In this document: piece by piece, positions 1 to 64,000 of the stretch
Layout: the number at the start of each line of letters is the position of its first letter
Numbering within the stretch: the stretch's first letter is position 1
Origin: Thermoplasmatota archaeon
Lineage (GTDB): Archaea > Thermoplasmatota > Thermoplasmata > Thermoplasmatales > Thermoplasmataceae
DNA: 64,000 bases
Direction: 5' to 3'
NCBI GenBank assembly: GCA_023484105.1
Contig: JAMDBD010000009.1
Location: 62,001-126,000 of the forward strand
Translations under genes and position numbers: made by a program
Notes under the pieces: generated by a model
The model's database searches: none
Told to the model about the DNA's origin: nothing
What the model saw: the letters and a program-made list of their open reading frames with translations, nothing else

Positions 1-203
1 AACCCTCTGAATTCATTGATCAGAGCGGACTCACAGAGCCTTACAAAAAGATTCTGCGTTCCCAGCTCATGAGGAGGATCAATACTCTCAAAAACGATGC
101 ATCAATGATAAGGGCTCTTGGCCTGAACTGTTACGTGGTGCAGGAATCCAGGCTTTATGCCAGGATGGTGATGGAGTACCAGTACGGAAAGATAGTTGGT
201 TGA
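1..203 (+). CDS. 3' end of an unidentified protein (partial)
   Basis: An open frame enters from the left edge and stops at TGA 201-203, giving about 66 C-terminal residues. The tail is basic and helical-looking, with clusters of Arg and Lys, and ends in YGKIVG. I do not recognise the family. The stop lies one base before the ATG of the next membrane-protein gene, so the two are probably co-transcribed. The function cannot be inferred from this fragment. Confidence 0.6.
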   Translation, partial: PSEFIDQSGLTEPYKKILRSQLMRRINTLKNDASMIRALGLNCYVVQESRLYARMVMEYQYGKIVG

Positions 204-204
204 A

Positions 205-1125
205 ATGGAAAGAAGCAGGACTTCAGAACTGGTTTCTAATATAGGAGTAATGACTCCTTCCATACTTGTGTTTGGATTTGTCATACCATACGTTTTAACA
301 GTGATGACATATGCCGTATGGATCCCGCTTTTTTCACTTCCTTTTATCAGGTTAATCATCCCCAGGAGGTTCAGGTATCTTGTCTACAGGATTGCACTGC
401 TTGTCATTCTCTCAATATATATTTTCGCCGAACTTTCGTATACCGGGATAATTCCTGCACCATTTGCAGATCCATACCTATTTCTCCAGCTTGTACAGAT
501 AGATGTAATCGTATCCCTGTTCTTTTCCATGGGCTTCATTTCAATGATTGAGGGGATTGTCGCCGACAGACCTTTTGGATCTCTTGGATACATGCTGGGT
601 TCATTATTCATATTTGGCGAGCAGCTTTCTGCAGTCTATCTCTTCACCTCTCCGCTTTATCCGCTGATCTACAATCAACTACTTCCATACACCAGGAGCC
701 TTCCAGTTTCTTTTCCCAGTTCAGCCCCCACATATTTTGGAAATGCATACATAATAAATTACATTGTGCAGTATTATGCGATTTACACGTTGATATTCCG
801 TGGAGCTGAGGGAGTACAGCTACCGCTGACTGTTATCCATAATTTCTTTGACTACTTTGTGCTCGGAGGACTGGTGATTTCCTTTTCTTCGATGGTTTGG
901 AAACTCTATCTTGAAGGCGAGAGTGATGACGTATACAGGCTTCCGGGTCTTGCAATTGCGGTTATAGGAGGGGTTTTCATTTCCCTATTCATCATCATTT
1001 TCATAGACCTCTTCCAGTCAATTGGATATCAGTTTGCAGCGCTAAGCTTTCTCCTTGTGGGCTTATGGTTAACTGCAGGTATACTGGTAAGAAGTAGTTC
1101 ACGTGGCAAAACAATAAATATATAG
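205..1125 (+). CDS. polytopic membrane protein of unknown function
   Basis: About 306 residues dominated by hydrophobic segments, roughly seven to eight predicted membrane helices, with the last near the C-terminus followed by a basic tail (RSSSRGK). No catalytic motif or transporter signature is recognisable. The ATG at 205 follows the upstream stop (201-203) by one base; a TTG at 196 would give three more residues and a short overlap. The tight junction suggests translation coupled to the preceding gene. Function is unknown; it is probably an integral cytoplasmic-membrane protein. Confidence 0.7.
   Translation: MERSRTSELVSNIGVMTPSILVFGFVIPYVLTVMTYAVWIPLFSLPFIRLIIPRRFRYLVYRIALLVILSIYIFAELSYTGIIPAPFADPYLFLQLVQIDVIVSLFFSMGFISMIEGIVADRPFGSLGYMLGSLFIFGEQLSAVYLFTSPLYPLIYNQLLPYTRSLPVSFPSSAPTYFGNAYIINYIVQYYAIYTLIFRGAEGVQLPLTVIHNFFDYFVLGGLVISFSSMVWKLYLEGESDDVYRLPGLAIAVIGGVFISLFIIIFIDLFQSIGYQFAALSFLLVGLWLTAGILVRSSSRGKTINI
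1113..1124 (+). promoter_or_regulatory. TATA element for the deaminase gene
   Basis: AATAAATATATA is centred about 22 nt before the GTG start at 1141. This spacing fits an archaeal promoter producing a leaderless mRNA. Confidence 0.6.
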
Positions 1126-1140
1126 GGAATCTCTTGTCCT

Positions 1141-2397
1141 GTGGAGTCTCTGGCAATCAACAACTGCCTAATAGTCACGCAGAATTCCTACAGGGAAGTA
1201 TTCAGAGGAAATATACTGGTCGAAGGATCTGAAATCAGATATGTAGGAAAGGACAAGTGCGCTGCTGATGTCACCATGGACGGTTCCAAACTCCTCGCTG
1301 TCCCGGGTTTCATAGACACTCATGCTCATGTCGCAATGTCCCATCTTAAAGGCATGATAGATGATCTGGATCTGGAAGCCTTTCTGAATAAAACCTACGA
1401 TTTTGATTCGAAAAGAACAGAGCAGGGAATCTACAACTCTGCGCTTCTTGGCATAAGGGAGATGATCAGTTCAGGCATTACATGCTTTGCCGATCTCTAT
1501 TACAGTGAAGATATAATAGCAAGGGCATGCAAGGATTCCGGTATACGGGCAAATCTGGCTTGGAATACCCTTGACATGGAATACACGACACAGAATGGCG
1601 ATCCTGTTGCAAATGCTGAAAGATTCATATCAGAACACCGAAATGAAAGACTTATAACACCTGCAATTGGAGTTCAGGGGATCTATGTAGCATCCGATGA
1701 GACCATTCAAAGGGCATTTGACATTTCTGAAAAATATGGAACAGTACTTCATATGCACCTTTCAGAAACGAGAAAGGAGGTGTATGATTTCGTGAAGAAG
1801 ACCGGAAAGCGGCCTGTTGAACATCTCAGCGAGAAGAATTTTCTCAGGCCAAACATGCTTGCAGCGCATTCCGTATGGGTCACCATGAGAGAAGTAAAGA
1901 TGCTTTCAAAAGGAGGTGTCAGTATTTCATGGAACTCCGTAAGCAACGCGAAACTTGCCAGCGGAGGCTTGCCGCCTGTTCCTGAGATGATGTCCAACGG
2001 AGTAAACGTTTCTCTGGGGACAGACAGTTCAGCTTCAAACAACTCGCTTGATATTTTTCAGGAAATGAAATTCTCTGCAATATCAATGAAAAACAGCCGC
2101 TGGGATCCCAAGGTTATTAGTGCACAGCAGATTCTGGACATGGCAACAGTCAATGGATCAAGAGCCATTGGTGATAAATCCATAGGGTCTCTGGAAACCG
2201 GTAAGAAGGCGGACATTGTATTTCTCGATCTTTCCTCCCCAAACATGGTTCCGACAATGGAAAATAATGCCGTAAATAACGTTGTCTATTCTGCCAATCC
2301 TTCTTGCGTGAGGCACGTGATGATTGACGGTGTCTTCCTCAAAAAGGACTTCAGCCTTATAAATAAAATTGAAACTGACGGAATGAACTTTGTCTGA
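1141..2397 (+). CDS. mtaD: amidohydrolase, MTA/SAH (5'-deoxyadenosine) deaminase type
   Basis: A 418-residue amidohydrolase of the TRZ/ATZ/MtaD group, which deaminates 5'-methylthioadenosine, S-adenosylhomocysteine or related 5'-deoxyadenosines to inosine derivatives in nucleoside salvage. Visible metal and catalytic residues are HAH at 61-63, HMHLSET at 204-210, His243 in AAHSVW and Asp295 in LGTDSS, in the family order. The length matches the family. The GTG start at 1141 sits 22 nt after a strong TATA element with no room for a leader. Exact substrate preference cannot be read from sequence; the related cytosine or guanine deaminases are less likely. Confidence 0.85.
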   Translation: MESLAINNCLIVTQNSYREVFRGNILVEGSEIRYVGKDKCAADVTMDGSKLLAVPGFIDTHAHVAMSHLKGMIDDLDLEAFLNKTYDFDSKRTEQGIYNSALLGIREMISSGITCFADLYYSEDIIARACKDSGIRANLAWNTLDMEYTTQNGDPVANAERFISEHRNERLITPAIGVQGIYVASDETIQRAFDISEKYGTVLHMHLSETRKEVYDFVKKTGKRPVEHLSEKNFLRPNMLAAHSVWVTMREVKMLSKGGVSISWNSVSNAKLASGGLPPVPEMMSNGVNVSLGTDSSASNNSLDIFQEMKFSAISMKNSRWDPKVISAQQILDMATVNGSRAIGDKSIGSLETGKKADIVFLDLSSPNMVPTMENNAVNNVVYSANPSCVRHVMIDGVFLKKDFSLINKIETDGMNFV

Positions 2398-2418
2398 TCC
2401 CCTAACTTTCTGCAATAC

Positions 2419-2428
2419 ATTTTAAAAC
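2419..2428 (+). promoter_or_regulatory. TATA element for the ABC exporter operon
   Basis: ATTTTAAAAC is centred 24 nt ahead of the GTG at 2447, suggesting a leaderless transcript for the two-gene ABC transporter. Confidence 0.5.
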
Positions 2429-2446
2429 AGATTAATATCATGAGTT

Positions 2447-3403
2447 GTGCCATCATTCGCTTCCCATGCAGTTGACGTCATAGATCTTGTGAAAAGCTAT
2501 GATGGAAGAAAGAATGCCGTGGACGGGATCTCATTTCATGTGGAAAAGGGGGAAATCTACGGTTTTCTGGGAAAGAACGGTGCGGGAAAGAGCACTACAA
2601 TAAAAGTGCTGACAACGCTGATCCCTCCAACTTCCGGGAAGGCGATTATAGACGGATTGGATGTGGTAAGGAACGCAATCCAGATCCGCAGGAGAATAGG
2701 AGTGGTTCAGCAGGAGGAATCCTTTGATTTTGCCACCGTGGACAGGAACTTTGACATTTATGCAATGCTGTGGGAGGTTCCTGCAGACGTGGCAGCCAGA
2801 AGAAAGGAGGAACTGATCGAACTTTTCAACCTAGGAGAGGTGAGAAAGCGCAGGGCTTTCGAACTATCAGGTGGACAGAAGAAGCGGCTGCAGGTGGCGC
2901 GTGAGTTCATACATGACATGAAGGTGCTGTTTCTCGATGAGCCTACTGTGGGTATGGACCCAGTCATGAGAAGATCTGTGCTCAAATTTGTGAAGCAGAA
3001 GGCAACAGATGAAGGGATAAGTATCATGTTCACCACCCAGATACTTGAGGAGGCCGATCTCATCTGCGACCGCATTGCAATAATCGATAATGGTAAGATT
3101 GTTGCAGAAGGCACATCCTCAGAACTCAAACAGAAGTTCGGCACAATGAGAAAACTCACAATTGGTTTGTCGGAGATTCCTGACCGTAAATTCATCGAAG
3201 AGTTCCCTGCTGTGATTCGTAATGTTGGGGATATTTCGCACTATTCAATAACTGGCAAGGAGGTACTGATTCTTGGCCAGAACCTTGGGCGTAAGGTAAA
3301 ATCAATAATTGACCAGATATCAGAAATGGACGTGGACATCGAGCACATAAACCTGGATACACCGACACTGGATGATGTTTTTCTGGAGGTTGTGGGGCAG
3401 TGA
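2447..3403 (+). CDS. ABC transporter ATP-binding protein (DrrA/CcmA type)
   Basis: A 318-residue ATPase subunit of an ABC-2 exporter. The Walker A motif GKNGAGKST is at residues 42-50, followed by the LSGGQ signature near 143 and the Walker B LFLDEPTVGMDP near 164. A C-terminal extension of about 90 residues beyond the nucleotide-binding fold is typical of DrrA-like exporters. The GTG start at 2447 is the only plausible start in frame. Its stop codon overlaps the start of the permease gene, so both halves of the exporter are made together. The substrate (drug, lipid or surface component) is unknown. Confidence 0.9.
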   Translation: MPSFASHAVDVIDLVKSYDGRKNAVDGISFHVEKGEIYGFLGKNGAGKSTTIKVLTTLIPPTSGKAIIDGLDVVRNAIQIRRRIGVVQQEESFDFATVDRNFDIYAMLWEVPADVAARRKEELIELFNLGEVRKRRAFELSGGQKKRLQVAREFIHDMKVLFLDEPTVGMDPVMRRSVLKFVKQKATDEGISIMFTTQILEEADLICDRIAIIDNGKIVAEGTSSELKQKFGTMRKLTIGLSEIPDRKFIEEFPAVIRNVGDISHYSITGKEVLILGQNLGRKVKSIIDQISEMDVDIEHINLDTPTLDDVFLEVVGQ

Positions 3404-4176
3404 GGCTTCCAGCGTTTGTCAGGCTTACTGTGAGGAACATTCTGGTAAACACCGATCCAGGAACAATGTTTTTCATGCTGGGCCTTCCGGCCTTCTATCT
3501 ACTTGTACTAGGAATAATGTTCCAGGGTATCATCACCTCTGTTAACATAGGTGGCCTTTCAATATCATACACCACATTTCTTGCTCCGGGAATAGTCGGG
3601 ATGCAGGCATTCACCGCAGGCAGCATAGGTGGTGGAATGCTGTGGGCAGACAGGCGCTGGGGAATGTTTGAACAGCTCCTTGTCGGTCCTTTCAGAAGAA
3701 CTGACTATCTTCTAGGCATAGTATTTTTGAGCGTCATATTCGCAGTTGGGGGCAGTCTTATAATGATCGGACTTGCCGCCCTCATAAAGGGGGCAACATT
3801 CAGCATGGGTGTGATCTCTTACCTCTATATGATCACAGCTCTTGTGGCAGGTACGATATTTTTCAGTTCTATGTTCCTGGTGATATCCATAAAGGCGAAA
3901 TCAATGCAGGCTTACAACACCATAACGATACTCCTTTTCTTCTTCCTGGATTTTGCAAGTACAGCCTTTTATCCAATTACAAAACTGACACCGCTCCCGC
4001 TCAGGATCATCTCTTCCCTTAATCCATTGAGTTATGTTGCCAATATTGTGAGAGACTCAATGGTCTATGGAATATCCTACACCACCTCTATCGATATGTT
4101 GATTGTTGTTGCGATAATGCTGATTCTTTTCGCAATATCCTTAAAACTCTACAGTAATGTCAGAACCGGTGTATAA
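3400..4176 (+). CDS. ABC-2 type transporter permease
   Basis: A 258-residue membrane protein with about six hydrophobic helices and the ABC-2 layout. The GTG start (3400-3402) overlaps the TGA of the ATPase gene (3401-3403), so translation is probably coupled. A conserved-looking segment, SLNPLSYVANIVRDS, lies before the last helix, as in DrrB-like permeases. It would form a homodimeric channel with the upstream ATPase. Its stop lies one base from the stop of the convergent ribA gene. Confidence 0.88.
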   Translation: MRLPAFVRLTVRNILVNTDPGTMFFMLGLPAFYLLVLGIMFQGIITSVNIGGLSISYTTFLAPGIVGMQAFTAGSIGGGMLWADRRWGMFEQLLVGPFRRTDYLLGIVFLSVIFAVGGSLIMIGLAALIKGATFSMGVISYLYMITALVAGTIFFSSMFLVISIKAKSMQAYNTITILLFFFLDFASTAFYPITKLTPLPLRIISSLNPLSYVANIVRDSMVYGISYTTSIDMLIVVAIMLILFAISLKLYSNVRTGV

Positions 4177-4177
4177 A

Positions 4178-4765
4178 TCAAAGCTGGTGACCCAGCTTTT
4201 CTTTCTTTGTTTCCAAATAAAACTTATCGTAAGGATTTGGCTCAGATAGAACTGGGATCCTGCCAACTATCTTTATGCCTCTCTTCTCAAGGAATTCAAA
4301 TTTTGTGGGATTGTTTGACATCAGGATTATCGATTCTATATGAAAGTAGTCGAGAACCTCTTTTGCGAAGGTATAATCTCTCTGATCCACAGGAAGACCC
4401 TGAAGCAGATTTGCCTCGATGGTATCATAACCCTGATCCTGAAGACTGTAAGCTCTGATCTTCCTCAAGAGGCCAATCCCCCTCCCCTCCTGCCTGAGGT
4501 ATATTAGGACACCGAATTCCTGTGCTGCTATGTACTTCAGAGATTGCTCCAGCTGCTCCCTGCAGTCACACCTCTTGGAACCGAACACATCTCCGGTAAG
4601 GCATTCTGAATGTATTCTTACAGGTACAGCAGATTTTCCAGCGACATCTCCTTTCACAAGAACAGCGTTCTCATTCTCCTCACCGTTTGTGAAAGTATAT
4701 ATGGTAAAGGTGCCAAATCTAGTTGGCAGATTCGCACTTGCGTACAGCTTAAGCATTGTGATCAT
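4178..4765 (-). CDS. ribA: GTP cyclohydrolase II
   Basis: A 195-residue stand-alone GTP cyclohydrolase II, catalysing the first step of riboflavin synthesis (GTP to diaminohydroxyribosylaminopyrimidine phosphate, formate and pyrophosphate). The zinc-binding motif runs from [12 protein letters not shown] to RCDC, with Cys55, Cys66 and Cys68. It is followed by the RQEGRGIGL catalytic segment and a C-terminal ISNNPTKF-like stretch ([12 protein letters not shown]). There is no RibB domain, unlike many bacterial fusions. Two ATGs are possible, at 4765 and 4756; the TATA element at 4782-4790 is 20-30 nt upstream and fits either. The gene converges on the ABC permease with a one-base gap. Confidence 0.93.
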
Positions 4766-4781
4766 TCTTTAGAGCAGAAGG

Positions 4782-4790
4782 ATATTAAAA
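4782..4790 (-). promoter_or_regulatory. TATA element for ribA
   Basis: TTTTAATAT on the minus strand is centred at about 4786, placing transcription start near 4760, between the two candidate ATGs of ribA (4765 and 4756). This favours the inner ATG if the mRNA is leaderless. Confidence 0.45.
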
Positions 4791-5064
4791 TGATTATCAA
4801 ATTCTTTTTGTATTTTTTTTGCTGCATATCAATGCACTATATATCAAGAAATGTTCACTTATTAACTTTCAGAATTTATAATGATATATTGCGGATCATT
4901 TCAGCAATTCCACTGCGGACCCATCTGGGGGGGCCAATATTATCAGAGTTCTTATCTGGGATGAACTGTCACCGATCCGCAAGTCATTTTTGAATTCACG
5001 AAAAATTCATTTATTGTGCGCAGTGTGGGATTGATACCCATATTTTCTCAGTATGCTCTTAGTA
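4791..5064. other. non-coding region with inverted repeats
   Basis: This spacer lies between ribA and the methyltransferase gene and has no credible ORF on either strand. It contains TTGCGGATC (4889-4897) and its exact complement GATCCGCAA (4974-4982). A second 5' arm, TGCGGA (4914-4919), could pair with the same 3' arm, and a smaller AGTTC/GAACT hairpin lies inside. A TATA-like TTTATAATGA at about 4876-4885 precedes it, and a short T run follows. It could encode a small structured RNA, but no known RNA family or riboswitch signature is recognisable. Confidence 0.35.
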
Positions 5065-6237
5065 TCAAATCTTTGTGCATACAAGTATCTTTTCTCCATG
5101 CCTGAAGAGGTAAAGAATCAGTTCCGAATTCTCACCTGTCTTTATCCTATCTCTGATTTTGTAATATATGTCCGATCCAATGCCAAATCTCAGGTAAACA
5201 GATCTGGGTCTAAGCTCAGAAATTTTATCAGTGTAATCATCGGCATTATATGTTGCAATGAGTCGGTAATGTTCACCAGGTAAATCCACTGCGGCTGAAT
5301 CCGAAGAAAGTACTAGACGCCTGCTGTCTTCACTCACTCTCACAAAATCATAGTTGCCTGTTGCTTTCCAGAGGAGTCCAGATTTTACAAGAGCAGGATC
5401 AGGGACTGTTATATAATCCGAATAGCCATCTCTGAAGGTTAATACTTCAGGATTCCCGCTATATCTTCTTCTCTCTGGAAGTATGATAGCGGATCTTGGA
5501 TGTTCTGCAATATCTCCATTGTAAAGTGTCAGCCGAACCAGCCTTCCATTAACGCTTGCATATTCGTATTCTCCATCAATGGCAACATCTCCAGGTTTCA
5601 TAAGAACCGGAAGATCGAATACAAATACGTTAGTTCTTCCGCTCAGACGTTTAATCACCTCCATTGGAGAGGGAGAAAGTTTACCAGGATCGGATTTTCT
5701 TCCCGGTAGCCTTAAAGGATCAGAGAAAATAGCGAGAGGTGGCTCAACAAACACCCTATCTAAGTCTCCTGGAAAGCTTGCATTCAGAAATTCTGCACTG
5801 CTTTCTCTGTAAACATGTCGGTTGAGCTTTGCCAGCAGAAATCTGCGCCTGTCCTGTTCAATTCCGGTAACCTGCGTATTCATCCCAAAGAAAATTGATT
5901 GCAAGCCTGCACCGGATCCAATGTCAAGAATGTTGAATTCTGAAAGCCTTTCCGATCTGTACTGTGCAATAATCTCAGGAGTTGAGTACCGGGATGAAAA
6001 TTCGTCCAGCCACAGTTCTCCTGCCCTGCCAAATCTTTCTGAAGCGGAAATTCTTCCCTTCGCAAGTTCCACCTTGAATTTTCTGACAGTCTTTGATCCA
6101 TGCAGACTCATCATTATTTTTTCAACTGTCCAGCCATTCCTCAGCATACCTACTATTGAGTTTATTTCGCGTGAAGCCTCACTTCTTGCGCTTTCGCTTT
6201 CATTCAGGTGTTCCAGATACTTCAGAACGGCATCCAT
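5065..6237 (-). CDS. class I SAM-dependent methyltransferase, THUMP-like type
   Basis: A 390-residue protein. After an approximately 100-residue helical N-terminal part comes the SAM-binding motif ILDIGSGAG (103-111), an acidic motif II residue in TGIEQD, and VFVEPP where base or RNA methyltransferases carry the (D/N)PP(Y/F)-like motif. The C-terminal half, with PDPALVKSGLL and a YLRF segment, resembles the class of methyltransferases with a THUMP-like tail. The substrate is unknown; an RNA target is an inference. It is divergent from purC with 56 bp between the start codons. Confidence 0.65.
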   Translation of the reverse strand: MDAVLKYLEHLNESESARSEASREINSIVGMLRNGWTVEKIMMSLHGSKTVRKFKVELAKGRISASERFGRAGELWLDEFSSRYSTPEIIAQYRSERLSEFNILDIGSGAGLQSIFFGMNTQVTGIEQDRRRFLLAKLNRHVYRESSAEFLNASFPGDLDRVFVEPPLAIFSDPLRLPGRKSDPGKLSPSPMEVIKRLSGRTNVFVFDLPVLMKPGDVAIDGEYEYASVNGRLVRLTLYNGDIAEHPRSAIILPERRRYSGNPEVLTFRDGYSDYITVPDPALVKSGLLWKATGNYDFVRVSEDSRRLVLSSDSAAVDLPGEHYRLIATYNADDYTDKISELRPRSVYLRFGIGSDIYYKIRDRIKTGENSELILYLFRHGEKILVCTKI

Positions 6238-6260
6238 CCAGGCAGGTATGCATCACTAGG

Positions 6261-6270
6261 AAAATATAAT
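6261..6270 (+). promoter_or_regulatory. TATA element for purC
   Basis: AAAATATAAT is centred about 28 nt before the purC ATG at 6294, consistent with a near-leaderless start. Confidence 0.5.
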
Positions 6271-6293
6271 CTGTTTCTCTGTAATTTCCTTAC

Positions 6294-7187
6294 ATGGTTT
6301 CTGATCAGCCTATCAGAACAGGTAAGGTGAAAGATGTATTTGATCGTGGAGATACCCTGCTCTTCAGATTCAGTGACAGGATCTCCGTATTTGACAAGAT
6401 CATACCCACCTTGGTAAAGGACAAGGGCCTTTCGCTTTGCAGAATATCCTCATTCTGGTTCAAGACCCTTAAGGAGAGATCAATATCAACACATTTCATT
6501 GAATCCAGGGGATCCGAAATGACTGTGAAGAAATTCGCAGTAATGGAAAGGGTAAACGCTGCAGTTTACGGTAACTATCTTGTCCCATTGGAATTCGTGG
6601 TCCGCTATTATGTGGCCGGATCACTTTTTGACAAGGTTAAAAGCGGAAGGATTTCATTTACAGATCTCGGATTCAAAAATATGCCCGCATACGGAGAGAA
6701 GCTTCCTGACCCATTTCTTGAGGTCACGACGAAGTTTGAGAAATTTGATCGTTTTCTGTCGATAGGAGAAGCCTCCAGTATATCCGGGCTTCACAGGTAT
6801 GAGATAATCAGCATACTCGAGGAATGCATGAAGATAGATAGAATCATTGAAAAACAAATAGAAAATTCAGGGCTTATACACGCTGACGGTAAGAAGGAGT
6901 TTGCACTTGATCGCGAAAGAGCTCCGGTTGTCGTTGATACGTTCGGGACACCGGACGAGGATAGATTCTGGGAAAAGAACGAGTATGAGAACGGGAATGT
7001 AGTTGAGCTCTCAAAGGAATTCGTGAGGCAGTATTACCGAAATACAGGATATCACAGCAAGCTGTATGAGAGCAGAGAAAAGAACCTGAAGGAGCCAGAA
7101 ATCCAGCCATTGCCGGATGAGATAGCAGCCAGGGTATCAGAGCTTTACAGAAAGATGTACGAAAGGATAACGGGTCAGAAGTGGTAA
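6294..7187 (+). CDS. purC: phosphoribosylaminoimidazole-succinocarboxamide synthase
   Basis: A 297-residue SAICAR synthetase that joins aspartate to CAIR with ATP in purine synthesis. Family hallmarks are the N-terminal GKVKDV nucleotide loop (10-15), SDRISVFD, ERVNAAVYGNYLVPLEFVVR, KFEKFD, and the C-terminal LIHADGKKEFALD and VDTFGTPDEDRFW. The length is normal for the longer archaeal/eukaryotic-like form. It is followed after 4 bp by an aldo/keto reductase gene, so the two may be co-transcribed. purB lies elsewhere in the window (17.5 kb). Confidence 0.95.
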   Translation: MVSDQPIRTGKVKDVFDRGDTLLFRFSDRISVFDKIIPTLVKDKGLSLCRISSFWFKTLKERSISTHFIESRGSEMTVKKFAVMERVNAAVYGNYLVPLEFVVRYYVAGSLFDKVKSGRISFTDLGFKNMPAYGEKLPDPFLEVTTKFEKFDRFLSIGEASSISGLHRYEIISILEECMKIDRIIEKQIENSGLIHADGKKEFALDRERAPVVVDTFGTPDEDRFWEKNEYENGNVVELSKEFVRQYYRNTGYHSKLYESREKNLKEPEIQPLPDEIAARVSELYRKMYERITGQKW

Positions 7188-7191
7188 GAGA

Positions 7192-8163
7192 TTGCAATAC
7201 AAAAATTTCGGCAGAACAGGGATTAGAGTATCGGCAATTGGATTTGGATCGTGGCAGGCAGGCATGAATGCCTGGGGTAAGGATTATTCCGTCGAAGACG
7301 TAAGAAATGCGATCCGGACGGCCTATGATCTTGGAGTCACTATTTTTGATACTGCTGAGGTATATGGTAACGGGCTATCGGAAAAGATCCTCGGAGAGGA
7401 GCTGAGAAACAGAGAAGCGTTTATCGCTACTAAGCTGGCAGGTTATAACTCCAGAGATCCAGAGAAGAGCATCGAGAGATCTTATCGCAACATAGGGAGG
7501 ACAATAGATCTATATCAGGTCCACTGGGTACCAAGCATGTATACAAACCTGGATAAACTGATGAAGAGACTTGAGGGATATGTCAGAAAGGGGAAGATAA
7601 ATCACCTTGGACTCAGCAATTTTCCTCTGAAGTTTTTGAAAATGGCTCAGGATGCACTTTCCAGGGAAGAAATTGTATCCCTTCAGATTCAGTACTCTAT
7701 CCTGCACAGAGAGGCTGAACTCGACCTGCTTGACTACTGCAGGGAAAGTTTGATAGAGATCATTGCATGGAGTCCGCTTGCGAGGGGTGCACTGACTGGC
7801 AAGTACTTCGGAAAAAAGATGCCTCCAAGCATATCCAGATATCAGGAGATGTATAACAGAAAACACAGAATATCACCTGAACTTGAGTCTTACCTGAAAA
7901 GCACTTCTGATCGATACCACATACCAATCTCTGCTATCGCTTTGCGCTATGTGGCAAATATGGGGATGATCCCGATACCGGGATCAAAGAATCCCGCACA
8001 GGCATCTATGAATTCCTCAGTGTTTGATTACGATGTTCCGGATGAAATTTACACAGAAATAGAAAGGTTAAGCAGGAAATACAGGGACAAAGGTTATAAA
8101 AATCTCGTCCCGAGAGTAATTCCCAACTTCATGTTTAAATTGGTCGCTGGTAAGCTGCTCTGA
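7192..8163 (+). CDS. aldo/keto reductase
   Basis: A 323-residue NAD(P)H-dependent oxidoreductase with the AKR (alpha/beta)8 fold. The catalytic tetrad is visible as Asp53 and Tyr58 (FDTAEVYG), Lys81 (ATKLAG) and His111 (YQVHWV). The cofactor-binding end contains IPIPGSKNPAQ. The TTG start at 7192 lies 4 bp after the purC stop (7185-7187); GGTAAGAG overlapping the purC stop may serve as a weak ribosome site. The C-terminus carries a basic extension. The substrate is unknown; small aldehydes or sugars are typical. Confidence 0.88.
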   Translation: MQYKNFGRTGIRVSAIGFGSWQAGMNAWGKDYSVEDVRNAIRTAYDLGVTIFDTAEVYGNGLSEKILGEELRNREAFIATKLAGYNSRDPEKSIERSYRNIGRTIDLYQVHWVPSMYTNLDKLMKRLEGYVRKGKINHLGLSNFPLKFLKMAQDALSREEIVSLQIQYSILHREAELDLLDYCRESLIEIIAWSPLARGALTGKYFGKKMPPSISRYQEMYNRKHRISPELESYLKSTSDRYHIPISAIALRYVANMGMIPIPGSKNPAQASMNSSVFDYDVPDEIYTEIERLSRKYRDKGYKNLVPRVIPNFMFKLVAGKLL

Positions 8164-8165
8164 CT

Positions 8166-8558
8166 CTATGCCCCGAGTTCAATCTGATTTTCAAGATAAT
8201 GCCAGAGCTGGTGTTCTATCTCGTAAGACCAGAGTGCTTCTGGAACCTCCACGAACGCAACCACGGGAGTTATGAAAAAAGCCTCCGCGGCAGCTACCCC
8301 AAGATTCTGTATCCACTTGCCTACTCCAAGGGCCACCTTGAAATCTGAGGCATCCCCAGAAACAGTTATGGTGAAAGCTCTGTCCATGGAAAGTAATGTT
8401 CTGAGAAATCCTCCCTTGGTAGCCTGTATAAGGAACCCTTTGGGATGCTCAGTGTCCTGAACCTTAAAATTCTCCTCAGCGAAGAATGACTTGATTAGTT
8501 CAGCCACCTTCTTTGGATCCACATTTTTCCCCTGGTATTCTCTAACTATCTGTTTCAT
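8166..8558 (-). CDS. small conserved protein of unknown function
   Basis: A 130-residue protein that I cannot assign. The N-terminal third is a charged helix (VAELIKSFFAEENF). The middle, GFLIQATKGGFLRTLL, followed by AFTITVSG and VALGVGKWI, looks like a beta-rich domain. Next comes an apolar segment of about 18 residues (VAAAEAFFITPVVAFVEV) that may sit in the membrane, then EIEHQLWHYLE. This layout resembles small proteins in which a lipid- or membrane-associated beta domain precedes a short helix. It converges with the aldo/keto reductase gene (2-bp gap) and is divergent from a ribbon-helix-helix protein. Confidence 0.6.
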   Translation of the reverse strand: MKQIVREYQGKNVDPKKVAELIKSFFAEENFKVQDTEHPKGFLIQATKGGFLRTLLSMDRAFTITVSGDASDFKVALGVGKWIQNLGVAAAEAFFITPVVAFVEVPEALWSYEIEHQLWHYLENQIELGA

Positions 8559-8636
8559 AAATCATGATGACGTCATTCAAAATAACACTTCTCATTTGAT
8601 AGTAACTAAGATTATCGGATTTCCATCTATACCAGT

Positions 8637-8648
8637 AATCTTATTAAC
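8637..8648 (+). promoter_or_regulatory. TATA element for the RHH protein
   Basis: AATCTTATTAAC is centred 25 nt before ATG 8668. It decides the start of the downstream gene, because a longer reading frame would begin upstream of the promoter. Confidence 0.5.
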
Positions 8649-8667
8649 TCGATTACCATCACTTACT

Positions 8668-9102
8668 ATGGAATCCAAACCCGATGAGGAAAAGAAAAAT
8701 ATCTCTGTAAAGGGGGTAAACAAGGAACTCTACAGAAAAGTAATGCAGAAGGCAGTTGAAACAGGAAAGTCGATTGGTGAACTGACAAACGATGCATATA
8801 AAGCCTTGCTTTCAACCATGGAGACGGCATGGGGAAAGTCAATGAGCGTTTTGCATGGAGGTCCACGCATCATATCTGACTTCAAGAGTATAAGCATAAG
8901 CGATACCGATTTAAAGGAGATTGGAAAGAATGTTTTTTTCAGGAACATTGGTGATCTTGACCTATCAGAAGTGACTTCAGAGACATTTGAAAAATATGTG
9001 GATGGCCTGGTAAACATTGATAGACTGATAATCTCCAACAAAATGAAGAAAAGCCTTGTGCTGCTCAGGGGGAGATATATAAATAAAATCGACATCATGT
9101 AG
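8668..9102 (+). CDS. ribbon-helix-helix-like DNA-binding protein
   Basis: A 144-residue protein whose N-terminal part (about residues 11-50, ISVKGVNKELYRKV followed by a KAVETGKSIGELTNDAYKAL stretch) has the beta-strand/two-helix pattern of RHH (CopG/MetJ-like) domains. The remaining 85 residues (two LKEIG/VFFRNIGDLDL-like segments, then a basic tail) do not match a domain I know. It may be a transcription factor with a sensor or dimerisation domain, or an antitoxin, but no toxin-like partner is adjacent. The start is set by the TATA box 25 nt upstream. Confidence 0.6.
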   Translation: MESKPDEEKKNISVKGVNKELYRKVMQKAVETGKSIGELTNDAYKALLSTMETAWGKSMSVLHGGPRIISDFKSISISDTDLKEIGKNVFFRNIGDLDLSEVTSETFEKYVDGLVNIDRLIISNKMKKSLVLLRGRYINKIDIM

Positions 9103-9282
9103 ATGGCAGGAAAATCACTTGTGAGCGTCCTCCTAAGTTCAACTGATCGGAACATTAATTGTCGCAGGTCCCGAAAAGCTGCCGATTAATGGGGAGACAG
9201 AAAACTGCATCTGAATTTAAACTGCTGTTACTCTCATAAACAATTCCCTTTTTCATTCTCCGTAACTGTTATAACAAGAAAT

Positions 9283-9293
9283 AAAATATTATA
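9283..9293 (+). promoter_or_regulatory. TATA element for the exonuclease gene
   Basis: AAAATATTATA is centred 22 nt before ATG 9310. Confidence 0.45.
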
Positions 9294-9309
9294 CTTCATA
9301 TGGTGTGAG

Positions 9310-9954
9310 ATGCCTGTAAATTATTATAGCATTTTGAAAAATGGAACCGGTTTCAGCAAGAACAGGGTAATGGCTATTGACCTCGAGACTCTTGTTTCTG
9401 ATTCCAGCGGATTCCTCACCAATGAGAGAATAATTGCCGCATCGATCAGTTATTTTGACAGAGAAAAAGGAAACATAGAGACAGCTGTTTTTGTGGCAGA
9501 CAGCGATTCAGAAATAGATGAAAAAAAGCTCATAAGCGACATAGACAGAAAGATCAAGGAAATTGATCCTGAAATCATCATAGGATACAACCATACTGGA
9601 TATGACATACCCTTGCTGCAGATGAAAATGCGAACCTTCAGTTATGGTGAGCGCCCAAGGAATCTTCTTTACTACCTTGGTACATCATGGTGCCTTGACA
9701 TGATGTATGTCATTGCCGAGGATCTATGGAAGGCAGACGGAGATTATTTTATCAGAAAGCTGGATGATGTTGTCCTTCATGAAAGATATTCGGGCCTTCA
9801 GCTTATGAGAAAAAAGGATCTTGTGCGAATGGATGGAATAAATAAAGGAGAGGCAGTTAAAAAGCTATGGAAAGAGAACCGTGTTTCCTTCATTGAGTAT
9901 TGCGAAGGGGACACACATGATATTCTGATGATCTTCAAAGAAATTTTCGGATGA
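9310..9954 (+). CDS. stand-alone PolB-type 3'-5' exonuclease domain protein
   Basis: A 214-residue protein carrying the DEDDy exonuclease motifs of family B DNA polymerases without any polymerase domain. Exo I is seen as AIDLET near residues 23-28 (Asp and Glu), Exo II as IIGYNHTGYDIPLL near residues 90-103 (the Asn...Tyr-Asp pattern), and Exo III as YCEGDTHD near 200 (Tyr-x3-Asp). Such proteins hydrolyse single-stranded DNA or RNA 3' ends and may act in repair, but the role here is not shown. It lies alone between a non-coding gap and a convergent CBS gene. Confidence 0.75.
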   Translation: MPVNYYSILKNGTGFSKNRVMAIDLETLVSDSSGFLTNERIIAASISYFDREKGNIETAVFVADSDSEIDEKKLISDIDRKIKEIDPEIIIGYNHTGYDIPLLQMKMRTFSYGERPRNLLYYLGTSWCLDMMYVIAEDLWKADGDYFIRKLDDVVLHERYSGLQLMRKKDLVRMDGINKGEAVKKLWKENRVSFIEYCEGDTHDILMIFKEIFG

Positions 9955-9959
9955 CAAGG

Positions 9960-10382
9960 CTAAATAATGCCGTAGCGCGATGAGACCTCCGCAACGTTAT
10001 CCATATAGTCTTCGAATATTCTTATTATATCCCTGGAGGTTATCACTCCAAGGACTCTTCCCCCATCCATGACAGGGAGCCTTCTTATCCTGTTTTCTTT
10101 CATCACACTGACAAGTTTATTGGTTGGTGTGTTTGGTGTAACATATATGAAATTTCTTGTCATAATTTCCTTAACAGGAACTTTGGAAGGATCAGCCTGC
10201 CTGGCCGTCACTTTCACAAGAACATCCCATTCAGTGATGATGCCTGCAGGTTTCCCCTCACTTTCCACTATCAGAAAACCCGTTCCGTTTGACTCCATGA
10301 TTCGCGACGCATCAAGCACTGAGACATCTCCTGAAACCGTGTTGACATCCTTCCTCATTACGTCGCCTGCGTTCAGAACCAT
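9960..10382 (-). CDS. two-CBS-domain protein
   Basis: A 140-residue protein made of two CBS domains (about residues 5-65 and 70-130), each with the usual pattern. The first is DVSVLDASRIMESNGTGFLIV; the second starts at IMTRNFIYVTPNTP and ends GVITSRDIIRIFEDYM. Paired CBS domains bind adenine nucleotides or related ligands and usually regulate a partner protein, which is not identifiable here. A TATA-like TTTTTAATA lies about 28 nt upstream on the minus strand (10405-10414). Confidence 0.88.
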   Translation of the reverse strand: MVLNAGDVMRKDVNTVSGDVSVLDASRIMESNGTGFLIVESEGKPAGIITEWDVLVKVTARQADPSKVPVKEIMTRNFIYVTPNTPTNKLVSVMKENRIRRLPVMDGGRVLGVITSRDIIRIFEDYMDNVAEVSSRYGII

Positions 10383-10459
10383 TAAACGGATATAGATACA
10401 CCGTATTAAAAATCATTGATATGTGAGGATGCTATGAATATTCCTTATACATTGAAGGA

Positions 10460-11722
10460 TCAGGTGGACCTGATCCTTTTGAGAATTTCAACCGCGTGTG
10501 ATACAGATACTTTTTTGTCCCTGATCATCTCAGCCGCTACGGCATCTATTTCATCTCCCTTTGCGCCAGCCGAGATTGCAATGTTTCTTGAATGAAGCTT
10601 CATGTGGCCCGATTGAATTCCTTCCATAGAAAGTGCCCTGACTGCTGCAAAATTCTGCGCTAGTCCAACTGCAGCTAGGACAGAGGATAGTTCAGAGGAG
10701 CTTGTCACACCGAGTATCTTTCTGATTACCTTAACCTTGGAAACAGTATTCATGGCACCACCAACAGTTCCAACGGCCAGGGGTAATTCTATTTCACCAA
10801 TAACGTTTCCATCCTCGTTCATCCTGTATCGCGTGAGAGATGCATACCTTCCAGACAGGTACGGATATGCATGGGCTCCTGCTTCAACGGCCCTCCAGTC
10901 ATTCATTGTCGCCAGAAGCACGGAATCGATTCCATTCATTATACCCTTGTTGTGGGTGGCTGCACGATAAGGATCTATCTCTGCCATTCGTGCAGCGAGC
11001 AGGAATCTCTTTACCCCATTGTCATCCCCAAAATACTTCTTGCTGAACACCGCGGAGGCCCTGGCAATCCTCAAAGAGGAAAGATTTGAAAGAATCTTCA
11101 TGAACGCCACTCCTCCAGTGATCTCCTCAACCAGAGGTGCCGTACCCTCGACCATTGTGTTCACCACGTTCGCCCCCATGGCATCCCGGACATCCACAAG
11201 AAGGTGTACGCACATAACTTCCGGCTCTTCTTTGAATTCCCTGACCTGTATGTCCTTTGCCCCTGCTCCCAGCTTTCTGAGAGTATCTGAAAACGAATTT
11301 GCTCTGATTAAAATTTCATCCCTGCGTGAATATATCTTTGCAGTTGCATCATTCATGTCAGATATTCCGCTCAGGAATATCTGGCCTATCATAACCGGAT
11401 CTGAACTCTCAGCCCTAAAGCCTCCATTCTCACTGGCAATCTTTGCGGCATAAGAACAGGCGGCTACGACCGACGGTTCTTCTATTGCCATGGGAATAAG
11501 ATATGGTTTTCCATTGATGATAAAATTGGTGGCAAGACCAATGGGGTATTCGATGCTGGTAAACACGTTTTCTATCATCTTCGTGATGGTGCCTTCTTTC
11601 ACACTTTCTGTTAAGAGCATTTCAGATTCTTCCTTTGTAAGGCTTGCCGCCCTGGATATCACATCGATTCTCTCCTGTGCTGACAGGTTTCTGAAGTTTT
11701 TAAACTCTGATTTGTCAATCAT
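10460..11722 (-). CDS. hmgA: hydroxymethylglutaryl-CoA reductase, class II
   Basis: A 420-residue class II HMG-CoA reductase, which makes mevalonate for isoprenoid (archaeal lipid) synthesis. Key motifs are IEEPSVVAA with the catalytic Glu near 82, DAMGANVVNTM, the catalytic Lys in ATHNKGIMNGI, the Asp in NDWRAVEAGAHAY, the glycine-rich GTVGGA and the C-terminal catalytic His in IQSGHM. The first half, with SDPVMIGQ, and the overall length match the class II enzyme rather than the class I form found in many other archaea. That agrees with what is known of Thermoplasmatales. It is followed by no pathway partner in this window. Confidence 0.94.
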   Translation of the reverse strand: MIDKSEFKNFRNLSAQERIDVISRAASLTKEESEMLLTESVKEGTITKMIENVFTSIEYPIGLATNFIINGKPYLIPMAIEEPSVVAACSYAAKIASENGGFRAESSDPVMIGQIFLSGISDMNDATAKIYSRRDEILIRANSFSDTLRKLGAGAKDIQVREFKEEPEVMCVHLLVDVRDAMGANVVNTMVEGTAPLVEEITGGVAFMKILSNLSSLRIARASAVFSKKYFGDDNGVKRFLLAARMAEIDPYRAATHNKGIMNGIDSVLLATMNDWRAVEAGAHAYPYLSGRYASLTRYRMNEDGNVIGEIELPLAVGTVGGAMNTVSKVKVIRKILGVTSSSELSSVLAAVGLAQNFAAVRALSMEGIQSGHMKLHSRNIAISAGAKGDEIDAVAAEMIRDKKVSVSHAVEILKRIRST

Positions 11723-11808
11723 TGCACGTTAAACCCCAATCTATTCATAATTTCCTTATCCTGAATAAGGCGAGATATGTGTAAATATGGCATGCAAATG
11801 GATCAGAT

Positions 11809-12279
11809 CTAGATCTTTCCGATCAGGTCACTCCCCTTGAAGATACGTTCGCAATACTCGCACCTAGCTTCTAGAGGGTCCTCCGAAACAATATGGAATA
11901 TTGTCTCAACAGGTTCCTTGGCGTTTGATATACAGTTCTGATTCGGGCATCTGAGAATGCCCGAGATTGTTTCAGGCACCTTTACCTTACGTTTTTCCTT
12001 AATGTTATAATTCTCTATGAAGCTGATAGTGGCATCCGGTGCTATCAGAGATATTAGAGAGAGCTCCTCTTCAGCTATATTTCTGTTCTCGATCTTGACA
12101 ACGTCCTTGTAGTCCTTCTTATTGCTTTTCACCCTCATCGCGAGGCTTATGGTATGGCCGCTGTGCTCACCAACATTCAAGATGGAAAGCAGCCTGATTG
12201 ATCTTCCAGCGGGGATATGATCTATTACTATCCCGTCCCTGATCTTTGATATTTTCAGCGTTTGATTTTCCTCCGTCAT
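11809..12279 (-). CDS. pyrI: aspartate carbamoyltransferase regulatory subunit
   Basis: A 156-residue regulatory chain of aspartate transcarbamoylase. The N-terminal effector domain has DGIVIDHIPAGRSI. The C-terminal zinc domain has the four cysteines in CPNQNC and CEYC, with the EP segment between. It holds the catalytic trimers in the holoenzyme and transmits allosteric control by nucleotides. The ATG at 12279 lies 1 bp after the pyrB stop codon (12281-12283). A GGTGATGTG stretch at the end of pyrB provides its ribosome site. Both subunits are therefore translated from one mRNA. Confidence 0.95.
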   Translation of the reverse strand: MTEENQTLKISKIRDGIVIDHIPAGRSIRLLSILNVGEHSGHTISLAMRVKSNKKDYKDVVKIENRNIAEEELSLISLIAPDATISFIENYNIKEKRKVKVPETISGILRCPNQNCISNAKEPVETIFHIVSEDPLEARCEYCERIFKGSDLIGKI

Positions 12280-12280
12280 T

Positions 12281-13201
12281 TCACATCACCCCCATTATCT
12301 TTGAAATAAGTGCCATTCTCACCGGGACCCCGTTTGATGCCTGTCTGAAATATGCTGCCCGAGGATCCCTGTCCACCTCAGTTGAAATCTCATCAACTCT
12401 CGGAAGAGGATGCATTATTATCGAATCCTTCTTCATCATTTCAAGCGAATTGCTGTCGATAGAATAGGATCCTATGAGGGCCTGATACTCATTTGGATCA
12501 GTGAACCTTTCCCTCTGAATCCTGGTCACGTACACAACATCCGCTTCTGGAAGGCTTGACTCCAGATCCGTGGAAAGCTTTATTTTATCTTCATCGTGAA
12601 CCCTTTTGAGTATGTAGTCCGGAATCTTGAGGGATTCTGGGGAAACAAGGGTGATCTTTACATTAAATCTTGAAAGTGCTATTATAAGAGAATGGACTGT
12701 TCTTCCATACTTGAGATCGCCCAGCATGAGAACGTTTATTCCATCTATGTGTCCTAGCTCTTTCCTTATTGTATACAGATCCATTATGGTTTGAGTCGGA
12801 TGTTGTCCTGAACCATCTCCGGCATTTATGACTGGTTTGTTGGTGAACCGTGAGGCGAGCCTTGCTGCACCTTCAAGTGGATGTCTTATCACTATAATGT
12901 CAGAGTAGGAGTCCGCCATGCGTATTGTGTCTGCGAGTGTCTCACCTTTGGAGACAGAGGATGTTTTAACATCGGCCATGCTTATCACACTGCCTCCAAG
13001 CCTATGCATAGCACTTTCAAATGACAATCTTGTTCTTGTGCTGGGCTCGTAGAAAAGCGTGCACATTATCTTTGACTGCATGATGTCTGCCTTCCTGTTT
13101 TCCTTCAGAAGTTTTTCCATATCATCCGCAATTGAGAATATCTCTTTCAGGTCCTCATCGGATACGTCCTCTATGGTGACCACACTTCTATTTTTCAACA
13201 T
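12281..13201 (-). CDS. pyrB: aspartate carbamoyltransferase catalytic subunit
   Basis: A 306-residue catalytic chain, forming carbamoyl-aspartate in pyrimidine synthesis. Carbamoyl-phosphate-binding STRTR is at residues 54-58, followed by RHPLEG (about 106-111), GQHPTQ (131-136) and HPLPR near 263. I chose ATG 13201 (MLKNRSV) rather than an upstream ATG at 13372. The longer form adds 57 residues of low-quality sequence and overlaps the divergent TPR gene, while a TATA-like CAAATTAAAG lies 27 nt before 13201. It is transcribed with pyrI. Confidence 0.95.
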   Translation of the reverse strand: MLKNRSVVTIEDVSDEDLKEIFSIADDMEKLLKENRKADIMQSKIMCTLFYEPSTRTRLSFESAMHRLGGSVISMADVKTSSVSKGETLADTIRMADSYSDIIVIRHPLEGAARLASRFTNKPVINAGDGSGQHPTQTIMDLYTIRKELGHIDGINVLMLGDLKYGRTVHSLIIALSRFNVKITLVSPESLKIPDYILKRVHDEDKIKLSTDLESSLPEADVVYVTRIQRERFTDPNEYQALIGSYSIDSNSLEMMKKDSIIMHPLPRVDEISTEVDRDPRAAYFRQASNGVPVRMALISKIMGVM

Positions 13202-13270
13202 ACAACCTATAATATTCAGCTTTAATTTGAACTTTCCCAGAGATCGAAAATTAGGAGAGGAAAAACAATC

Positions 13271-13280
13271 AATAAATATT
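13271..13280 (+). promoter_or_regulatory. TATA element for the TPR protein
   Basis: AATAAATATT is centred 27 nt before ATG 13302 and sets the start of that gene. Confidence 0.5.
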
Positions 13281-13301
13281 GACATACGGATAAGGGCTTG
13301 C

Positions 13302-14042
13302 ATGGATGAATTTGAAGGGCATGTAAGGAAGGGGCAGCAATCGCTCGACAGGGAAAAATTCATGGATGCCATAAGAGAGTTTTCAGAAGCTGAAAAGATT
13401 TCATCTGGTATTGACGATGGATCCAGAGCAGATCTCTATTCGAGACTTTCACAGGCGTACTACGGTCTGAATCAAAAAGACAGAACCAATTCAGAAAAAT
13501 ACTGCAGAATGAGCATGGAACTGCACCAGAAGATGGGAGATGTGGCCCTGTATGTTATGGATCTTATAAATCTGTCATACATATATTCCGATTCTGGAGA
13601 AAATTCCGAGGCTGACAAGTATATTACAGAGGCTATTAAAGTAGCAGAATCCACAGGGGATGAATCTCTGATCTCAATGGCTAAACTCACCTATGCTGAA
13701 TATCTATCACGCAGCCCAAAAAGCAGAAATTCAGCACTCACTCTCTTCGAGGATATCAGGAACAGTGCCCTGAAGGGTTCAGACTGGGAGTCATATTTTG
13801 AGTCTACCCATGGAATAGCAACAATACTCAGAGAGGAAGGAAAAACCGATGACGCATGGAAAATGATTACCGAGGCCATAGACAGAATATTGAACATTTC
13901 ATCGTCAATTAAGAACAGGGCTGAAAGAAAGAGCTTCAAGGATTCCTTCTCCTACATATTCGATATGGGTTCGGACATGGCCATGGAAGAAGGAAATGTT
14001 GAGGAGGCAATAAAAATAGCCCAGAAGCTGGCCTCAGAATAG
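13302..14042 (+). CDS. TPR-repeat protein
   Basis: A 246-residue soluble helical protein with tetratricopeptide-like repeats. It begins with a segment like GQQSLDREKFMDAIREFSEA, and later repeats contain LSQAYYGLNQ, NLSYIYSDSGENSEADKYI and TILREEGKTDDAWKMI. TPR arrays bind protein partners; none is evident from the neighbours (pyrB divergent, DUF2240 convergent). The start is fixed by the TATA box 27 nt upstream, since the longer frame would read through the pyrB promoter. The function is otherwise unknown. Confidence 0.75.
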   Translation: MDEFEGHVRKGQQSLDREKFMDAIREFSEAEKISSGIDDGSRADLYSRLSQAYYGLNQKDRTNSEKYCRMSMELHQKMGDVALYVMDLINLSYIYSDSGENSEADKYITEAIKVAESTGDESLISMAKLTYAEYLSRSPKSRNSALTLFEDIRNSALKGSDWESYFESTHGIATILREEGKTDDAWKMITEAIDRILNISSSIKNRAERKSFKDSFSYIFDMGSDMAMEEGNVEEAIKIAQKLASE

Positions 14043-14049
14043 ATAATAT

Positions 14050-14511
14050 TTAAGACATTTCCTTTAGAAATTCGCTGACGTCAATACAATATTCATTGAG
14101 TATTGCAGCCATTGCAACCTCGAAATCTATGTATCTGAGTTCAGACTGCAGCTCCCTTGACTTTTCAAGGAGGTCGTTCCTGCTGAGTAATCCGGAAGCT
14201 ATCGCTGCTTCAATCATTCTTTCTGAAAGTGGGGCATCCCTCTTTGTTGCGAATAGATCAGACGTTTTCACGCTGAAATCCAGGGGGATCACTATGCCAC
14301 CAGTGCTGAAGGTCGGCTTGTAATGTCCATCCTCTTCAGTGAGGAGCCGCTCGTTTGTAGACTCCTCGACAAATCTCCTTACTTCAGCCTCTGACATGAA
14401 TCCAGCCTTGTGAGCAAGTTCGCGAATGAAGTCCTGAACGGTTAGATCTCCGATATCTTTCTTCTGTCTGAAAGCGTAGGCTATAAGCTTTCTGGCAGTC
14501 TGAATATCCAA
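14050..14511 (-). CDS. DUF2240 family protein
   Basis: A 153-residue protein resembling the archaeal DUF2240 family: an N-terminal helical part with KLIAYAFRQKKDI, a middle LLTEEDGHYKPTF segment and VIPLDFSVKTSDLF. The central region looks like a winged-helix arrangement, so nucleic-acid binding is possible but unproven. The start is TTG 14511, as the only upstream ATG is followed directly by a stop; GGGTGA about 9 nt upstream serves as ribosome site. The gene lies 20 bp behind peroxiredoxin on the same strand, suggesting one operon. Confidence 0.7.
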   Translation of the reverse strand: MDIQTARKLIAYAFRQKKDIGDLTVQDFIRELAHKAGFMSEAEVRRFVEESTNERLLTEEDGHYKPTFSTGGIVIPLDFSVKTSDLFATKRDAPLSERMIEAAIASGLLSRNDLLEKSRELQSELRYIDFEVAMAAILNEYCIDVSEFLKEMS

Positions 14512-14531
14512 TTACATTTCACCCGGAATAA

Positions 14532-15005
14532 TTATTCAACCTTTCCAAGTTCTTCAAGCAGCCTGGAATAATCCGGTTCTACACCTGGGTCATCGCTGAT
14601 CCACTTGTACCTTACAATGCCCTTAGAATCCAGGACAAATGCTGATCTCTTTGAAGCATAGAGTCCTTTTACACCCACAAAGTTCTCATGCAGAGAATCA
14701 TATGCCCTTGAAGCCTCCCTGGATGAATCGCTCAGGAGATCAAATTTCAGGTTGTATTCCTTTGCAAACTGGGCCAGTGAGAATGGAGCATCCACACTTA
14801 TTCCAACAACCTTTGAGCCTATGTCATTGAACTTTGCCATGGAATCTCTTATGTTGCACATCTCTTTAGTGCATACGCCTGTAAAAGCTCCAGGAAAGAA
14901 GAGTATCAATGTCTTATGTCCTATGTAATCATTCAGACTTCTTGGTTTCAAATCCGATCCTATCAGGTTGAAATCAGGTGCTTTTTTCCCTACTTCCACT
15001 GTCAT
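14532..15005 (-). CDS. peroxiredoxin (AhpE/Bcp-like)
   Basis: A 157-residue thiol peroxidase reducing H2O2 and organic peroxides. The peroxidatic site FFPGAFTGVC places Pro38, Thr42 and Cys45 as expected. A second cysteine, Cys50, lies five residues later, the spacing seen in atypical two-Cys or Bcp-like enzymes. The ATG at 15005 is about 22 nt from a palindromic TTATAA shared with the divergent dph6 gene, so the mRNA is probably leaderless. Oxidative-stress defence would suit an aerobic acidophile, but that lifestyle is an inference. Confidence 0.9.
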   Translation of the reverse strand: MTVEVGKKAPDFNLIGSDLKPRSLNDYIGHKTLILFFPGAFTGVCTKEMCNIRDSMAKFNDIGSKVVGISVDAPFSLAQFAKEYNLKFDLLSDSSREASRAYDSLHENFVGVKGLYASKRSAFVLDSKGIVRYKWISDDPGVEPDYSRLLEELGKVE

Positions 15006-15022
15006 GGTTTTCTATCGCACAT

Positions 15023-15033
15023 GATTATAAAAC
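15023..15033. promoter_or_regulatory. shared bidirectional TATA element (peroxiredoxin/dph6)
   Basis: GATTATAAAAC contains the palindrome TTATAA (15025-15030), centred 22 nt from the peroxiredoxin ATG (15005, minus strand) and 24 nt from the dph6 GTG (15052, plus strand). One TATA sequence could therefore serve both leaderless genes. Confidence 0.55.
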
Positions 15034-15051
15034 AGTTATGTATTGTAGCAC

Positions 15052-15708
15052 GTGAAAGGAATATCCCTTCTCTCAGGAGGCAAGGATTCATTCTTCTCCA
15101 CGGTCATAGCAATCGATCAGGGAATGGAAATACTCAGGTCCCTGACCGTTTTGCCTGAGGAATTCTCAATGATGTATCATTTTCCGAACGCAAATAAGGC
15201 TAGCTTGGTTTCAGATCTATTGGGCATTCCCTGGGAGAAGTTAACGGAAGATGAACTTGCGGGAAGAATAAAAAGCCTTTATCATGAGGGTGCTGAATTC
15301 CTGATAGCCGGCGCCACAGCATCTGAATACCAGAAAACGAGACTTGAGGCAATGTGCAGTGAAATCGGCATATCTCTGTACACACCGCTATGGAGAATCC
15401 ATCCAGAAATAATACTTGATAAACTGCTTGAATCCGGTATCACAGCAATAATAGTATCAGTTTCAGCAGAAGGCCTGGTTCCAAGTGATCTAGGAAGTCT
15501 TCTTGACAGGAAATATATAAGCCATCTGAAGAGTGTATCTTCAACGACTGGAATAAATATTGTTGGAGAGGGAGGGGAATATGAAACGTTCGTTACCGGT
15601 TACTCAGGCTCAAGCCTGAAAGTTAACATTGAACGGTCAAAGAGCATCTGGAACGGTTCTCATGGATATTTCATCATAGAAGATGCTTGTTTGATGCCAA
15701 AAATATAA
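15052..15708 (+). CDS. diphthine-ammonia ligase (Dph6 family)
   Basis: A 218-residue N-type ATP pyrophosphatase. The PP-loop SGGKDS is at 8-13, AGATASEYQKTR lies in the middle, and the family hallmark GEGGEYETFVTG is near 183-194. Members amidate diphthine on elongation factor 2 as the last step of diphthamide synthesis. The start is GTG 15052, 24 nt after the palindromic TATA element. No other diphthamide gene lies nearby. It is the archaeal short form without the extra domain of eukaryotic Dph6. Confidence 0.85.
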   Translation: MKGISLLSGGKDSFFSTVIAIDQGMEILRSLTVLPEEFSMMYHFPNANKASLVSDLLGIPWEKLTEDELAGRIKSLYHEGAEFLIAGATASEYQKTRLEAMCSEIGISLYTPLWRIHPEIILDKLLESGITAIIVSVSAEGLVPSDLGSLLDRKYISHLKSVSSTTGINIVGEGGEYETFVTGYSGSSLKVNIERSKSIWNGSHGYFIIEDACLMPKI

Positions 15709-15733
15709 ACATTCAGCAATAATCAGATACCGG

Positions 15734-16798
15734 TCAGAGCTTGAGTCTTTCAACCTCAATGGCATCCCATGTTGGATACTCTTCAACCTGGTATATCTCA
15801 TACTTGCCACCGACCCCATTTTTTATCTTCTCAAGCAGCCAAACAGGGACTTCCACCCTCTTCATGCTCTCATTTAGCCTGTACATTTCTTCACTAAAGC
15901 CCATGTTCTTCAGATCAGTTTCCACAGAAGATAGGTCTCCCCCTTCAATAATTCCTCGCACTATAGTCCCATCCCTTGTGATCACATCGAAAGTGGAAGC
16001 AACGTTTTTCGCCCTTCTCTTAAGCCTGTTCCTGAGCTGCACTCCGTCCTTAAAGCTTGCTGAGCAGTAATGAACAGTAAAATCTTCAAATTTCCTTACC
16101 ATCTTCATTGCAAGTGCTGAGCTCCCCTTAGCACCTGACTGGTAATCATTCTTGACGGCATACCCTCTGCCTATCAGAGCAGATGCATTTGTTTCCGAAA
16201 ATTCAAGTTCATTGAGATTTACATAATCAAGGTCTTTGGAGATGGCATATTGAATAAGTGCTTCAGTATCTTCCTCCCGGCCAGGCAGGCTTGGGACCTC
16301 TATCCCAACAGAAAGGCCAGCGTCCTTTGCCCATCTTATCCTATCATTGAATACAGATCTGTCCATCACTTTCCAGATCTCCTCCGGAGGATGAAATCTT
16401 ATTTCATCAAGACCTGCCCTGGCAACCTCATCTATTCCTTCCTTTGAACCGCTTATGGTATAAAGATGAATATGATGATTCTGGCCGAATTCTGATTTGA
16501 GCATTCTGATGTATTCTGCAGTCCTCTTGTAATACTTCATAGGATCACCACCGGTGATGCCTGTACCTGAAGCCTGAATCATCCTGGCCTCCTCAATGGC
16601 GTCCTTCATCTCTCTTATTGGCATCTCGTCAGCATACAATACATCCTTCATTTTCCTGTTTTCCGAAAGGGGACAGTAAAAGCACCTGGCATCACAAATC
16701 CCTGAGATGAAGAGAACCATTTTCTGTCCCCTCGCGCACTGTATGCACCCTTCAGGAAGGTGACCACTGTATGCAGATCCTCCGCCCAGCCTTTTCAC
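15734..16798 (-). CDS. radical SAM protein, COG2108-like
   Basis: A 354-residue iron-sulfur enzyme with the CX3CX2C cluster CDARCFYC (Cys35, Cys39, Cys42) and two further cysteines at 18 and 21 (CIQC) that may bind metal. GTGITGGDP is the SAM-contacting GGE-like motif. The overall order resembles archaeal proteins grouped as related to pyruvate formate-lyase activating enzyme. The C-terminal 100 residues include a basic, possibly nucleic-acid-binding patch (RNRLKRRAKN). The substrate is unknown. It converges with dph6. Confidence 0.78.
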   Translation of the reverse strand: MKRLGGGSAYSGHLPEGCIQCARGQKMVLFISGICDARCFYCPLSENRKMKDVLYADEMPIREMKDAIEEARMIQASGTGITGGDPMKYYKRTAEYIRMLKSEFGQNHHIHLYTISGSKEGIDEVARAGLDEIRFHPPEEIWKVMDRSVFNDRIRWAKDAGLSVGIEVPSLPGREEDTEALIQYAISKDLDYVNLNELEFSETNASALIGRGYAVKNDYQSGAKGSSALAMKMVRKFEDFTVHYCSASFKDGVQLRNRLKRRAKNVASTFDVITRDGTIVRGIIEGGDLSSVETDLKNMGFSEEMYRLNESMKRVEVPVWLLEKIKNGVGGKYEIYQVEEYPTWDAIEVERLKL

Positions 16799-16926
16799 AA
16801 TCCCTAATATCGATTATCAATAAAAATATACTCAATAATGGACTATCTACAAACTGTGCTGTCATTAGACAACAGCATTTTTACTGTATTATGGTGTTGA
16901 CTATTATATGGTACCCTGTAACCGGA

Positions 16927-17514
16927 TTAATCAAGGGTTTTCTGCTTTCTGTCCGATGTCTCCTCGACAGCTTTTTTGAGATCGAACTGATCAATCAGAT
17001 ATCTGCGGAACCATTCGAGAATATTCTTCTGGTTTGGGTTTGTCGGCTCTATCAGGGGGTTATTCACGGGTATCTTTATTCCCCTCTTCTGCAGAGTCTC
17101 TATATATCTGAGTCTTTCATCCGTATGAACCTGCTTATAGTTCTTTGGGATTTCAGAACCGCATCTCTCCAGTTCTCTGAAGAATATTGGTCGCCCAAAA
17201 AGAAAATGTAACACCTCAAGGCATATGTCTCCTATACCGTCATCTGTCATTCCTCTTGTAATAAGACCAACCACCCTGTAGATATCCTGCCCCGGAGGAA
17301 TTTCATAAAAAAATATCCTCGATGGCTTCAGATCTTTCTCCTTCAGAATGCCTACATCAACCAGGGCACTGAGATAGCCTGTCAGAACCAGTCTGTGTAC
17401 TCTGTTTCCATTATCTTCAAGGAATTTCTGGATGCCTGATATTGAACGCTCTTCCGACGCCACTGCCTCTATTATGCTGTCCTTGAGGTGTTTCCCCTGA
17501 CCTATGCTATCCAT
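16927..17514 (-). CDS. winged-helix-like protein in the purB operon
   Basis: A 195-residue protein I cannot assign to a named family. The first 80 residues have the helix pattern of a winged-helix domain (SIIEAVASEERSISGIQKFL, then YLSALVDVGILKEKDL). The remainder is charged and helical, with FFRELERCGSEIPKNYKQ. Its ATG (17514) lies inside the last codons of purB, overlapping by 13 bp, so it is translated from the purB message. A regulatory role in purine metabolism is a guess from position only. Confidence 0.6.
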   Translation of the reverse strand: MDSIGQGKHLKDSIIEAVASEERSISGIQKFLEDNGNRVHRLVLTGYLSALVDVGILKEKDLKPSRIFFYEIPPGQDIYRVVGLITRGMTDDGIGDICLEVLHFLFGRPIFFRELERCGSEIPKNYKQVHTDERLRYIETLQKRGIKIPVNNPLIEPTNPNQKNILEWFRRYLIDQFDLKKAVEETSDRKQKTLD

Positions 17515-18899
17515 TTTTCTCCACCCATGAAGTCTTTCATCTCACTCTGAAGAGCTTCTGTTCTTCTTAGGGTCATTTCGCATATTTCTTCCGATACGCC
17601 CAGAAACTTCCTGGGATTGAACGCATCCTCAATGCCCGAAATGTCAATACCGTTTTTTTCCATATAGTTTCTTAGACACACATCAAGTGGTATTTTTTTA
17701 CTGATGGCTTCCATTGACGCTCTTCTGACGATTTCATGAGCATCCTGCCTTGGTATTTTCTTGCTCCAGAGGAACTTCACTGCTGATTCCGACATGGCAA
17801 GTTTGTCTGCAATAAGATTAGACCACATTCTTTCGCTGTTCACTGAAAGATTTTTAACCAGAGAGGTTGCCTTAGCCAGGATGTCATCGGTGAGAACACT
17901 TGCGTAAGGGATTGTAAAACGCTCGGAAGCGCTATTGGTAAGATCCCTTTCATGCCATTGCACTGATGATTCATATTCCGGAAGTATCATTGCCCGGGTT
18001 AATCTGGAAATACTGCATATGTTCTCGGCATCTATCGGGTTTGTTTTGCTTGGCATAGAGGAAGATCCAACCTGAGAAGCAGAGTCAAATGATTCTGAAA
18101 CCTCTCCTATCTCCGGTCTCTGCAGATTCCTTATCTCAGTCCCAAGTTTCTCAAGTGTAACTGTTATATTGTTCAGCAGTGAGAGGTATTCTATGTACCT
18201 ATCTCTTCCAACCAGCTGGGTGGGGTTTTCTTCCCAGTTTAAATGAAGATTGGCCATAACCTCACGCTGAACGTCCAGTGCTATGTCTCCGAGAAAACCA
18301 CCTGTACCAACCGGCCCCATAACCTTTCCCACTAAAATTCTGCCTGTGCTCTCCATCAGCCTGACAGAATGCCTGTTAATCTCAGAAAGAAAGACTGCCA
18401 TCTTCAATCCGAATGTGATTGGGCTCGAGTGCTGTCCATGCGTTCTACCCAGCATAACTGTTCCTTTATGTTCCCTGATCTGAAACATCAGGGCTGACTG
18501 AAGGTCAAGGAGGTCGTTGAAGAGAATCTTGAAAAAATCACGAAGCTGTATAGCAGTAACGGTATCGTTAATATCATTCGATGTTGCCCCGAGGTGAATA
18601 TACGGTGCAGCTTCAGGAGCAGCTTCGGAAAGTGTTCTTATCATTGCCATCACATCATGCTTTGTCTCCTTTTCGATCTCCTTCATTCTCTCAAGCTTTG
18701 GCCTACCTTCCTTGATAGCATTTTCCACGTGACGTGCTGTCCCGTCTGGAATAAGACCAAGTTTCTCTTCTGCCCTGCATATTTCCATCTCAACCTTCAA
18801 CATCAGTTGGAATTTGTTCTCCTCAGAGAACAGGTGTTTCACCGATTCTCTGCCGTAACGATAATCAATCGGCGAAATAATATCCGTCAAAGCATCCAC
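17502..18899 (-). CDS. purB: adenylosuccinate lyase
   Basis: A 465-residue member of the fumarase/aspartase superfamily, acting twice in purine synthesis (on SAICAR and adenylosuccinate). The signature SSSMPSKTNPIDAE near residue 285 and the earlier LGRTHGQHSSPITFG (catalytic His region) are intact, as is IHLGATSNDINDT. It is preceded by a double-HTH regulator gene 6 bp upstream and overlaps a wHTH-like gene downstream, forming a three-gene operon on the minus strand. Confidence 0.95.
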   Translation of the reverse strand: MDALTDIISPIDYRYGRESVKHLFSEENKFQLMLKVEMEICRAEEKLGLIPDGTARHVENAIKEGRPKLERMKEIEKETKHDVMAMIRTLSEAAPEAAPYIHLGATSNDINDTVTAIQLRDFFKILFNDLLDLQSALMFQIREHKGTVMLGRTHGQHSSPITFGLKMAVFLSEINRHSVRLMESTGRILVGKVMGPVGTGGFLGDIALDVQREVMANLHLNWEENPTQLVGRDRYIEYLSLLNNITVTLEKLGTEIRNLQRPEIGEVSESFDSASQVGSSSMPSKTNPIDAENICSISRLTRAMILPEYESSVQWHERDLTNSASERFTIPYASVLTDDILAKATSLVKNLSVNSERMWSNLIADKLAMSESAVKFLWSKKIPRQDAHEIVRRASMEAISKKIPLDVCLRNYMEKNGIDISGIEDAFNPRKFLGVSEEICEMTLRRTEALQSEMKDFMGGEKWIA

Positions 18900-18905
18900 C
18901 TGCAG

Positions 18906-19679
18906 TCATACAAATTCATAATCATAGATAATCATCACCTCAGCCGTCTTTTCTATCTTCCGTGCCTGATCAATTCTCCTCTTCGCCTGTGAAAGCGTTT
19001 CTGAGCAGCATACATAAACACCACCATTTCTGTCGCTTATTGAAAAAATGAGATCTTCATCTAAAATATTGCCTATCCTATCAGGGTGCTCCAGAAAAAG
19101 AGAATAAAGAACCACGCCTGCTTTGCTTGGATCTATTTCTGTGATGATCCCTATCACACGGTTCTTCTCAAGCTTTGAGAGCCTGCGTTTTAGCGTGGAA
19201 TATGGTATATTAGCCTTTTTTGCCATTGCGCTAAATGGCATTCTTGGGTCCTGCTGAAGAAGGCTTATTATTGTTCTGTCAGTGCTGGAAAGCTCTAACG
19301 ATTTGTCCTGCCATGGTATGTACCGCATCAGTGATTTGCCGAGCTCCTTTTCTGCTTTTCCTATTTTTGCTTCAAGATCCTCTCTGTCCTTTCCGGCGAA
19401 CCCATAAAGAGTTATTCTCTCAAGGCAGCGGAGCTTGGAATCCACACCATCCCCGTCGTATTCCTTATCACCCTGAAATGCGGCAAATCCCTCCTGCATC
19501 CCCCTATACGGCGCACTTACCCTAAGCTTGAATCCCTTTATGACACCGTCACTAATGAGTTTGGAAAATCTGTAATTGACCACCTGAGGAGAGATACCAA
19601 GTTCGTCAGCTATGGATCTCTGCTGCGCTCTTCCGTTCTTAAGAAATCCTATAACCATCTTCCTGTCAATCTGATCCAT
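18906..19679 (-). CDS. transcriptional regulator with two AsnC-type HTH domains
   Basis: A 257-residue protein with two similar helix-turn-helix domains. The N-terminal one (residues 3-50) has IDRKMVIGFLKNGRAQQRSI and LGISPQVVNYRFSKL. The second (about 110-160) has TDRTIISLLQQDPRMPFSAM and ANIPYSTLKRRLSKLEKN. Both resemble the DNA-binding part of Lrp/AsnC proteins, but the usual ligand-binding RAM domain is not obvious. It leads the operon with purB and so may control purine genes or itself. A minus-strand TATA, AAATTATATCT (19702-19712), lies 27 nt upstream. Confidence 0.75.
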   Translation of the reverse strand: MDQIDRKMVIGFLKNGRAQQRSIADELGISPQVVNYRFSKLISDGVIKGFKLRVSAPYRGMQEGFAAFQGDKEYDGDGVDSKLRCLERITLYGFAGKDREDLEAKIGKAEKELGKSLMRYIPWQDKSLELSSTDRTIISLLQQDPRMPFSAMAKKANIPYSTLKRRLSKLEKNRVIGIITEIDPSKAGVVLYSLFLEHPDRIGNILDEDLIFSISDRNGGVYVCCSETLSQAKRRIDQARKIEKTAEVMIIYDYEFV

Positions 19680-19830
19680 TCAAGCCTTTAGACTGAATAT
19701 AGATATAATTTTAGTTATACCTTGAATTAAAATATGTCAGGAGAAAGCAGATAAGATAACACCAAGAGATAACAAAGAGCGAGATCAAAAATTATCGAAT
19801 TTCTTCCATTAATCGAAATGCAGACGTGAA

Positions 19831-19840
19831 AGGTATAAAT
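19831..19840 (+). promoter_or_regulatory. TATA element for the surface-protein operon
   Basis: AGGTATAAAT is centred 27 nt before GTG 19863. It overlaps an in-frame ATG at 19839, which therefore cannot be the start of a transcript from this promoter. Upstream, AGATAACA occurs twice with short spacing and ATCGAATTTC is partly mirrored by ATCGAAAT, which may be regulator sites. Confidence 0.5.
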
Positions 19841-19862
19841 GTGTGTGTTGACTCATCGTATT

Positions 19863-21779
19863 GTGAAGGGTGTATCTATCAGGTCAAAGGATTCAGCTGT
19901 TGCAGTTGTCATAGGTGCAGTCCTTCTGGTAGCCATAGTGGTGGCCTTACTTTCATCATTTCTCCTATGGTATATACCTTCTTCTGGTGCATCTGCTGAA
20001 CTATCTGCCTTGACAGGTCAGGAAAGTAGTTTCATATCCATTTCTGAAAAGATGAATTCGCCATCAATGTACACAGGTGACATTGTAACAGGTTCAGTCC
20101 CGTTGGGCATACACGGATCACCGCCTTTCACGTCCGGTCAACCAACATCGATATCTTTCACAAATTCATCCTCAGTATTTCATGGGTACATGAATTACAG
20201 TTACAATGTATCTTACAAACCCACACTTAATATAAATGCGACTTTTGAAATAAATATTACCAATAGCCAGAATGTGCCTACAGAACAACCATTTGATCAG
20301 TATATTTCAATAAACGATGCTCAGATTTCCTACTACAACAATTCGAACTATTCAAATATAGACTTCTATTATAACAATGGAACAGCAATACCATCATGGC
20401 TGCAGAATGTGAGTTCAAACGGGGCTGCCTGGTGGCTTAAGATGTATTCAATTCCCGCTGATTCTCACGCTATGATAAGAATGTTCGTTTATTATAAGAA
20501 AATAAACGTCTTCGATGGAATAACCGTTGGTGAATCGCCGGTAATAGCCCCTGGCAATGATAATGGTTTTCTTGTCTTCCCCGTATATCTTTCCGCTGCC
20601 CATGCATCAGTAAACGCTGCCCCAGGTATAGTTGTGACTGCACAGAAGATCAACGGTCCATATGGGAATAAAGTGGAGGTATTACATATCACTGGTTACA
20701 GTTCAAGCAAATACGATGGATTAGCGACAACGGGTTCCTTGAACAATTACCCTCTTTTTGGTGAGAGCAGCTTTGTTCAGAATTCAAACACAGTTGATAT
20801 GGGAGTAATAGGTATCTCAACTGCAAATAACACCACGGATATGAAAAACTTCATAGGAGTTGGGATGGGCTATCAGGGCAGTTATATTTCAGGCAACTAT
20901 ATTGTTGATGGACATGCGACATACGGTTCTGGTCCACTGGGCCAAGCCAATGGAAAATGGAATTTCGCAGAGATAAGATATAACGGTAGCGCTCAGACTG
21001 GATACACCGGTTATATGAGTTCATCACCATGGCCGATTACGGCTTCAAGCTCAGAAACATTCGACGCAAATCCATTGTCAAATGCAAACAGTCTCTACCT
21101 GACACTTTCCGGTAATACCTCCACGGGCAATCAGTGGAATCTCAGCCTTGGTTGGGCTTTTCTCACTTATCAGCCTCCAAATGGAATTATGCCTGGGGTT
21201 CATTCTATAGTGCAGACCACTTCTGGTTTCACAGAATATTACAACGTCTCGTTCAAATTTACCGGCCTTATCATAGATTCTCCCCCTCTATCTTACGTAA
21301 CACAGACCAATGTTTATTTAGCTGGAGGTGAGGTGATCGGACAGCAGGGGAGTTATTCAAGTTTCATTTCACAGCTCCCTGCCAACGTGTACAATAATTC
21401 CGGAAATATCTCATTCCAGTCTGCCGCTGATACAATAAGCGGTCCGGATCAGGGCGTTAGTGCACTTGGGTCTTCCGTGGTTCAGATGGTGTCAGCAAAC
21501 ACCATTTCAAACTCATATTTCATTGGGGAGAATATAACTTTTCTCACACAGACTCAACTTCCATACAGCGCAATCGTGACCGGAATAAACATAACGGCAT
21601 TTAATTATACGCTCTTTGGGGCTTTCGCTTCAGCTCTTTACTATGGGTACGTTCATAATTATGACTCTTACTTCAGTATACATTCCGGTACGAATACTGT
21701 GAGATTATCCCTGAGAAACGTTTTAAGCCTGTATTCGCTTAATATAGAGGAAAGTGTGTTTGATCTGGTGAACCTTTGA
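19863..21779 (+). CDS. secreted surface protein with type IV pilin-like N-terminus and DUF2341-like region
   Basis: A 638-residue protein beginning, from GTG 19863, with a short basic stretch (MKGVSIRSK), then DSAVAVVIGAVLLVAIVV and a hydrophobic core, the archaeal Pilin_N-like pattern. About 45-120 residues in, it has PLGIHGSPPF, shared in form with the next two genes. Residues around 120-230 (ISYYNNSNYS, SIPADSHAMIRMFVYY, TVGESP) resemble DUF2341, a beta-sandwich domain of surface proteins. Many Asn-X-Ser/Thr sites suggest glycosylation. It is first in a three-gene set and is anchored, or assembled, through its N-terminus; no C-terminal anchor is seen. Confidence 0.7.
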   Translation: MKGVSIRSKDSAVAVVIGAVLLVAIVVALLSSFLLWYIPSSGASAELSALTGQESSFISISEKMNSPSMYTGDIVTGSVPLGIHGSPPFTSGQPTSISFTNSSSVFHGYMNYSYNVSYKPTLNINATFEINITNSQNVPTEQPFDQYISINDAQISYYNNSNYSNIDFYYNNGTAIPSWLQNVSSNGAAWWLKMYSIPADSHAMIRMFVYYKKINVFDGITVGESPVIAPGNDNGFLVFPVYLSAAHASVNAAPGIVVTAQKINGPYGNKVEVLHITGYSSSKYDGLATTGSLNNYPLFGESSFVQNSNTVDMGVIGISTANNTTDMKNFIGVGMGYQGSYISGNYIVDGHATYGSGPLGQANGKWNFAEIRYNGSAQTGYTGYMSSSPWPITASSSETFDANPLSNANSLYLTLSGNTSTGNQWNLSLGWAFLTYQPPNGIMPGVHSIVQTTSGFTEYYNVSFKFTGLIIDSPPLSYVTQTNVYLAGGEVIGQQGSYSSFISQLPANVYNNSGNISFQSAADTISGPDQGVSALGSSVVQMVSANTISNSYFIGENITFLTQTQLPYSAIVTGINITAFNYTLFGAFASALYYGYVHNYDSYFSIHSGTNTVRLSLRNVLSLYSLNIEESVFDLVNL

Positions 21780-21795
21780 GATTTGAGGGTTAAAA

Positions 21796-24759
21796 ATGAG
21801 AGATGTTAGGAATGGTAGGGACAAAGGGGTTTCGGAAATAATAGGGACCGTCCTGCTTTTTGGAATATTCATAACTCTATTGAGTTCGATTACCCTATGG
21901 TATGTTCCATCCACGGAGACTTCCTATGAGAATACTTACCAGTCTGAAACTGCCGCTTCGATGGCCTCAATTGCTTCCACGTTTAACAATCCAGATCTTC
22001 CTCCAGGACTTACTGTTACTGACAACCTTCCTATGGGAATTTCAGGCGGTTTCCTGCTTCCTTCACAGAGCACACAGGTGAATTTTAATCCTTCTGAGTT
22101 CAGCGGTAGTGTCTCATATGGTGTGGGAATATCATATAAATACACGGGACCTCATCCTACGTCCTCAATTCTAAACAAACTTCTTGAGACATTTCCTTCT
22201 GATAATTTTTCAAATCCCCAGGCAGAACTTTATGATCAGTACAATGGTCTCCTGTACGTAGCAGGATATGCTTCCAATAACATTGCAGTTATAAACGTCG
22301 TCACCGGGCAGATTTTGAAACTGATTTTTGCCGGTTCTAACCCAGCATCAATAACACTGGACCCTTCAAATGGATATCTTTATGTGGCGGATTACTCGTT
22401 GTTCTACAGTCCATCTGGATATTCCTATTCCACGGTCTCTATAATTAATACACATACAAACACCTATGTGAAAAGCATAGATCTTTACAACAATAATGGG
22501 GAATCTGAATATAGTTCATCCAGTATAGTTTATGATGCTTCAACTGGTTACATCTATGTCTTTTCCAATCAGACAAACTATTACTTTGCAATGATAAACC
22601 CTAACAATGACGCTGTTTCCTTTATCCTCTTCCTGCCCTTCCTGACCCCTTTCTCTTTCTCTTCCGTAAATATCCCTATTATTGTTGATAACAGTCAGGG
22701 TAATTTTATACTTCTCCCACTTAATCTTTCATTTACAGGCAGTCCTGAGTTTATTATTATAGATGCGGCAAATCCAGGTTCACAGGAACTGATTGATGTC
22801 AATGGGAATTCATTAGATGGGAATATCCTTTATGGGGCCACTTACTCTGGCAATTATATTTATTTTACATATTTTGGCGGTAACGATTATGGAGGGATAA
22901 TAAGTGTTACTTTTCCCACGTTCACACCCAATTCATTTCCATCGTTTAATTACGCTTCAGAATATGCAAATCCGAATAGTGAGTATACACCGTATAATAT
23001 ATCATTACAGCAGGATACCGGTAATATCATTTTTAGTATGCTCAACATAAATGGCAAGTCTTCAGATTCCAAGATAGATGCTCTTGCGCCTTCAACAATG
23101 AGCGTTTCTCACAGTATAAAAGTGGTTGGAAATGCCGGGCAGATCCAGTTTGATTCCAACCATGTAATTGTTCCGGATTCTTCAGCAAATTATGAAACTG
23201 TATTGTTGATCGGCGCTTCGTCTATCTCCATTGACGGCCTCATACTCGACAGCCCATTTCAATCTCCTGTTGGTTCTATATATAATCCGGATAACGGCTA
23301 TCTCTATGTGTCAAACCCTGGTTCAGGTACTGTTACGGTCATATCACCAATCAATGATTCTTTGGTTGCGAGGATCAATACAGGCGCCCTGACAGCACCT
23401 TCACAGATGGCTTTCAGTTCTGCAAACGATCATATCTATCTGATTTACACACATTCAAATAGAATAGGGATAATAAGCAACTATTCTTTTCTTGGAGACA
23501 TATCATTATCTTATGGAGGTTCCAACTATTTTGCAACATCTATATCTTTCGATCCTGTAACAGGATTTATTGATATTTCTGCAAACAGTAATTCCAATGG
23601 AGGCTTTTTCTCAGTGAACACAAATCTTCCTTTTGATGATGAAAGTGCTACATTGATTGCGTTGGAGCCTGCAGGAAGTGCTGAGGCAGTTTCTTATGAC
23701 GGATATGCTGGTTTGTCCTATGGAATTTACAAAACCAACGGTAACGTTTACCTTTTGAATATTTCAAATACACATTCAATTCAACTCTCTGGTATTTCAA
23801 ATGCCGTTACAGGCGCTGTTTTTGATTCTCTCGACGGCTATCTCTATCTGGCCATAGGCTCTCAGGATGTGCTTGCAGTTTACACACAGAATTTTATCTA
23901 CTTCAGCCAGATATATACAGGAAGTCAACCAGAGTTTCCGATTTATGATCCTGGTAACAACATTATATATGTTTCCAATTACGGCACAAGCAATATCACC
24001 GTTGTTAGCGGCGAATCTAACACAGTTCTGATAACCGTGTGGGTTGGCAATGGCCCTTCCGGATCTTCCTTTGATCCCAGCAACGGGTATATTTACATAC
24101 CAGATCAGCAGAGCGATAGAGTTAGCGTCATAAATGGTGGCTTCACATTCTTCTTTGGAAGGCCAGGTATATTTTACAACGACCACGAGGTATTTGGGGG
24201 TGAACTGCAGAGTTATGGGTACACAGAATATATCCCTTCAGTCAGCTATGTATTTGCAGGTGGAGCCCTTATGGAGCTTACATCGAATTACAGATCGGCA
24301 AGTATCCTCACACACACTCCATTTACCGTGGAAAACCTCTCCGGTCACCTTTATCTATCAGGGATCTTCATTAACATGACAGGAGATCCATCGTCTGTGT
24401 CAGCATCCAGCCCGCAGCCAGTTTCCTTCAATATCGGAAGCAAGATCTCAAACGTTTCCTATGTTGGCCAGGAGTTTTATGTGTCAGATCTGTATAACAA
24501 CAAATACCAGGCCATAGTAACGTCGGTATATCTGGAATACTATACCCTGAAACTTAATACAACATTTGCAGAGGCATGGGACAACTCACTTTACAGTGAG
24601 TATAACGGAACATCTTCTAGCGCTCCTCCGGTATGGTATTTTAATAATATTCCAATGAAAGTATCTTTGAACGGCAATACCATTACTGTCAGTTTGTTGC
24701 ATCCAGTGAATATTTATTCGGTGAGTCTCACTTACTACAAGGTGTATGTGGGCATTTAG
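21796..24759 (+). CDS. large surface protein: pilin-like N-terminus plus beta-propeller repeats
   Basis: A 987-residue secreted protein. The N-terminus, RDKGVSEIIGTVLLFGIF, is a typical archaeal pilin-like signal followed by LWYVPST. Next comes the shared PMGISGGF region, then at least seven YVTN/NHL-like propeller blades of the form DPSNGYLYVADYS or NGYLYVSNPGSG. The C-terminal about 150 residues (GQEFYVSDLYNNKYQAIV, LNTTFAEAWDN) resemble the ends of the neighbouring surface proteins. It is Ser/Asn/Tyr-rich with many N-glycosylation sequons. The ATG at 21796 follows the previous stop by 16 bp with GAGGGTT as ribosome site. A role in adhesion or as a surface-layer component is inferred. Confidence 0.72.
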   Translation: MRDVRNGRDKGVSEIIGTVLLFGIFITLLSSITLWYVPSTETSYENTYQSETAASMASIASTFNNPDLPPGLTVTDNLPMGISGGFLLPSQSTQVNFNPSEFSGSVSYGVGISYKYTGPHPTSSILNKLLETFPSDNFSNPQAELYDQYNGLLYVAGYASNNIAVINVVTGQILKLIFAGSNPASITLDPSNGYLYVADYSLFYSPSGYSYSTVSIINTHTNTYVKSIDLYNNNGESEYSSSSIVYDASTGYIYVFSNQTNYYFAMINPNNDAVSFILFLPFLTPFSFSSVNIPIIVDNSQGNFILLPLNLSFTGSPEFIIIDAANPGSQELIDVNGNSLDGNILYGATYSGNYIYFTYFGGNDYGGIISVTFPTFTPNSFPSFNYASEYANPNSEYTPYNISLQQDTGNIIFSMLNINGKSSDSKIDALAPSTMSVSHSIKVVGNAGQIQFDSNHVIVPDSSANYETVLLIGASSISIDGLILDSPFQSPVGSIYNPDNGYLYVSNPGSGTVTVISPINDSLVARINTGALTAPSQMAFSSANDHIYLIYTHSNRIGIISNYSFLGDISLSYGGSNYFATSISFDPVTGFIDISANSNSNGGFFSVNTNLPFDDESATLIALEPAGSAEAVSYDGYAGLSYGIYKTNGNVYLLNISNTHSIQLSGISNAVTGAVFDSLDGYLYLAIGSQDVLAVYTQNFIYFSQIYTGSQPEFPIYDPGNNIIYVSNYGTSNITVVSGESNTVLITVWVGNGPSGSSFDPSNGYIYIPDQQSDRVSVINGGFTFFFGRPGIFYNDHEVFGGELQSYGYTEYIPSVSYVFAGGALMELTSNYRSASILTHTPFTVENLSGHLYLSGIFINMTGDPSSVSASSPQPVSFNIGSKISNVSYVGQEFYVSDLYNNKYQAIVTSVYLEYYTLKLNTTFAEAWDNSLYSEYNGTSSSAPPVWYFNNIPMKVSLNGNTITVSLLHPVNIYSVSLTYYKVYVGI

Positions 24760-24768
24760 GTGAAGTGA

Positions 24769-26832
24769 ATGGTCGGAATCAGGAAAGGGGTATGGACAGG
24801 CAAAGGGGATCGGGGAATCGCGGAGATAATAGGAACACTCCTTGTTTTTTCTATGGTTGTTGTCTTTACCACCGGATTTGTTTTGTACTACGTTCCAACA
24901 TCTGGGGCTAACAACGAAAGAGTATATATGTCCGAGGCGCTGAGCTCTATCAATGAAATGGCCAGCAAGCTTGACAACTTCAACGGAAACCCTGGTTCAG
25001 GGATCACTCAGGAGATTCCCATGGGGATAACGGGTTCGTTCTTCTCGAAGGATTATAATACAGAAGCCGTTTTGTCCGGAAATTCAGGAAACTATCATCT
25101 TCAATACTCGCTTTCCCTTGGCATACAGCTAGAAGGATATAATCCGGGTAACCATAAGGGATATAACAGGGTGGTCGGCAACATAAACACAGGGGCTTCC
25201 GGCACTGATGGGATAGCCTTTGACAGCCAGAATGGCTATCTCTATGTTATAAATTACTATTCCAGCAATGTGAGCATAATTGACGGGTCCACGAATCAGG
25301 TGGTTGGAACGATAAATAATCTACAGGGCAATCCTGTAGGGATAACCTACGATTCAGGTGATAACAGGGTATTTGTCTCTCTTCAGAATTCGGTATCTAA
25401 TTCCTCGGGCTGGATAGCGGTTATAAATCCCTCCACCAACCAGTTACAGAACTATATAAAGACACCATATTTCCTATATGGAATAACCTATGATCCTGAA
25501 TCAGGTAGAATTTTTGCCTCTTTTACAAGTTACTATCTGAATGAGTATTACCCATACAATACTATATCTGGGCTTATTGTCTATAACGCTTCGAGTGAAA
25601 GTTACTATGGTACAATTGCTCAGCCGGCATATAATTTTTCCACTGGTGAAATTACCATTCCTTCTTCAGTTTCATATGATCCCTCAAATGGCCTGATATA
25701 CGTTGCCGGAGCTGTCCATATATGGGCAATAGATGGCGTCACTGATGTTCTTGTTAAAAAGATACCTATAAGCAGTCCATGGGTTGTTGCATTTGATTCC
25801 TTTAATGGAAACATATATGCAACGGCAGCTGAAACTACCAATCAGGCAGGTCTGTCTCCTGCTGGAGGTTCTTCTTACCAATATATCTACGTGATAAATG
25901 GGACAACTAACCAGATCGTCTCCAGCGACACTCTAACGGTGGGTGAATATCCCACTACCATGATCTATGATCCTGCCAACAGGTACGTGTATGCTGCCAA
26001 CTATCAGACAGACACAATCATAGTCATTAACGGTGTGACCAACCAGATAATTGACAATATAACTGTGGGAAATGGGCCAGGTCCGGGTTTCAACTCACTT
26101 GCTTATGACAGTGCCAATGGGGAAATATACGTTTCAAACCTGAATTCAAACAACATAACAGCTATCGAAGGAAACACGGTTTTGAATGGAAAGGGATGGA
26201 AACTTAAAAATTCAGAGCTTCCACTCAGTGATGCCCTCTATGGGAACGGTTCCTTCTTTATCCTCGCTAATACGCAGTTTGTACCCTCAACGATGTACAT
26301 GCTTGAAGACGGCACTCCATTGGCTATATCGAATGGACAGGGATTAAACACAGGAGGTTTGCCATTTGTCTTTAATTCATCAGTAAGCGGTTTTGGAGGG
26401 CTGAGTGTTTCCATTCAATCGTTGAGGGCAGAGGGAGTCTCATATTCTACTGATCAAAATCTCATGGCACAAGTGCTGCTCCTTTCTCACGATGTAATGT
26501 CACTTGGCTATGGAGACATAGTTGAGATGCAGAACACTACTACGCATGAGTCTCTGCAGGTGCAGATACTTAATGTTTATCTGGATTCCTTTAACTACTG
26601 GATCAACAGTACTTACGCTTCGGTCTGGGATTATTCATATTACATTGCCACTCATCCATACACAACACTTTCATTCTATCAGGTAACATCAATGAGTTCC
26701 TGGTCATTTGACAACGGGCATATTTCTGTTGATTATTCTCCCGGAGTTTTATCGTTTCACAATACAGTTCCTATAATACTATTCTCGATCAACATAGATA
26801 AATACACTTATTCTGCAACTCTTACAACATAA
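24769..26832 (+). CDS. surface protein: pilin-like N-terminus plus beta-propeller repeats
   Basis: A 687-residue protein and the third of the set. The N-terminus, GDRGIAEIIGTLLVFSMVVV, precedes YYVPTSG and PMGITGSFF, aligning with the two upstream genes. The propeller blades are clearer here: GIAFDSQNGYLYVINYYSSN, VIDGVTNQII-like turns and MIYDPANRYVYAANYQTD. The C-terminal module (GDIVEMQNTTTHESLQVQI, STYASVWDYSYY) matches that of the previous gene. An AGGTGAA ribosome site lies just before ATG 24769, 10 bp after the previous stop, so the genes are co-transcribed. No pilus ATPase or platform gene is present in this window. Confidence 0.72.
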   Translation: MVGIRKGVWTGKGDRGIAEIIGTLLVFSMVVVFTTGFVLYYVPTSGANNERVYMSEALSSINEMASKLDNFNGNPGSGITQEIPMGITGSFFSKDYNTEAVLSGNSGNYHLQYSLSLGIQLEGYNPGNHKGYNRVVGNINTGASGTDGIAFDSQNGYLYVINYYSSNVSIIDGSTNQVVGTINNLQGNPVGITYDSGDNRVFVSLQNSVSNSSGWIAVINPSTNQLQNYIKTPYFLYGITYDPESGRIFASFTSYYLNEYYPYNTISGLIVYNASSESYYGTIAQPAYNFSTGEITIPSSVSYDPSNGLIYVAGAVHIWAIDGVTDVLVKKIPISSPWVVAFDSFNGNIYATAAETTNQAGLSPAGGSSYQYIYVINGTTNQIVSSDTLTVGEYPTTMIYDPANRYVYAANYQTDTIIVINGVTNQIIDNITVGNGPGPGFNSLAYDSANGEIYVSNLNSNNITAIEGNTVLNGKGWKLKNSELPLSDALYGNGSFFILANTQFVPSTMYMLEDGTPLAISNGQGLNTGGLPFVFNSSVSGFGGLSVSIQSLRAEGVSYSTDQNLMAQVLLLSHDVMSLGYGDIVEMQNTTTHESLQVQILNVYLDSFNYWINSTYASVWDYSYYIATHPYTTLSFYQVTSMSSWSFDNGHISVDYSPGVLSFHNTVPIILFSINIDKYTYSATLTT

Positions 26833-26991
26833 CCAGCAGTGCCAGAGATATTCTGCAGATTATATATATTGAATCGGCTCTTTATTCTCTTCTTGTATTT
26901 CTGATAGCGCTCAGTATTATTGCTTCAATTTATATATAAATGTATATGTGTTAATAAATCATAATTCACCGATTACCAAGATTGCGTGTTT

Positions 26992-29900
26992 TTATTTTGG
27001 TTTATTTTTCTTCTGCTGTTGCATAATTACAACCCCTGCAATCAGAGCACCAACAATGACAACCGCTATTATTACAATAAGAGCATAACCTGGCAGATGG
27101 AATCCACTGCTTTTGCTTGGGGGAGGTGGAGGAGAGACCTTGCTGGTTGTTGAAGAAAAGTAAATGTGAACGACAACGTTGGAGCCGTTAACTATTACGG
27201 TACCAGATGAAGGGGCAACCGTATAGCCAGTTATATTGGTAATGGAGTATTTATAAGTTCCATTGAAATTGTTGGGAATCACTATGGATGATGTACTGTT
27301 GGAATATACGGTTCCAGCAAAATTGACAGTCCAGGTGACTCCAGAGGGTAGACCACTTTCTATGAATGTAACGTTATATTGAACTGGAATGAAAGATATG
27401 CTTTCAGTGGCCGGTGCCCCATAGATTACAACTATTCCTGAGTTTGTAATCGGCATATACTCTGAGTTTAGAGACCTCACTTTATACTCGTATGTTCCAT
27501 TCGGAAGCTGGAATTCAATGCTACTATAGTAGGAAGTCTGGTAAAAGCTGGCTGTATTATTATATACGGTCACATTCCATTCCACACTGGAAGATAACCC
27601 AGATTCGAGGAATCTTGCGGCATAATCATTGATGCCAAATTGGATAGTTTCAGATATGTTTTTTCCGTCTACAGTGATAGTTCCATTGCCCCTGGATGGC
27701 CAGTAATTAGTGTCAACATGCGGAATATAGTAGTTATAGGTTCCATTGGCCAGCTCCAGGGTTATGGTTACAGGATTTGAAACAGTGGAGTTGTAAAGTG
27801 TTCCATCTATGTATATATACCATATGGCTCCAGCCGGTAGATTCGACTCAGAGAGAATCACATTATATACGAAGTCGTTGTAAGTTACACCAACTTTTTT
27901 ACTTCCATTAAGTAAAATATTGTAAACAGGCGGAATCGCGTAATACGTGAAACCGGAAATAGAGTCATTAACTGGCATAATGACGGCCTGAACGCTTCCA
28001 TTTTCAACACTCACTGAGGTGTTACTATGATCTGTGAAACCGATAATTCCATTTATATCATATTCCCAGTACACACCTGACGGAAGCCCAGATTCCATTA
28101 TGGTGAAGTTGTGGGTGAGGGAATGAAAGTGCAGGGTTATATTTGTATATCCCACCACTGAAGAATTCATGGAAAGTACGCCGCCGGTGTTATTTGAAAC
28201 AAACGTACCGTTGAATAAAGGCACCATATAGAAGTAAGTCCCGTTTACCAGGTTGAGGCTAAATGAACCTGTACCATTCGAATAGTACTGCAAACCGTCC
28301 AGCTCAATAGACCAGTCACTTCCTGCAGGCAGACCAGTCTCTCTGAAGGTTGTCTCTATGTAATTCTGGTAAAAACGGACGCTGAAACTTGTGCTTTTTC
28401 CATTTATTGTGAAGAATCCAGATCTAACTAAAGGCAGATACCTTTTACCATGATAAATCACAGGATCAATGAAGTAATAATAAGTCCCATTTCCAAGCTG
28501 AGTCATAATGTTTCCAGTCGTGGCCGAACCAAAGCCGGCCGAGTAGGTGTATCCGTTTATATATAAGGTCCAGTCTACACCCGCCGGAAGACCAGTTTCA
28601 TTGACAGAATATACAAACATTTCCGGTACGTAAGTCAGATTGACGACAGTGTAATTGGAATCAACATTAACTATCATTGACCTCTGTACAGATATGAACC
28701 CATCCTGAGAAGAAAACCACGCTACATAAGATCCGTTGGTATCTCCAATAAACGTTACCAGCCCTCCATTTTCTGAGCTTTCAGTAAAATTTCCCTTCGA
28801 CGTGTTTAAAGTGACTGAGTACTGAATGCCGTATGGCAGACCGTGTTCAAAGAATTGGATTTCATAGGGTTTCTGGCTGTTGGATGAAATTACCCCTGAT
28901 GCAGTAGTTGATTGCGAAAATGACACATTGACCTCTTCAACTGTATTAGTTGTGGACAGGCTAAGAGAACCCGAGCCATTGGCTGTAGCAGAAAATCCTG
29001 CATTCGGTAAAACAGAATAAGAAATGGTGCTTACAGAACCATTCACTGTGAACACCACAGTATTATTATCGCTGAACTGATGTATACTTCCAGCGGATGT
29101 GGTGACGTTGACTCCCCATGACATTCCTGATGGAAGACCCTTCTTTTCTATAAATTTGATATAATGTTTGTCAGGGACAAAAACCACTGGTTCTGAGTAT
29201 GTGGATGAATTCAGATATATTGTCTTTGCAGGCAACTCTGAAACATAACCGCCAACAGAGGGAATACTGAAATGGTAAGTACCATTGGGAACCCGAAACA
29301 GAATTGAAGAGTTCTGTGACGTTTCCTCATGTCCAGACAGATTTACAGACCAATCTGGCATTGAGCCGTTAACCACCGGAAGCCCTGTCTCCTTGAAATA
29401 AAGCAGATTGTACCGGTTTGTAAAGGAAATCATAACTTTGACATTCTCATTGCTGACGTTAACCTTGCCGTTTGCATGCGAAGTGTAGTACCCCGCAGTT
29501 GGAGCTATAGAATAATTGTATGTTCCGTCAAGAAGTGCGAAGGTGATACTTGAATTGCCGGAAGTTTTATTTATCGCTAACTTACTCCCATTCCTTAGTT
29601 CCAGCGTCCAGGGTGTGGCATTTGGTAGACCGGTCTCATAGAATGTAACAGTGTGGTATTCTGTTGAAAAATAAATGTCCTGAACATAATCAGCATTATC
29701 GACATAAATGCTTCCATTTTTAGGAGATGGAATAAATCCAGAAATGTTACCTATTGTAAAGGTATAATTCCTGCTGCTGTTAACGAAAAATACGATTGAA
29801 TTTGTATCTGACCTTTTGGTTGTGTTGTTAAAGGTTACAGCCCATGGAGCATTATCAGTCCCTACATTAGGCAATCCTCTTTCAAAGAAAGTTACGGTAT

Positions 29901-30069
29901 ATTTCCCAGTTCCTGAGGAACTTGCCAGTATTGGTGCAATACTGTGCAGGTGTAATTGAGAATTTCCTGAAAATACGGATGTACCAGGTACTAGAAAAGC
30001 CAGTACTAAAAGTATGGATAAAGCAATTTTGATCCTTTGTTTCCTGCTTTTGAAGATTGTGTGTTCCAT
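26992..30069 (-). CDS. 1025-residue surface protein with eleven FxExGLP repeats and C-terminal anchor
   Basis: The protein has an N-terminal signal peptide (KQRIKIALSILLVLAFL), then about eleven repeats of roughly 80 residues. Each opens with a variant of V-T-F-x-E-x-GLP-x-G-x-x-W (for example FIESGLPSGVTWTV, FRETGLPAGSDWSI) and contains a G-T-Y-x-Y/F-x-I strand. The C-terminus has SPPPPPSKSSG, a membrane helix (YALIVIIAVVIVGALIAGVV) and a basic tail. Repeats of this kind are common in secreted Thermoplasmata proteins, often with thermopsin-like proteases, though no protease domain is visible here. It probably extends from the membrane as a rod. It is convergent with the pilin-like cluster. 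Confidence 0.75.
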   Translation of the reverse strand: MEHTIFKSRKQRIKIALSILLVLAFLVPGTSVFSGNSQLHLHSIAPILASSSGTGKYTVTFFERGLPNVGTDNAPWAVTFNNTTKRSDTNSIVFFVNSSRNYTFTIGNISGFIPSPKNGSIYVDNADYVQDIYFSTEYHTVTFYETGLPNATPWTLELRNGSKLAINKTSGNSSITFALLDGTYNYSIAPTAGYYTSHANGKVNVSNENVKVMISFTNRYNLLYFKETGLPVVNGSMPDWSVNLSGHEETSQNSSILFRVPNGTYHFSIPSVGGYVSELPAKTIYLNSSTYSEPVVFVPDKHYIKFIEKKGLPSGMSWGVNVTTSAGSIHQFSDNNTVVFTVNGSVSTISYSVLPNAGFSATANGSGSLSLSTTNTVEEVNVSFSQSTTASGVISSNSQKPYEIQFFEHGLPYGIQYSVTLNTSKGNFTESSENGGLVTFIGDTNGSYVAWFSSQDGFISVQRSMIVNVDSNYTVVNLTYVPEMFVYSVNETGLPAGVDWTLYINGYTYSAGFGSATTGNIMTQLGNGTYYYFIDPVIYHGKRYLPLVRSGFFTINGKSTSFSVRFYQNYIETTFRETGLPAGSDWSIELDGLQYYSNGTGSFSLNLVNGTYFYMVPLFNGTFVSNNTGGVLSMNSSVVGYTNITLHFHSLTHNFTIMESGLPSGVYWEYDINGIIGFTDHSNTSVSVENGSVQAVIMPVNDSISGFTYYAIPPVYNILLNGSKKVGVTYNDFVYNVILSESNLPAGAIWYIYIDGTLYNSTVSNPVTITLELANGTYNYYIPHVDTNYWPSRGNGTITVDGKNISETIQFGINDYAARFLESGLSSSVEWNVTVYNNTASFYQTSYYSSIEFQLPNGTYEYKVRSLNSEYMPITNSGIVVIYGAPATESISFIPVQYNVTFIESGLPSGVTWTVNFAGTVYSNSTSSIVIPNNFNGTYKYSITNITGYTVAPSSGTVIVNGSNVVVHIYFSSTTSKVSPPPPPSKSSGFHLPGYALIVIIAVVIVGALIAGVVIMQQQKKNKPK

Positions 30070-30171
30070 TTTAATCCGTTGCCAGATATTTCAGCCAGCA
30101 TACTTAAATGTTCTCCATCTGTATGCTTTAGCATTCTGACTTATAACAACTCTCAACCCTCATTACTAAAT

Positions 30172-31566
30172 ATGCAAGATCACTTTAAGATCATCACTTT
30201 TTATGATTCCATTTATACTGATCGCTTACAATGTGGGAGATTCTCAAACCTGCAATGTAAGAGGCTAAATGTACCTATAAGTTTTAATGGGCGATTTTTA
30301 TATACAATTGAGAAATTGATATATCCATTCATTCTCCTTGCTATCCTCCTTGCAACAGTAATTTCTGCTCTTTACTATCTTGTGAATGCTTATTATTCTT
30401 GTATTTATGTGCCTCCAGAATTCAATAATGGATATAGAGCAGATAACGTTACCATCCTGATTCCTGTATACAATGAAGATTTCAATAGATTTTCAAATGT
30501 TCTCAAAAGTGTTTCAAAGCAGGGTTCTCCGTTCATAGTTGTTGGCGACGGGGTGAATGGCAGATACAAGTGGATCACAGAAGCTTTAGGCGGGACGTTT
30601 GTCACCTACCCTGAAAGAAATGGCAAGAGATATGCAATGCGTGTCGGAGTCTCTCAAGTGAAAACTGAATTCGTGATGTTTGTTGACAGCGATGTGATAA
30701 TACCTGAAAACACTGTCCGATCTCTCATAAAAAACTTCGGAGAACGTGTTGGAGGTGTGGGCCCTATGATAAAGATTGTTGACAACGGAACCAAAATATC
30801 GAAGGGTTCGGAATTCGTTGAGAGGGCAAGGGAAGTTGTTTTGCGAGCAATGTCTCATAAGGGTAAATCCATAATGTTGGACGGTCAATGTTCCATGTAC
30901 AGGACATCTCTGGTCAAGGATTTCATCTGTTCTGATGAGTTTACCGGCCTTAAATTAATGGGTAAGCCAATAATGCTTGGTGATGACAGGCAGCTCACGT
31001 CTCACGTTCTCAGGAAAGGTTATCTTACCGTGCGTGATCCGCGAGTGAGAGTGGAGGTTCAGCCCAGAGAGCACTGGAGTGATTACTATAAACAGAACCT
31101 CAGGTGGTCGAGAGCTGGATGGTTTGCCTTTTTCCGGGATGTGAAAAATGGGACGGCTTCGAAAGCTGGTAAATTCTACACCTTTGAACTCACAATGACC
31201 TACATACTTCCAATTCTCCTGATATTTACAGCACTTATGAGGTATTTTCCGATCATCATTCAGTCTGCAACGTTTTCACTCTTTGTGCTTGTAAGGCCTG
31301 ATATGCTGTATCTCCATACGATTATCTTCATGCACCATCTCGGCTTATTCTTCAGATCTGACAGGGCGTTCCTGGGTAGAATGGTACTTTCCTTCATATC
31401 GCTGTTCAGTACTGCAGTGTTTGGAATAGCAATTTCTTCTACTATGGATTATAAGAAAAAGATATCCTACTATTTTTCCGGTATGCTTGCTTTATTTCTT
31501 GTCTTCGTAGCCTATATCACAGGACTTCTGACCATATGGAAACAGTCGAAGTGGCTTACAAGGTAA
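30172..31566 (+). CDS. processive family 2 glycosyltransferase (membrane)
   Basis: About 464 residues. An N-terminal membrane helix (LIYPFILLAILLATVISAL) precedes a GT-A catalytic domain with VTILIPVYNE, the DxD motif VDSDV, LDGQCSMYR, GDDRQLT and QNLRWSRAGW (the Q-x-x-R-W motif), then four or five C-terminal helices. This is the layout of hyaluronan/cellulose-synthase-like enzymes that polymerise and extrude a glycan. It may build a surface polysaccharide or feed glycosylation of the neighbouring surface proteins. The start is uncertain: ATG 30172 has a TTATAAC box 28 nt upstream; TTG 30316 would remove 48 residues of unusual sequence. Confidence 0.78.
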   Translation: MQDHFKIITFYDSIYTDRLQCGRFSNLQCKRLNVPISFNGRFLYTIEKLIYPFILLAILLATVISALYYLVNAYYSCIYVPPEFNNGYRADNVTILIPVYNEDFNRFSNVLKSVSKQGSPFIVVGDGVNGRYKWITEALGGTFVTYPERNGKRYAMRVGVSQVKTEFVMFVDSDVIIPENTVRSLIKNFGERVGGVGPMIKIVDNGTKISKGSEFVERAREVVLRAMSHKGKSIMLDGQCSMYRTSLVKDFICSDEFTGLKLMGKPIMLGDDRQLTSHVLRKGYLTVRDPRVRVEVQPREHWSDYYKQNLRWSRAGWFAFFRDVKNGTASKAGKFYTFELTMTYILPILLIFTALMRYFPIIIQSATFSLFVLVRPDMLYLHTIIFMHHLGLFFRSDRAFLGRMVLSFISLFSTAVFGIAISSTMDYKKKISYYFSGMLALFLVFVAYITGLLTIWKQSKWLTR

Positions 31567-31676
31567 AAAGGATATTTCTTATTTAATGCAGAGAGCTACC
31601 ACGTCATTTCAAAAGAAAACAGTTGTGGGAGATCTGAGCATGTTATCTGCTGTCCATAGTATATAGTTACTGAGAA

Positions 31677-31686
31677 AGTTAATATC
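31677..31686 (+). promoter_or_regulatory. TATA element for ftsZ
   Basis: AGTTAATATC is centred 26 nt before ATG 31708, consistent with a leaderless ftsZ mRNA. Confidence 0.5.
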
Positions 31687-31707
31687 TTTTTCAACCTTAA
31701 CTAGACC

Positions 31708-32775
31708 ATGGTCAGTGAACCGGATCAGGGTAACTGGGATGAATGGACAGGCACGTCTGAAGAAGAACTAGAGAAATATGCTGGTGCATCCCAGGCACTG
31801 ATAAAGGTTTTTGGTGTGGGTGGCGGGGGATCTAACACCATCAACAGGCTGTTCAAGAAGGCGATACCAGGGGTGGATCTCATTGCATGCAATACGGACG
31901 CCAGACATCTTCGCAGAATAAGGTCAAATTATAAGATTTTACTTGGAGAAAACGTCACAAAGGGGTGGGGTACTGGCGGGGATCCAAGAGCTGGAGAGGC
32001 TGCTGCACGGGAATCTGAACAGGAGATCCTTAACTACATGCAGGGTGGTGAGATAGTTTTTGTTACCACTGGTCTTGGAGGAGGTACAGGCACTGGAGCT
32101 GCTCCAGTGATAGCATCAATCGCTAAGGAACATGGGGCGATCACAATCTCTGTCGTAACCATGCCGTTCGAAACGGAAGGTAAGGAAAGGGAAAGGAATG
32201 CACTGGTGGGCTACAGAAAACTCAAGCAGGCATCAGATACAGTAATTGCAATTCCCAATGAAAAGCTACTCAAGGTAAATCCTGATGTACCATTTGAACA
32301 GGGATTTGAGGCCATAGATGAAATAGTCATAAAGGCAATAAGCGCAGTAACTGAAGTGATTACCAGAACTGAAAGGATCAATTTGGATCTGAATGACCTC
32401 AAGGAGATAGTGAAAAACAGCAAGGAGGCAATGATAGGCATAGGTGTAGGTGAGGGGGATCCTGATAAACGTGCCTCAGAGGCGCTTAAAAACGCCATTA
32501 ACTCCCCGTTTCTTGACGTTGACTTCTCTACAGCAAAAGGTGTCATACTCAATGTGACCGGCGGCACGGATCTTCAGCTGACCTCTGCAAATCATATTGT
32601 TGACGAAGTGAAGAAGTTAGTTGCAAATGACGCGAGGATTATTCTGGGCGTAGGGATTGATCCTGCCTTCGCAGGGAAGATACAGGTCACCCTTATAGTG
32701 ACCGGGGTTCTTTCAGATGCATCCAAGAAAGGAGAGAATCTCGGTAATGACGACGAGGTCGACTTCATATCCTGA
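31708..32775 (+). CDS. ftsZ: cell division protein FtsZ
   Basis: A 355-residue tubulin-family GTPase that forms the division ring. The N-terminal GTP-binding loop [10 protein letters not shown] is at residues 35-44, the tubulin signature GGGTGTG at 124-130, and the T7 synergy segment [12 protein letters not shown] contains the Asn/Asp residues needed for GTP hydrolysis. The C-terminal tail is short and acidic (NDDEVDFIS). The gene stands alone, preceding the transketolase operon by about 100 bp. Confidence 0.95.
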
Positions 32776-32802
32776 CATTTTCTTTCCGCAGATTAAAAAA
32801 GA

Positions 32803-32810
32803 TTTTTAAT
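32803..32810 (+). promoter_or_regulatory. TATA element for the transketolase operon
   Basis: TTTTTAAT is centred about 29 nt before ATG 32836 (leader ORF) and 78 nt before the transketolase ATG. Transcription should begin near 32832-32836. Confidence 0.5.
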
Positions 32811-32835
32811 GTTCCCACAAATAACGGCAACGTAA

Positions 32836-32883
32836 ATGGAATTCTACGGGATTGTTTTTATGCGCCTGAGCGGGGAGGAATGA
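32836..32883 (+). CDS. putative 15-residue leader peptide ahead of transketolase
   Basis: A short ORF (MEFYGIVFMRLSGEE) starts where transcription is predicted to begin and ends at TGA 32881-32883, one base before the transketolase ATG at 32885. Its last codons contain the GGGGAGGA ribosome site of transketolase. It could be translated leaderlessly and hand ribosomes to transketolase by re-initiation, or it may be a chance ORF in a short 5' leader. There is no run of a single codon as in amino-acid attenuators. Confidence 0.4.
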   Translation: MEFYGIVFMRLSGEE

Positions 32884-32884
32884 G

Positions 32885-33712
32885 ATGAAATTTCTGAATG
32901 ACAATGACCTGAGATCTATTGCAGAATACGCCCGTAACATCAGGAGGAATTCTGTGATGATGGTCTGGGAAGCCAAGAGCGGTCACCCAGGGGGGTCTCT
33001 GAGCATTGCAGATATTCTTGCAGTTCTCTATGGAAAGGTAATGAATATTGATCCATCCAAGCCTTCTGATCCTGATCGGGACAGGCTTATAATGAGCAAG
33101 GGGCATGCGTCGCCTGCCCTGTATTCTGCACTGGCCATCAGAGGTTTTTTTCCAGTAAGTCTGCTTCCAGGGTTCAGAAAACTTTCATCAAAGCTTGAGG
33201 GACATGTCCATTTTGGAGTTCCTGGAGTGGAGGCATCCACAGGATCACTTGGACAGGGAATAGGAATAGCCGTTGGAATGGCTATTGCCGGAAAGCTTGA
33301 TCACAAAAAATATCATGTGTATGCAGTTGTGGGAGACGGCGAAATAGAGGAAGGCAGTGTCTGGGAGTCTTTCATGGCTGGATACAAATACAGTCTCAAC
33401 AACCTGACAGTCATATTAGATCTGAATGGAGTTCAGTTGGACGGTTATACTAAGGATATAATGCCAACACCCGACATCGCGAAGAAAATCAGGGCTTTTG
33501 GATGGAAGGTTATTGAAATAGACGGGCATGATTACAACCAGATTTACTCAGCCCTTCTCGCCTGTTCAAGAAGCAGGAAAAGCCCGACCGCAATAGTTGC
33601 GCATACCGTAAAAGGAAAAGGGGTAAGTTATATGGAGAATAACCCAAAATATCACGGTCAGGCGCCTGAAACCCCAGAACTATTCCAGAAAGCCATGGAG
33701 GAACTTTCATGA
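32885..33712 (+). CDS. transketolase, N-terminal (ThDP-binding) subunit
   Basis: A 275-residue half-transketolase. GHPGGSLSIADILAVLY, SKGHASPALYSAL, STGSLGQGIGIAVGMA and the ThDP/metal motif GDGEIEEGSVWE are intact. The enzyme interconverts sugar phosphates in the non-oxidative pentose pathway and needs the C-terminal subunit encoded next. The ATG at 32885 follows GGGGAGGA. Its stop overlaps the start of the next gene (ATGA). The split form is normal for archaea. Confidence 0.93.
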   Translation: MKFLNDNDLRSIAEYARNIRRNSVMMVWEAKSGHPGGSLSIADILAVLYGKVMNIDPSKPSDPDRDRLIMSKGHASPALYSALAIRGFFPVSLLPGFRKLSSKLEGHVHFGVPGVEASTGSLGQGIGIAVGMAIAGKLDHKKYHVYAVVGDGEIEEGSVWESFMAGYKYSLNNLTVILDLNGVQLDGYTKDIMPTPDIAKKIRAFGWKVIEIDGHDYNQIYSALLACSRSRKSPTAIVAHTVKGKGVSYMENNPKYHGQAPETPELFQKAMEELS

Positions 33713-34653
33713 ACTACACATTCGAGAGCCTCAGAGATGCCTACGGGGATGAACTGGTAAGGCTTGGAGAAAGAGACAAGGATCTTGTTGTTCTTGATGC
33801 GGATCTTTCTTCATCTACAAAAACGGCATTATTCGGAAAAAAGTTTCCAGAGAGATTCTTTAACATGGGGATAAGTGAACAGTCAATGGTTGCAACTGCC
33901 GCAGGTATTGCGCTCTGCGGAAAAAAGGTGTTTGCTTCCACCTTCGCCGTTTTTCTGACCAGGGCATATGAGCAGCTCAGGCAATCAGTATGCTACAATT
34001 ACGTTGATGCAAAATTTGTTGTTACACATGCGGGCATCACTGTAGGTGAGGACGGAGCAACCCACCAGATAGTTGAAGATATAGGTATAATGTCAGGTCT
34101 GCCGAATATGTCTGTCATTGTGCCTGTGGATTCTGTCGAAACCAGAAGCGTGATAAGATACCTGCACGATGAAACAACCTCTCCATTTTACGTGAGGCTG
34201 TCAAGAGAGAAGTTCCCAGTTCTCAATCAGAGGGACTATGAGTACAGGCCTGGCCGTGCAGTAACACTCAAGGACGGGTCTGATGTTACCATTATTGCAA
34301 TAGGCGCAATGGTGCGTTTCGCCATAGAGGCCGCTGAAACCCTTAAGGGGAAGGGAATAGACGCCAGAGTGATCAACATGAGTTCAATTAAGCCTCTGGA
34401 TTCAGCCTCCATAATTAAGGCAGCAAGAGAAACCGGAGGAATAGTAACTGCAGAGGAACATTCCATTTTTAATGGACTTGGAAGCCGTGTGGCAGAAGTC
34501 CTCGGAGAAAACAGCCCGGTCAAAATGAAGAGGGTTGGGATGAGAGATTCCTTCGGAAAATCAGGCAGTGCGTGGGAACTGTTCGAATACTTTCATATGG
34601 GGGCTTCTGATATAGCCAGAGAGGCTGAAGCCGTATTCAGGGAGGAGAGATAA
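33709..34653 (+). CDS. transketolase, C-terminal subunit
   Basis: A 314-residue subunit carrying the pyrimidine-binding domain ([18 protein letters not shown], with the ThDP-activating Glu) and the C-terminal domain ([30 protein letters not shown]). It pairs with the upstream subunit; the ATG overlaps its stop codon. Together with the transaldolase 3 bp downstream, the operon provides the non-oxidative route between hexoses and pentoses. Thermoplasmatales are expected to use this route for ribose supply. Confidence 0.93.
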
Positions 34654-34655
34654 CT

Positions 34656-35321
34656 GTGAAGATATTTCTTGACACAGCAAACGTTGAGGAGATAAAGCAA
34701 GGAGTCTCATGGGGACTTGTAGACGGGGTTACCACAAATCCGAGTCTGGCAAGCCGTGAAAAGGGAAAGGATTTCAAGACAATTGTAAAGGAGATTCTCA
34801 GCATAACCCCTGGACCTGTAAGCATAGAGGTCATTGCCGAAGATTATGATGGAATGATGAAACAGGCACTTAAGATCAGGGAACTTGGCGATAACGCAGT
34901 TGTAAAGATACCGATGACACTTAGCGGGCTCAGGGCGATTAAGTCTCTAAAAGAGAAGAAAATTCCTGTTAACTGTACCCTGATATTCAACCCGCTTCAG
35001 GCATTGTTTGCTGCAAAGAGTGGAGCGGAATACGTTTCACCATTTGTCGGAAGATTGGATGATATATCTGAGGATGGGATGGGAATAGTTGCACAGATAA
35101 AGCAGATCTTCACAAATTACGACATTGAAACAAAGATACTGGTGGCTTCTATTAGGAACCCGGTTCATGTGCTCAGGTCTGCAATAATAGGCGCAGACGT
35201 TGTCACATTGCCCTTTGATGTGCTGAAGAAACTTCCATCACATCCAAAGACCGATGAGGGACTGATAAGATTCTCAGAGGACTGGAAAAAGATCTTTCCT
35301 TCCGGGGAATTCTTCCTCTGA
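34656..35321 (+). CDS. tal: transaldolase (TalC/MipB-type)
   Basis: A 221-residue short transaldolase/fructose-6-phosphate aldolase-like enzyme. The Schiff-base lysine is Lys84 in [10 protein letters not shown]. The N-terminal [13 protein letters not shown] and GVTTNPSL, plus [13 protein letters not shown] and ASIRNPVHV, are hallmarks of the small TalC group. The start is GTG 34656, three bases after the transketolase stop. It completes the three-gene pentose phosphate operon. Transaldolase versus aldolase activity cannot be settled by sequence alone; context favours transaldolase. Confidence 0.93.
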
Positions 35322-35334
35322 AGCCGTCTTATTT

Positions 35335-37254
35335 TCAGTAAAGCCTGAGCGTCTCAAGGTTTCTGAGGGCATAGGCTTCGATTCCAAATTTTGAACGTAT
35401 AAGTTTCGAGAACTCATAGGCCTTGTCCCCATCTCCGTGATTAACCAGAATTCTATGCGGTCTTGGCTGCATTGTGGCTATATATGAGAGGAGTTGCCTC
35501 TTGTCTGAATGTCCTGAAAAGCCTTCCGCAGTCTCTATTGCTATCTTTACCTTGTATTTGTTTGATCTCCCCCGTTCGTTGAGTGTAAGCTCTGAAGCCC
35601 CCTTCTGGATCCTCCTTCCGAGCGTTCCGTCTGCCTGATATCCAACAAATACAAGAGTATGTTGAGGAGAATCTATCCAGCTGGTGAAATACTCCATGAC
35701 CGGCCCACCATTCATCATTCCAGAGGTGGCAAGGACGACCTTGGATTCAGTGGAATCACATATGTTCTTTCTCATCTCGGATGTTTCCACTCTTTTGAAT
35801 ATCGGGCTGAGGAAAGGATTTTCTCTGCTCACCATGATCTTCTCCCTCAAATCTTTGTTGAGATACTCAGGATATGCAGCGTGTATTGCGGTGGCCTCCA
35901 TTATCATACCGTCCAGGTAAACGTTGCATTTTGGGATGAGCCCCTCCCTGACAGCTTCTTCTAGAACAAGCATAACCTCCTGGCTCCTGCCCACTGCGAA
36001 AACTGGTACCAGAACAGATCCACCGCGCTCAAAGGTTCTGTTCACAATGTCCACAAGGGTCTTGGATGCGCTCGGCCTGGAGTATGAATAGTCATCCCTT
36101 CCTGCGTATGTTGATTCTGTCATGAAGGTTTCTGCTCTCGGAAAGCGGTTGTTTGCAGGGTTGAATAGCCATGTTTTTTCAAATTTAACGTCTCCACTCA
36201 GTACAATATTATACAAACCTTCCCCAATGTGCAGATGCACGGAGGCTGATCCAAGTATATGACCGGCATTGTAGAATGTCAGTCTTGTGTCTCTTGTGAT
36301 ATCTGTGGTTTCATTGTATCTGATCACAATGGAGTGTTTCACCATCTCCCTTATGTGCTTTGATTCATACGGACCTTTCTTTCCTTCAGCATGTGCCACC
36401 TTTATGTAGTCAGTTTGCAGTAAAGCAGCCAAGTCCCTCGTGGGTGGAGTCATATAAATCGGACCGTCGTAGCCAAACTTGTAAAGCAGCGGAACCAGAC
36501 CTGAATGATCCAGGTGAGCATGTGTAAGCACCACAGCGTCTATTGAGGAAAGGGGCTGGGCCTCCGGGATGTAAAGATACGGAGCTTCTGCCCACGGTGT
36601 CTCCTCAGAGGGCTGGTTTATCATCCCACAGTCAACGAGTATCTTTGAGTTGTTAGTGGAGATTAATGTGGCGCTTCTTCCCACTTCCCTGTGACCACCA
36701 AGGGCCGTCAGCCTTATCCATGTCTCCCCAGGCATTGTCGGCGCTGTTAACTTGACACCGAGGTTGTGCAGGAACTCCTTCCTTTCCTGTTTCATTTCGC
36801 GAAGAAGCTCTCTCATCTCCTTGACAGTTCTGGAATAAATTGGTGGCGCTCTGACTAGCCTTGGAGACCACTTGGTTTCGCTTTTGATTCTGGTTATGAA
36901 ATCTGAATCCCTAGCAGTGATGACCGAAGGTTCATCAGCTTCTATAACCACTTCTCCTGTATCCGGCTCGAAATAAATGTCCTTGAGACCTGCGGCCTCA
37001 GGAATTATTGCCGCAATGGAATTCCTTGCTTCATCCTCCTCAGCCATTATTGATGGGTCTGGCCTTATGACAATGCGTCTCCTGATCTCCATCGCTATCT
37101 GTCTTGCAAGATCATCTCTCCTGGAGAATAATTCCTCATCCTTTGTGTAGACCACTATGTTGGGACCCTCGTAGTCAATCTCGGTGATCTTGTTATCAGG
37201 ATAAAGCCGGTCGAATATGCTCCTTGCTTCCGTTATATAGTCTCTAAAAGACAT
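35335..37254 (-). CDS. fttA: archaeal CPSF1/FttA transcription termination nuclease
   Basis: A 639-residue beta-CASP metallo-beta-lactamase ribonuclease. Residues 1-140 form the two KH-like RNA-binding domains typical of archaeal CPSF1. The metallo-beta-lactamase core has HAHLDH at 245-250. The beta-CASP part has ATSGMMNGGPVMEYF and the C-terminal FSGHSDKRQL and NHGDGDKA. Known orthologues cleave nascent RNA and terminate transcription genome-wide. It sits on the same strand just downstream of the proteasome beta gene. An AAAGGAG ribosome site precedes ATG 37254, and an AT-rich TATA (37276-37290) lies further up. Confidence 0.94.
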   Translation of the reverse strand: MSFRDYITEARSIFDRLYPDNKITEIDYEGPNIVVYTKDEELFSRRDDLARQIAMEIRRRIVIRPDPSIMAEEDEARNSIAAIIPEAAGLKDIYFEPDTGEVVIEADEPSVITARDSDFITRIKSETKWSPRLVRAPPIYSRTVKEMRELLREMKQERKEFLHNLGVKLTAPTMPGETWIRLTALGGHREVGRSATLISTNNSKILVDCGMINQPSEETPWAEAPYLYIPEAQPLSSIDAVVLTHAHLDHSGLVPLLYKFGYDGPIYMTPPTRDLAALLQTDYIKVAHAEGKKGPYESKHIREMVKHSIVIRYNETTDITRDTRLTFYNAGHILGSASVHLHIGEGLYNIVLSGDVKFEKTWLFNPANNRFPRAETFMTESTYAGRDDYSYSRPSASKTLVDIVNRTFERGGSVLVPVFAVGRSQEVMLVLEEAVREGLIPKCNVYLDGMIMEATAIHAAYPEYLNKDLREKIMVSRENPFLSPIFKRVETSEMRKNICDSTESKVVLATSGMMNGGPVMEYFTSWIDSPQHTLVFVGYQADGTLGRRIQKGASELTLNERGRSNKYKVKIAIETAEGFSGHSDKRQLLSYIATMQPRPHRILVNHGDGDKAYEFSKLIRSKFGIEAYALRNLETLRLY

Positions 37255-37307
37255 ATGAAATGGACTCCTTTGAAATTAAATATTTAATAAAATTCTGAGT
37301 AAGGTAT

Positions 37308-37943
37308 TCAGATCTTGAGTTTTAATTTTTTGATCCTGCTCTCCACCTCATCTTCCGAGAGCTGGCGGAAGCCGGTTTTACCGTCTATTGTGGCAACGTC
37401 TATCATTCCGCCCGATGCAGAATCCCGCTGCTTTGCAGCCGATATGGCTCTGATCACGAGATCTATACCATCCTCTACTGAGATGTCTCTGGAGTACTGG
37501 CTTTCAAGAACGCCGTATACGAAAGGGGATCCTGAGCCCGTGCTTGCGTAGATGTCCTCAACGCTTCCACCAGCAGCATCCACACTGAAAATGTGAGGAG
37601 CAGTGTCATACCCTCCCACAAGAAGCTGCACCATATACGGATAGAACTTTGTCTGATTCATTATATTGGAAAGGAGTACTGATGCTGCTTCCACTGGCAT
37701 TCCGACCTTTCTCTGAAGTCTGAAAAGCTGGAGCTCAGCCTGCATATACCTGACCAGAACCTGCGCATCACCAACAAGCCCCGCTATTGTCATGGCTATA
37801 TGATCGTCGAGCTGGTGCAGTTTTTTCCCGTCCTTGTGAGCGATGAAGTTTTCCATCGTCACCCTTCTCTCTGTAGCCATGATCACCGTATCCTTTGCTG
37901 TAATTGCAACCGTGGTGGTTCCAGTGTGTAATTCATTAGTCAT
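37308..37943 (-). CDS. psmB: proteasome beta subunit
   Basis: A 211-residue 20S proteasome catalytic subunit. An eight-residue propeptide ends HTG, so processing between Gly8 and Thr9 exposes the Thr nucleophile in TTTVAI. The sequence [46 protein letters not shown] and [14 protein letters not shown] is very close to the well-studied Thermoplasma protein as I recall it. It degrades unfolded proteins delivered by ATPases such as VAT, encoded divergently about 150 bp away. The alpha subunit is not in this window. Confidence 0.96.
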
Positions 37944-38060
37944 ATGTTCTCACATCCTGCAAAATCTATGAGTTAATTATGTTTCCGTATTTATTATTGC
38001 CGTAATTTATCGGATATCTGCTGTATGCCATGACATCAGATGTCAACTCTGCTGAAATAT

Positions 38061-38070
38061 CTTAAAATAC
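38061..38070 (+). promoter_or_regulatory. TATA element for the VAT gene
   Basis: CTTAAAATAC is centred 26 nt before ATG 38092, fitting a leaderless transcript. Confidence 0.5.
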
Positions 38071-38091
38071 CTTCGAGATATAATAAGGAAT

Positions 38092-40329
38092 ATGAACATA
38101 GGAGAAGCTATCACACTTAAGGTTGCAGAGGCAAATTCAACTGACCCAGGAATGTCAAGAGTGAGGCTTGATGAAACTTCAAGAATCTCTCTCGGCGCTG
38201 AAATTGGAGACGTCGTTGAGATCGAAAAAGCAAAGAAGACTGTCGGCAGGGTTTTCAGGGCAAGGCCTGAAGACGAAAACCGTGGAATAGTGAGAATAGA
38301 TGCAGTGATGAGGAATAACTGCGGTGCATCCATAGGAGATAAGGTAAAGATCAGAAGGGTGACGGTCGAGGATGCAAAACGGATAACACTTGCCCCAATA
38401 ATAAGAAAGGATCAGAGGCTCAAGTTCGGGGAGGGCATCGAGGAATTTGTTCAGAAGGCTCTCATAAGGAGGCCGATGATAGAGGGGGACAACATCAGTG
38501 TTCCGGGGCTCACCCTTGCAGGTCATTCTGGACTGCTTTTCAAGGTCGTTAAGACTCTTCCGACTAAGATACCAATAGAGGTGGGAGAGCAGACAAGAAT
38601 TGAGATCAGAGAAGAGCCTGTATCTGACCTTCTTGAAGACGTAAACAGGATAAGCTATGAGGATATCGGAGGTCTATCCGAGCAGCTCAGCAAGGTGAGG
38701 GAGATCATAGAGCTTCCGCTGAAGCATCCGGAACTCTTTGAGAGGCTCGGGATTCATCCTCCGAAAGGGGTTCTTCTTTACGGTCCCCCTGGAACCGGAA
38801 AGACCCTGATAGCCAGAGCTGTGGCCAATGAAAGCGGAGCTAACTTTATTTCTATCAATGGTCCTGAAATAATGAGCAAGTATTACGGGCAAAGCGAGCA
38901 GAAATTGCGGGAGATATTCGTAAAGGCTGAGGAAAATGAGCCATCCATCATATTTATTGATGAAATAGATTCGATAGCACCAAAAAGGGAGGAGGTACAG
39001 GGAGAGGTTGAAAGAAGGGTCGTTGCCCAGCTCCTCACACTGATGGATGGACTCAAGGAAAGGAGACATGTAATCGTTATAGGGGCAACCAACAGGATCG
39101 ACGCCGTCGATCCAGCACTGAGAAGACCTGGCAGATTTGACAGGGAGGTCAATATAGGTGTACCTTCAAAGGAGGGGAGAAAGGAGATACTTGCCATTCA
39201 CACAAGAGGTATGCCAATGGGCATGGACGAGGCCAGAAAATCAAAGTTTCTCGATGAGATCGCCGATCTCACTTACGGTTTTGTTGGCGCCGATCTGGCC
39301 GCACTCGCAAGGGAATCAGCCATGAATGCTCTGAGGAGATATCTCCCGGAGATTGATCTTGATAAGCCCATTCCCGCTGAAATTCTGGAAAAGATGGCAG
39401 TCAAGGAGGAGGACTTCAAGGAGGCCCTCAAATCCATAGAACCAAGCAGCCTGAGAGAGGTCACTGCTGAAATTCCAAATGTCAAATGGGAGGATATCGG
39501 GGGTCTTGAAACAGTCAAAAGCGAGCTCAGGGAGGCTGTTGAACTTCCTCTACTCAAGCCTGATACCTTCAAGAAGTTAGGAATAAGGGCACCCAAGGGG
39601 TTCGTCCTTTACGGCCCTCCAGGAGTCGGGAAGACAATGCTGGCCAAGGCTGTTGCAAGCGAGAGCAATGCTAACTTCATATCCGTTAAGGGCCCAGAAG
39701 TCCTCAGCAAGTGGGTGGGAGAGAGTGAGAAGGCTGTCAGGGAGATCTTCAAGAAGGCCAAGCAGGTTGCGCCGTGCATAGTGTTCCTTGACGAGATCGA
39801 TGCAATTGCCCCAAGAAGGGGGAGTTATGGAGACTCCGGCGTTACCGAGAGAATAGTTAACCAGCTTCTCACTTCGCTTGATGGGATTGAGGTCCTTCAG
39901 GGTGTTGTTGTCATAGCGGCAACTAACAGACCTGACCTTATGGACAGTGCACTGCTGCGTGCGGGAAGATTTGACAAGCTGATATACATACCAGCGCCGG
40001 ATCTTGACGGGAGGAAGAAGATACTCCAGGTCCATACGAAGAAGATGCCCCTTGCAAAGGACGTTGATCTCGATGAGATAGCTGAGCAGACAGAGGGATA
40101 TGTTGGTGCTGATCTGGAAAACCTCTGCAGGGAGGCAGGGATGATTGCGTACAGAAAGAATCCGGACGCGTCAGAGGTGACACAGGACGACTTTATGAAG
40201 GCCCTGAAGAGCATCAAGCCTTCCGTGGATGACGAGGTGCTGAAGTTCTACAGATCCATATCCGAGAACATAGGAAAGTCCATAAGGGAGAAAAAGAAAT
40301 CAGAGGCGGAACTGGGACTCTATCAGTGA
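38092..40329 (+). CDS. vat: VAT/Cdc48 AAA ATPase
   Basis: A 745-residue double-ring AAA+ unfoldase. The N-domain (about 1-185, with [18 protein letters not shown]-like and [14 protein letters not shown]) is followed by D1 with Walker A GPPGTGKT near 230 and [15 protein letters not shown], and D2 with GPPGVGKT near 507 and [15 protein letters not shown]. Both Walker B glutamates and the arginine-finger regions ([17 protein letters not shown]) are present. The length equals that of Thermoplasma VAT. It unfolds substrates for the 20S proteasome, whose beta subunit lies divergently upstream. Confidence 0.96.
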
Positions 40330-40353
40330 CTATATATAACCAGTTCCCATTTT

Positions 40354-40617
40354 ATGCCGATGGCTTCAAGCAACAGAAAGTTTCTGACAGACATTATAGG
40401 GATGCAGGTTGTTTCCACCAACGGCGACCTGATAGGCAAACTCTCAAACGTTGTAGTTGACAGTGAACGCGGCCAGATATTGAGCATTCTTGTCCAGCCG
40501 GACAGGGAGACTGTTAACAAATCCTTTCAGCGTGACAAGGACGGCCTTTACAATATACCGGTCACAATGCTTGCCTCTATCGAGGACTATGTGGTCATAG
40601 ATTCAAAGAAACAGTGA
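40354..40617 (+). CDS. PRC-barrel domain protein
   Basis: An 87-residue single PRC-barrel protein (KFLTDIIGMQVVSTNGDLIG then LSNVVVDSERGQI). The small beta-barrel is found in RimM and photosynthetic reaction-centre H subunits and in many stand-alone archaeal proteins of unknown role, possibly RNA- or protein-binding. It lies 24 bp after vat, but a strong CTATATATAAC at 40330-40340 could give it a separate promoter. In that case the second ATG at 40360 is the better leaderless start. Confidence 0.82.
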   Translation: MPMASSNRKFLTDIIGMQVVSTNGDLIGKLSNVVVDSERGQILSILVQPDRETVNKSFQRDKDGLYNIPVTMLASIEDYVVIDSKKQ

Positions 40618-40665
40618 TCTGTTAAGAGAATCCATCTTGTCCGCAGAAAAATCAGAGTATCCAGA

Positions 40666-41904
40666 TCAGTAAGGGCTGGCTTCATTTGAATAGCGCAGTA
40701 TCGCAGCCATACCGCCAAAAGCCTTCTTGAGAAGCTGTCCCTCTTCGCTCTCTTCTGAGATGAACTCGACCTTGGCACTGCCGGCATCTGCCAGCCTGTA
40801 GAACACCTCTACAATATCCTCTTCAACCAACTCAGGAAGTTGTGATCCGCAACTGGGGCATGCAGGCTGAGCAGGTTTTTCCCTGAAATAGCCACTTTTT
40901 CCGCATACAGGACATGTATAGGTGAACACCTTTCTGTCCAGGCCTTCCGATATCAGCAGTATGGAAACCTTCTTGTCCTGCAGGGCCTTTAAAATGGAAT
41001 CCTCACCGTACGCTGCCAGTCCGTTTTCAGCCTTTCTGACCTCCGTAAGAAATTTGTTGATAAGATCCTTCTCCCTTGCTATCTCCAGATCCTTCATAGT
41101 CTCGGAAGCTTTTTCAACAAGTTCCCTGAGACCAGTTTCGTCCGTGTACCCTATGTCGAATGGAGTGGCAACCTTTTCCTTGATTTCGTTCCTTAGATAA
41201 TCCCTTTCAAGGAAGAATTCCTTTGTCGCTCCTGGGCCACCTAAAAATACGGCCTTCATCTCCCTTATCCTGGGCATGAAGCTATCATTGATTATGTTGC
41301 CTACCTTTTTGAAGAACTCGTGGGCTGCTATTTCAATGAGTCTTTCATATCGTCGTGAAGACTGCCCACCCTGATGATGCTTGCTTGGAACAAGAGACTG
41401 TTCATTGGCAATAGTGATAATGTTTGTGCCGTTTAGAAGGCCCACGGTAGCCTCCTTTCTATCTATCACTATCAGCCCGAAAAGCTCCTTCGCATCAAGC
41501 TGAGACTTCAGTATTTCAGTATGAAAAACCGAATCACACTTGTACATGAAGGTGGATATGGGTTCAGGAGGTTCTATGATCTTGGTGTACATGTCGGTCT
41601 GATCCCCTCTTGTCGCCACATGCCCCACGAAGAGAACAAGGCCGGTTGGCGGGGGAGACTTGAAATATTTGAGCCTCGACATTATGGATTCTATTGCTGA
41701 AAGTACATTCTTCCTCGTAGATTTTGACTTTATGTTGGATGATGTGGAATATTCCTCCCTCAGGTACTGTATCACGTCGTAGATCTGCTTGTTAGGTGGC
41801 ACATAAAGAGAGATGAGTTCGGTCCCATTTCCTTTCAGGCTCTCAATCTCCTGAAGAGCCTTCCTGAACTCATACCTGCGAAGCTGTATATCGTCCTGGG
41901 GCAT
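40666..41904 (-). CDS. prf1: peptide chain release factor aRF1
   Basis: A 412-residue class I release factor that decodes all three stop codons. NIKS (57-60) in the N-domain reads the codon; GGQ (179-181, in [10 protein letters not shown]) triggers peptide release. The C-terminal domain contains two CxxC pairs (CPVCGKSG and CPSCGSQ), a zinc-ribbon insertion typical of the archaeal protein. The gene is divergent from pyrH with only 44 bp between start codons, and both promoters overlap in that gap. Confidence 0.95.
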
Positions 41905-41916
41905 TGCGATAGAAAG

Positions 41917-41935
41917 TTTATAATCATATTTAATG
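41917..41935. promoter_or_regulatory. overlapping divergent TATA elements (prf1/pyrH)
   Basis: The gap holds TTTATAATC, about 27 nt before the pyrH ATG (41949). On the other strand CATTAAATATG lies about 27 nt before the prf1 ATG (41904). The two elements overlap head to head, so polymerase binding for one gene should exclude or influence the other. Confidence 0.5.
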
Positions 41936-41948
41936 TTGATCTGCCAAG

Positions 41949-42626
41949 ATGAAGGTTTTTGTAATATCTCTGGGAGGATCTGTCGTGACAGAAGATCCCC
42001 TTGACATGAAATTTATCGGGACGTTTGGAAGGATGATTAGCTCTATGCCAAAGGATCTGAAGTTCGGAATAGTAATAGGGGGCGGAAAGTTAGCAAGATC
42101 CTACATCAAAGCTCTTAGAGAAAGCGGGGTGAATGAGAACATTCTTGATGAGGTTGGAATAAATGCTACCAGGATGAATGCCCTTGCGGTGTCAACGTTC
42201 ATAGAAGATTCAAACACGAAGATTCCCACCACTGTTAATGAAGCGGCAGAGATGATGCGTATCTACAGGTGTGTTGTGATGGGTGGAACAGAACCGGGAC
42301 ACACCACCGATACTGTCTCAGCGCTGCTCGCTGAAAGAACTGGTGCAAAGGTGCTGATAAATGGCACTTCAGTAACTGGAGTGTACGAAAGAGATCCAAG
42401 AAAATACAGGAATGCAAAGCAGATCAGGAAGCTCTCGTACGATGAGGCGATTAAGATGTCAATGGAAGGATCTCTGGGAGCCGGACCAAGCGTTTTCATG
42501 GATGTCACGTCGCTCGCAATAGCCAAGAGATCAGGCATACGCATAGAAGTAATCCATGGAAAGGATCTTGATCAGTATAGAAAGATAATCGCCGGGGAGG
42601 AACACACTGGTACCTCTATTTCTTAG
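41949..42626 (+). CDS. pyrH: uridylate kinase (UMP kinase)
   Basis: A 225-residue archaeal UMP kinase of the amino acid kinase fold, making UDP from UMP. Motifs are VISLGGSVV (N-terminal ATP loop), [24 protein letters not shown] and [20 protein letters not shown], followed by [15 protein letters not shown]. The leaderless start at 41949 is supported by a TATA 27 nt upstream. Its last 11 bp overlap the 3' end of convergent ileS. Confidence 0.94.
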
Positions 42627-45600
42627 TATCCGCCCTGGTGAGTGATATGTCCATAATAAGGCCATCTATATCCCACTCCTTAACATGGCCAGTTTTGGCA
42701 TTACCCTTTTTGAATTCCAGGCACAGGGTCTGGGACTTTATGTAATCCTTCTGATTCTCCAGAGCCTTATCCACATCACCGTACTCTGATGCGTTTTCCC
42801 TGACCATGTATTCTGCCAGAATTTTCTCGTCGTAGTTCAGCCGCATTTCCTTGCGCATAACCTGAATTCTCCTTACCACCTCACGGGCCAGCGCCTCTTC
42901 CTGAAGAGATCTGTCCTTTTCCAGACTGATAAAAATCTCCATGTCTTCAGGTCCTGCCTCCATGATGAAATTGTCAGACACCTTGTAACTTATTGTCAGA
43001 AATTCAGGTTTGATTTCAATGTCGCTACTTCTGACAGCTTCACCCGATGCTATCTTCTTAATCTGGATGTCAGTAAGTTCGCTGGCTGCTGATGACAGTT
43101 CCCTGACCCTTTCCTTCAGTACAGGGGCCGCAATCTGGTAGTTCACTTTAGCTGTAAGTAATACAGGTCTCTCATCCTTTGCAATTATCCTCACGTCTCT
43201 TGCATTCAGTTCTGGAAGAATTACGGAAATATCCTGATCTGTGATCCCGTCTGCGCATATCAGAATCTCCTTAACAGGGTGCCTCATCTTTATGTTCTTT
43301 CCCTGTCGTGCCCTTCTTGCCATTTCAAGTATGCGGATAACCCTCTCCATCCTTTTCTCAAGGCTTGCGTCTATCCGGTCTGGTTCAGCTTCCGGGTATC
43401 TTTCAGCATGGACACTTTCCTTATTTCTGCTAATTCTTGTGTATAGATAGTCAGAAAAAAATGGTGCCCATGGAGCAAGCATCCTGGAAATTCTGTCAAG
43501 TGCGTAGTACATTACTGAATAAGCACCCATTTTTTCAGGATCCATTCCATCCTTCCAGAAGAGATTCCTTGAAAGTCGCAGATAGAAATTTGAAAACTGA
43601 TCTATGAGGCTCTCGATTTCACCGAGGCCCTCGTGAAACATGTAACTGTCGCAAGAAGCCGTTACCTTCCCTATGCTGCTATTAACGCGCGAGAGTAGCC
43701 AGATATCAAGGTTTCTTAGACCTTCAGGAATGCCGGAATATGTAAATTCGTCCAGGTTTGCATTAGACGCAAAGAATGAATAGATATTCAGCAGAGTGTA
43801 AAGGCTCTTCCTCGATATTTCAAGTATCACCTTCCTGTCAAAGTTCCTGGGCTTCCACGGAGCTCCATGGGAGAGAAACATCCTCAGTTCATCTCCGCTG
43901 TATTCAGAAAGTGCTTCCATTGCCAGAACAGAATTTCCGCGGCTCTTGCTCATTTTCTTTCCTTCGCTGTCAAGGACAAATTCCATTGTTATACAGTTGC
44001 TGAATGCTGGCGCACCAAAAATTGCACTCTGGATAACGTGCATCACATAGAACCACCCTCGAGTCTGATCCATCCCCTCACTGACAAAATCCACTGGAAT
44101 TGACACATCCGGGCGGAATTCCTTTCTGGCAGGATATTCCAGGGCGGCAAACGGCACGCTTCCCGAGTCGAACCAGGTATCCATAACGTAAGGCTCTCTT
44201 GTCATCTGCTCACCGCACTCGGAGCATTCAAAGACTACCTGGTCTATGTGGGGTCTATGCAGATCTTCTAAATTAATTCCGGTGAGATCGAATATTTCTT
44301 TTCGCCGTGTAAGAATCCTAATATGGTTATTGTTGCATCGCCAGACTGGAAGCGGTGTACCCCAGTATCTGTTCCTTGACAGTGCCCAATCCTTAGCTTC
44401 AGCTATAAAATTTCCGAATCTTCCGTCTCTCAGATGCTGTGGAAACCAGTTTATCCTGAGGTTGTTCTCAGTGAGCTTTTCCCTCAGTTTTGAAACTGCC
44501 AGATACCAGGTGTCCAGTGGATAATAAAGTATTGGGGAATCACAACGGTAACAGAAAGGGTAGCTGTGCAGTATTTTCTCAGATTTGAGCAGTATTCTTT
44601 TTTCCTTAAGATACCTTATAATTTCCGGATCAGCCTCCTTCACCGGTTTTCCATACCAGGGCAGAGACCTGTCAGAGAATTTGCCAGATTCATCGACGGG
44701 TTTCAGCATCCTGACGCCCAACTTCTTCCCAACCTCAAAATCGTCCTGGCCGAATGCTGGAGCGATGTGAACAATACCTGTTCCATCATCTTTCCCTACA
44801 AAATCTGCACATATGACCTTCAGTGACCCCTCAGGCGCTTTCAAAAAAGGGATTATCTGGATATATTTTCTCCCCTCCAGTTCAGAGCCCCTCAGTTGCC
44901 TAATTTCACTGGCATCTTCACCAAGAACATTTGCGATTCTGTCCTTCATAAGATACAGTTTTTCGCCATTAAACTCAACGAGAGAGTATATTTCGTCTGG
45001 AGATACTGCAAGAAATTCATTTGAAGGAAGTGTCCATGGCGTAGTTGTCCATGCCAGAAAATATGCATCCTCGTCTGCGCACCGGAACTTGATATAAACG
45101 GACGGATCCTTAACATCCTTATAACCCTGTGAAAGTTCGTGAGATGCCAGCGGTGTTCCGCACCTTGGACAATATGGTACAATCTTGTAATCTTTGTAAA
45201 GCAGACCAAGTTCGTGAAACTGCTTGACTGCCCACCATACACTTTCCATAAATTCAGGAGACATGGTTACATATGGATTGTTGTGGTCGACAGAGTAGCC
45301 AAGAAGCCTGTCCATTCTCTGCCACTCCTCTATGTAAGTGAGAGCGCTTTCCCTGCAATAAGCGTTGAATCTGCCTATTCCTATTTCCTCTATCTTCTGT
45401 TTCTGGTTTATTTTGAAGTGCTTTTCAGCTTCTATCTCCACTCCAAGTCCATGGCAGTCCCACCCTGCGTTTCTCCTTGAGATCCGGAAGCCACGCATTG
45501 TTTTGTATCTCAGAACAGTATCCTTGATTGTTCTTGTCATCACATGGCCAACATGGGGCCTTCCGTTGGCTGTTGGAGGCCCTTCAAGAAACTTGAATTC

Positions 45601-45747
45601 CGGACCATCCGGGTTCGCGGTCATAATAATCCTTTCAAGGTCATTCTTTTCCCATTGACTGAGGACTCTCTCCTGTATTGTCCTCATAGTAAGATCGGAT
45701 TCCGGAACCTCATAATGCCTTGCTTCCATTGAGGGGAGGAAATCCAT
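42616..45747 (-). CDS. ileS: isoleucine-tRNA ligase
   Basis: A 1043-residue class I synthetase. The HIGH box appears as HVGH (65-68, in [10 protein letters not shown]), the KMSKS motif near 596-600 (KKMSKSRGN), and the CP1 editing domain contains TTPWTLPSN and [12 protein letters not shown]. Zinc-type cysteine pairs include YCPRCG and FECSECGEQ. The size and eukaryote-like C-terminal extension fit the archaeal form. A TATA, CCGTATAATCCC, lies 27 nt before ATG 45747; an inner ATG (45729) is also possible. Confidence 0.96.
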
Positions 45748-45846
45748 AGGGCGTATATAGTTTGCTGGGATTATACGGTATTAATGAAAGATTAATCGAT
45801 GAATTGACAATTTTTTAATGATGGTTTTATTTGAAATAAACCATCT

Positions 45847-46809
45847 TCATACGTATCTGTTTTTTGTGAAGTGCTCATACCCTTTTTTTTCAATCTTATG
45901 CCAGCGATCTTCTCTGAACAATATCGGGTCCCCATGATATAAATCACCGATAAAATGCACTTCAACGCCTGATTTTTTCATCTGCTCCCTGAACCCCTCA
46001 TAATCCTCATTGTTGACAGTGAACATGAGTTCATAGTCTCCACCGAAATTGCATGCCTCTATGACAGTATCTATGTCTGTGATATCAGCAGCCTTTTTTA
46101 TCCCACTGTAAACAGGTATGTCATCTCCCACAATTCTTGCCCCCAGACCAAAAGATTCCTTTATCTGCCAAATGGAAGAGAAAAGGCCATCAGAGAGATC
46201 GGTCATGAACTTTACCCCGCTGTCTGCCAGAATCTGTCCCTCTCTAACTCTGGGGACAAAATCAAGCATGAGCCTGATCGCATGGTTAATCCTGTACCCA
46301 GACCTATAAAGATGGTATCCAGTGACGCATTTTCCAAGTTTTCCAGTAATTCCTATGATCTGCCCTGCGGCGATTCCCGATCTCCTTATCACTTTATTTT
46401 TCAGCTGCCTGCCAAATATGGTACCGGCAAGTATCAGCTCCTTAGCCTCCTTCGTGTCGCCGCCCATGATGTACGAACCGAACTGGGAAAGCCTGCGTGA
46501 TGCACCCATGTATATTCCTTCAAGGGATTCCATTTCCGTATCTGGTGGAGCCAAAACATCAATCACCATTCCAATGGGTATACCACCCATGGCGGCAATG
46601 TCGCTGAGGTTGATCCCAGCAAGAAATTCACCGATAAGTTCATCTGGGGCACCTTCCGGAATATTGTTCTCCACTGATACAGAGTCTGAGGAGATCATAA
46701 TATAGTGCCGTCCTGATTCTATAAGAGCGCAATCTTCAGGCATTTCGTTATTCGCAAAGCGGTTGAGACGCCTGATAATCTCTCTTTCCCCAAGATCAGA
46801 AAGTTTCAT
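45847..46809 (-). CDS. thiL: thiamine-monophosphate kinase
   Basis: A 320-residue ThiL, converting thiamine phosphate to the diphosphate with ATP. Motifs are MISSDSVSVENNIP (metal-binding Asp), INLSDIAAMGG, YIMGGDTKEA and the C-terminal ACNFGGDYELMFTV. It has the PurM-like fold and family length. The upstream archaeosine radical SAM gene once ended 4 bp before this ATG. An insertion has moved that stop 143 bp away, so any translational coupling between them is lost. Confidence 0.93.
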   Translation of the reverse strand: MKLSDLGEREIIRRLNRFANNEMPEDCALIESGRHYIMISSDSVSVENNIPEGAPDELIGEFLAGINLSDIAAMGGIPIGMVIDVLAPPDTEMESLEGIYMGASRRLSQFGSYIMGGDTKEAKELILAGTIFGRQLKNKVIRRSGIAAGQIIGITGKLGKCVTGYHLYRSGYRINHAIRLMLDFVPRVREGQILADSGVKFMTDLSDGLFSSIWQIKESFGLGARIVGDDIPVYSGIKKAADITDIDTVIEACNFGGDYELMFTVNNEDYEGFREQMKKSGVEVHFIGDLYHGDPILFREDRWHKIEKKGYEHFTKNRYV

Positions 46810-46834
46810 GCTTTCACTCTGCAGCCGCCGAGAA

Positions 46835-46947
46835 TCCCTTCATATCTCTGAGTGCCAGGTTATAATCAAACTGCACGGGCAATAGATCCTCGCATTCTAT
46901 TTCATCATAATATTGGCTCAAATCGGCGTTTCTAACATATTCTGAGA
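46835..46947. repeat. 113-bp direct repeat, copy 1 (relict gene end)
   Basis: Identical to 46974-47086. Read on the minus strand it still encodes the ancestral 3' end of the radical SAM gene, running on to KGFSAAAE and a TGA at 46814-46816. It is no longer reached by translation. Confidence 0.95.
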
Positions 46948-46979
46948 ACCTTCTAAAATTGATAGTCAGCTGCTCCCTT
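46943..46979. repeat. 37-bp inverted repeat, left arm
   Basis: Perfect reverse complement of 47106-47142. It overlaps copy 1 of the direct repeat by 5 bp (TGAGA) and copy 2 by 6 bp (TCCCTT), which are the microhomologies at the two junctions. It supplies the new stop codon at 46953-46955. Confidence 0.95.
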
Positions 46980-48014
46980 CATATCTCTGAGTGCCAGGTT
47001 ATAATCAAACTGCACGGGCAATAGATCCTCGCATTCTATTTCATCATAATATTGGCTCAAATCGGCGTTTCTAACATATTCTGAGAGATCTCTGAAATCC
47101 TGTGTAAGGGAGCAGCTGACTATCAATTTTAGAAGGTTCTCATCACTGGAGCTGTTGTGCACACCTCTTTCCCTGTTTCCTCCAGTTGGATATGAAACCA
47201 CACTGAAACCTTTTTCGCTGGCCCAGAGAAGAATCCTTGCCAGAGACCAGAGTCTGGGGGGTCTGTAAAGCCCTCTCTTCCAAAGGTATTCCACGAGCGT
47301 GTTTTTCTGAATGTTCATGGGATTCACCGATATATCAGTGGAGTAAGGTGCAACGTCTGAGATTGATCGCTGGACATCGATGACAGATTCCGCTTCCGAT
47401 AGAAACGGTGGTTTCAGGAGAAGGTAACTCCTGACCTCGAATCCGTTATTTATGCAGGTCTTCGCCGCGCCTACAAACTTTGAGAACCCGGTTCCTTTGT
47501 TTATGGAATTTTTTATGATTTCGTCATTGGTGCTTTCCACACCTATGGCTATTCGTGTATTTATCTTCCGATTCTGGATTGGCTCCAGGTTTCTCTTTAC
47601 TATATACTCTGTGCGTGATTCGATAAGCAGTTTATCCACTCTGTCTTTAACAGAATCGTAAAAGTAGTCTCTAGCTTCAGCAGGAAATTCCATTGTATCA
47701 AGGAAGCTTCCGGAAGTGAAGATTTTCAGTATCATTGTATCGCCAAGATAATGAATAACACTGTCGATCTGTTTCATCAAATCCTCTGAAGTCACGGTGG
47801 ATGACACGTCGTTGAAGTAACCGCACATGCTGCAGGAGGAAAATCGGTACCATGAGCATCCTCTCGTCCTGAATATAGCGACAACAGTCTTTTCAGGGTG
47901 CCCACGTAGCCTATCCAATTCTGTCCATACAGAAACAGGCTTTGAGTTATCCGTCAAGCCACTATCTGATGGCATCAGCCTCTTCACGAATGCTGAAAGA
48001 TCTCTGTTAATCAT
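46953..48014 (-). CDS. archaeosine synthase radical SAM partner (RaSEA-like), altered C-terminus
   Basis: A 353-residue Fe-S enzyme of the COG1244 type, the likely partner of ArcS in converting preQ0-lysine-modified tRNA to archaeosine. The cysteine pattern RGCSWYRFSSCSMC (Cys53, Cys61, Cys64) is the CX7CX2C cluster of this family. The last residues KGAADYQF arise from an inverted duplication. The relict sequence downstream shows the ancestral end was KGFSAAAE with a stop at 46814. Only about six residues changed, so activity may be retained. It was once tightly linked to thiL. ArcS itself is not in the window. Confidence 0.82.
   Translation of the reverse strand: MINRDLSAFVKRLMPSDSGLTDNSKPVSVWTELDRLRGHPEKTVVAIFRTRGCSWYRFSSCSMCGYFNDVSSTVTSEDLMKQIDSVIHYLGDTMILKIFTSGSFLDTMEFPAEARDYFYDSVKDRVDKLLIESRTEYIVKRNLEPIQNRKINTRIAIGVESTNDEIIKNSINKGTGFSKFVGAAKTCINNGFEVRSYLLLKPPFLSEAESVIDVQRSISDVAPYSTDISVNPMNIQKNTLVEYLWKRGLYRPPRLWSLARILLWASEKGFSVVSYPTGGNRERGVHNSSSDENLLKLIVSCSLTQDFRDLSEYVRNADLSQYYDEIECEDLLPVQFDYNLALRDMKGAADYQF
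46974..47086. repeat. 113-bp direct repeat, copy 2
   Basis: Identical to 46835-46947. This copy is the translated one, joined upstream to the intact gene. Confidence 0.95.
47106..47142. repeat. 37-bp inverted repeat, right arm (source sequence)
   Basis: Internal coding sequence of the radical SAM gene (codons for SCSLTQ and flanks). It was copied in inverse orientation to 46943-46979. Confidence 0.95.
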
Positions 48015-48162
48015 TCAGAACATGAGCCAACGCAGGCTAAAAAAGTGATCGTAAACCGAAGATGTTAATACATGGAATGAAAATCACCAGGTTCATCGTT
48101 AGAAACATTTAAATTATATTCGTAATACACTAATAACATAATGTGCATACTAAGGTGAATTC

Positions 48163-49743
48163 ATGCCCTCCTCTGAAAAAATTGAAATCATGTCCAGTAA
48201 GGAACCAAGACTAAGAAAAAACGAGGTAGGGGTCTGGGGTGCCATTGCCGAGGAGATTGCCGCAATGGCACCTGCCTGCGATACTGTGGCCTTTATAACC
48301 TCTGCAGCTGCATTTGCATTTTTTCTGACACCTCTTGCCTTTCTGATTGCCACTCTGACAATGTTCCTTGAGGTGAATACGCTTTACCACCTCTCAAAGA
48401 GGCATGCAAGTGCAGGAGGTTATTATGGATATATTGGCACAGCCTATGGTGCAACGCCCGCAATAACCTCAGGTTTTCTCTATGTAATGTATCAGATCGC
48501 CAGCACCGCAGCTATTCCTGTCTATGTTGCCGGAGTTGTTCTTCCTGGCGTCCTTTCCTTATTTCTACATATTAGCCTGCCTGGCTGGATATGGATACCC
48601 TTCATCCTTGTCTTTATAGTTGTACCTATAATGCTGGCTATTTTTGGAATAAGGCCACAGATGAAATACGTCAGGATAGCAGCATTCTTTGAGGTTATTT
48701 TTCTGGCGGTGATCTCAGCAATAATTATATTAATGGCGAAGGACAACACCCTTCAGGTTTTCAATCCCTTCACAAGCAGCAGAGACTTCAATGCTGTAGG
48801 TGGACCACTCAGTGGTCTGGGACTCGGCATGATATTTGGACTCACAAGTTTCATAGGTTACGGTGGATCGGCCCCTCTTGGTGAGGAAGCTGTGAACAGC
48901 AGGGCAATTACCAAGAGTCTTGTATTCGGTCTGTTGATAGTTGGGGTGGTTCTCACAGAGGTGGCTTATGCGCTCACTGTTGGATGGGGTGTTTCCTTGA
49001 TGAACACCTTTGCAAAACAGAATATTCCAGGCATTCTTGTTGCAACAGCATACACTGGCGTAGCTGGAGGAGTCATGCTTTCAATGGTAGCCTTTAACTC
49101 GGCGTTTTCGGACTCCGTGGCAATGCAATCCAACGCCGGAAGAGTATACTTTGCGATGGGACGGGATGGGGTTCTTCCAAGATATTTTGCGCAACTTCAT
49201 GAGAAGTACGTTACCCCGCACAAGGCTCTGATATTCATTGCAACGTTAGCTTCATTCCTTGCAATAGGAGGGACATTTCTGATCACCTCCCTGATGAATA
49301 TACCGGTAACAAAGATGCTGTTTTCATCCGCTACAGGATCAGATGTGAGCGCCGGTCTGAGCACATCCTTTGATTTTCTGACCACTCTGGCCCTCTTTGG
49401 TCTCATAGTTACTCATATCCTGCTGAACACCAGCGTGATGACGCTCTTCTACCGACTTAAGGAAAAACACACAGGACTTCATGCAGCGCTACATATCACG
49501 GAACACTATGTTCTTCCTGTTATAGCAACGGCAATATTCATATTCGTCCTCTATGAATCGCTAATACCGCCAGTCTTTCCCATAACCGAAGCCGTGATCG
49601 CTGCAGTTATGTATCTTGTCTTCGCTGTGGTATTTGCAGTCAGGACAGTAAAATTGAAACCTGATGTTGCGGCAAGGGCTGGAAAATCTGTGAATCTCGT
49701 TGAGGAGGAAAAACTTGCAATGCTTGAGAAGGAGGCGAATTAA
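48163..49743 (+). CDS. APC-family amino acid permease
   Basis: A 526-residue transporter with about twelve membrane helices. The N-terminal GVWGAIAEEIAAMAPACDT helix 1 region and FIGYGGSAPLGEEAVNSRAI (the conserved GxExxxP-like helix 6/7 region) place it among amino acid/polyamine antiporters. The C-terminal 30 residues are cytoplasmic and charged. An AAGGTGAATT ribosome site precedes ATG 48163. A TATA (TAAATTATATT, 48110-48120) implies a 20-25 nt leader. Substrate unknown. The next gene begins 1 bp after its stop. Confidence 0.85.
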   Translation: MPSSEKIEIMSSKEPRLRKNEVGVWGAIAEEIAAMAPACDTVAFITSAAAFAFFLTPLAFLIATLTMFLEVNTLYHLSKRHASAGGYYGYIGTAYGATPAITSGFLYVMYQIASTAAIPVYVAGVVLPGVLSLFLHISLPGWIWIPFILVFIVVPIMLAIFGIRPQMKYVRIAAFFEVIFLAVISAIIILMAKDNTLQVFNPFTSSRDFNAVGGPLSGLGLGMIFGLTSFIGYGGSAPLGEEAVNSRAITKSLVFGLLIVGVVLTEVAYALTVGWGVSLMNTFAKQNIPGILVATAYTGVAGGVMLSMVAFNSAFSDSVAMQSNAGRVYFAMGRDGVLPRYFAQLHEKYVTPHKALIFIATLASFLAIGGTFLITSLMNIPVTKMLFSSATGSDVSAGLSTSFDFLTTLALFGLIVTHILLNTSVMTLFYRLKEKHTGLHAALHITEHYVLPVIATAIFIFVLYESLIPPVFPITEAVIAAVMYLVFAVVFAVRTVKLKPDVAARAGKSVNLVEEEKLAMLEKEAN

Positions 49744-49744
49744 C

Positions 49745-50041
49745 ATGTCTTCGATACCTGGGGGTTCTGAATCAGGGAACATTCGGATGGACCTAGCATT
49801 CTATCTCGGTAAAAAAGGCGTGCTTAGGCTCAACAGTGAAAAACTCACGTTTACGCCTCATAAGGGAGAGTCTGTTCAGGTTGATTTGGTGCAGATACAA
49901 AGGATCAGTTTTGAAAAAACCGCAATGGTGACATCCACATTGTTTGTAAACGACATGGAGATAACCGTATGCAGAGCTCATCTCTGGTATCAGGACATTG
50001 TTTCTTTGATTAAGTTAAGAACTGCAAAATCAATAATTTAG
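49745..50041 (+). CDS. small PH-like protein in the permease operon
   Basis: A 98-residue protein with alternating beta-strand pattern (MDLAFYLGKKGVLRLNSE, then LTFTPHKGESVQVDLVQIQ) and a C-terminal helix (HLWYQDIVSLIKLR), as in small PH/GRAM-type domains. I do not recognise a specific family. GGAGG lies 12 bp before ATG 49745 inside the permease gene, and the ATG is 1 bp after its stop, so both are translated from one message. It may modulate the permease, which is inference from position. Confidence 0.6.
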   Translation: MSSIPGGSESGNIRMDLAFYLGKKGVLRLNSEKLTFTPHKGESVQVDLVQIQRISFEKTAMVTSTLFVNDMEITVCRAHLWYQDIVSLIKLRTAKSII

Positions 50042-50342
50042 AATTTCGTTCATTCCTGGCAGAGGTATGTTTTTTCTTCCTACAAAATGGATCTCTTGTG
50101 TTTAGAGAAAGTGGACCTCTTTGATTTTGTGGGGTAAATGAACCCCATACCTCTTCTCAGTGTGGAGTGCGCTGAATGCAAATGCTCTTAATTCCCACTA
50201 GACTGGCCTGAGCATTGGTTAGCTTGAAAGAGAATGGGTATGCTCCCTTATCTGAAAAAATTCCATCACTTTGCTTGCTCCCAGAATGTTGAAGAGCCAC
50301 AATATTATTATACTTATGATAACCATTTATACTGTAGAATAT
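50042..50342. other. non-coding gap with hairpins
   Basis: No credible ORF. Hairpin-forming stretches include ACAAAAT...ATTTTGT enclosing a TCTCT/AGAGA stem (about 50081-50138), and TGGGGT/ACCCCA with a six-base loop just after it. These may end the permease transcript or form a small RNA. The TATA-like TTATTATAC near 50306-50314 probably serves the zinc-ribbon protein that follows. Confidence 0.35.
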
Positions 50343-50582
50343 ATGGTAAGTTTAAAATTTGGCGTTTGCAAAAACTGCGACCACGAACTGGTTTTTTATG
50401 AAGGTCAATGGAAACATCACATTACCAGGGCAAAACTATACCATGTGCCGCACTGGCCAGCAGGCCATGTTATAACCATAGAGTGCAAGAGAGACCCATG
50501 CAAGTGTTCAATGCCAGAACTTGATGAATCAAAGGAACAGAAATCAAGGATGGTCTTACTGGATAGCCATCCGGAGAGGTAG
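50343..50582 (+). CDS. small cysteine-rich (zinc-ribbon-like) protein
   Basis: A 79-residue protein with CKNC near the N-terminus and CKRDPCKC in the second half, together able to bind a zinc ion. Histidines cluster in WKHHITRAKLYHVPHW. Function unknown; such proteins often bind nucleic acid or protein. The start ATG 50343 (MVSLKFG) is favoured because of the TATA-like element 25-35 bp upstream, though two ATGs further upstream are in frame. A 63-residue membrane protein follows. Confidence 0.55.
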   Translation: MVSLKFGVCKNCDHELVFYEGQWKHHITRAKLYHVPHWPAGHVITIECKRDPCKCSMPELDESKEQKSRMVLLDSHPER

Positions 50583-50618
50583 GGGAAGATCATTCTGTTA
50601 TACACTGTAAACAGGATA

Positions 50619-50810
50619 ATGACTGCCGCCATATATATAGGCATACTGGCTCTTCTTACTGTACCAATTGGGTTATATTTCTATTACTCTGGGGTGTACA
50701 CAGACAGCACATCAAACATCTTCAGGATGGGGGAGTCGCTATTTGTAATGTCTCTAATTTTTCTCATTGTTGGCTGGATATACAAAGTCAGAAAAGATAA
50801 ATCTAATTAA
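50619..50810 (+). CDS. small two-helix membrane protein
   Basis: A 63-residue protein with two hydrophobic helices (AIYIGILALLTVPIGLYFYY and LFVMSLIFLIVGWIY) and a basic C-terminus (KVRKDKSN), giving an in-in topology. No family recognised. It lies 36 bp after the zinc-ribbon gene. Real coding is supported by the clean hydrophobic pattern and charged ends, but not by homology. Confidence 0.5.
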   Translation: MTAAIYIGILALLTVPIGLYFYYSGVYTDSTSNIFRMGESLFVMSLIFLIVGWIYKVRKDKSN

Positions 50811-51369
50811 ATATAAATTTGAGAATGAAGAATACAATGGCATAGGTGAAACAATAAAATCAGGAGTCAAGTCTCCTTTTTGGAATGGTTGAACAGCAAG
50901 ACACATACTGCATTCAAGCGTTCTGTTGGTTTCTAGGTGCAGAAATACAGGGGTACGATCATATATCTGGTGGCAGGAGGATTTTGGCCACCTCCAGAAT
51001 GTTTGAGAGATCCGAGAAAGTAAATTTAGTGATTTTTACTCTTTTAAGATGTCAGCAATGCACCCGAAAACCTGGATTTTTTCCTAGGAGATTTGCCTTT
51101 GTATATAATGCCACATCTCCAGAAATGAACTGGTAGACTTTCAGTCAAAATTTACTCTGCGATCCAATTCCCAATGCGTTGAACAGATCCTTAAGAACTT
51201 TCTATGTGATCATCAGAAGCCGGTATTCATGGCATGCTTAAGACAACGATATGTTTGAAAGGCGCACACTTTTTCTGTATCTATAATTATCAACACAAAA
51301 GTTGAAGAAATCTCTATGGGATTATTCTGCGATCACTTTAAAAAAGGATTAACCGTGGGTTCAAACTCC
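50811..51369. other. 559-bp region without a recognisable gene
   Basis: I see no convincing coding sequence. An 83-codon frame (50885-51136) has unlikely composition. The minus strand near 51140-51260 reads, with two stops, fragments such as KFLRICSTHWELDRR that could be remains of a decayed gene. A GGTGGC/GCCACC hairpin lies near 50970. Probably a gene-remnant region. Confidence 0.35.
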
Positions 51370-53058
51370 TCAGTTCTCTCCTGTGGCATTTGCAGGAGTC
51401 TTTATTATTGCATAATTTGTCGGAAACTGATAGTTGGTTCCATCTACATTGATATCAGAAGGCGTATACCAGTTGTAGACTGCAACTGGAGAGCCTTCCG
51501 TTGTGTTACCAAAATTCTTAACAACGCCCCCATACATGAAAGTTGAACTGGTTACACTGAGAACTCCACTCTCGAACAAAGCCGCAACAGATACACCAAA
51601 ACCTACGAGTGACACAAAGAGCGCAGCCATATCAACGTCTTCCCCATACGGAAAAGCTGCCAGTGCCAGACCCACTCCTGCAAGGCTGACAAGTAGTCCT
51701 ATAACGCTCGTTATTTCTCCCTCCAGATTTGATGTTGTTGCGCTAATGCTTGTGTAAATGGTATTCCATTGCACTGCACCTCCAACATCAAGTTTTGTTA
51801 TGTAAGAAATTTCATCAGGATTTCCCCATAATTCTTTTGAATCAGATCCATTGAAGTAGATCCCAAATGCTTGCTGGTATCTCTGCTGCAATGATAGATC
51901 AGGGAATGTTGTATTATTGTATTTTTTGAGATTAATATAGCCTGCATAGTAGCTTGAAATGTGAAATTGATCTCCTGATTCGTTCAGTGAAGTTATTGCG
52001 AGATCAGTGGAATACTTATTACTTGTATTTACCACATTACCGAATGGCCCGTACTCAACCCACTGGTATCTCCAGATTGTAGCATTGCCTTCGATTGTGA
52101 GTACCGCGTCGTATCTGGTCAGGTTAGAACCGTAGACTGTTAATGACATATTAGAACCACTCACCAGCCCAGAAGCATAAACAGCACTCGTTCCAATTGA
52201 ATATGATTTCGTTCCACTGTAGTCGTAGGATTTGGCCATGCTGAATTTTGTGCTATAGTAGGTACTTCCCATGTACACAGAATTTCCAATCATAGTGTTA
52301 AGTCCCTTCTCTGTTGAGTTGAGATATGATATTGGTATTTCAGCATTTATGAATGACGTTTCACCGATTAGTTTCCATGTCCAGTAGTATCCGCTACCAC
52401 CGGGATATGGGAGTCTATCAGGTGTATACTGAACTCCATCGGAATTGCCGGCATTTGTAATTCCCGCTAGCGTGGTATTACCGATGCCATAGATCGGTGT
52501 ATTCAGAACTGGAATTTCATTTGATGGTACAGTGAAGTATGGAGTACTTTTCAGATCGGGATGGATATCAGATTGCATTACACTTCCATTGGTTACAGAA
52601 AATGGATTGTATGGGATGGCATGGGTCTCAGTGTATACGAAATCATATGAGGAACCATTAGAAGCAAAGTAAGAAACCACTGCGATTAATGATGTTGCAC
52701 CATCATGAATTCTTCCAAAATACTCCTTCCAGTCATTTTCTATTTTCATAAAATATGCAGGAAGTCTGAATGACGAATGCCATGAACTGTTTATCCACAG
52801 CGTAACCATGGGTGAAATATTAGCAACAACATTGTATGATGGCCCATCCGAAAAGGGATGATACACAGGCCATATCTCAATAAGAGCACCAAAGAAACTG
52901 TATGATCCGGATACTGCAGCAGCCGAAGGAACAGATGAGGGAGAAATCGACATATTCAATGTTATATTGCTCATTGGAATTTCTGAATGTGTTCGTGTTC
53001 CTGAATTCCTATTCGTCAGGTTTGAGGAAATAACAAAGGCGCTTCCTACCATTATCAA
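51370..53058 (-). CDS. secreted surface protein, 5' end out of frame with its signal peptide
   Basis: A 562-residue Asn/Ser/Tyr-rich extracellular-type protein with many N-glycosylation sequons and, near residues 455-505, two hydrophobic segments (VIGLLVSLAGVGLALAAF and MAALFVSLVGFGVSVAALF) that could form a membrane hairpin. The only in-frame start is TTG 53058, which gives a truncated hydrophobic N-terminus. A GTG at 53107 opens MELSKRKK; if the A7 run (53084-53090) had one base fewer it would continue as VSIAVLFSLIMVGSAFV, a perfect signal peptide. So the gene is frameshifted, slippery or phase-variable here. Family unknown. Confidence 0.6.
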   Translation of the reverse strand: MIMVGSAFVISSNLTNRNSGTRTHSEIPMSNITLNMSISPSSVPSAAAVSGSYSFFGALIEIWPVYHPFSDGPSYNVVANISPMVTLWINSSWHSSFRLPAYFMKIENDWKEYFGRIHDGATSLIAVVSYFASNGSSYDFVYTETHAIPYNPFSVTNGSVMQSDIHPDLKSTPYFTVPSNEIPVLNTPIYGIGNTTLAGITNAGNSDGVQYTPDRLPYPGGSGYYWTWKLIGETSFINAEIPISYLNSTEKGLNTMIGNSVYMGSTYYSTKFSMAKSYDYSGTKSYSIGTSAVYASGLVSGSNMSLTVYGSNLTRYDAVLTIEGNATIWRYQWVEYGPFGNVVNTSNKYSTDLAITSLNESGDQFHISSYYAGYINLKKYNNTTFPDLSLQQRYQQAFGIYFNGSDSKELWGNPDEISYITKLDVGGAVQWNTIYTSISATTSNLEGEITSVIGLLVSLAGVGLALAAFPYGEDVDMAALFVSLVGFGVSVAALFESGVLSVTSSTFMYGGVVKNFGNTTEGSPVAVYNWYTPSDINVDGTNYQFPTNYAIIKTPANATGEN

Positions 53059-53107
53059 TGAAAAGAGTACTGCGATGGAAACCTTTTTTTCTTTTTGAAA
53101 GCTCCAC

Positions 53108-53399
53108 CTTTATTGCCTTAATAATCAAACCATGTATTCATACATATTTTGTTTGTGCCACTACCCAGTTGAACGAATATCCATAGATCCAATTATATGT
53201 CTATTATTTTCACATTTCTTTATTCTGATCGCTAGTTTAGAAATTTTACTTTTCCCTTTGCTCACTTTGCTATTAGTGGCTTTCTTGCCATGTTTTTGTA
53301 TAATGGTATGTTAAGAACACATATGAATAGGCAATAACCACACTTAATTTCTAGGAGCACTCAAGCTTTATTTAGCAGTCATATTTTACTTCCGATGGA
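53108..53399. other. AT-rich divergent intergenic region
   Basis: Spacer between the surface-protein gene and the HxlR regulator. It holds a minus-strand TATA-like AAAATATGTA about 38 nt from GTG 53107. A plus-strand open frame (53132-53314) is composed of hydrophobic codons from T-rich DNA and is not credible. I see nothing else in it. Confidence 0.4.
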
Positions 53400-53428
53400 A
53401 TATCAACTGTAGATAATATAGTTGATAT
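53400..53428. promoter_or_regulatory. 9-bp dyad upstream of the HxlR gene (candidate operator)
   Basis: ATATCAACT (53400-53408) and AGTTGATAT (53420-53428) are perfect inverted repeats separated by 11 bp. They sit just upstream of the TATA box (53441-53452), a good position for autoregulation by the dimeric HxlR protein. Confidence 0.5.
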
Positions 53429-53440
53429 ATAATCGATATC

Positions 53441-53452
53441 TTTTTATTTTAA
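53441..53452 (+). promoter_or_regulatory. TATA element for the HxlR gene
   Basis: TTTTTATTTTAA is centred 26 nt before ATG 53473 and fixes that start. Confidence 0.5.
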
Positions 53453-53472
53453 GAAAATATTCGCGTACTGAA

Positions 53473-53850
53473 ATGGAGAAGCAAATATATGGTATTCAGC
53501 AAGATCAAACATGCCCGATAGTTGAAGCTATCCGCGTTGTTGGAAATGAAAACGATCTGATTGTGATACGACATCTAATCGAATCAGATTTAGGCTTCAA
53601 CGATCTTCTGCACAGGTTCAACGGAATAAGCCCTAAAACTCTTTCGATGAGTCTTAAGAGGCTCCAGGAGAGAGGTTTAATCACAAGAACAGTGATTTCC
53701 ACACAGCCTTTCAGGATCAGATATTCTCTCACTGAGAAAGGCAGGGATCTGCAGCCTGTTCTCACCAATCTGAGGGACTGGGGGAATAAGTGGGTTCTAA
53801 ACTCGCCGGAAGGCGGGATGTGCAATGATATGCAACCCGAACTTTACTGA
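53473..53850 (+). CDS. HxlR-family winged-helix regulator
   Basis: A 125-residue transcription factor. The HxlR/DUF24 signature is present: CPIVEAIRVVGNENDLIVIR, then LGFNDLLHRFNGISPKTLSM, SLKRLQERGLITR and RYSLTEKGRDLQPVL. The N-terminal Cys (in TCPI) is at the position used for redox sensing in some members. It is divergent from the surface-protein gene and has a dyad just upstream of its own promoter. Autoregulation and control of the surface gene are plausible. Confidence 0.85.
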   Translation: MEKQIYGIQQDQTCPIVEAIRVVGNENDLIVIRHLIESDLGFNDLLHRFNGISPKTLSMSLKRLQERGLITRTVISTQPFRIRYSLTEKGRDLQPVLTNLRDWGNKWVLNSPEGGMCNDMQPELY

Positions 53851-53943
53851 AGTGAGTGTTCATTGATACCTTTTATAATTCCAATCGAATTCTCTAGCCA
53901 AAGATTATTAAGCAATTGAGTAAAATATTAATAAGTTTACGCA

Positions 53944-53956
53944 ATATTTATATATA
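53944..53956 (+). promoter_or_regulatory. TATA element for gar1-tfb
   Basis: ATATTTATATATA is centred 28 nt before the gar1 ATG at 53979. Confidence 0.55.
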
Positions 53957-53978
53957 GATATGGAATACTGGAAAACCG

Positions 53979-54197
53979 ATGGAAAGAGAGGCCAGTGTAA
54001 TAAACAGAAATGGAGATGAAATGCTTATATCTCTGAGGGGGCTTGTAAACCTATATGAAAAAGTCTTCGACGGGAGAAAGAGGCCAATAGGAAAGATAGT
54101 TCGTATATTGGGGCCAGTGTCTTCTCCTATGGCCGTTTTGAAGCTGTTTGATCCAAAGAACACTGAGAATAACATCCAGTCGGTCTATTTGAGGTGA
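53979..54197 (+). CDS. gar1: H/ACA RNP protein Gar1
   Basis: A 72-residue core protein of the H/ACA guide RNP that pseudouridylates RNA. The small beta-barrel is recognised by [20 protein letters not shown] and the family signature [15 protein letters not shown]. It lacks the glycine/arginine-rich tails of eukaryotic Gar1, as expected in archaea. Its stop overlaps the start of the TFB gene, a pairing known from other archaea. Confidence 0.88.
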
Positions 54198-55144
54198 TAA
54201 ATTTGGAGGAAAAGGGGAAGAAGGAGAGGAAAACCGAAGAAATTGCCAAGTGTCCGGAATGCGGTTCAACCCAGTTGATAAGGGATTATGAGAGAGGAGA
54301 ACTGATATGTAACAACTGTGGTATTGTCATCGACGATAACTTCATAGATCAGGGTCCTGAATGGAGAGCATTCGATTCTGAGCAGAACGATTCCAGATCC
54401 AGGGCTGGATCACCAATGACGTTTACGATACACGACAAGGGTCTGTCAACGGACATCTCATGGAAAAATAAAGATTCATATGGTAAGTCAATTCCGACCA
54501 GAAACAGAGCACAGCTTTACCGGCTGAGGAAGTGGCAGAAGAGAATCAAGGTTTCAAACGCTGCTGAGAGGAACCTCTCACAGGCTCTTCAGGAGCTTGA
54601 GCGAATGTCGTCCAATCTGAGCATACCCAATGATGTCAGAGAGACTGCCGCGGTAATTTACAGAAAGGCTGTCAAGCAGAACATGATAAGAGGCAGAAGT
54701 ATAGAAGGAGTAGTGGCTGGTTCAATATATGCAGCCTGCAGACTCACAAATGTGCCAAGAACTCTCGATGAGATAGGATCCGTCACCAGAGTGAAGAAGA
54801 AAGAGATAGGAAGAACGTACCGTATAATGAGCCGGTATCTGAAGCTGAATATACTTCCTTCAAAACCAGATGACTATGTGAACAGGTTCTGCAGCAGGCT
54901 GAAACTTTCTCAGGAGGCAAGAAAGAAGGCACTTGATATCCTTAAAATGGCAAGGGACAACGATCTCACTTCAGGAAAGGGACCCACAGGTGTGGCTGCA
55001 GCCGCAATATACATAGCCTCTCTTCTCACAGGAGAAAGAAGAACGCAGAGGGCTGTGTCTGAAGTGGCTGGTGTCACTGAGGTGACCATAAGAAACCGTT
55101 ACAAGGAACTCACGGAGAAATTGCCTCTGGGAATACAGGATTAA
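54194..55144 (+). CDS. tfb: transcription initiation factor TFB
   Basis: A 316-residue TFIIB homologue. The N-terminal zinc ribbon has Cys20, Cys23, Cys39 and Cys42 (CPECGS and CNNCG). The B-reader/linker region follows ([18 protein letters not shown]), then two cyclin-like repeats (about 120-210 and 215-305) that bind TBP and the BRE. GTG 54194 overlaps the gar1 TGA; TTG 54203 is an alternative start. It is required for promoter recognition across the genome. Confidence 0.95.
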
Positions 55145-55365
55145 TCTGAAAGGAAGTTCTCAGCCTCCTCCACACTCTTCACTATCTCTGTGACGACTGA
55201 GTAGATGGAGGAGACCTTCAGATCATCTACCTGAAAAATTATCCTTCTTTCATCCAGACATTCGGCGATGACAGAAGTTCCGTTATCGGGTTCAATCGCC
55301 AAGAGAACGCTGGAGCACACTTCAGATCTGAGCTGGATTTCAAGTGAAAGTGAGACAGGTTTCAA
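55141..55365 (-). CDS. pcc1: KEOPS complex subunit Pcc1
   Basis: A 74-residue dimerising subunit of the KEOPS complex, which makes t6A37 in tRNA. The pattern [10 protein letters not shown] followed by the hallmark AIEPDN and [15 protein letters not shown] matches Pcc1. The TTG start at 55365 lies 42 bp from the divergent AlaX ATG, with TATA elements for both packed in the gap. Its stop overlaps the tfb stop region by four bases. Confidence 0.8.
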
Positions 55366-55378
55366 CGCAACAAAAACT

Positions 55379-55392
55379 AATAAATAGTATTA
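55379..55392. promoter_or_regulatory. overlapping divergent TATA region (pcc1/alaX-like)
   Basis: AATAAATAGTATTA has TAAATAG about 26 nt before ATG 55408 on the plus strand and TAATAC about 26 nt before TTG 55365 on the minus strand. Confidence 0.45.
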
Positions 55393-55407
55393 AGGTTTCG
55401 CACACGG

Positions 55408-56127
55408 ATGCCAACAGAATTACTCTATCTGGATAACACCTATGGGAAGGAGTGTGAAAGCACCTGTACTATGGTCGAATTCACGGATCTTGTTGTTGAT
55501 AAGAGCATATTTTACCCTACAAGCTTTGGTCAGCCCAATGACAGGGGCACGGTCATCATCGATGGAAAAAGCTTTGAAATAGTGGATACCTGGATAGATG
55601 GCCTCTGGGTTCATCTGATGTCGCATGATACATACCCGCAGGACATAGTTGGAAAGAAGGTGAGCCAGAAAATCAACTGGGATCTTCGTTATTCGCGAAT
55701 GAGGTTCAGGGGTGCAATGTTCCTGATATCTGGCATTGCCTATAATGAAATAAAGTGTACTTCCAGAATAAACCAGACTTATGATGATCAGTCATGGGTT
55801 GATCTTATCACCGATGGGGACCTGACCGAGGATATTGTCAGAAATATTGAGGAGAAAGCGAATCAAATGGTCTCTGCCGGATTGCCGATTACCACAAGGT
55901 ATATTACACGGGAGGAGTTTGGCTCGAACCCTGATTCCATGTTTCTGAACAAAAATCAGATACCGGATTATGACAGAATAAGGGTGACGGAGATTGAAGG
56001 GCTCCCTTCGCAATTTGACATGGGAACTCAGGTAGCAAATACCAGTGAGATTGGAAAGGTAACTATCAAGACCACCCAGATCAAAGGAAAACTCAGCAAA
56101 AGGCTTGTGGTAAACTTAATACTGTGA
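55408..56127 (+). CDS. AlaX-type alanyl-tRNA editing protein with lost zinc site
   Basis: A 239-residue relative of AlaX-M, which removes mischarged Ser or Gly from tRNA-Ala. The fold motifs are clear: FYPTSFGQPNDRG (usually FYPxGGGQPxDxG), INWDLRYSRMR (IDWxxRxxxMR) and GTQVANTSEIG (GTHVxNTxEIG). The zinc ligands are not: the HxxxH histidines are Arg101 and Phe105, and the His of GTHV is Gln208. It may be a binding-only or repurposed protein. ATG 55408 has a TATA 26 nt upstream. The gene is otherwise intact, so it is not simply decaying. Confidence 0.78.
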   Translation: MPTELLYLDNTYGKECESTCTMVEFTDLVVDKSIFYPTSFGQPNDRGTVIIDGKSFEIVDTWIDGLWVHLMSHDTYPQDIVGKKVSQKINWDLRYSRMRFRGAMFLISGIAYNEIKCTSRINQTYDDQSWVDLITDGDLTEDIVRNIEEKANQMVSAGLPITTRYITREEFGSNPDSMFLNKNQIPDYDRIRVTEIEGLPSQFDMGTQVANTSEIGKVTIKTTQIKGKLSKRLVVNLIL

Positions 56128-56143
56128 AGGTAATTTCAAGCCA

Positions 56144-57274
56144 GTGGAATTCAAACCTGATCTGATCAGAAAGTTGGAGCTCTTCTTCGGTCTTTTAGCG
56201 GTATTTATTTCCATCGCATTTTCTGTATATTTCCTCTATGATATCATATCAAACTTATCGGCAGCATCGCTTGTGATCTCAACAGATCCTGATTTCGCAG
56301 GGTTTGGGTATCTCTTCCCTCTTATGGTCGGTCTCTCTGTTATTCTTCCTCTTATAATTATTCTATCCCTATATATTTACGATGTGAAACTTGGTGAATA
56401 TGGACGGTATTCTGTAATGAGGATGTTTGCGGTTCTGATCACCACCAATCTACTTCTTACAATACTTCTACCCATATTCATTCCGTCCCCTTCGGCAATT
56501 CCATCGGTGTTTTTCACGGCAACGCCATATGCAACCTTTATGGTGGAGATATACGAAATTATATACGAATATGCACTTGTGTTTCTGCTCCCTATAGTCA
56601 TTTTTTCAATCGTTTTAATCGGTCTTTCCGGAAATAAAAGATACAGAAGAATAGTTACCGGCATCACAGACCGTGACATAGAGGCAGCACAATATGCAGC
56701 TGTTTCCATAGTTCCAATCCTGCTGATTCTCTTTCTGTACAACTACACTGGAGGCGGAGATCTCTTCACATTCATTCTCTATGCTGCTGAGTTCGTCATA
56801 CTGTCTTATGTATTCATAAGATTTGGAATATTCTCATCCTCCATGCTTTATCTGTCAATTTCTTCCATCGATCTCGGCCTAAACTGGCTTTCGTCAATTG
56901 ACACCGCAACCACATTTGCACTTTCAGAAACTGTATCTCTTTTCGTCCTTTTCTGGGCACTTATTGGAATCACCTCACTGTTTGCAGTCATATTCACAAT
57001 TGCAGGCGCGTCACGGCACTACAGGCTTCGCGAGGCACCTGAGGTTTCTGAAAAACATACCAGCTTAGGGGCAGGATCTGTTGCTCGGAAGAAAAAGAGG
57101 ATGGAAGGACCATCTCCGTGGATAAACAGCGTATGCCCGTCATGCGGATCAATTACATTCAAGATTGAGAATGATGGATCACTAACCTGCCTCAAATGCG
57201 GAGCGAAAATAGATAGAGATGCTGAAGGCCCGATGAACGTGAGAATTGATTACTCAAGGTCGCCAAGATTCTAG
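56144..57274 (+). CDS. membrane protein with C-terminal zinc ribbon
   Basis: A 376-residue protein: about eight to nine membrane helices over residues 10-295, a basic linker (GSVARKKKRMEG) and a zinc ribbon near residues 330-355 (CPSCGSITF and CLKCGAKI). I do not recognise the family; many archaea have membrane proteins with similar cytosolic zinc ribbons. The GTG start at 56144 follows the AlaX-like gene by 16 bp on the same strand, so co-transcription is likely. It converges with the MFS gene, overlapping its stop by four bases. Confidence 0.7.
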   Translation: MEFKPDLIRKLELFFGLLAVFISIAFSVYFLYDIISNLSAASLVISTDPDFAGFGYLFPLMVGLSVILPLIIILSLYIYDVKLGEYGRYSVMRMFAVLITTNLLLTILLPIFIPSPSAIPSVFFTATPYATFMVEIYEIIYEYALVFLLPIVIFSIVLIGLSGNKRYRRIVTGITDRDIEAAQYAAVSIVPILLILFLYNYTGGGDLFTFILYAAEFVILSYVFIRFGIFSSSMLYLSISSIDLGLNWLSSIDTATTFALSETVSLFVLFWALIGITSLFAVIFTIAGASRHYRLREAPEVSEKHTSLGAGSVARKKKRMEGPSPWINSVCPSCGSITFKIENDGSLTCLKCGAKIDRDAEGPMNVRIDYSRSPRF

Positions 57275-58365
57275 TTTCTTCGATGCGTATTGACAATCTT
57301 TCTGGATACAACTGTTAAAAAAGCGAACACTAGGGCTGGCAGAAATATAATGAACGCCGAAGTGAATCCCATTATGCTGAATAATATTCCTCCAGTAAAG
57401 CTGCCAGCCATAAAACCTGCACCAAACATACTTTCATAATAAAAAACCCCAGTCCCAGGTGATGATTTTGTGGAGATGTACGCAAGAAGCTTGGAAAAGG
57501 CGATTGCAACTCCCGCTGAGGAGGGTATCGTAACAAGAACGATAAAAAGCAAACTGTGATTTACAGATAGCAGAAGCGGGAATGCCAATAAGGTAGATGA
57601 TACTGTAACATAATAAATCCAGTTTCTGCTGTGGATATAATTCATTGCGATGAATGTTATGGCCGTTACCATTGGTGGTATAGTGGCCACCAGACCGATA
57701 AGATATATCTGTATGCCGGATATCTTAAGGAAAGGAATTATGACGTAGTAAAAATATCCGCTTGAAAGACCAACGAGAAACAGCGGAAGAAACATCATAT
57801 ATAGCGGTTTGGACTCATTTTTCGTGGATGTATTTTCACTCTCCTTCCTGGGATTAAAGAATACAGCCAGTAGAAAGAATACAGCTATAATGACAAAAAG
57901 TTCCCCGTATCCGGTAAACTCAAGAATCACTCCTGCCATCAGTGGAGCAACCAGGTTCGGGATCCCCCACGCAGTCGAATATCTTTCGGCAAGCATGTCC
58001 TTTCCAATCTGACCTATGAATATCTCAGAGGCTATCCAATAGGTACCCGTGGCGAAATCAGAAACAATGAGGAGTGGAAAAAAGAGCGATTTATAGAAAA
58101 AAATCAACATAACAGTTACTGGTAGCATGATGGCTTCAGAAAATATTACAATCTTCCTGATTCTGGTAATATTTCCATCCTTTATGTAAAATGAAACCAA
58201 GGCATAAGGCAGCCCTATGAATACTCCCAGGAATCCGGTCAGTTCATACCCGTAATTTAGAGAGACAGCTATTATTGGAAAAACGAAGGCAAGAGAAAAC
58301 CAGCCTATAGCATAAAAGAAACTGGCAACCGGAATTATAATCTCATTGCTCCTAAACGGCGCCAC
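57271..58365 (-). CDS. MFS-type transporter
   Basis: A 364-residue protein with about eleven to twelve hydrophobic helices in two halves joined by a charged loop near residue 175 (NPRKESENTSTKNESKP). It looks like a major facilitator: FIGLPYALVSFYI, WGIPNLVAPLMAGVILE and a C-terminal half with GSFTGGILFSIMGF. The substrate is unknown. The GTG start at 58365 has a minus-strand TATA (ATATATCAAA, 58383-58392) 23 nt upstream. Confidence 0.75.
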   Translation of the reverse strand: MAPFRSNEIIIPVASFFYAIGWFSLAFVFPIIAVSLNYGYELTGFLGVFIGLPYALVSFYIKDGNITRIRKIVIFSEAIMLPVTVMLIFFYKSLFFPLLIVSDFATGTYWIASEIFIGQIGKDMLAERYSTAWGIPNLVAPLMAGVILEFTGYGELFVIIAVFFLLAVFFNPRKESENTSTKNESKPLYMMFLPLFLVGLSSGYFYYVIIPFLKISGIQIYLIGLVATIPPMVTAITFIAMNYIHSRNWIYYVTVSSTLLAFPLLLSVNHSLLFIVLVTIPSSAGVAIAFSKLLAYISTKSSPGTGVFYYESMFGAGFMAGSFTGGILFSIMGFTSAFIIFLPALVFAFLTVVSRKIVNTHRRN

Positions 58366-58733
58366 GCAGGATCATAATCGTTTGATATATATCACATTGC
58401 ATAAAGGCGGTCTGCGCACAGGTCCTGCAACCAACCGAATACCATAAGGCTGAACGCAAAATGAATGATACAGACACATTACCACAAATGGAGCCAATAG
58501 ATGGTAAAGTTTCATCAGTTACAGTTCAAATTCTTACTGATTTGGGTGGTTTAAAGAAAACCAATCATCAGGACTGAAAGCAATCTATTTTCAATGTCAC
58601 CATGTTAACAGTATAATCTGCTCCTTTCCTGACACCCTGGCCATACCAAATCGCAATGCAATTCTTAGTAAGTCTATTAACTCATCCACCAAAGGTAAAA
58701 ATTTATGCTGGATTTAACTAATCAAGATCTGGC
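58366..58733. other. 368-bp intergenic region
   Basis: Lies between two divergent genes. It contains the minus-strand TATA of the MFS gene and a plus-strand AAAAATTTATG (58697-58707) ahead of the AMMECR1 gene. A 38-codon ORF (58461-58577) is present but has no independent support. No RNA gene is visible. Confidence 0.4.
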
Positions 58734-59324
58734 ATGAATTTACCGGAGATTAACAGTATCGTGGACGGATCAGATAAAAGCATGGATAAAGTGCTGATCA
58801 ATCTGGCTATCCAGGGGGTTTCAGATGCAGTCCTGGGAACCAAGAGGAATTTAAGTTTTCCAGATTCGCCTGTTATCGGAGTTTTTGTTACAGTAACAAT
58901 TCATGGGCGCCTAAGGGGATGTATAGGATTTCCAGAAGGCCATAGGAACTTATTGTATGATACTTATGAGGCTGGGCGGCTCGCTGCCTCTGAAGATCCA
59001 AGATTTACGCCTGTGAAGAAGGATGAACTCTCAAATCTTGATATAGAAGTTACTTTACTAGGGCCTCTTACTGAAGTGGATCCTGAAAAATGGAACGGAT
59101 TTGTCAGGGGGCTGCACGGCATAGTAGTCCGCAGCAGATATTCTTCTGGTCTTCTTCTTCCGCAGGTTGCCGTGGAGTACGATCTTAGCTGGAAAGAGTT
59201 CCTCAATGAAACATGTATGAAGGCCGGTCTCAGAGAAGGATGTTATAACGACAGAGATGTAAAGGTGTTTGTATTCAATGGAAGAAGGATAATTGCCGGG
59301 GCCGAAACGAAAGAAGGGGAGTGA
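58734..59324 (+). CDS. AMMECR1-domain protein
   Basis: A 196-residue protein of the AMMECR1 family, conserved from archaea to humans. The diagnostic segment GRLRGCIGFPEG is at residues 60-71, followed by AASEDPRFTPV and LDIEVTLLGPLTEV. The molecular function is not established; in archaea the domain is often adjacent to or fused with MEMO- or radical SAM-type genes, which are absent here. The length is that of the stand-alone archaeal form. Confidence 0.9.
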   Translation: MNLPEINSIVDGSDKSMDKVLINLAIQGVSDAVLGTKRNLSFPDSPVIGVFVTVTIHGRLRGCIGFPEGHRNLLYDTYEAGRLAASEDPRFTPVKKDELSNLDIEVTLLGPLTEVDPEKWNGFVRGLHGIVVRSRYSSGLLLPQVAVEYDLSWKEFLNETCMKAGLREGCYNDRDVKVFVFNGRRIIAGAETKEGE

Positions 59325-59371
59325 TCAGCCTAAGTACTGCAGTTTCGTAGCATCATTTATAATGGACGATG

Positions 59372-60223
59372 TCACTGATCTCTGGGTATTCTCATCCTGT
59401 TCATTGCATCCCAGAATGAGCTATCCATTGACATAAGTCCGTTGAATTGGCCAGCACCCATCAGCCATTCTCCACCGTCAATTGTAATAACCTCGCCGTT
59501 TATGAACCCGGCTCCTTCTGACATCAGGAAAATTGCAAGATTAGCTATTTCATCAAGCCTTCCAAATCTCCCGAATGGATTTTTCCTCTTGACTGACTCA
59601 ACAATTTCTTCGCTTGGCATCAGTCTTTTCATCATCCTTTCAGTATCAAATGGTCCAGGGGCAATTGCGTTTACCCTGATCCCCTTTATCCCCCATTCCA
59701 CTGCAAGAGATCTGGTCAGGGCCAAAACCCCTGCCTTTGATACAGCAGAAGGAACGACAAAGGCAGATCCGGTCCAGGCATAGGTTGCTGTGATGTTTAT
59801 TATATTGCCTTTTGAACCGGTGGAGATCCATTTTCTGCCAATTACCATAGAACAGTTTATTGTGCCGTTCAGTACAGTTCCTATGATTGATTGAAACCCA
59901 TGTTCCGAAATGTTTTCTGTTCTATTGATAAAATTTCCAGCGGCATTGTTGACAAGGACATCCACACCATCCATTTCAGAGTAAGCAGAATCTAATGCAT
60001 TTGATATATGTTCCCAGTTCCTCACGTCTCCAACCCTGAAGATTGCTTTTCCGCCATTCTTTGATATGGATTCCACCGCATTGGCCAAGTTCTTTTCGTT
60101 TCTGCTTATTATAGCAACAGTTGCTCCAAGTGCAGCTGCCCTCTCAGCAATAGCATACCCTATTCCAGTCGCTCCCCCTGTAACTATCACTTTCTTATTT
60201 CTTAGGAGATTTTCTATGAACAT
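59372..60223 (-). CDS. SDR oxidoreductase, 2,4-dienoyl-CoA reductase-like
   Basis: A 283-residue short-chain dehydrogenase. The cofactor loop is TGGATGIGYAIA (15-26); VNNAAGNF is normal. The classical YxxxK tyrosine is replaced (PSAVSK, Ser159/Lys163). Instead Tyr148 in ITATYAWTGSAFVVPSA matches the mitochondrial-type NADPH 2,4-dienoyl-CoA reductase arrangement, where that Tyr and the Lys are catalytic. This suggests use in breakdown of unsaturated fatty acids or alkyl-CoA. AAGGTG lies before ATG 60223. Confidence 0.78.
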   Translation of the reverse strand: MFIENLLRNKKVIVTGGATGIGYAIAERAAALGATVAIISRNEKNLANAVESISKNGGKAIFRVGDVRNWEHISNALDSAYSEMDGVDVLVNNAAGNFINRTENISEHGFQSIIGTVLNGTINCSMVIGRKWISTGSKGNIINITATYAWTGSAFVVPSAVSKAGVLALTRSLAVEWGIKGIRVNAIAPGPFDTERMMKRLMPSEEIVESVKRKNPFGRFGRLDEIANLAIFLMSEGAGFINGEVITIDGGEWLMGAGQFNGLMSMDSSFWDAMNRMRIPRDQ

Positions 60224-60300
60224 AGCACCTTAACCGAACCAGAAGGATAAACCTGTTCATCTCCAGAAAAATATTATTACCTGTCAGTGATGAATGTGAG

Positions 60301-61446
60301 ATGGATACAAGGGGACTTTACATTTCCTTTTCAAGGGCATTAAGATCCTTTATTCTAACAATTTTAGCTTTTTCCTCTCCGTATTTTCTTGTCAGCCATG
60401 GACTTAACTACATTGAAGTAGGTGTTATCCTTCTTTTCAGTGCTGCATTTTCAACTATTTTCATATATGCTATTCCCTCCTTCAGGTTACCAGTCAGAAG
60501 CCGTATAGTGATCTCATGGGCTTTATTCTCCCTTTCTCTCATTCTCCTCCTGATATTTCAGAGCGTTCTTGGTTACTTGCTCGCCATACTTACTGGTGGT
60601 CTCTCTCTAAGTGGAAAAGATATGTCAGCCAACCAGCCAATAGAACAGTATGCGATTGGCAGTTTCTATACCGATCAGAAGACAAAAAATATTCAGTTTT
60701 CATATTATAATTTCCTTTCTTATGGAGGAAATGCTTTGGCAGCGGGATTGGTCATAATTTTCCCTTCAATTTCATTCTCCTCTATTTTCCTTCTGTGTGC
60801 TGTTCTGGGCCTGTTATCAGGAGTGCCATATCTTATGGTCAGATTTCCAGAACCTGTTCATTCAAAAAGCGGAATCATACTTTCTGAGGAAGCCAGAAGA
60901 TTGAGGAACAGACTCGGCGCCCTTTTCGGGTTGGATGCATTTGGAGGGGGATTCGTCAGCACTTCAATGATTGCACTCTGGTTTCTGGCTGTATTTTCTG
61001 TACCACTTTCAGTCACTGGATACATATTTGTCGTGGTCAACATCCTTACTGCCATTTCCGTTATAATTTCAGGCAGAATTTCAAGCAGATATGGACTGAT
61101 AAGGACAATGGTGGCGAGTCACCTCATCAGCAATTCATTCCTGATCCTAATGTCTGTCTTTCATATACTGATTTTCGCAGAAATCTTTCTTTTCCTAAGA
61201 CAGACAACAAGCCAGATGGATGTCTCTCCGAGAGATAGCTTCATAAATACGGTCATAGATGCAAATTCCAGGGTGAAAACAAACTCCCAGTTTTTGGCAA
61301 TAAGAAACGCTTCAACAATCCCTGCACCCGCAGTTGGAGGGGAATTACTGGCAACCATCCCTCAGTTTATGCCAGCGGTATCAGGAATAATAAAGTCAGT
61401 GTATGACCTTTCCCTCTATGTGTTGTTCAGAAATTATAAGATATGA
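60301..61446 (+). CDS. MFS-like membrane transporter
   Basis: A 381-residue protein with about ten to twelve membrane helices, the major facilitator pattern (FSAAFSTIFIYAIPSFRLP, basic loop, then SGRISSRYGLIRTMVASHL). QTTSQMDVSPRDSFIN is a polar loop near residue 305. It differs from the other MFS gene in this window and is not an obvious paralogue. The substrate is unknown. A TATA-like AAATATTATT lies 26 nt before ATG 60301. Confidence 0.7.
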   Translation: MDTRGLYISFSRALRSFILTILAFSSPYFLVSHGLNYIEVGVILLFSAAFSTIFIYAIPSFRLPVRSRIVISWALFSLSLILLLIFQSVLGYLLAILTGGLSLSGKDMSANQPIEQYAIGSFYTDQKTKNIQFSYYNFLSYGGNALAAGLVIIFPSISFSSIFLLCAVLGLLSGVPYLMVRFPEPVHSKSGIILSEEARRLRNRLGALFGLDAFGGGFVSTSMIALWFLAVFSVPLSVTGYIFVVVNILTAISVIISGRISSRYGLIRTMVASHLISNSFLILMSVFHILIFAEIFLFLRQTTSQMDVSPRDSFINTVIDANSRVKTNSQFLAIRNASTIPAPAVGGELLATIPQFMPAVSGIIKSVYDLSLYVLFRNYKI

Positions 61447-61473
61447 GTATATTTTGTATATCTATTAAGGAAT

Positions 61474-62019
61474 TTAGAGCAATGCCTTAAGCTTTTCAAA
61501 CTCTTCGGGTGTTATCTCCCCGCGTGCCAGACGCATTTTCAGTGCTGTCAGTGGATCCTCTGTGACACCACCAGCACCCTGTTTCTGCAAGTGCTGGTTT
61601 ATCTTATTCTGAATAAGTTGAAGGCCCTTCGTGGTATAGTCCCTTAGCTTCTTCCAGAATGTCCAGTCTTCATTTACGCCCATTCCGGTTATGATAAGAT
61701 GGTCCTCAAGTATGCCCTGTTTCATTTCAACCGATGTTATCTGGTCATACCTGAACTGCCTTGTCTCAAAAGACATCAATCCCTTGGATACCAGCATAAG
61801 GCGATGGTTTGTCAAAACCATCCATGGATGACCGAGCTGTTCACCGGATGCGCCACTTCCGAAGGCTCGCATGTTCATGCCCTGGGCATGGGTACCGGCA
61901 ATACACCTGAGAGAAAACTCAATATTCTCTCCCGGAGAGAGCATCTTGGAAAGTCTTTCCATGTACTTCTCTGGCAACTGGGTAAATTTGGGCAGCGGTT
62001 CATTCTCTTCCTGGTCCAT
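61474..62019 (-). CDS. PH-like and SHOCT domain protein
   Basis: A 181-residue protein. Residues about 60-135 have the beta-strand pattern of bacterial PH domains (GHPWMVLTNHRLMLVSKG, ITSVEMKQGILEDHLIIT). The last 28 residues (DPLTALKMRLARGEITPEEF and following) form a SHOCT domain, a short helix pair found at protein ends and thought to mediate oligomerisation. The start is ATG 62019 rather than ATG 62058 because a strong TATA (62037-62050) lies 24 nt before it. Exact role unknown. Confidence 0.75.
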   Translation of the reverse strand: MDQEENEPLPKFTQLPEKYMERLSKMLSPGENIEFSLRCIAGTHAQGMNMRAFGSGASGEQLGHPWMVLTNHRLMLVSKGLMSFETRQFRYDQITSVEMKQGILEDHLIITGMGVNEDWTFWKKLRDYTTKGLQLIQNKINQHLQKQGAGGVTEDPLTALKMRLARGEITPEEFEKLKALL

Positions 62020-62036
62020 GAAATTGTAATCCCAAA

Positions 62037-62050
62037 CTATATATGTATTT
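62037..62050 (-). promoter_or_regulatory. TATA element for the PH-SHOCT gene
   Basis: The minus strand reads AAATACATATATAG, centred 22-25 nt before ATG 62019, fixing the start there. Confidence 0.55.
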
Positions 62051-62093
62051 ATCGGCATGAATCTGGCTCTGCTGTTTTTTAACGCGGAATAAC

Positions 62094-62258
62094 CTATTTC
62101 AGGCGGCCTATGACGATCATACCAGCATATTCGTAAAATCCAACCATGTCAGTATCCTTCAAATCAAGCAATTTACTTATTTTTTTTGGTATTGTTATCC
62201 TCATTGAACCACCCTTGGCAGAGACATGTGCAACTTCCAGCAATGTTTTCTTATCCAC
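62094..62258 (-). CDS. AbrB/SpoVT-like swapped-hairpin protein (54 residues)
   Basis: A small protein starting at GTG 62258 and stopping at TAG 62094-62096. The core, VSAKGGSMRITIPKKISKLL then LKDTDMVGFYEYAGMIVIGR, is the beta-hairpin/helix pattern of AbrB, MazE and archaeal relatives that dimerise to bind DNA. A minus-strand TATA-like GATTTAATTAAT lies about 23 nt before the GTG. It sits 74 bp upstream of the PH-SHOCT gene on the same strand and may regulate it. No toxin gene is adjacent. Confidence 0.65.
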   Translation of the reverse strand: MDKKTLLEVAHVSAKGGSMRITIPKKISKLLDLKDTDMVGFYEYAGMIVIGRLK

Positions 62259-62421
62259 CAGGTGCAATTATATCATTAATTAAATCTTTGCCGAAAACGG
62301 AGAATTTCTCTCCAATTAAGTGCTGAAAATACGGATCATACAAAATATTGCGATCAAACTGGCAATATCACCGAAAGGCCATATATGACAAAGTATTAGA
62401 CTTTAGAATCCATCCAGAACC

Positions 62422-63093
62422 ATGTCAGAGGCAATATTTTCAATGGTTATTGCGCTTGACCTCTGCAGTGAAGCAAGGAAAGACGGTATAGTTTCAAACT
62501 GTCATGATTCAGAAATAGTCAGATCACTTATAGAATTGACAGATTCCCACACTGGAGAAGTTGTGAGCGCTAAACTTTTTACCTCGCTCAGATTCGACTG
62601 TGACTATGTATTATGGGTCACAGCTAGAAACGTGAATATAATACCCGCAATAAGATCGGCTCTTGAGGCATCTGGTTATCTGAGATCATTTCCATATTAC
62701 TTTCTCTCTCTTTATGAAGATTCACCATATACAAAGGAAGGGATCACCCTTGAGGATACGTTGAGAAAAGGTTCACTCAATTATCTTGTGGCATATCCCA
62801 TGTCGAAGAGCAACGATTGGTATCTGCTGCCATTCGATGAACGGAAAAGAATAATGGCGCAGCACATAGGCATGGCAGTCTCACACAGAGAGAACAGGAA
62901 CATCCGTTCATATACGACTTATTCATTCGGCATCTCAGATCAGGAATTTGTGGTTATATACGAAGTCGACAGCCTTGTTGCCTGGTCACATGTGACTTCC
63001 AAACTTAGGGAAGCTGAGGCAAGAAAGTGGATCACAAAGGAAACTCCAATACTGGTAGGATCCAGATGCTGGGAATTCATCAGTGAAGTTTGA
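62422..63093 (+). CDS. chlorite dismutase-family heme protein (HemQ-like)
   Basis: A 223-residue protein of the Cld/HemQ family. The segments YLVAYPMSKSNDWYLLPFDERK (residues 121-142), IMAQHIGMAVSH and YTTYSFGISDQEFVVIYEVD are characteristic. His148 lies where relatives have the heme-ligand histidine. In many prokaryotes the family oxidatively decarboxylates coproheme; archaeal members are less studied, so coproheme decarboxylase, heme peroxidase or heme binding are all possible. The start ATG 62422 has AAGTATTAGA 26 nt upstream. Convergent with the alcohol dehydrogenase, overlapping by 14 bp. Confidence 0.8.
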   Translation: MSEAIFSMVIALDLCSEARKDGIVSNCHDSEIVRSLIELTDSHTGEVVSAKLFTSLRFDCDYVLWVTARNVNIIPAIRSALEASGYLRSFPYYFLSLYEDSPYTKEGITLEDTLRKGSLNYLVAYPMSKSNDWYLLPFDERKRIMAQHIGMAVSHRENRNIRSYTTYSFGISDQEFVVIYEVDSLVAWSHVTSKLREAEARKWITKETPILVGSRCWEFISEV

Positions 63094-64000
63094 TAAATAT
63101 CTTTCCGAGATTCTTCCTGTTCTTCATCTCAGAATAAGCTTTGCCAATTCCGTCCAGGAAGACCTTCTCGTGCTCCACTGCCTTCAATTGTCCACGTGAC
63201 ACCATTTCCATTGCACTTTTCATGTCCTCCGTGGTAGAACTTATGCTACCTGATACGGACAAACCTTTCAGGATTGTAACTCCAAGGGGAAGAGGAAAAG
63301 CAGCTGGAGACACATTACCTATAACAACGATCCTCCCACCGGCAGCCAATGACTTGAAAGACTTTTCAAAAGTTGGAATTCCAACAGTTTCAAGGACAAC
63401 GTCAGCCCCTCCATTTTTCTTTTTCACGATCTCATCAATTTGATCAGGGGAAATAACCTCATCAGCACCGTATTCCATTATTTTCTCGTTCTTCCACGGA
63501 GAGGTGGATTCTGCAAAAACTCTAGCTCCAAGGGCCTTCCCAATCTGGACAGCATGTATCCCTACACCTCCTCCGGCCCCTGTTACTAACAGATTTTCTC
63601 CCTTCTTGAGCCTTCCAACATGCACGAGTGCATGATATACCATTCCTGTGACACATGCTGAGATTGCAGCATCCTCATCACTCACTCCGGAAGGTATTTT
63701 CACTAGCCCACGCGCATCAGCAACTATATATTCCGAGTATGATCCGTTGCGCGTCTCCCCATATGTAATTTTGTTCTGACAAAGATTTGTATCCCCGACC
63801 TTACAGTACTTGCACTTTCCACATGGTATGTATATCAGACTGGCAACTCTATCGCCAACACTGAACCCGGAAACACCCTCGCCGACATACTCAATTTTCC
63901 CAGCTATTTCATGACCTGGGATCACCGGTAAAGTGACTCTGGGAAAGAAACCCTCCATCGTTAGTATATCCCTGTAACATATCCCTGTAACATCCTGTCT
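63080..64000 (-). CDS. zinc-dependent alcohol dehydrogenase (partial, runs off the edge)
   Basis: A medium-chain dehydrogenase. The frame stays open to the window edge beyond ATG 63958, and the upstream codons read VTGICYRDIL, which fits the catalytic-zinc cysteine region of the family, so the true start lies outside. PGHEIAGKI carries the catalytic His and Glu, the structural zinc cysteines are in PCGKCKYCKVGDTNLC, and the NAD(P) loop is GAGGGVGIHAVQIGKALGA. The C-terminal KNLGKIFIKL is complete. The substrate is unknown. Confidence 0.9.
   Translation of the reverse strand, partial: RQDVTGICYRDILTMEGFFPRVTLPVIPGHEIAGKIEYVGEGVSGFSVGDRVASLIYIPCGKCKYCKVGDTNLCQNKITYGETRNGSYSEYIVADARGLVKIPSGVSDEDAAISACVTGMVYHALVHVGRLKKGENLLVTGAGGGVGIHAVQIGKALGARVFAESTSPWKNEKIMEYGADEVISPDQIDEIVKKKNGGADVVLETVGIPTFEKSFKSLAAGGRIVVIGNVSPAAFPLPLGVTILKGLSVSGSISSTTEDMKSAMEMVSRGQLKAVEHEKVFLDGIGKAYSEMKNRKNLGKIFIKLH

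Follow-up and report, generated by a model that had tools for sequence, protein, structure and literature searches.

A tandem triad of candidate modular minor pilins built on one cargo-interrupted chassis in Thermoplasmata

Profile searches reveal that three consecutive genes, A, B and C, in the window (i.e., the whole 64,000-nucleotide stretch analysed here) each encode one chassis of about 330 residues cut by a cargo. From their sequences, it is likely that the three proteins are modular minor pilins of an archaeal type IV pilus built by a CdiP-type machine, on which they would display a bulky cargo for adhesion, the pilus tip being the most likely place. Several sequence-level results support this reading: a single chassis with a single insertion region, three kinds of cargo across the family, homology to machine-linked proteins, co-occurrence with the machine, and the presence of both machine and prepilin-peptidase genes. 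A, B and C probably serve the cell's pili as adhesive parts that can be interchanged. All three ORFs lie on the + strand, separated by 16 bp (A/B) and 9 bp (B/C); position 19863, initially taken as the start of the cluster, is an alternative GTG within the frame of gene A, which begins at 19839. The features of the locus are as follows.

19839-21779, + strand: gene A, 646 aa, putative chassis pilin with a non-propeller, DUF2341-like cargo
19839-20270, + strand: A chassis N-half (~330-aa-family profile 3-143 at A residues 4-144)
20238-21236, + strand: A cargo insert, residues ~134-466 (its start matches DUF2341 weakly)
21210-21776, + strand: A chassis C-half, diverged (profile 125-280 at residues 458-614, E 5.8e-13)
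21796-24759, + strand: gene B, 987 aa, putative chassis pilin with YVTN propeller cargo
21796-22149, + strand: B chassis N-half (profile 13-129 at B residues 5-118)
22150-24195, + strand: B propeller cargo, residues 119-800 (TIGR02276, E 1.8e-15)
24196-24756, + strand: B chassis C-half, including FYVSDLYNNKYQAIV (profile 144-326 at residues 801-983)
24769-26832, + strand: gene C, 687 aa, putative chassis pilin with one YncE-like propeller
24769-25176, + strand: C chassis N-half (profile match and predicted class III motif)
25177-26232, + strand: C propeller cargo, residues 137-488 (structure prediction and Foldseek)
26233-26829, + strand: C chassis C-half, including IVEMQNTTTHESLQVQI (profile 140-328 at residues 489-683)
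26992-30069, - strand: convergent gene, 1025-aa protein with 'GLP' repeats and a C-terminal membrane anchor

The chassis consists, in order, of a class III-type N-terminus, one membrane helix, a YVP turn and a predicted beta-rich body. Using a profile built solely from ~330-aa proteins of other genera, both halves were found in A, B and C (domain E-values 1e-36 to 6e-13; in C, at residues 8-207 and 489-683), while a profile search of the window's own genome returned six half-matches, all belonging to A, B and C (E 1.5e-38 to 1.1e-16), and no further chassis protein. Since both halves occur in all three proteins and these are the sole chassis proteins of their genome, the resemblance within the triad is not due to chance. 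The initial annotation had described separate N- and C-terminal modules, the latter similar in two of the proteins. Instead, these are the two halves of a single chassis split by the cargo and, although B and C do have homologous C-terminal modules, A has a diverged copy too, so that profile similarity extends to all three C-terminal regions. Each protein features one strong hydrophobic stretch, located at the N-terminus between an upstream D-x-[A/G] and the downstream motifs W/Y-Y-[VI]-P and P-[LM]-G-I; two additional stretches in B are borderline (1.65 and 1.74). None has a C-terminal anchor, in agreement with the display assembled or anchored through the N-terminus that had been proposed. 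An AlphaFold model of the chassis (8 alignment rows) predicts an all-beta body, but it is poor (mean pLDDT 50), and the chassis sequence profile gave no meaningful match among solved structures. Finally, in C. divulgatum S5, a 13,409-aa frame beginning with the chassis proved to be an artefact of masked bases and was dropped.

Ahead of the first hydrophobic helix, a class III signal is present by homology only: the motif D-x-[AGST]↓[VI]-[AS] (arrow, cleavage) superposes on that of the pilin CdiPB. The predicted sites are RSKDSA↓VAVVIG in A (V21), NGRDKG↓VSEIIG in B (11-aa leader) and GKGDRG↓IAEIIG in C. The B motif D-K-G↓VSEIIG aligns with D-K-A↓VSPIIA of CdiPB, a site verified by cryo-EM, the 11-residue leader being missing from the mature pilin (PMC12448462). 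Within the chassis family, Pilin_N is the commonest Pfam match (8 of 16 members, best E 3.2e-4) and TIGR02537 is matched by five of the 16. For Pilin_N, A and B are below the cut-off and C is without match, nor did this profile match anything in the window's genome, which we do not read as absence because the family profile and the comparison with CdiPB reveal the motif. The Pfam domain for bacterial pilin N-methylation matched none of the three proteins, which are of the archaeal type instead. Overall, profile searches did not place the N-termini among class I signal peptides, and their pilin-like character, noticed at first sight, is upheld. The Glu at mature position 3, considered as an analogue of bacterial Glu5, was set aside, CdiPB having a Pro there.

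With respect to the cargo, YVTN-type propellers had been recognised in two proteins, and B and C do match the TIGR02276 repeats (E 1.8e-15 and 9.2e-17, respectively). This description cannot be extended to the whole cluster, as A has neither a TIGR02276 match nor propeller character and carries a different cargo, with a weak DUF2341 match (E 0.0014) and 35% identity over 127 aa (E 1.9e-15) to the insert of protein A from genome G004. The predicted structure of the C cargo has a pLDDT mostly of 65-89 over residues 146-467, with three short dips below 50, and its best Foldseek match is YncE (3vgz, E 1.5e-17). The propeller cargo also matches the archaeal surface-layer YVTN propeller 1l0q; YncE and 1l0q share the fold, but are devoid of a pilin chassis. 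In other genera, an unrelated module of 620-650 aa is found as cargo, which brings the kinds of cargo within the chassis family to three; that these inserts are hidden propellers was rejected, given that they lack profile similarity to the B or C inserts. The insertion falls at model positions 126-144 in all 22 long proteins (11 genomes). Three ~500-aa variants from another family (f5) break elsewhere, which rules out the same site there and restricts the fixed cargo site to the window's family. Provided that the chassis is a pilin, chassis plus YVTN propeller amounts to a pilin module joined to a domain without specific ties to pilus biology.

Regarding the machine, the initial annotation had noted the lack of a nearby assembly ATPase and the need for a distant pilus machine or for simple membrane anchoring, yet the lack reflects only how far the window extends: one operon on the same contig, 66 kb upstream (G000:C3:10150-15713), encodes two ATPases and two platform proteins. 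The search for a prepilin peptidase was successful as well, with two A24-type homologues in the genome, one having a GIGD motif; both were missed by the Peptidase_A24 profile and found with a relative's protein as query. A canonical major pilin lies beside the machine in genomes G001 and G003, and none was found in the window's assembly (94.85% complete). Uninterrupted chassis proteins occur throughout the class Thermoplasmata. The ~330-aa family is homologous to an operon-linked ~290-aa family (hhalign probability 99.4, E 1.3e-21, 240 columns), a member of which is encoded near the machine in 22 of the 23 genomes of the four related families f3-f6, at 310-1754 bp from a match to an ATPase or platform protein. 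In the class sample, chassis and platform are at most 6 kb apart in 83 of 94 genomes, among those with both listed. As for co-occurrence, in a count over 61 genomes the chassis is found in none of 9 platform-negative genomes and in 48-49 of 52 platform-positive ones (the strict count leaves out G025, where the match is a generic pilin N-terminus only; G002, G024 and G053 have the platform without chassis), while the class sample (n=300) has both genes in 219 genomes, neither in 48 and one only in 24 and 9 (nine genomes having a chassis without detected platform gene), the corresponding p-values ignoring phylogeny.

These distributions bear on the possibility that A, B and C are members of the exterior protein layer, held in the membrane by their N-terminal helix and never polymerised, whether cut by the prepilin peptidase or not. 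The single N-terminal hydrophobic helix without C-terminal anchor would fit, as would the Thermoplasmatales protein layer, which is ~20 nm thick, unordered and of a make-up not established (PMC12448462), the major pilin not found in this assembly and the fact that, in the window's family, chassis genes do not adjoin the machine. However, membrane anchoring leaves unexplained the homology to operon-linked proteins and the co-occurrence with the platform gene. Because uninterrupted chassis proteins sit beside the machine elsewhere in the class and are missing from nearly all machine-less genomes, simple anchoring is now the weaker alternative, and we regard it as unlikely. A role as base or initiation subunits, already proposed for other archaeal minor pilins, would turn the chassis into pseudopilin-like platform parts and the cargo into a cell-surface collar rather than a tip. 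By analogy with the archaellum, unassigned class III proteins have been put near the base, other decorations being allowed (Makarova et al. 2016, PMC4858521), but a variable, exchangeable cargo suits exposure to partners more than a structural collar, and we consider this role quite improbable here. Lastly, plain secreted propeller proteins, or ones of S-layer type, that carry a class I signal peptide, as the frequent YVTN propellers of archaeal surface proteins (see 1l0q) might evoke, were already disfavoured and are hardly credible for N-termini in a family with Pilin_N/TIGR02537 similarity and a CdiPB site, and for a body that is a pilin-linked chassis.

If the triad does consist of modular minor pilins, the leader of each protein would be cut at D-x-[A/G]↓V and its N-terminal helix would pack in the pilus core, as that of CdiPB does. 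The cargo would be located at or near the tip, since its bulk is hard to accommodate in the shaft, and the propellers there may bind surfaces or partner cells.

Among known systems, the chassis was compared by description only to arCOG02911, a minor pilin from the type IV pili of euryarchaeal clade 2 (Makarova, Koonin, Albers 2016, PMC4858521). These ~250-550 aa class III proteins are beta-rich, duplication-prone and common to ATPase/TadC systems; the chassis agrees with them in size, location and duplication habit, and the available part of that account does not mention an inserted propeller or a common cargo site. The CdiP pilus of Cuniculiplasma divulgatum (PMC12448462) resembles the window's system in its two ATPases, split platform and cleavage motif, in the large distance between pilin genes and machine genes, and in the archaeal family. 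Nevertheless, CdiPB has 135 aa, unlike the large cargo proteins, which go unmentioned in the portion of that report at hand, where hooks at the pilus ends are also left without explanation. Bacterial modular pilins (PilB/PilC of Streptococcus sanguinis, CofB, GspK; PMC8179133) similarly bear a bulky functional module, are assembled via their N-terminus and are modelled at the tip, GspK even having its extra domain inserted into the pilin sheet. They differ by belonging to the N-methylation family and by their other cargos, mostly C-terminal grafts (PMC8179133), whereas the triad is archaeal and tandem, with large inserts at one internal site. PilC/PilY1 tip adhesins also let pili present a beta-propeller, but they are not pilins, and their C-terminal propeller, of another family, is bound to minor pilins (PMC8179133, PMC10191384). 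While modular pilins are already known in bacteria, we found no published description of archaeal propeller-bearing ones that form a tandem triad with a common cargo site.

More tentatively, and as a scenario that we hold to be rather doubtful in its entirety, a Thermoplasmata pilin with a dedicated cargo-docking loop may have been triplicated in one family, giving a tip complex A-B-C comparable to GspI-J-K, with swapping of cargos (propellers, DUF2341-like domain, the unrelated 620-650 aa module) and a cassette moving between genera while the machine is vertical; the terminal hooks of Cuniculiplasma would then be such cargo pilins. Under the modular-pilin reading, large surface proteins that are labelled 'hypothetical' or 'YVTN' in acidophilic archaea would be assigned to one particular pilus machine. 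The principle of modular pilins would also extend to archaea, where it would take the form of insertions at a single site used repeatedly. This reading further provides a concrete candidate for surface or partner recognition by S-layer-less archaea, and a candidate explanation for the hooks on Cuniculiplasma pili.

Downstream of gene C, the convergent 'GLP'-repeat protein is possibly a partner surface protein of the triad. It adjoins A-B-C in relatives as well.

Genes A, B and C, predicted to encode modular minor pilins (646, 987 and 687 aa), are arranged head to tail with spacers of 16 bp and 9 bp:

19839-21779 (+), ORF, gene A
21796-24759 (+), ORF, gene B
24769-26832 (+), ORF, gene C

The sole strong hydrophobic stretch of each product lies at its N-terminus, and the NCBIfam scan recognizes YVTN repeats in B (E 1.8e-15) and C (E 9.2e-17), with no match to them in A. 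The AlphaFold model of C features a kinked helix at 12-69, a propeller at 146-467 (pLDDT mostly 65-89, with short dips below 50 at 257-264, 284-295 and 357-368) and a poorly modelled C-terminal part; its top Foldseek match is YncE (E 1.5e-17), the fifth being 1l0q, an archaeal surface-layer YVTN domain.

Ten genomes of the window's family encode one protein of ~330 aa each (the uninterrupted, or single, chassis) in the same gene neighbourhood as the triad, as far as the compared stretches extend, among genes named by reading translations (purB, acyl-CoA-synthetase-like, glycosyltransferase-like, ftsZ and transketolase genes). A profile built from these 10 single proteins alone matches A, B and C in two pieces each, flanking an insert (the cargo). 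The profile breaks at positions 126-144 in 22 long proteins from 11 genomes, some rows showing local read-through or overlap, and the inserts range from 333 to 933 aa; a low-confidence model of the chassis, only suggestive here, would put the cargo site at, or close to, a turn joining two strands. By hhalign, the inserts of B and those of C are related to each other (99.8%, E 1.1e-27). The A inserts of the window's genome and of G004, a relative from another genus, are similar across 127 aa (E 1.9e-15) and both have weak DUF2341 matches, below the cut-off (E 0.0014 and 0.007); the pilus-tip adhesins proposed by Makarova et al. include DUF2341-containing proteins (PMC4858521). A third kind of cargo, of 626-650 aa, occurs in three proteins from two other genera; no Pfam or NCBIfam match was found within it in the two proteins scanned, nor any similarity to the propeller inserts by profile comparison. 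The ~960-aa chassis proteins bearing it (x type), two of which lie in tandem in a genome of Cuniculiplasma type, are:

L076 7883-10777, x-type chassis protein
L076 10866-13748, x-type chassis protein
L071 7029-9917, x-type chassis protein

The window's genome also encodes a pilus machine and peptidase homologues:

C3:10150-11703, first pilus ATPase
C3:11700-13313, platform protein
C3:13310-14137, platform protein
C3:14139-15713, second pilus ATPase
C2:1640-2320, A24-type peptidase homologue (E 1.7e-39)
C34:88817-89497, A24-type peptidase homologue (E 8.4e-31)

Since the window corresponds to C3:62001-126000, A starts 66 kb downstream of this operon, whose order of two ATPases and two platform proteins is the layout described for Cuniculiplasma divulgatum, in which a machine with a pair of ATPases and a split platform serves pilins whose genes are ~500 kb distant (PMC12448462). 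The C2 peptidase homologue has sub-threshold matches to both Arc_PepC_II and Peptidase_A24, and its GIGD is present. The assembly of the window's genome yielded no canonical major pilin; the congeners G001 and G003 have one upstream of the pilus ATPase operon, a position occupied in the window's genome (C3 about 9730-10150, L051) by a recombinase-like short ORF. A pilin-profile match (E 1.6e-5) at C3:43862-44218 (-) (L053 3754-4359) has an N-terminus without the usual D-x-A|V site, and ~179-aa matches of similar strength exist in G001 and G003.

Across genomes, the ~330-aa family shows homology to proteins of ~290 aa from the order's other families (hhalign: 240 columns, probability 99.4, E 1.3e-21). 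In families f3-f6, 22 of the 23 genomes (all except G053) have the genes for these ~290-aa proteins next to the operon for the pilus ATPase and platform, at 310-1754 bp between match edges. Using the platform family T2SSF as machine marker, we found chassis and T2SSF together in 219 of 300 genomes sampled from the class, T2SSF alone in 24 (six of which belong to family f1, where the chassis profile is less sensitive), chassis alone in nine and neither in 48 (Fisher p 2e-28, kinship ignored). Among the matches listed, chassis and platform share a contig in 84 of the 94 genomes with both, lie within 6 kb in 83 and are on separate contigs in 10. In the 61 closest genomes, the chassis is present in 0/9 without T2SSF vs. 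48/52 (strict) or 49/52 with it; the platform-less genomes belong to six genera, one of which (g2) includes both G004, with chassis and platform, and G022 (79% complete), with neither. In family f5, operon-linked chassis proteins of 504-557 aa have an insert elsewhere, near 212-242 of the A6 profile:

L231 3343-4887, chassis protein with insert
L232 3371-4885, chassis protein with insert
L233 2723-4396, chassis protein with insert

Regarding the predicted cleavage site, two of the small pilins of G015, a genome that is probably C. divulgatum S5, are separated by 861 bp (862 bp in the paper; PMC12448462), and the 146-aa one fits CdiPB, a pilin of the CdiP pilus, with an 11-residue leader (MKELRPKEDKA) and a 135-residue mature chain from VSPIIA. 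The chassis motif D-x-[AGST]|[VI]-[AS]-x-[IV]-[IV]-G is in register with CdiPB (E replaces D in one B row), and the leader of the window's B likewise has 11 residues. Among proteins with a readable motif (G004 C, whose start is missing, being excluded), mature position 3 is E in B (8/8), single (10/10), x (3/3) and C (6/8, the others having one D and one V), in contrast to Pro in CdiPB, and V or A in 8/8 A proteins; this marks A as a distinct subunit type, though we build nothing on it.

The sequences establish gene order, homology, the cargo site, co-occurrence and the presence of machine and peptidase genes. Mechanistically, A, B and C would have their leader cleaved and their helix inserted in the pilus core, and they would most likely be located at the tip, with a cargo putatively serving adhesion. 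Analogy with bacteria, in which modular pilins are common and widely distributed, points to the tip: structural modelling of the bulky Streptococcus sanguinis PilB left it as the sole fit (PMC8179133). Thin hooks of unstated make-up terminate the pili of C. divulgatum (PMC12448462), and its congener G031 has two x-type chassis proteins; the hooks may consist of such proteins.

In the chassis tree, a branch sets each type apart from all the others: A (support 98), B (95), C (39), single (80) and x (100). Triads are carried by the window's genome, G001, G003, G004, G013, G017, G029 and G033, and G006 has B-C, at a contig edge. The window's triad clusters with that of G004 (plus G006 for C), not with those of its congeners G001 and G003; an AU test rejected grouping the three congeners' triads (B, p-AU 2e-70; C, p-AU 7e-76), long branches being involved. 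Conversely, the first pilus ATPase of the window's genome is 89% identical to its congeners vs. 74% to G004, against chassis identities of 26-38%. Because the triad tree and the ATPase identities run opposite ways, the cassette was probably exchanged, or kept in parallel as an old allele, on a vertically inherited machine.

Archaeal minor pilins, YVTN propellers and modular pilins are each familiar; what is new is their combination in Archaea, with internal insertion at one reused site, a tandem triad and probable cassette exchange. In titles and abstracts (most subscription papers and supplements falling outside this scope), we found no paper describing these propeller-bearing or modular archaeal pilins. 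For archaeal-surface specialists, the cargo site would be useful and partly surprising, as would the connection with the CdiP-type machine, the function being predicted from sequence.

Between purB and A, and divergent from A, a 257-aa protein (18906-19679, -) looks by eye like a double-HTH Lrp-type regulator; it is absent at L057 and L058. Convergent with the triad, a 1025-aa protein (26992-30069, -) has repeated 'F.E.GLP.G..W' units and a C-terminal membrane anchor, and similar proteins adjoin triads in L057-L059 and L061-L063. Finally, the f4/f5 pilus operons neighbour a ~1400-aa C-terminally anchored protein ending in a zinc ribbon.

Follow-up and report, generated by a model that had tools for sequence, protein, structure and literature searches.

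The 3' end of the gene for RaSEA, a radical SAM protein of archaeosine biosynthesis, has been rebuilt in this archaeon by an insertion that combines a direct duplication with an inverted copy of nearby coding sequence. We consider this insertion to be probably a real, recent and lineage-specific mutation produced by a single accident of DNA synthesis with two template switches. It lies at 46835-47142 of the window, by which we mean the whole stretch of 64,000 nucleotides that was analysed, on contig C3 of a draft genome (1.29 Mb, 34 contigs, 94.85% complete).

Anatomy of the rearranged gene end

RaSEA (46953-48014, minus strand) codes for 353 amino acids and its membership is clear, as residues 29-331 match TIGR01210 with 359.8 bits against a curated cut-off of 212.15 bits. 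On the same strand, 143 nt past the RaSEA stop codon, follows thiL (45847-46809, thiamine-phosphate kinase; TIGR01379 above its cut-off), and beyond thiL, again on this strand, is an open reading frame that from reading its sequence we take to be isoleucyl-tRNA synthetase-like.

The duplicated stretch consists of two direct-repeat copies on the minus strand, 46835-46947 and 46974-47086, which are identical at 113 of 113 positions, cannot be extended as a match and start 139 bp apart. The copy adjoining thiL now stands between thiL and the RaSEA stop and would originally have been the 3' end of RaSEA; the other, of the same sequence, lies within the present RaSEA reading frame. Joining them is a 37-bp piece (46943-46979, plus strand) that is a perfect (37/37) and likewise maximal inverted copy of 47106-47142 (minus strand) inside RaSEA, and it is from this piece that RaSEA now takes its tail and its stop codon. 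It shares 5 bp with one repeat copy (TGAGA, 46943-46947) and 6 bp with the other (TCCCTT, 46974-46979). The source of the inverted piece is outside the duplicated 46974-47086, 19 bp away from it. The first-pass annotation of this DNA had described the 113-bp repeats, the 37-bp inverted copy and both overlaps, and its coordinates are exact to the base.

Identical sequence is present in the genome assembly at G000:C3:108800-109200, and Tandem Repeats Finder reads the site as a 139-bp unit in 1.8 copies. Searches for a tRNA gene or a multi-copy tandem array from which the 113-bp repeat might have originated found neither. Elsewhere in the window, at 63966-63993, there is a 13-bp tandem repeat (ATATCCCTGTAAC, 2.2 copies).

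To place the structure against its genomic background, repeats were scanned in a 605-kb sample of this genome (about 47% of it) and in 628 kb from relatives. In the 605 kb, no exact local inverted repeat of 20 bp or more occurs besides the 37-bp pair, and among local direct repeats the 113-bp pair is far longer than any other, the next measuring 42 and 23 bp. A search for similar repeat-flanked inverted copies, which had been proposed with the initial description, yielded no comparable structure in the sampled 605 kb, nor in the 628 kb of relatives. The structure is thus far above chance. The same holds at its junctions: for random joins in the window, microhomology of at least 5 bp is expected with a probability of about 0.0056 and of at least 6 bp with about 0.0018, so that the joint chance is about 1e-5 if the two are independent, which argues for switching guided by pairing. 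The 42-bp repeat belongs to L090:9368-9747 of the same genome, where a 149-bp stretch has a 72% identical copy 231 bp on (start to start) that holds this exact match; this is possibly a diverged internal gene duplication.

Comparison with relatives and age of the insertion

The congeners are Thermoplasmata MAGs, from a family that includes Ferroplasma and Acidiplasma, and the collections used for comparison hold one genome per species, the nearest relatives being about 68-70% identical. A template-switch origin predicts that relatives show the short form of the site. The sister species do so: their thiL genes begin 0 and 10 nt behind the end of RaSEA, and they lack the insertion. Among more distant family members in which thiL adjoins RaSEA, the gap runs from about -4 to about 60 nt, the value varying with which start codon is taken. 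When the other 76 family genomes were searched at DNA level, the stretch had no match. Taken together, the sister-species gaps and this lack of matches indicate that the short form is ancestral; at about 68-70% identity, the empty site is a reconstruction and not a base-by-base alignment.

Not one difference separates the duplicated copies over 150 sites (113 + 37), which puts their divergence below about 2% (95% bound), as against about 68-70% identity to congeners. The insertion is therefore recent, or else conversion has kept its copies uniform, the same pair of options that had been put forward when the identity of the repeats was first seen.

A probable single event with two template switches

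We replayed the event under a four-point model, in which synthesis proceeds to point 1, copies in reverse from point 2 to point 3, and resumes at point 4. When the starting point is the empty site, from which one repeat and the spacer have been taken out, the replay returns the window sequence without error whichever strand is used. The order of the points is 3-2-4-1 on the minus (gene) strand, which allows an intra-strand fold-back, and 4-1-3-2 on the plus strand, which requires an inter-strand switch.

In terms of the gene strand, synthesis would have had little of RaSEA left to copy when its growing 3' end, ...GAAGGGA, found a partner in TCCCTT, whether on the new strand itself, folded back over a loop of 126 nt, or on the other parental strand. 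A further 31 bases would then have been copied, up to ...TTCTCA, whereupon the 3' end may have re-paired at TCTCA upstream on the original template and the 113-bp stretch been copied again. The outcome would be a net gain of 139 bp, an exchange of the RaSEA tail at equal length and a displacement of thiL from 4 to 143 nt behind the stop. Both the action of a polymerase and the presence of this DNA in cells are what we infer from the assembled sequence. The first-pass annotation had likewise proposed one polymerase jump, to the opposite strand and back, that added 139 bp. The single event and its size are recovered by the exact replay; the two routes, however, copying from the opposite parental strand or folding back of the nascent one, would end in one and the same sequence, so that nascent-strand fold-back fits equally well. 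As a history of the site, the proposal is very probably correct.

Known systems offer close parallels. In yeast rad27 (FEN1) mutants, fold-back insertions with duplication have been described, mostly verified by PCR or Sanger sequencing, and loss of FEN1 raises the frequency of such template-switch events; as proposed here, synthesis switches, runs in reverse for a short way and returns upstream on the original template, so that a direct duplication accompanies the inverted insert (Omer et al., PMC5677150). The yeast events, however, start from palindromes or imperfect inverted repeats already present in the sequence, and in a mutant (PMC5677150), whereas the present case is a natural variant of an archaeon that has FEN1, with microhomology of only 5-6 bp across a distance of 126 nt. 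In this genome FEN1 scores above its cut-off and is apparently intact; there is thus no sign of a mutator, and a mutator through FEN1 loss was rejected. A local DNA hairpin at the junctions was also considered as a trigger, and the junctions are not unusual in this respect when compared with shuffles. In great apes, template switches of the '4 before 1' types have been described whose products contain direct as well as inverted repeats, and their derived sequence is, like ours, given fully by L-1, 2-3 (reversed) and 4-R (Walker et al., PMC7954356); the documented events are from great apes and the present one is archaeal.

Small inverted triplications (SITs) have the form DUP/inverted/DUP, with a median duplication of 148 bp and junctions of 6 bp (PMC13334657). 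The 113-bp duplications seen here, with microhomology of 5 and 6 bp, resemble them in having about 6 bp at both junctions. Two differences stand out: our inverted piece of 37 bp is far under the SIT median of 160 bp, and in SITs it copies the duplicated segment itself (PMC13334657), while here it copies neighbouring DNA 19 bp away, so nothing has been triplicated. Going by its name, the human DUP-NML-DUP/INV class has the topology found here, a duplicated block, a normal gap and a second block copied inverted, but comprises much larger copy-number variants (PMC11658439), against 139 bp in all in our case.

Alternative explanations

The structure could instead be a chimera from amplification or library preparation, made when a 3' end folded back onto a strand that had been displaced, or a loop in the assembly graph that was built into the contig. 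The genome is after all a draft of 34 contigs, and perfect identity between copies is what an artefact would yield. MDA chimeras are, moreover, similar in being mostly inverted joins of near segments primed by few complementary bases, more than 90% of those within 10 kb having such bases (PMC1855051). An artefact would nevertheless need two switches in succession, the second leading back to the template first used. In MDA, direct joins at distances under 10 kb were rare (11/475; PMC1855051), and systematic chimerism should recur, yet no other such structure is seen in the 605 kb sampled from this genome. That assembly can duplicate sequence is evident from a related MAG (L060:3490-3843), in which an exact 127-bp duplication flanks a run of N, the only long local repeat in 628 kb of relatives and probably a k = 127 overlap that was left unmerged during scaffolding. 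The pattern at 46835-47142 differs, there being no N gap at the site, and a k-mer scaffolding artefact of this type was rejected. To our knowledge, the repeat lengths here, unlike that in L060, equal no common k-mer size. An artefactual origin of some kind is in our view unlikely, if still a serious concern.

Among biological alternatives, the insertion may have been built stepwise, in two events or more: the 113-bp stretch would first have been duplicated in tandem, and an inverted fragment would afterwards have been inserted or captured between its copies, for instance by end joining with a templated insert. Short templated inserts in end joining can yield the same sequence as seen here. However, the microhomology at either end of the inverted piece coincides exactly with an end of the duplicated stretch, all copies are identical and a single event needs fewer steps, and we regard separate events as very improbable. 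It is harder still to credit that the 37-bp inverted repeat is a maintained functional element, acting as an mRNA hairpin at the new RaSEA stop to regulate thiL, or as a reversible switch. The RNA structure predicted around this stop is strong (z = -7.0), and related repeat structures of the SIT kind are lost precisely by slippage from plasmids in E. coli (PMC13334657). Against this, a transcript hairpin follows automatically from the presence of an inverted copy, the structure is absent from all relatives, and the copies are too similar to reveal any conservation.

Consequences for RaSEA and thiL

Deleting one repeat and the spacer in silico changes the RaSEA C-terminus from the present DMKGAADYQF to DMKGFSAAAE and brings thiL from 143 to 4 nt behind the stop, which reproduces the tail swap and stop shift that the initial description had called. 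Both the present and the reconstructed protein have 353 amino acids, so length is unchanged; complete RaSEA proteins of family members have 348-353. The six altered residues are the last of the protein and fall outside the TIGR01210 match. This is also true of RaSEA tails across the family, which are Ser-rich and, in 34 of 36 distinct sequences, close with a hydrophobic residue.

Scored against a position profile of the family, the present tail reaches -1.4 bits and the reconstructed one -7.1 bits, while relatives all score higher (2.4 to 14.7). Neither tail fits the family well. Since 8% of random tails score as well as the present one and all relatives score higher, no claim is made for improved fitness of the tail. 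A selectable effect would require that replacing an atypical acidic tail (GFSAAAE) with an aromatic-ended one nearer the family's hydrophobic end, together with unhooking thiL from its operon partner, made a difference to the cell, with the repeats keeping the change reversible; we think this very doubtful. The insertion would be reversible because the two 113-bp copies, by recombining or through slippage, would return the site to its old form. The mutation itself is probably neutral or mildly costly.

A full-text literature search found no relevant reports of two-switch replication errors in archaea. As the mechanism is already established elsewhere, the value of the case lies in the example and not in a new principle: it is a good, clean example of an established mutational class in an archaeon, with function not demonstrated. 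If real, it would be a clean natural two-switch replication error in this domain, and would indicate that one accident can at once swap the tail of a protein and break a tight coupling between genes.
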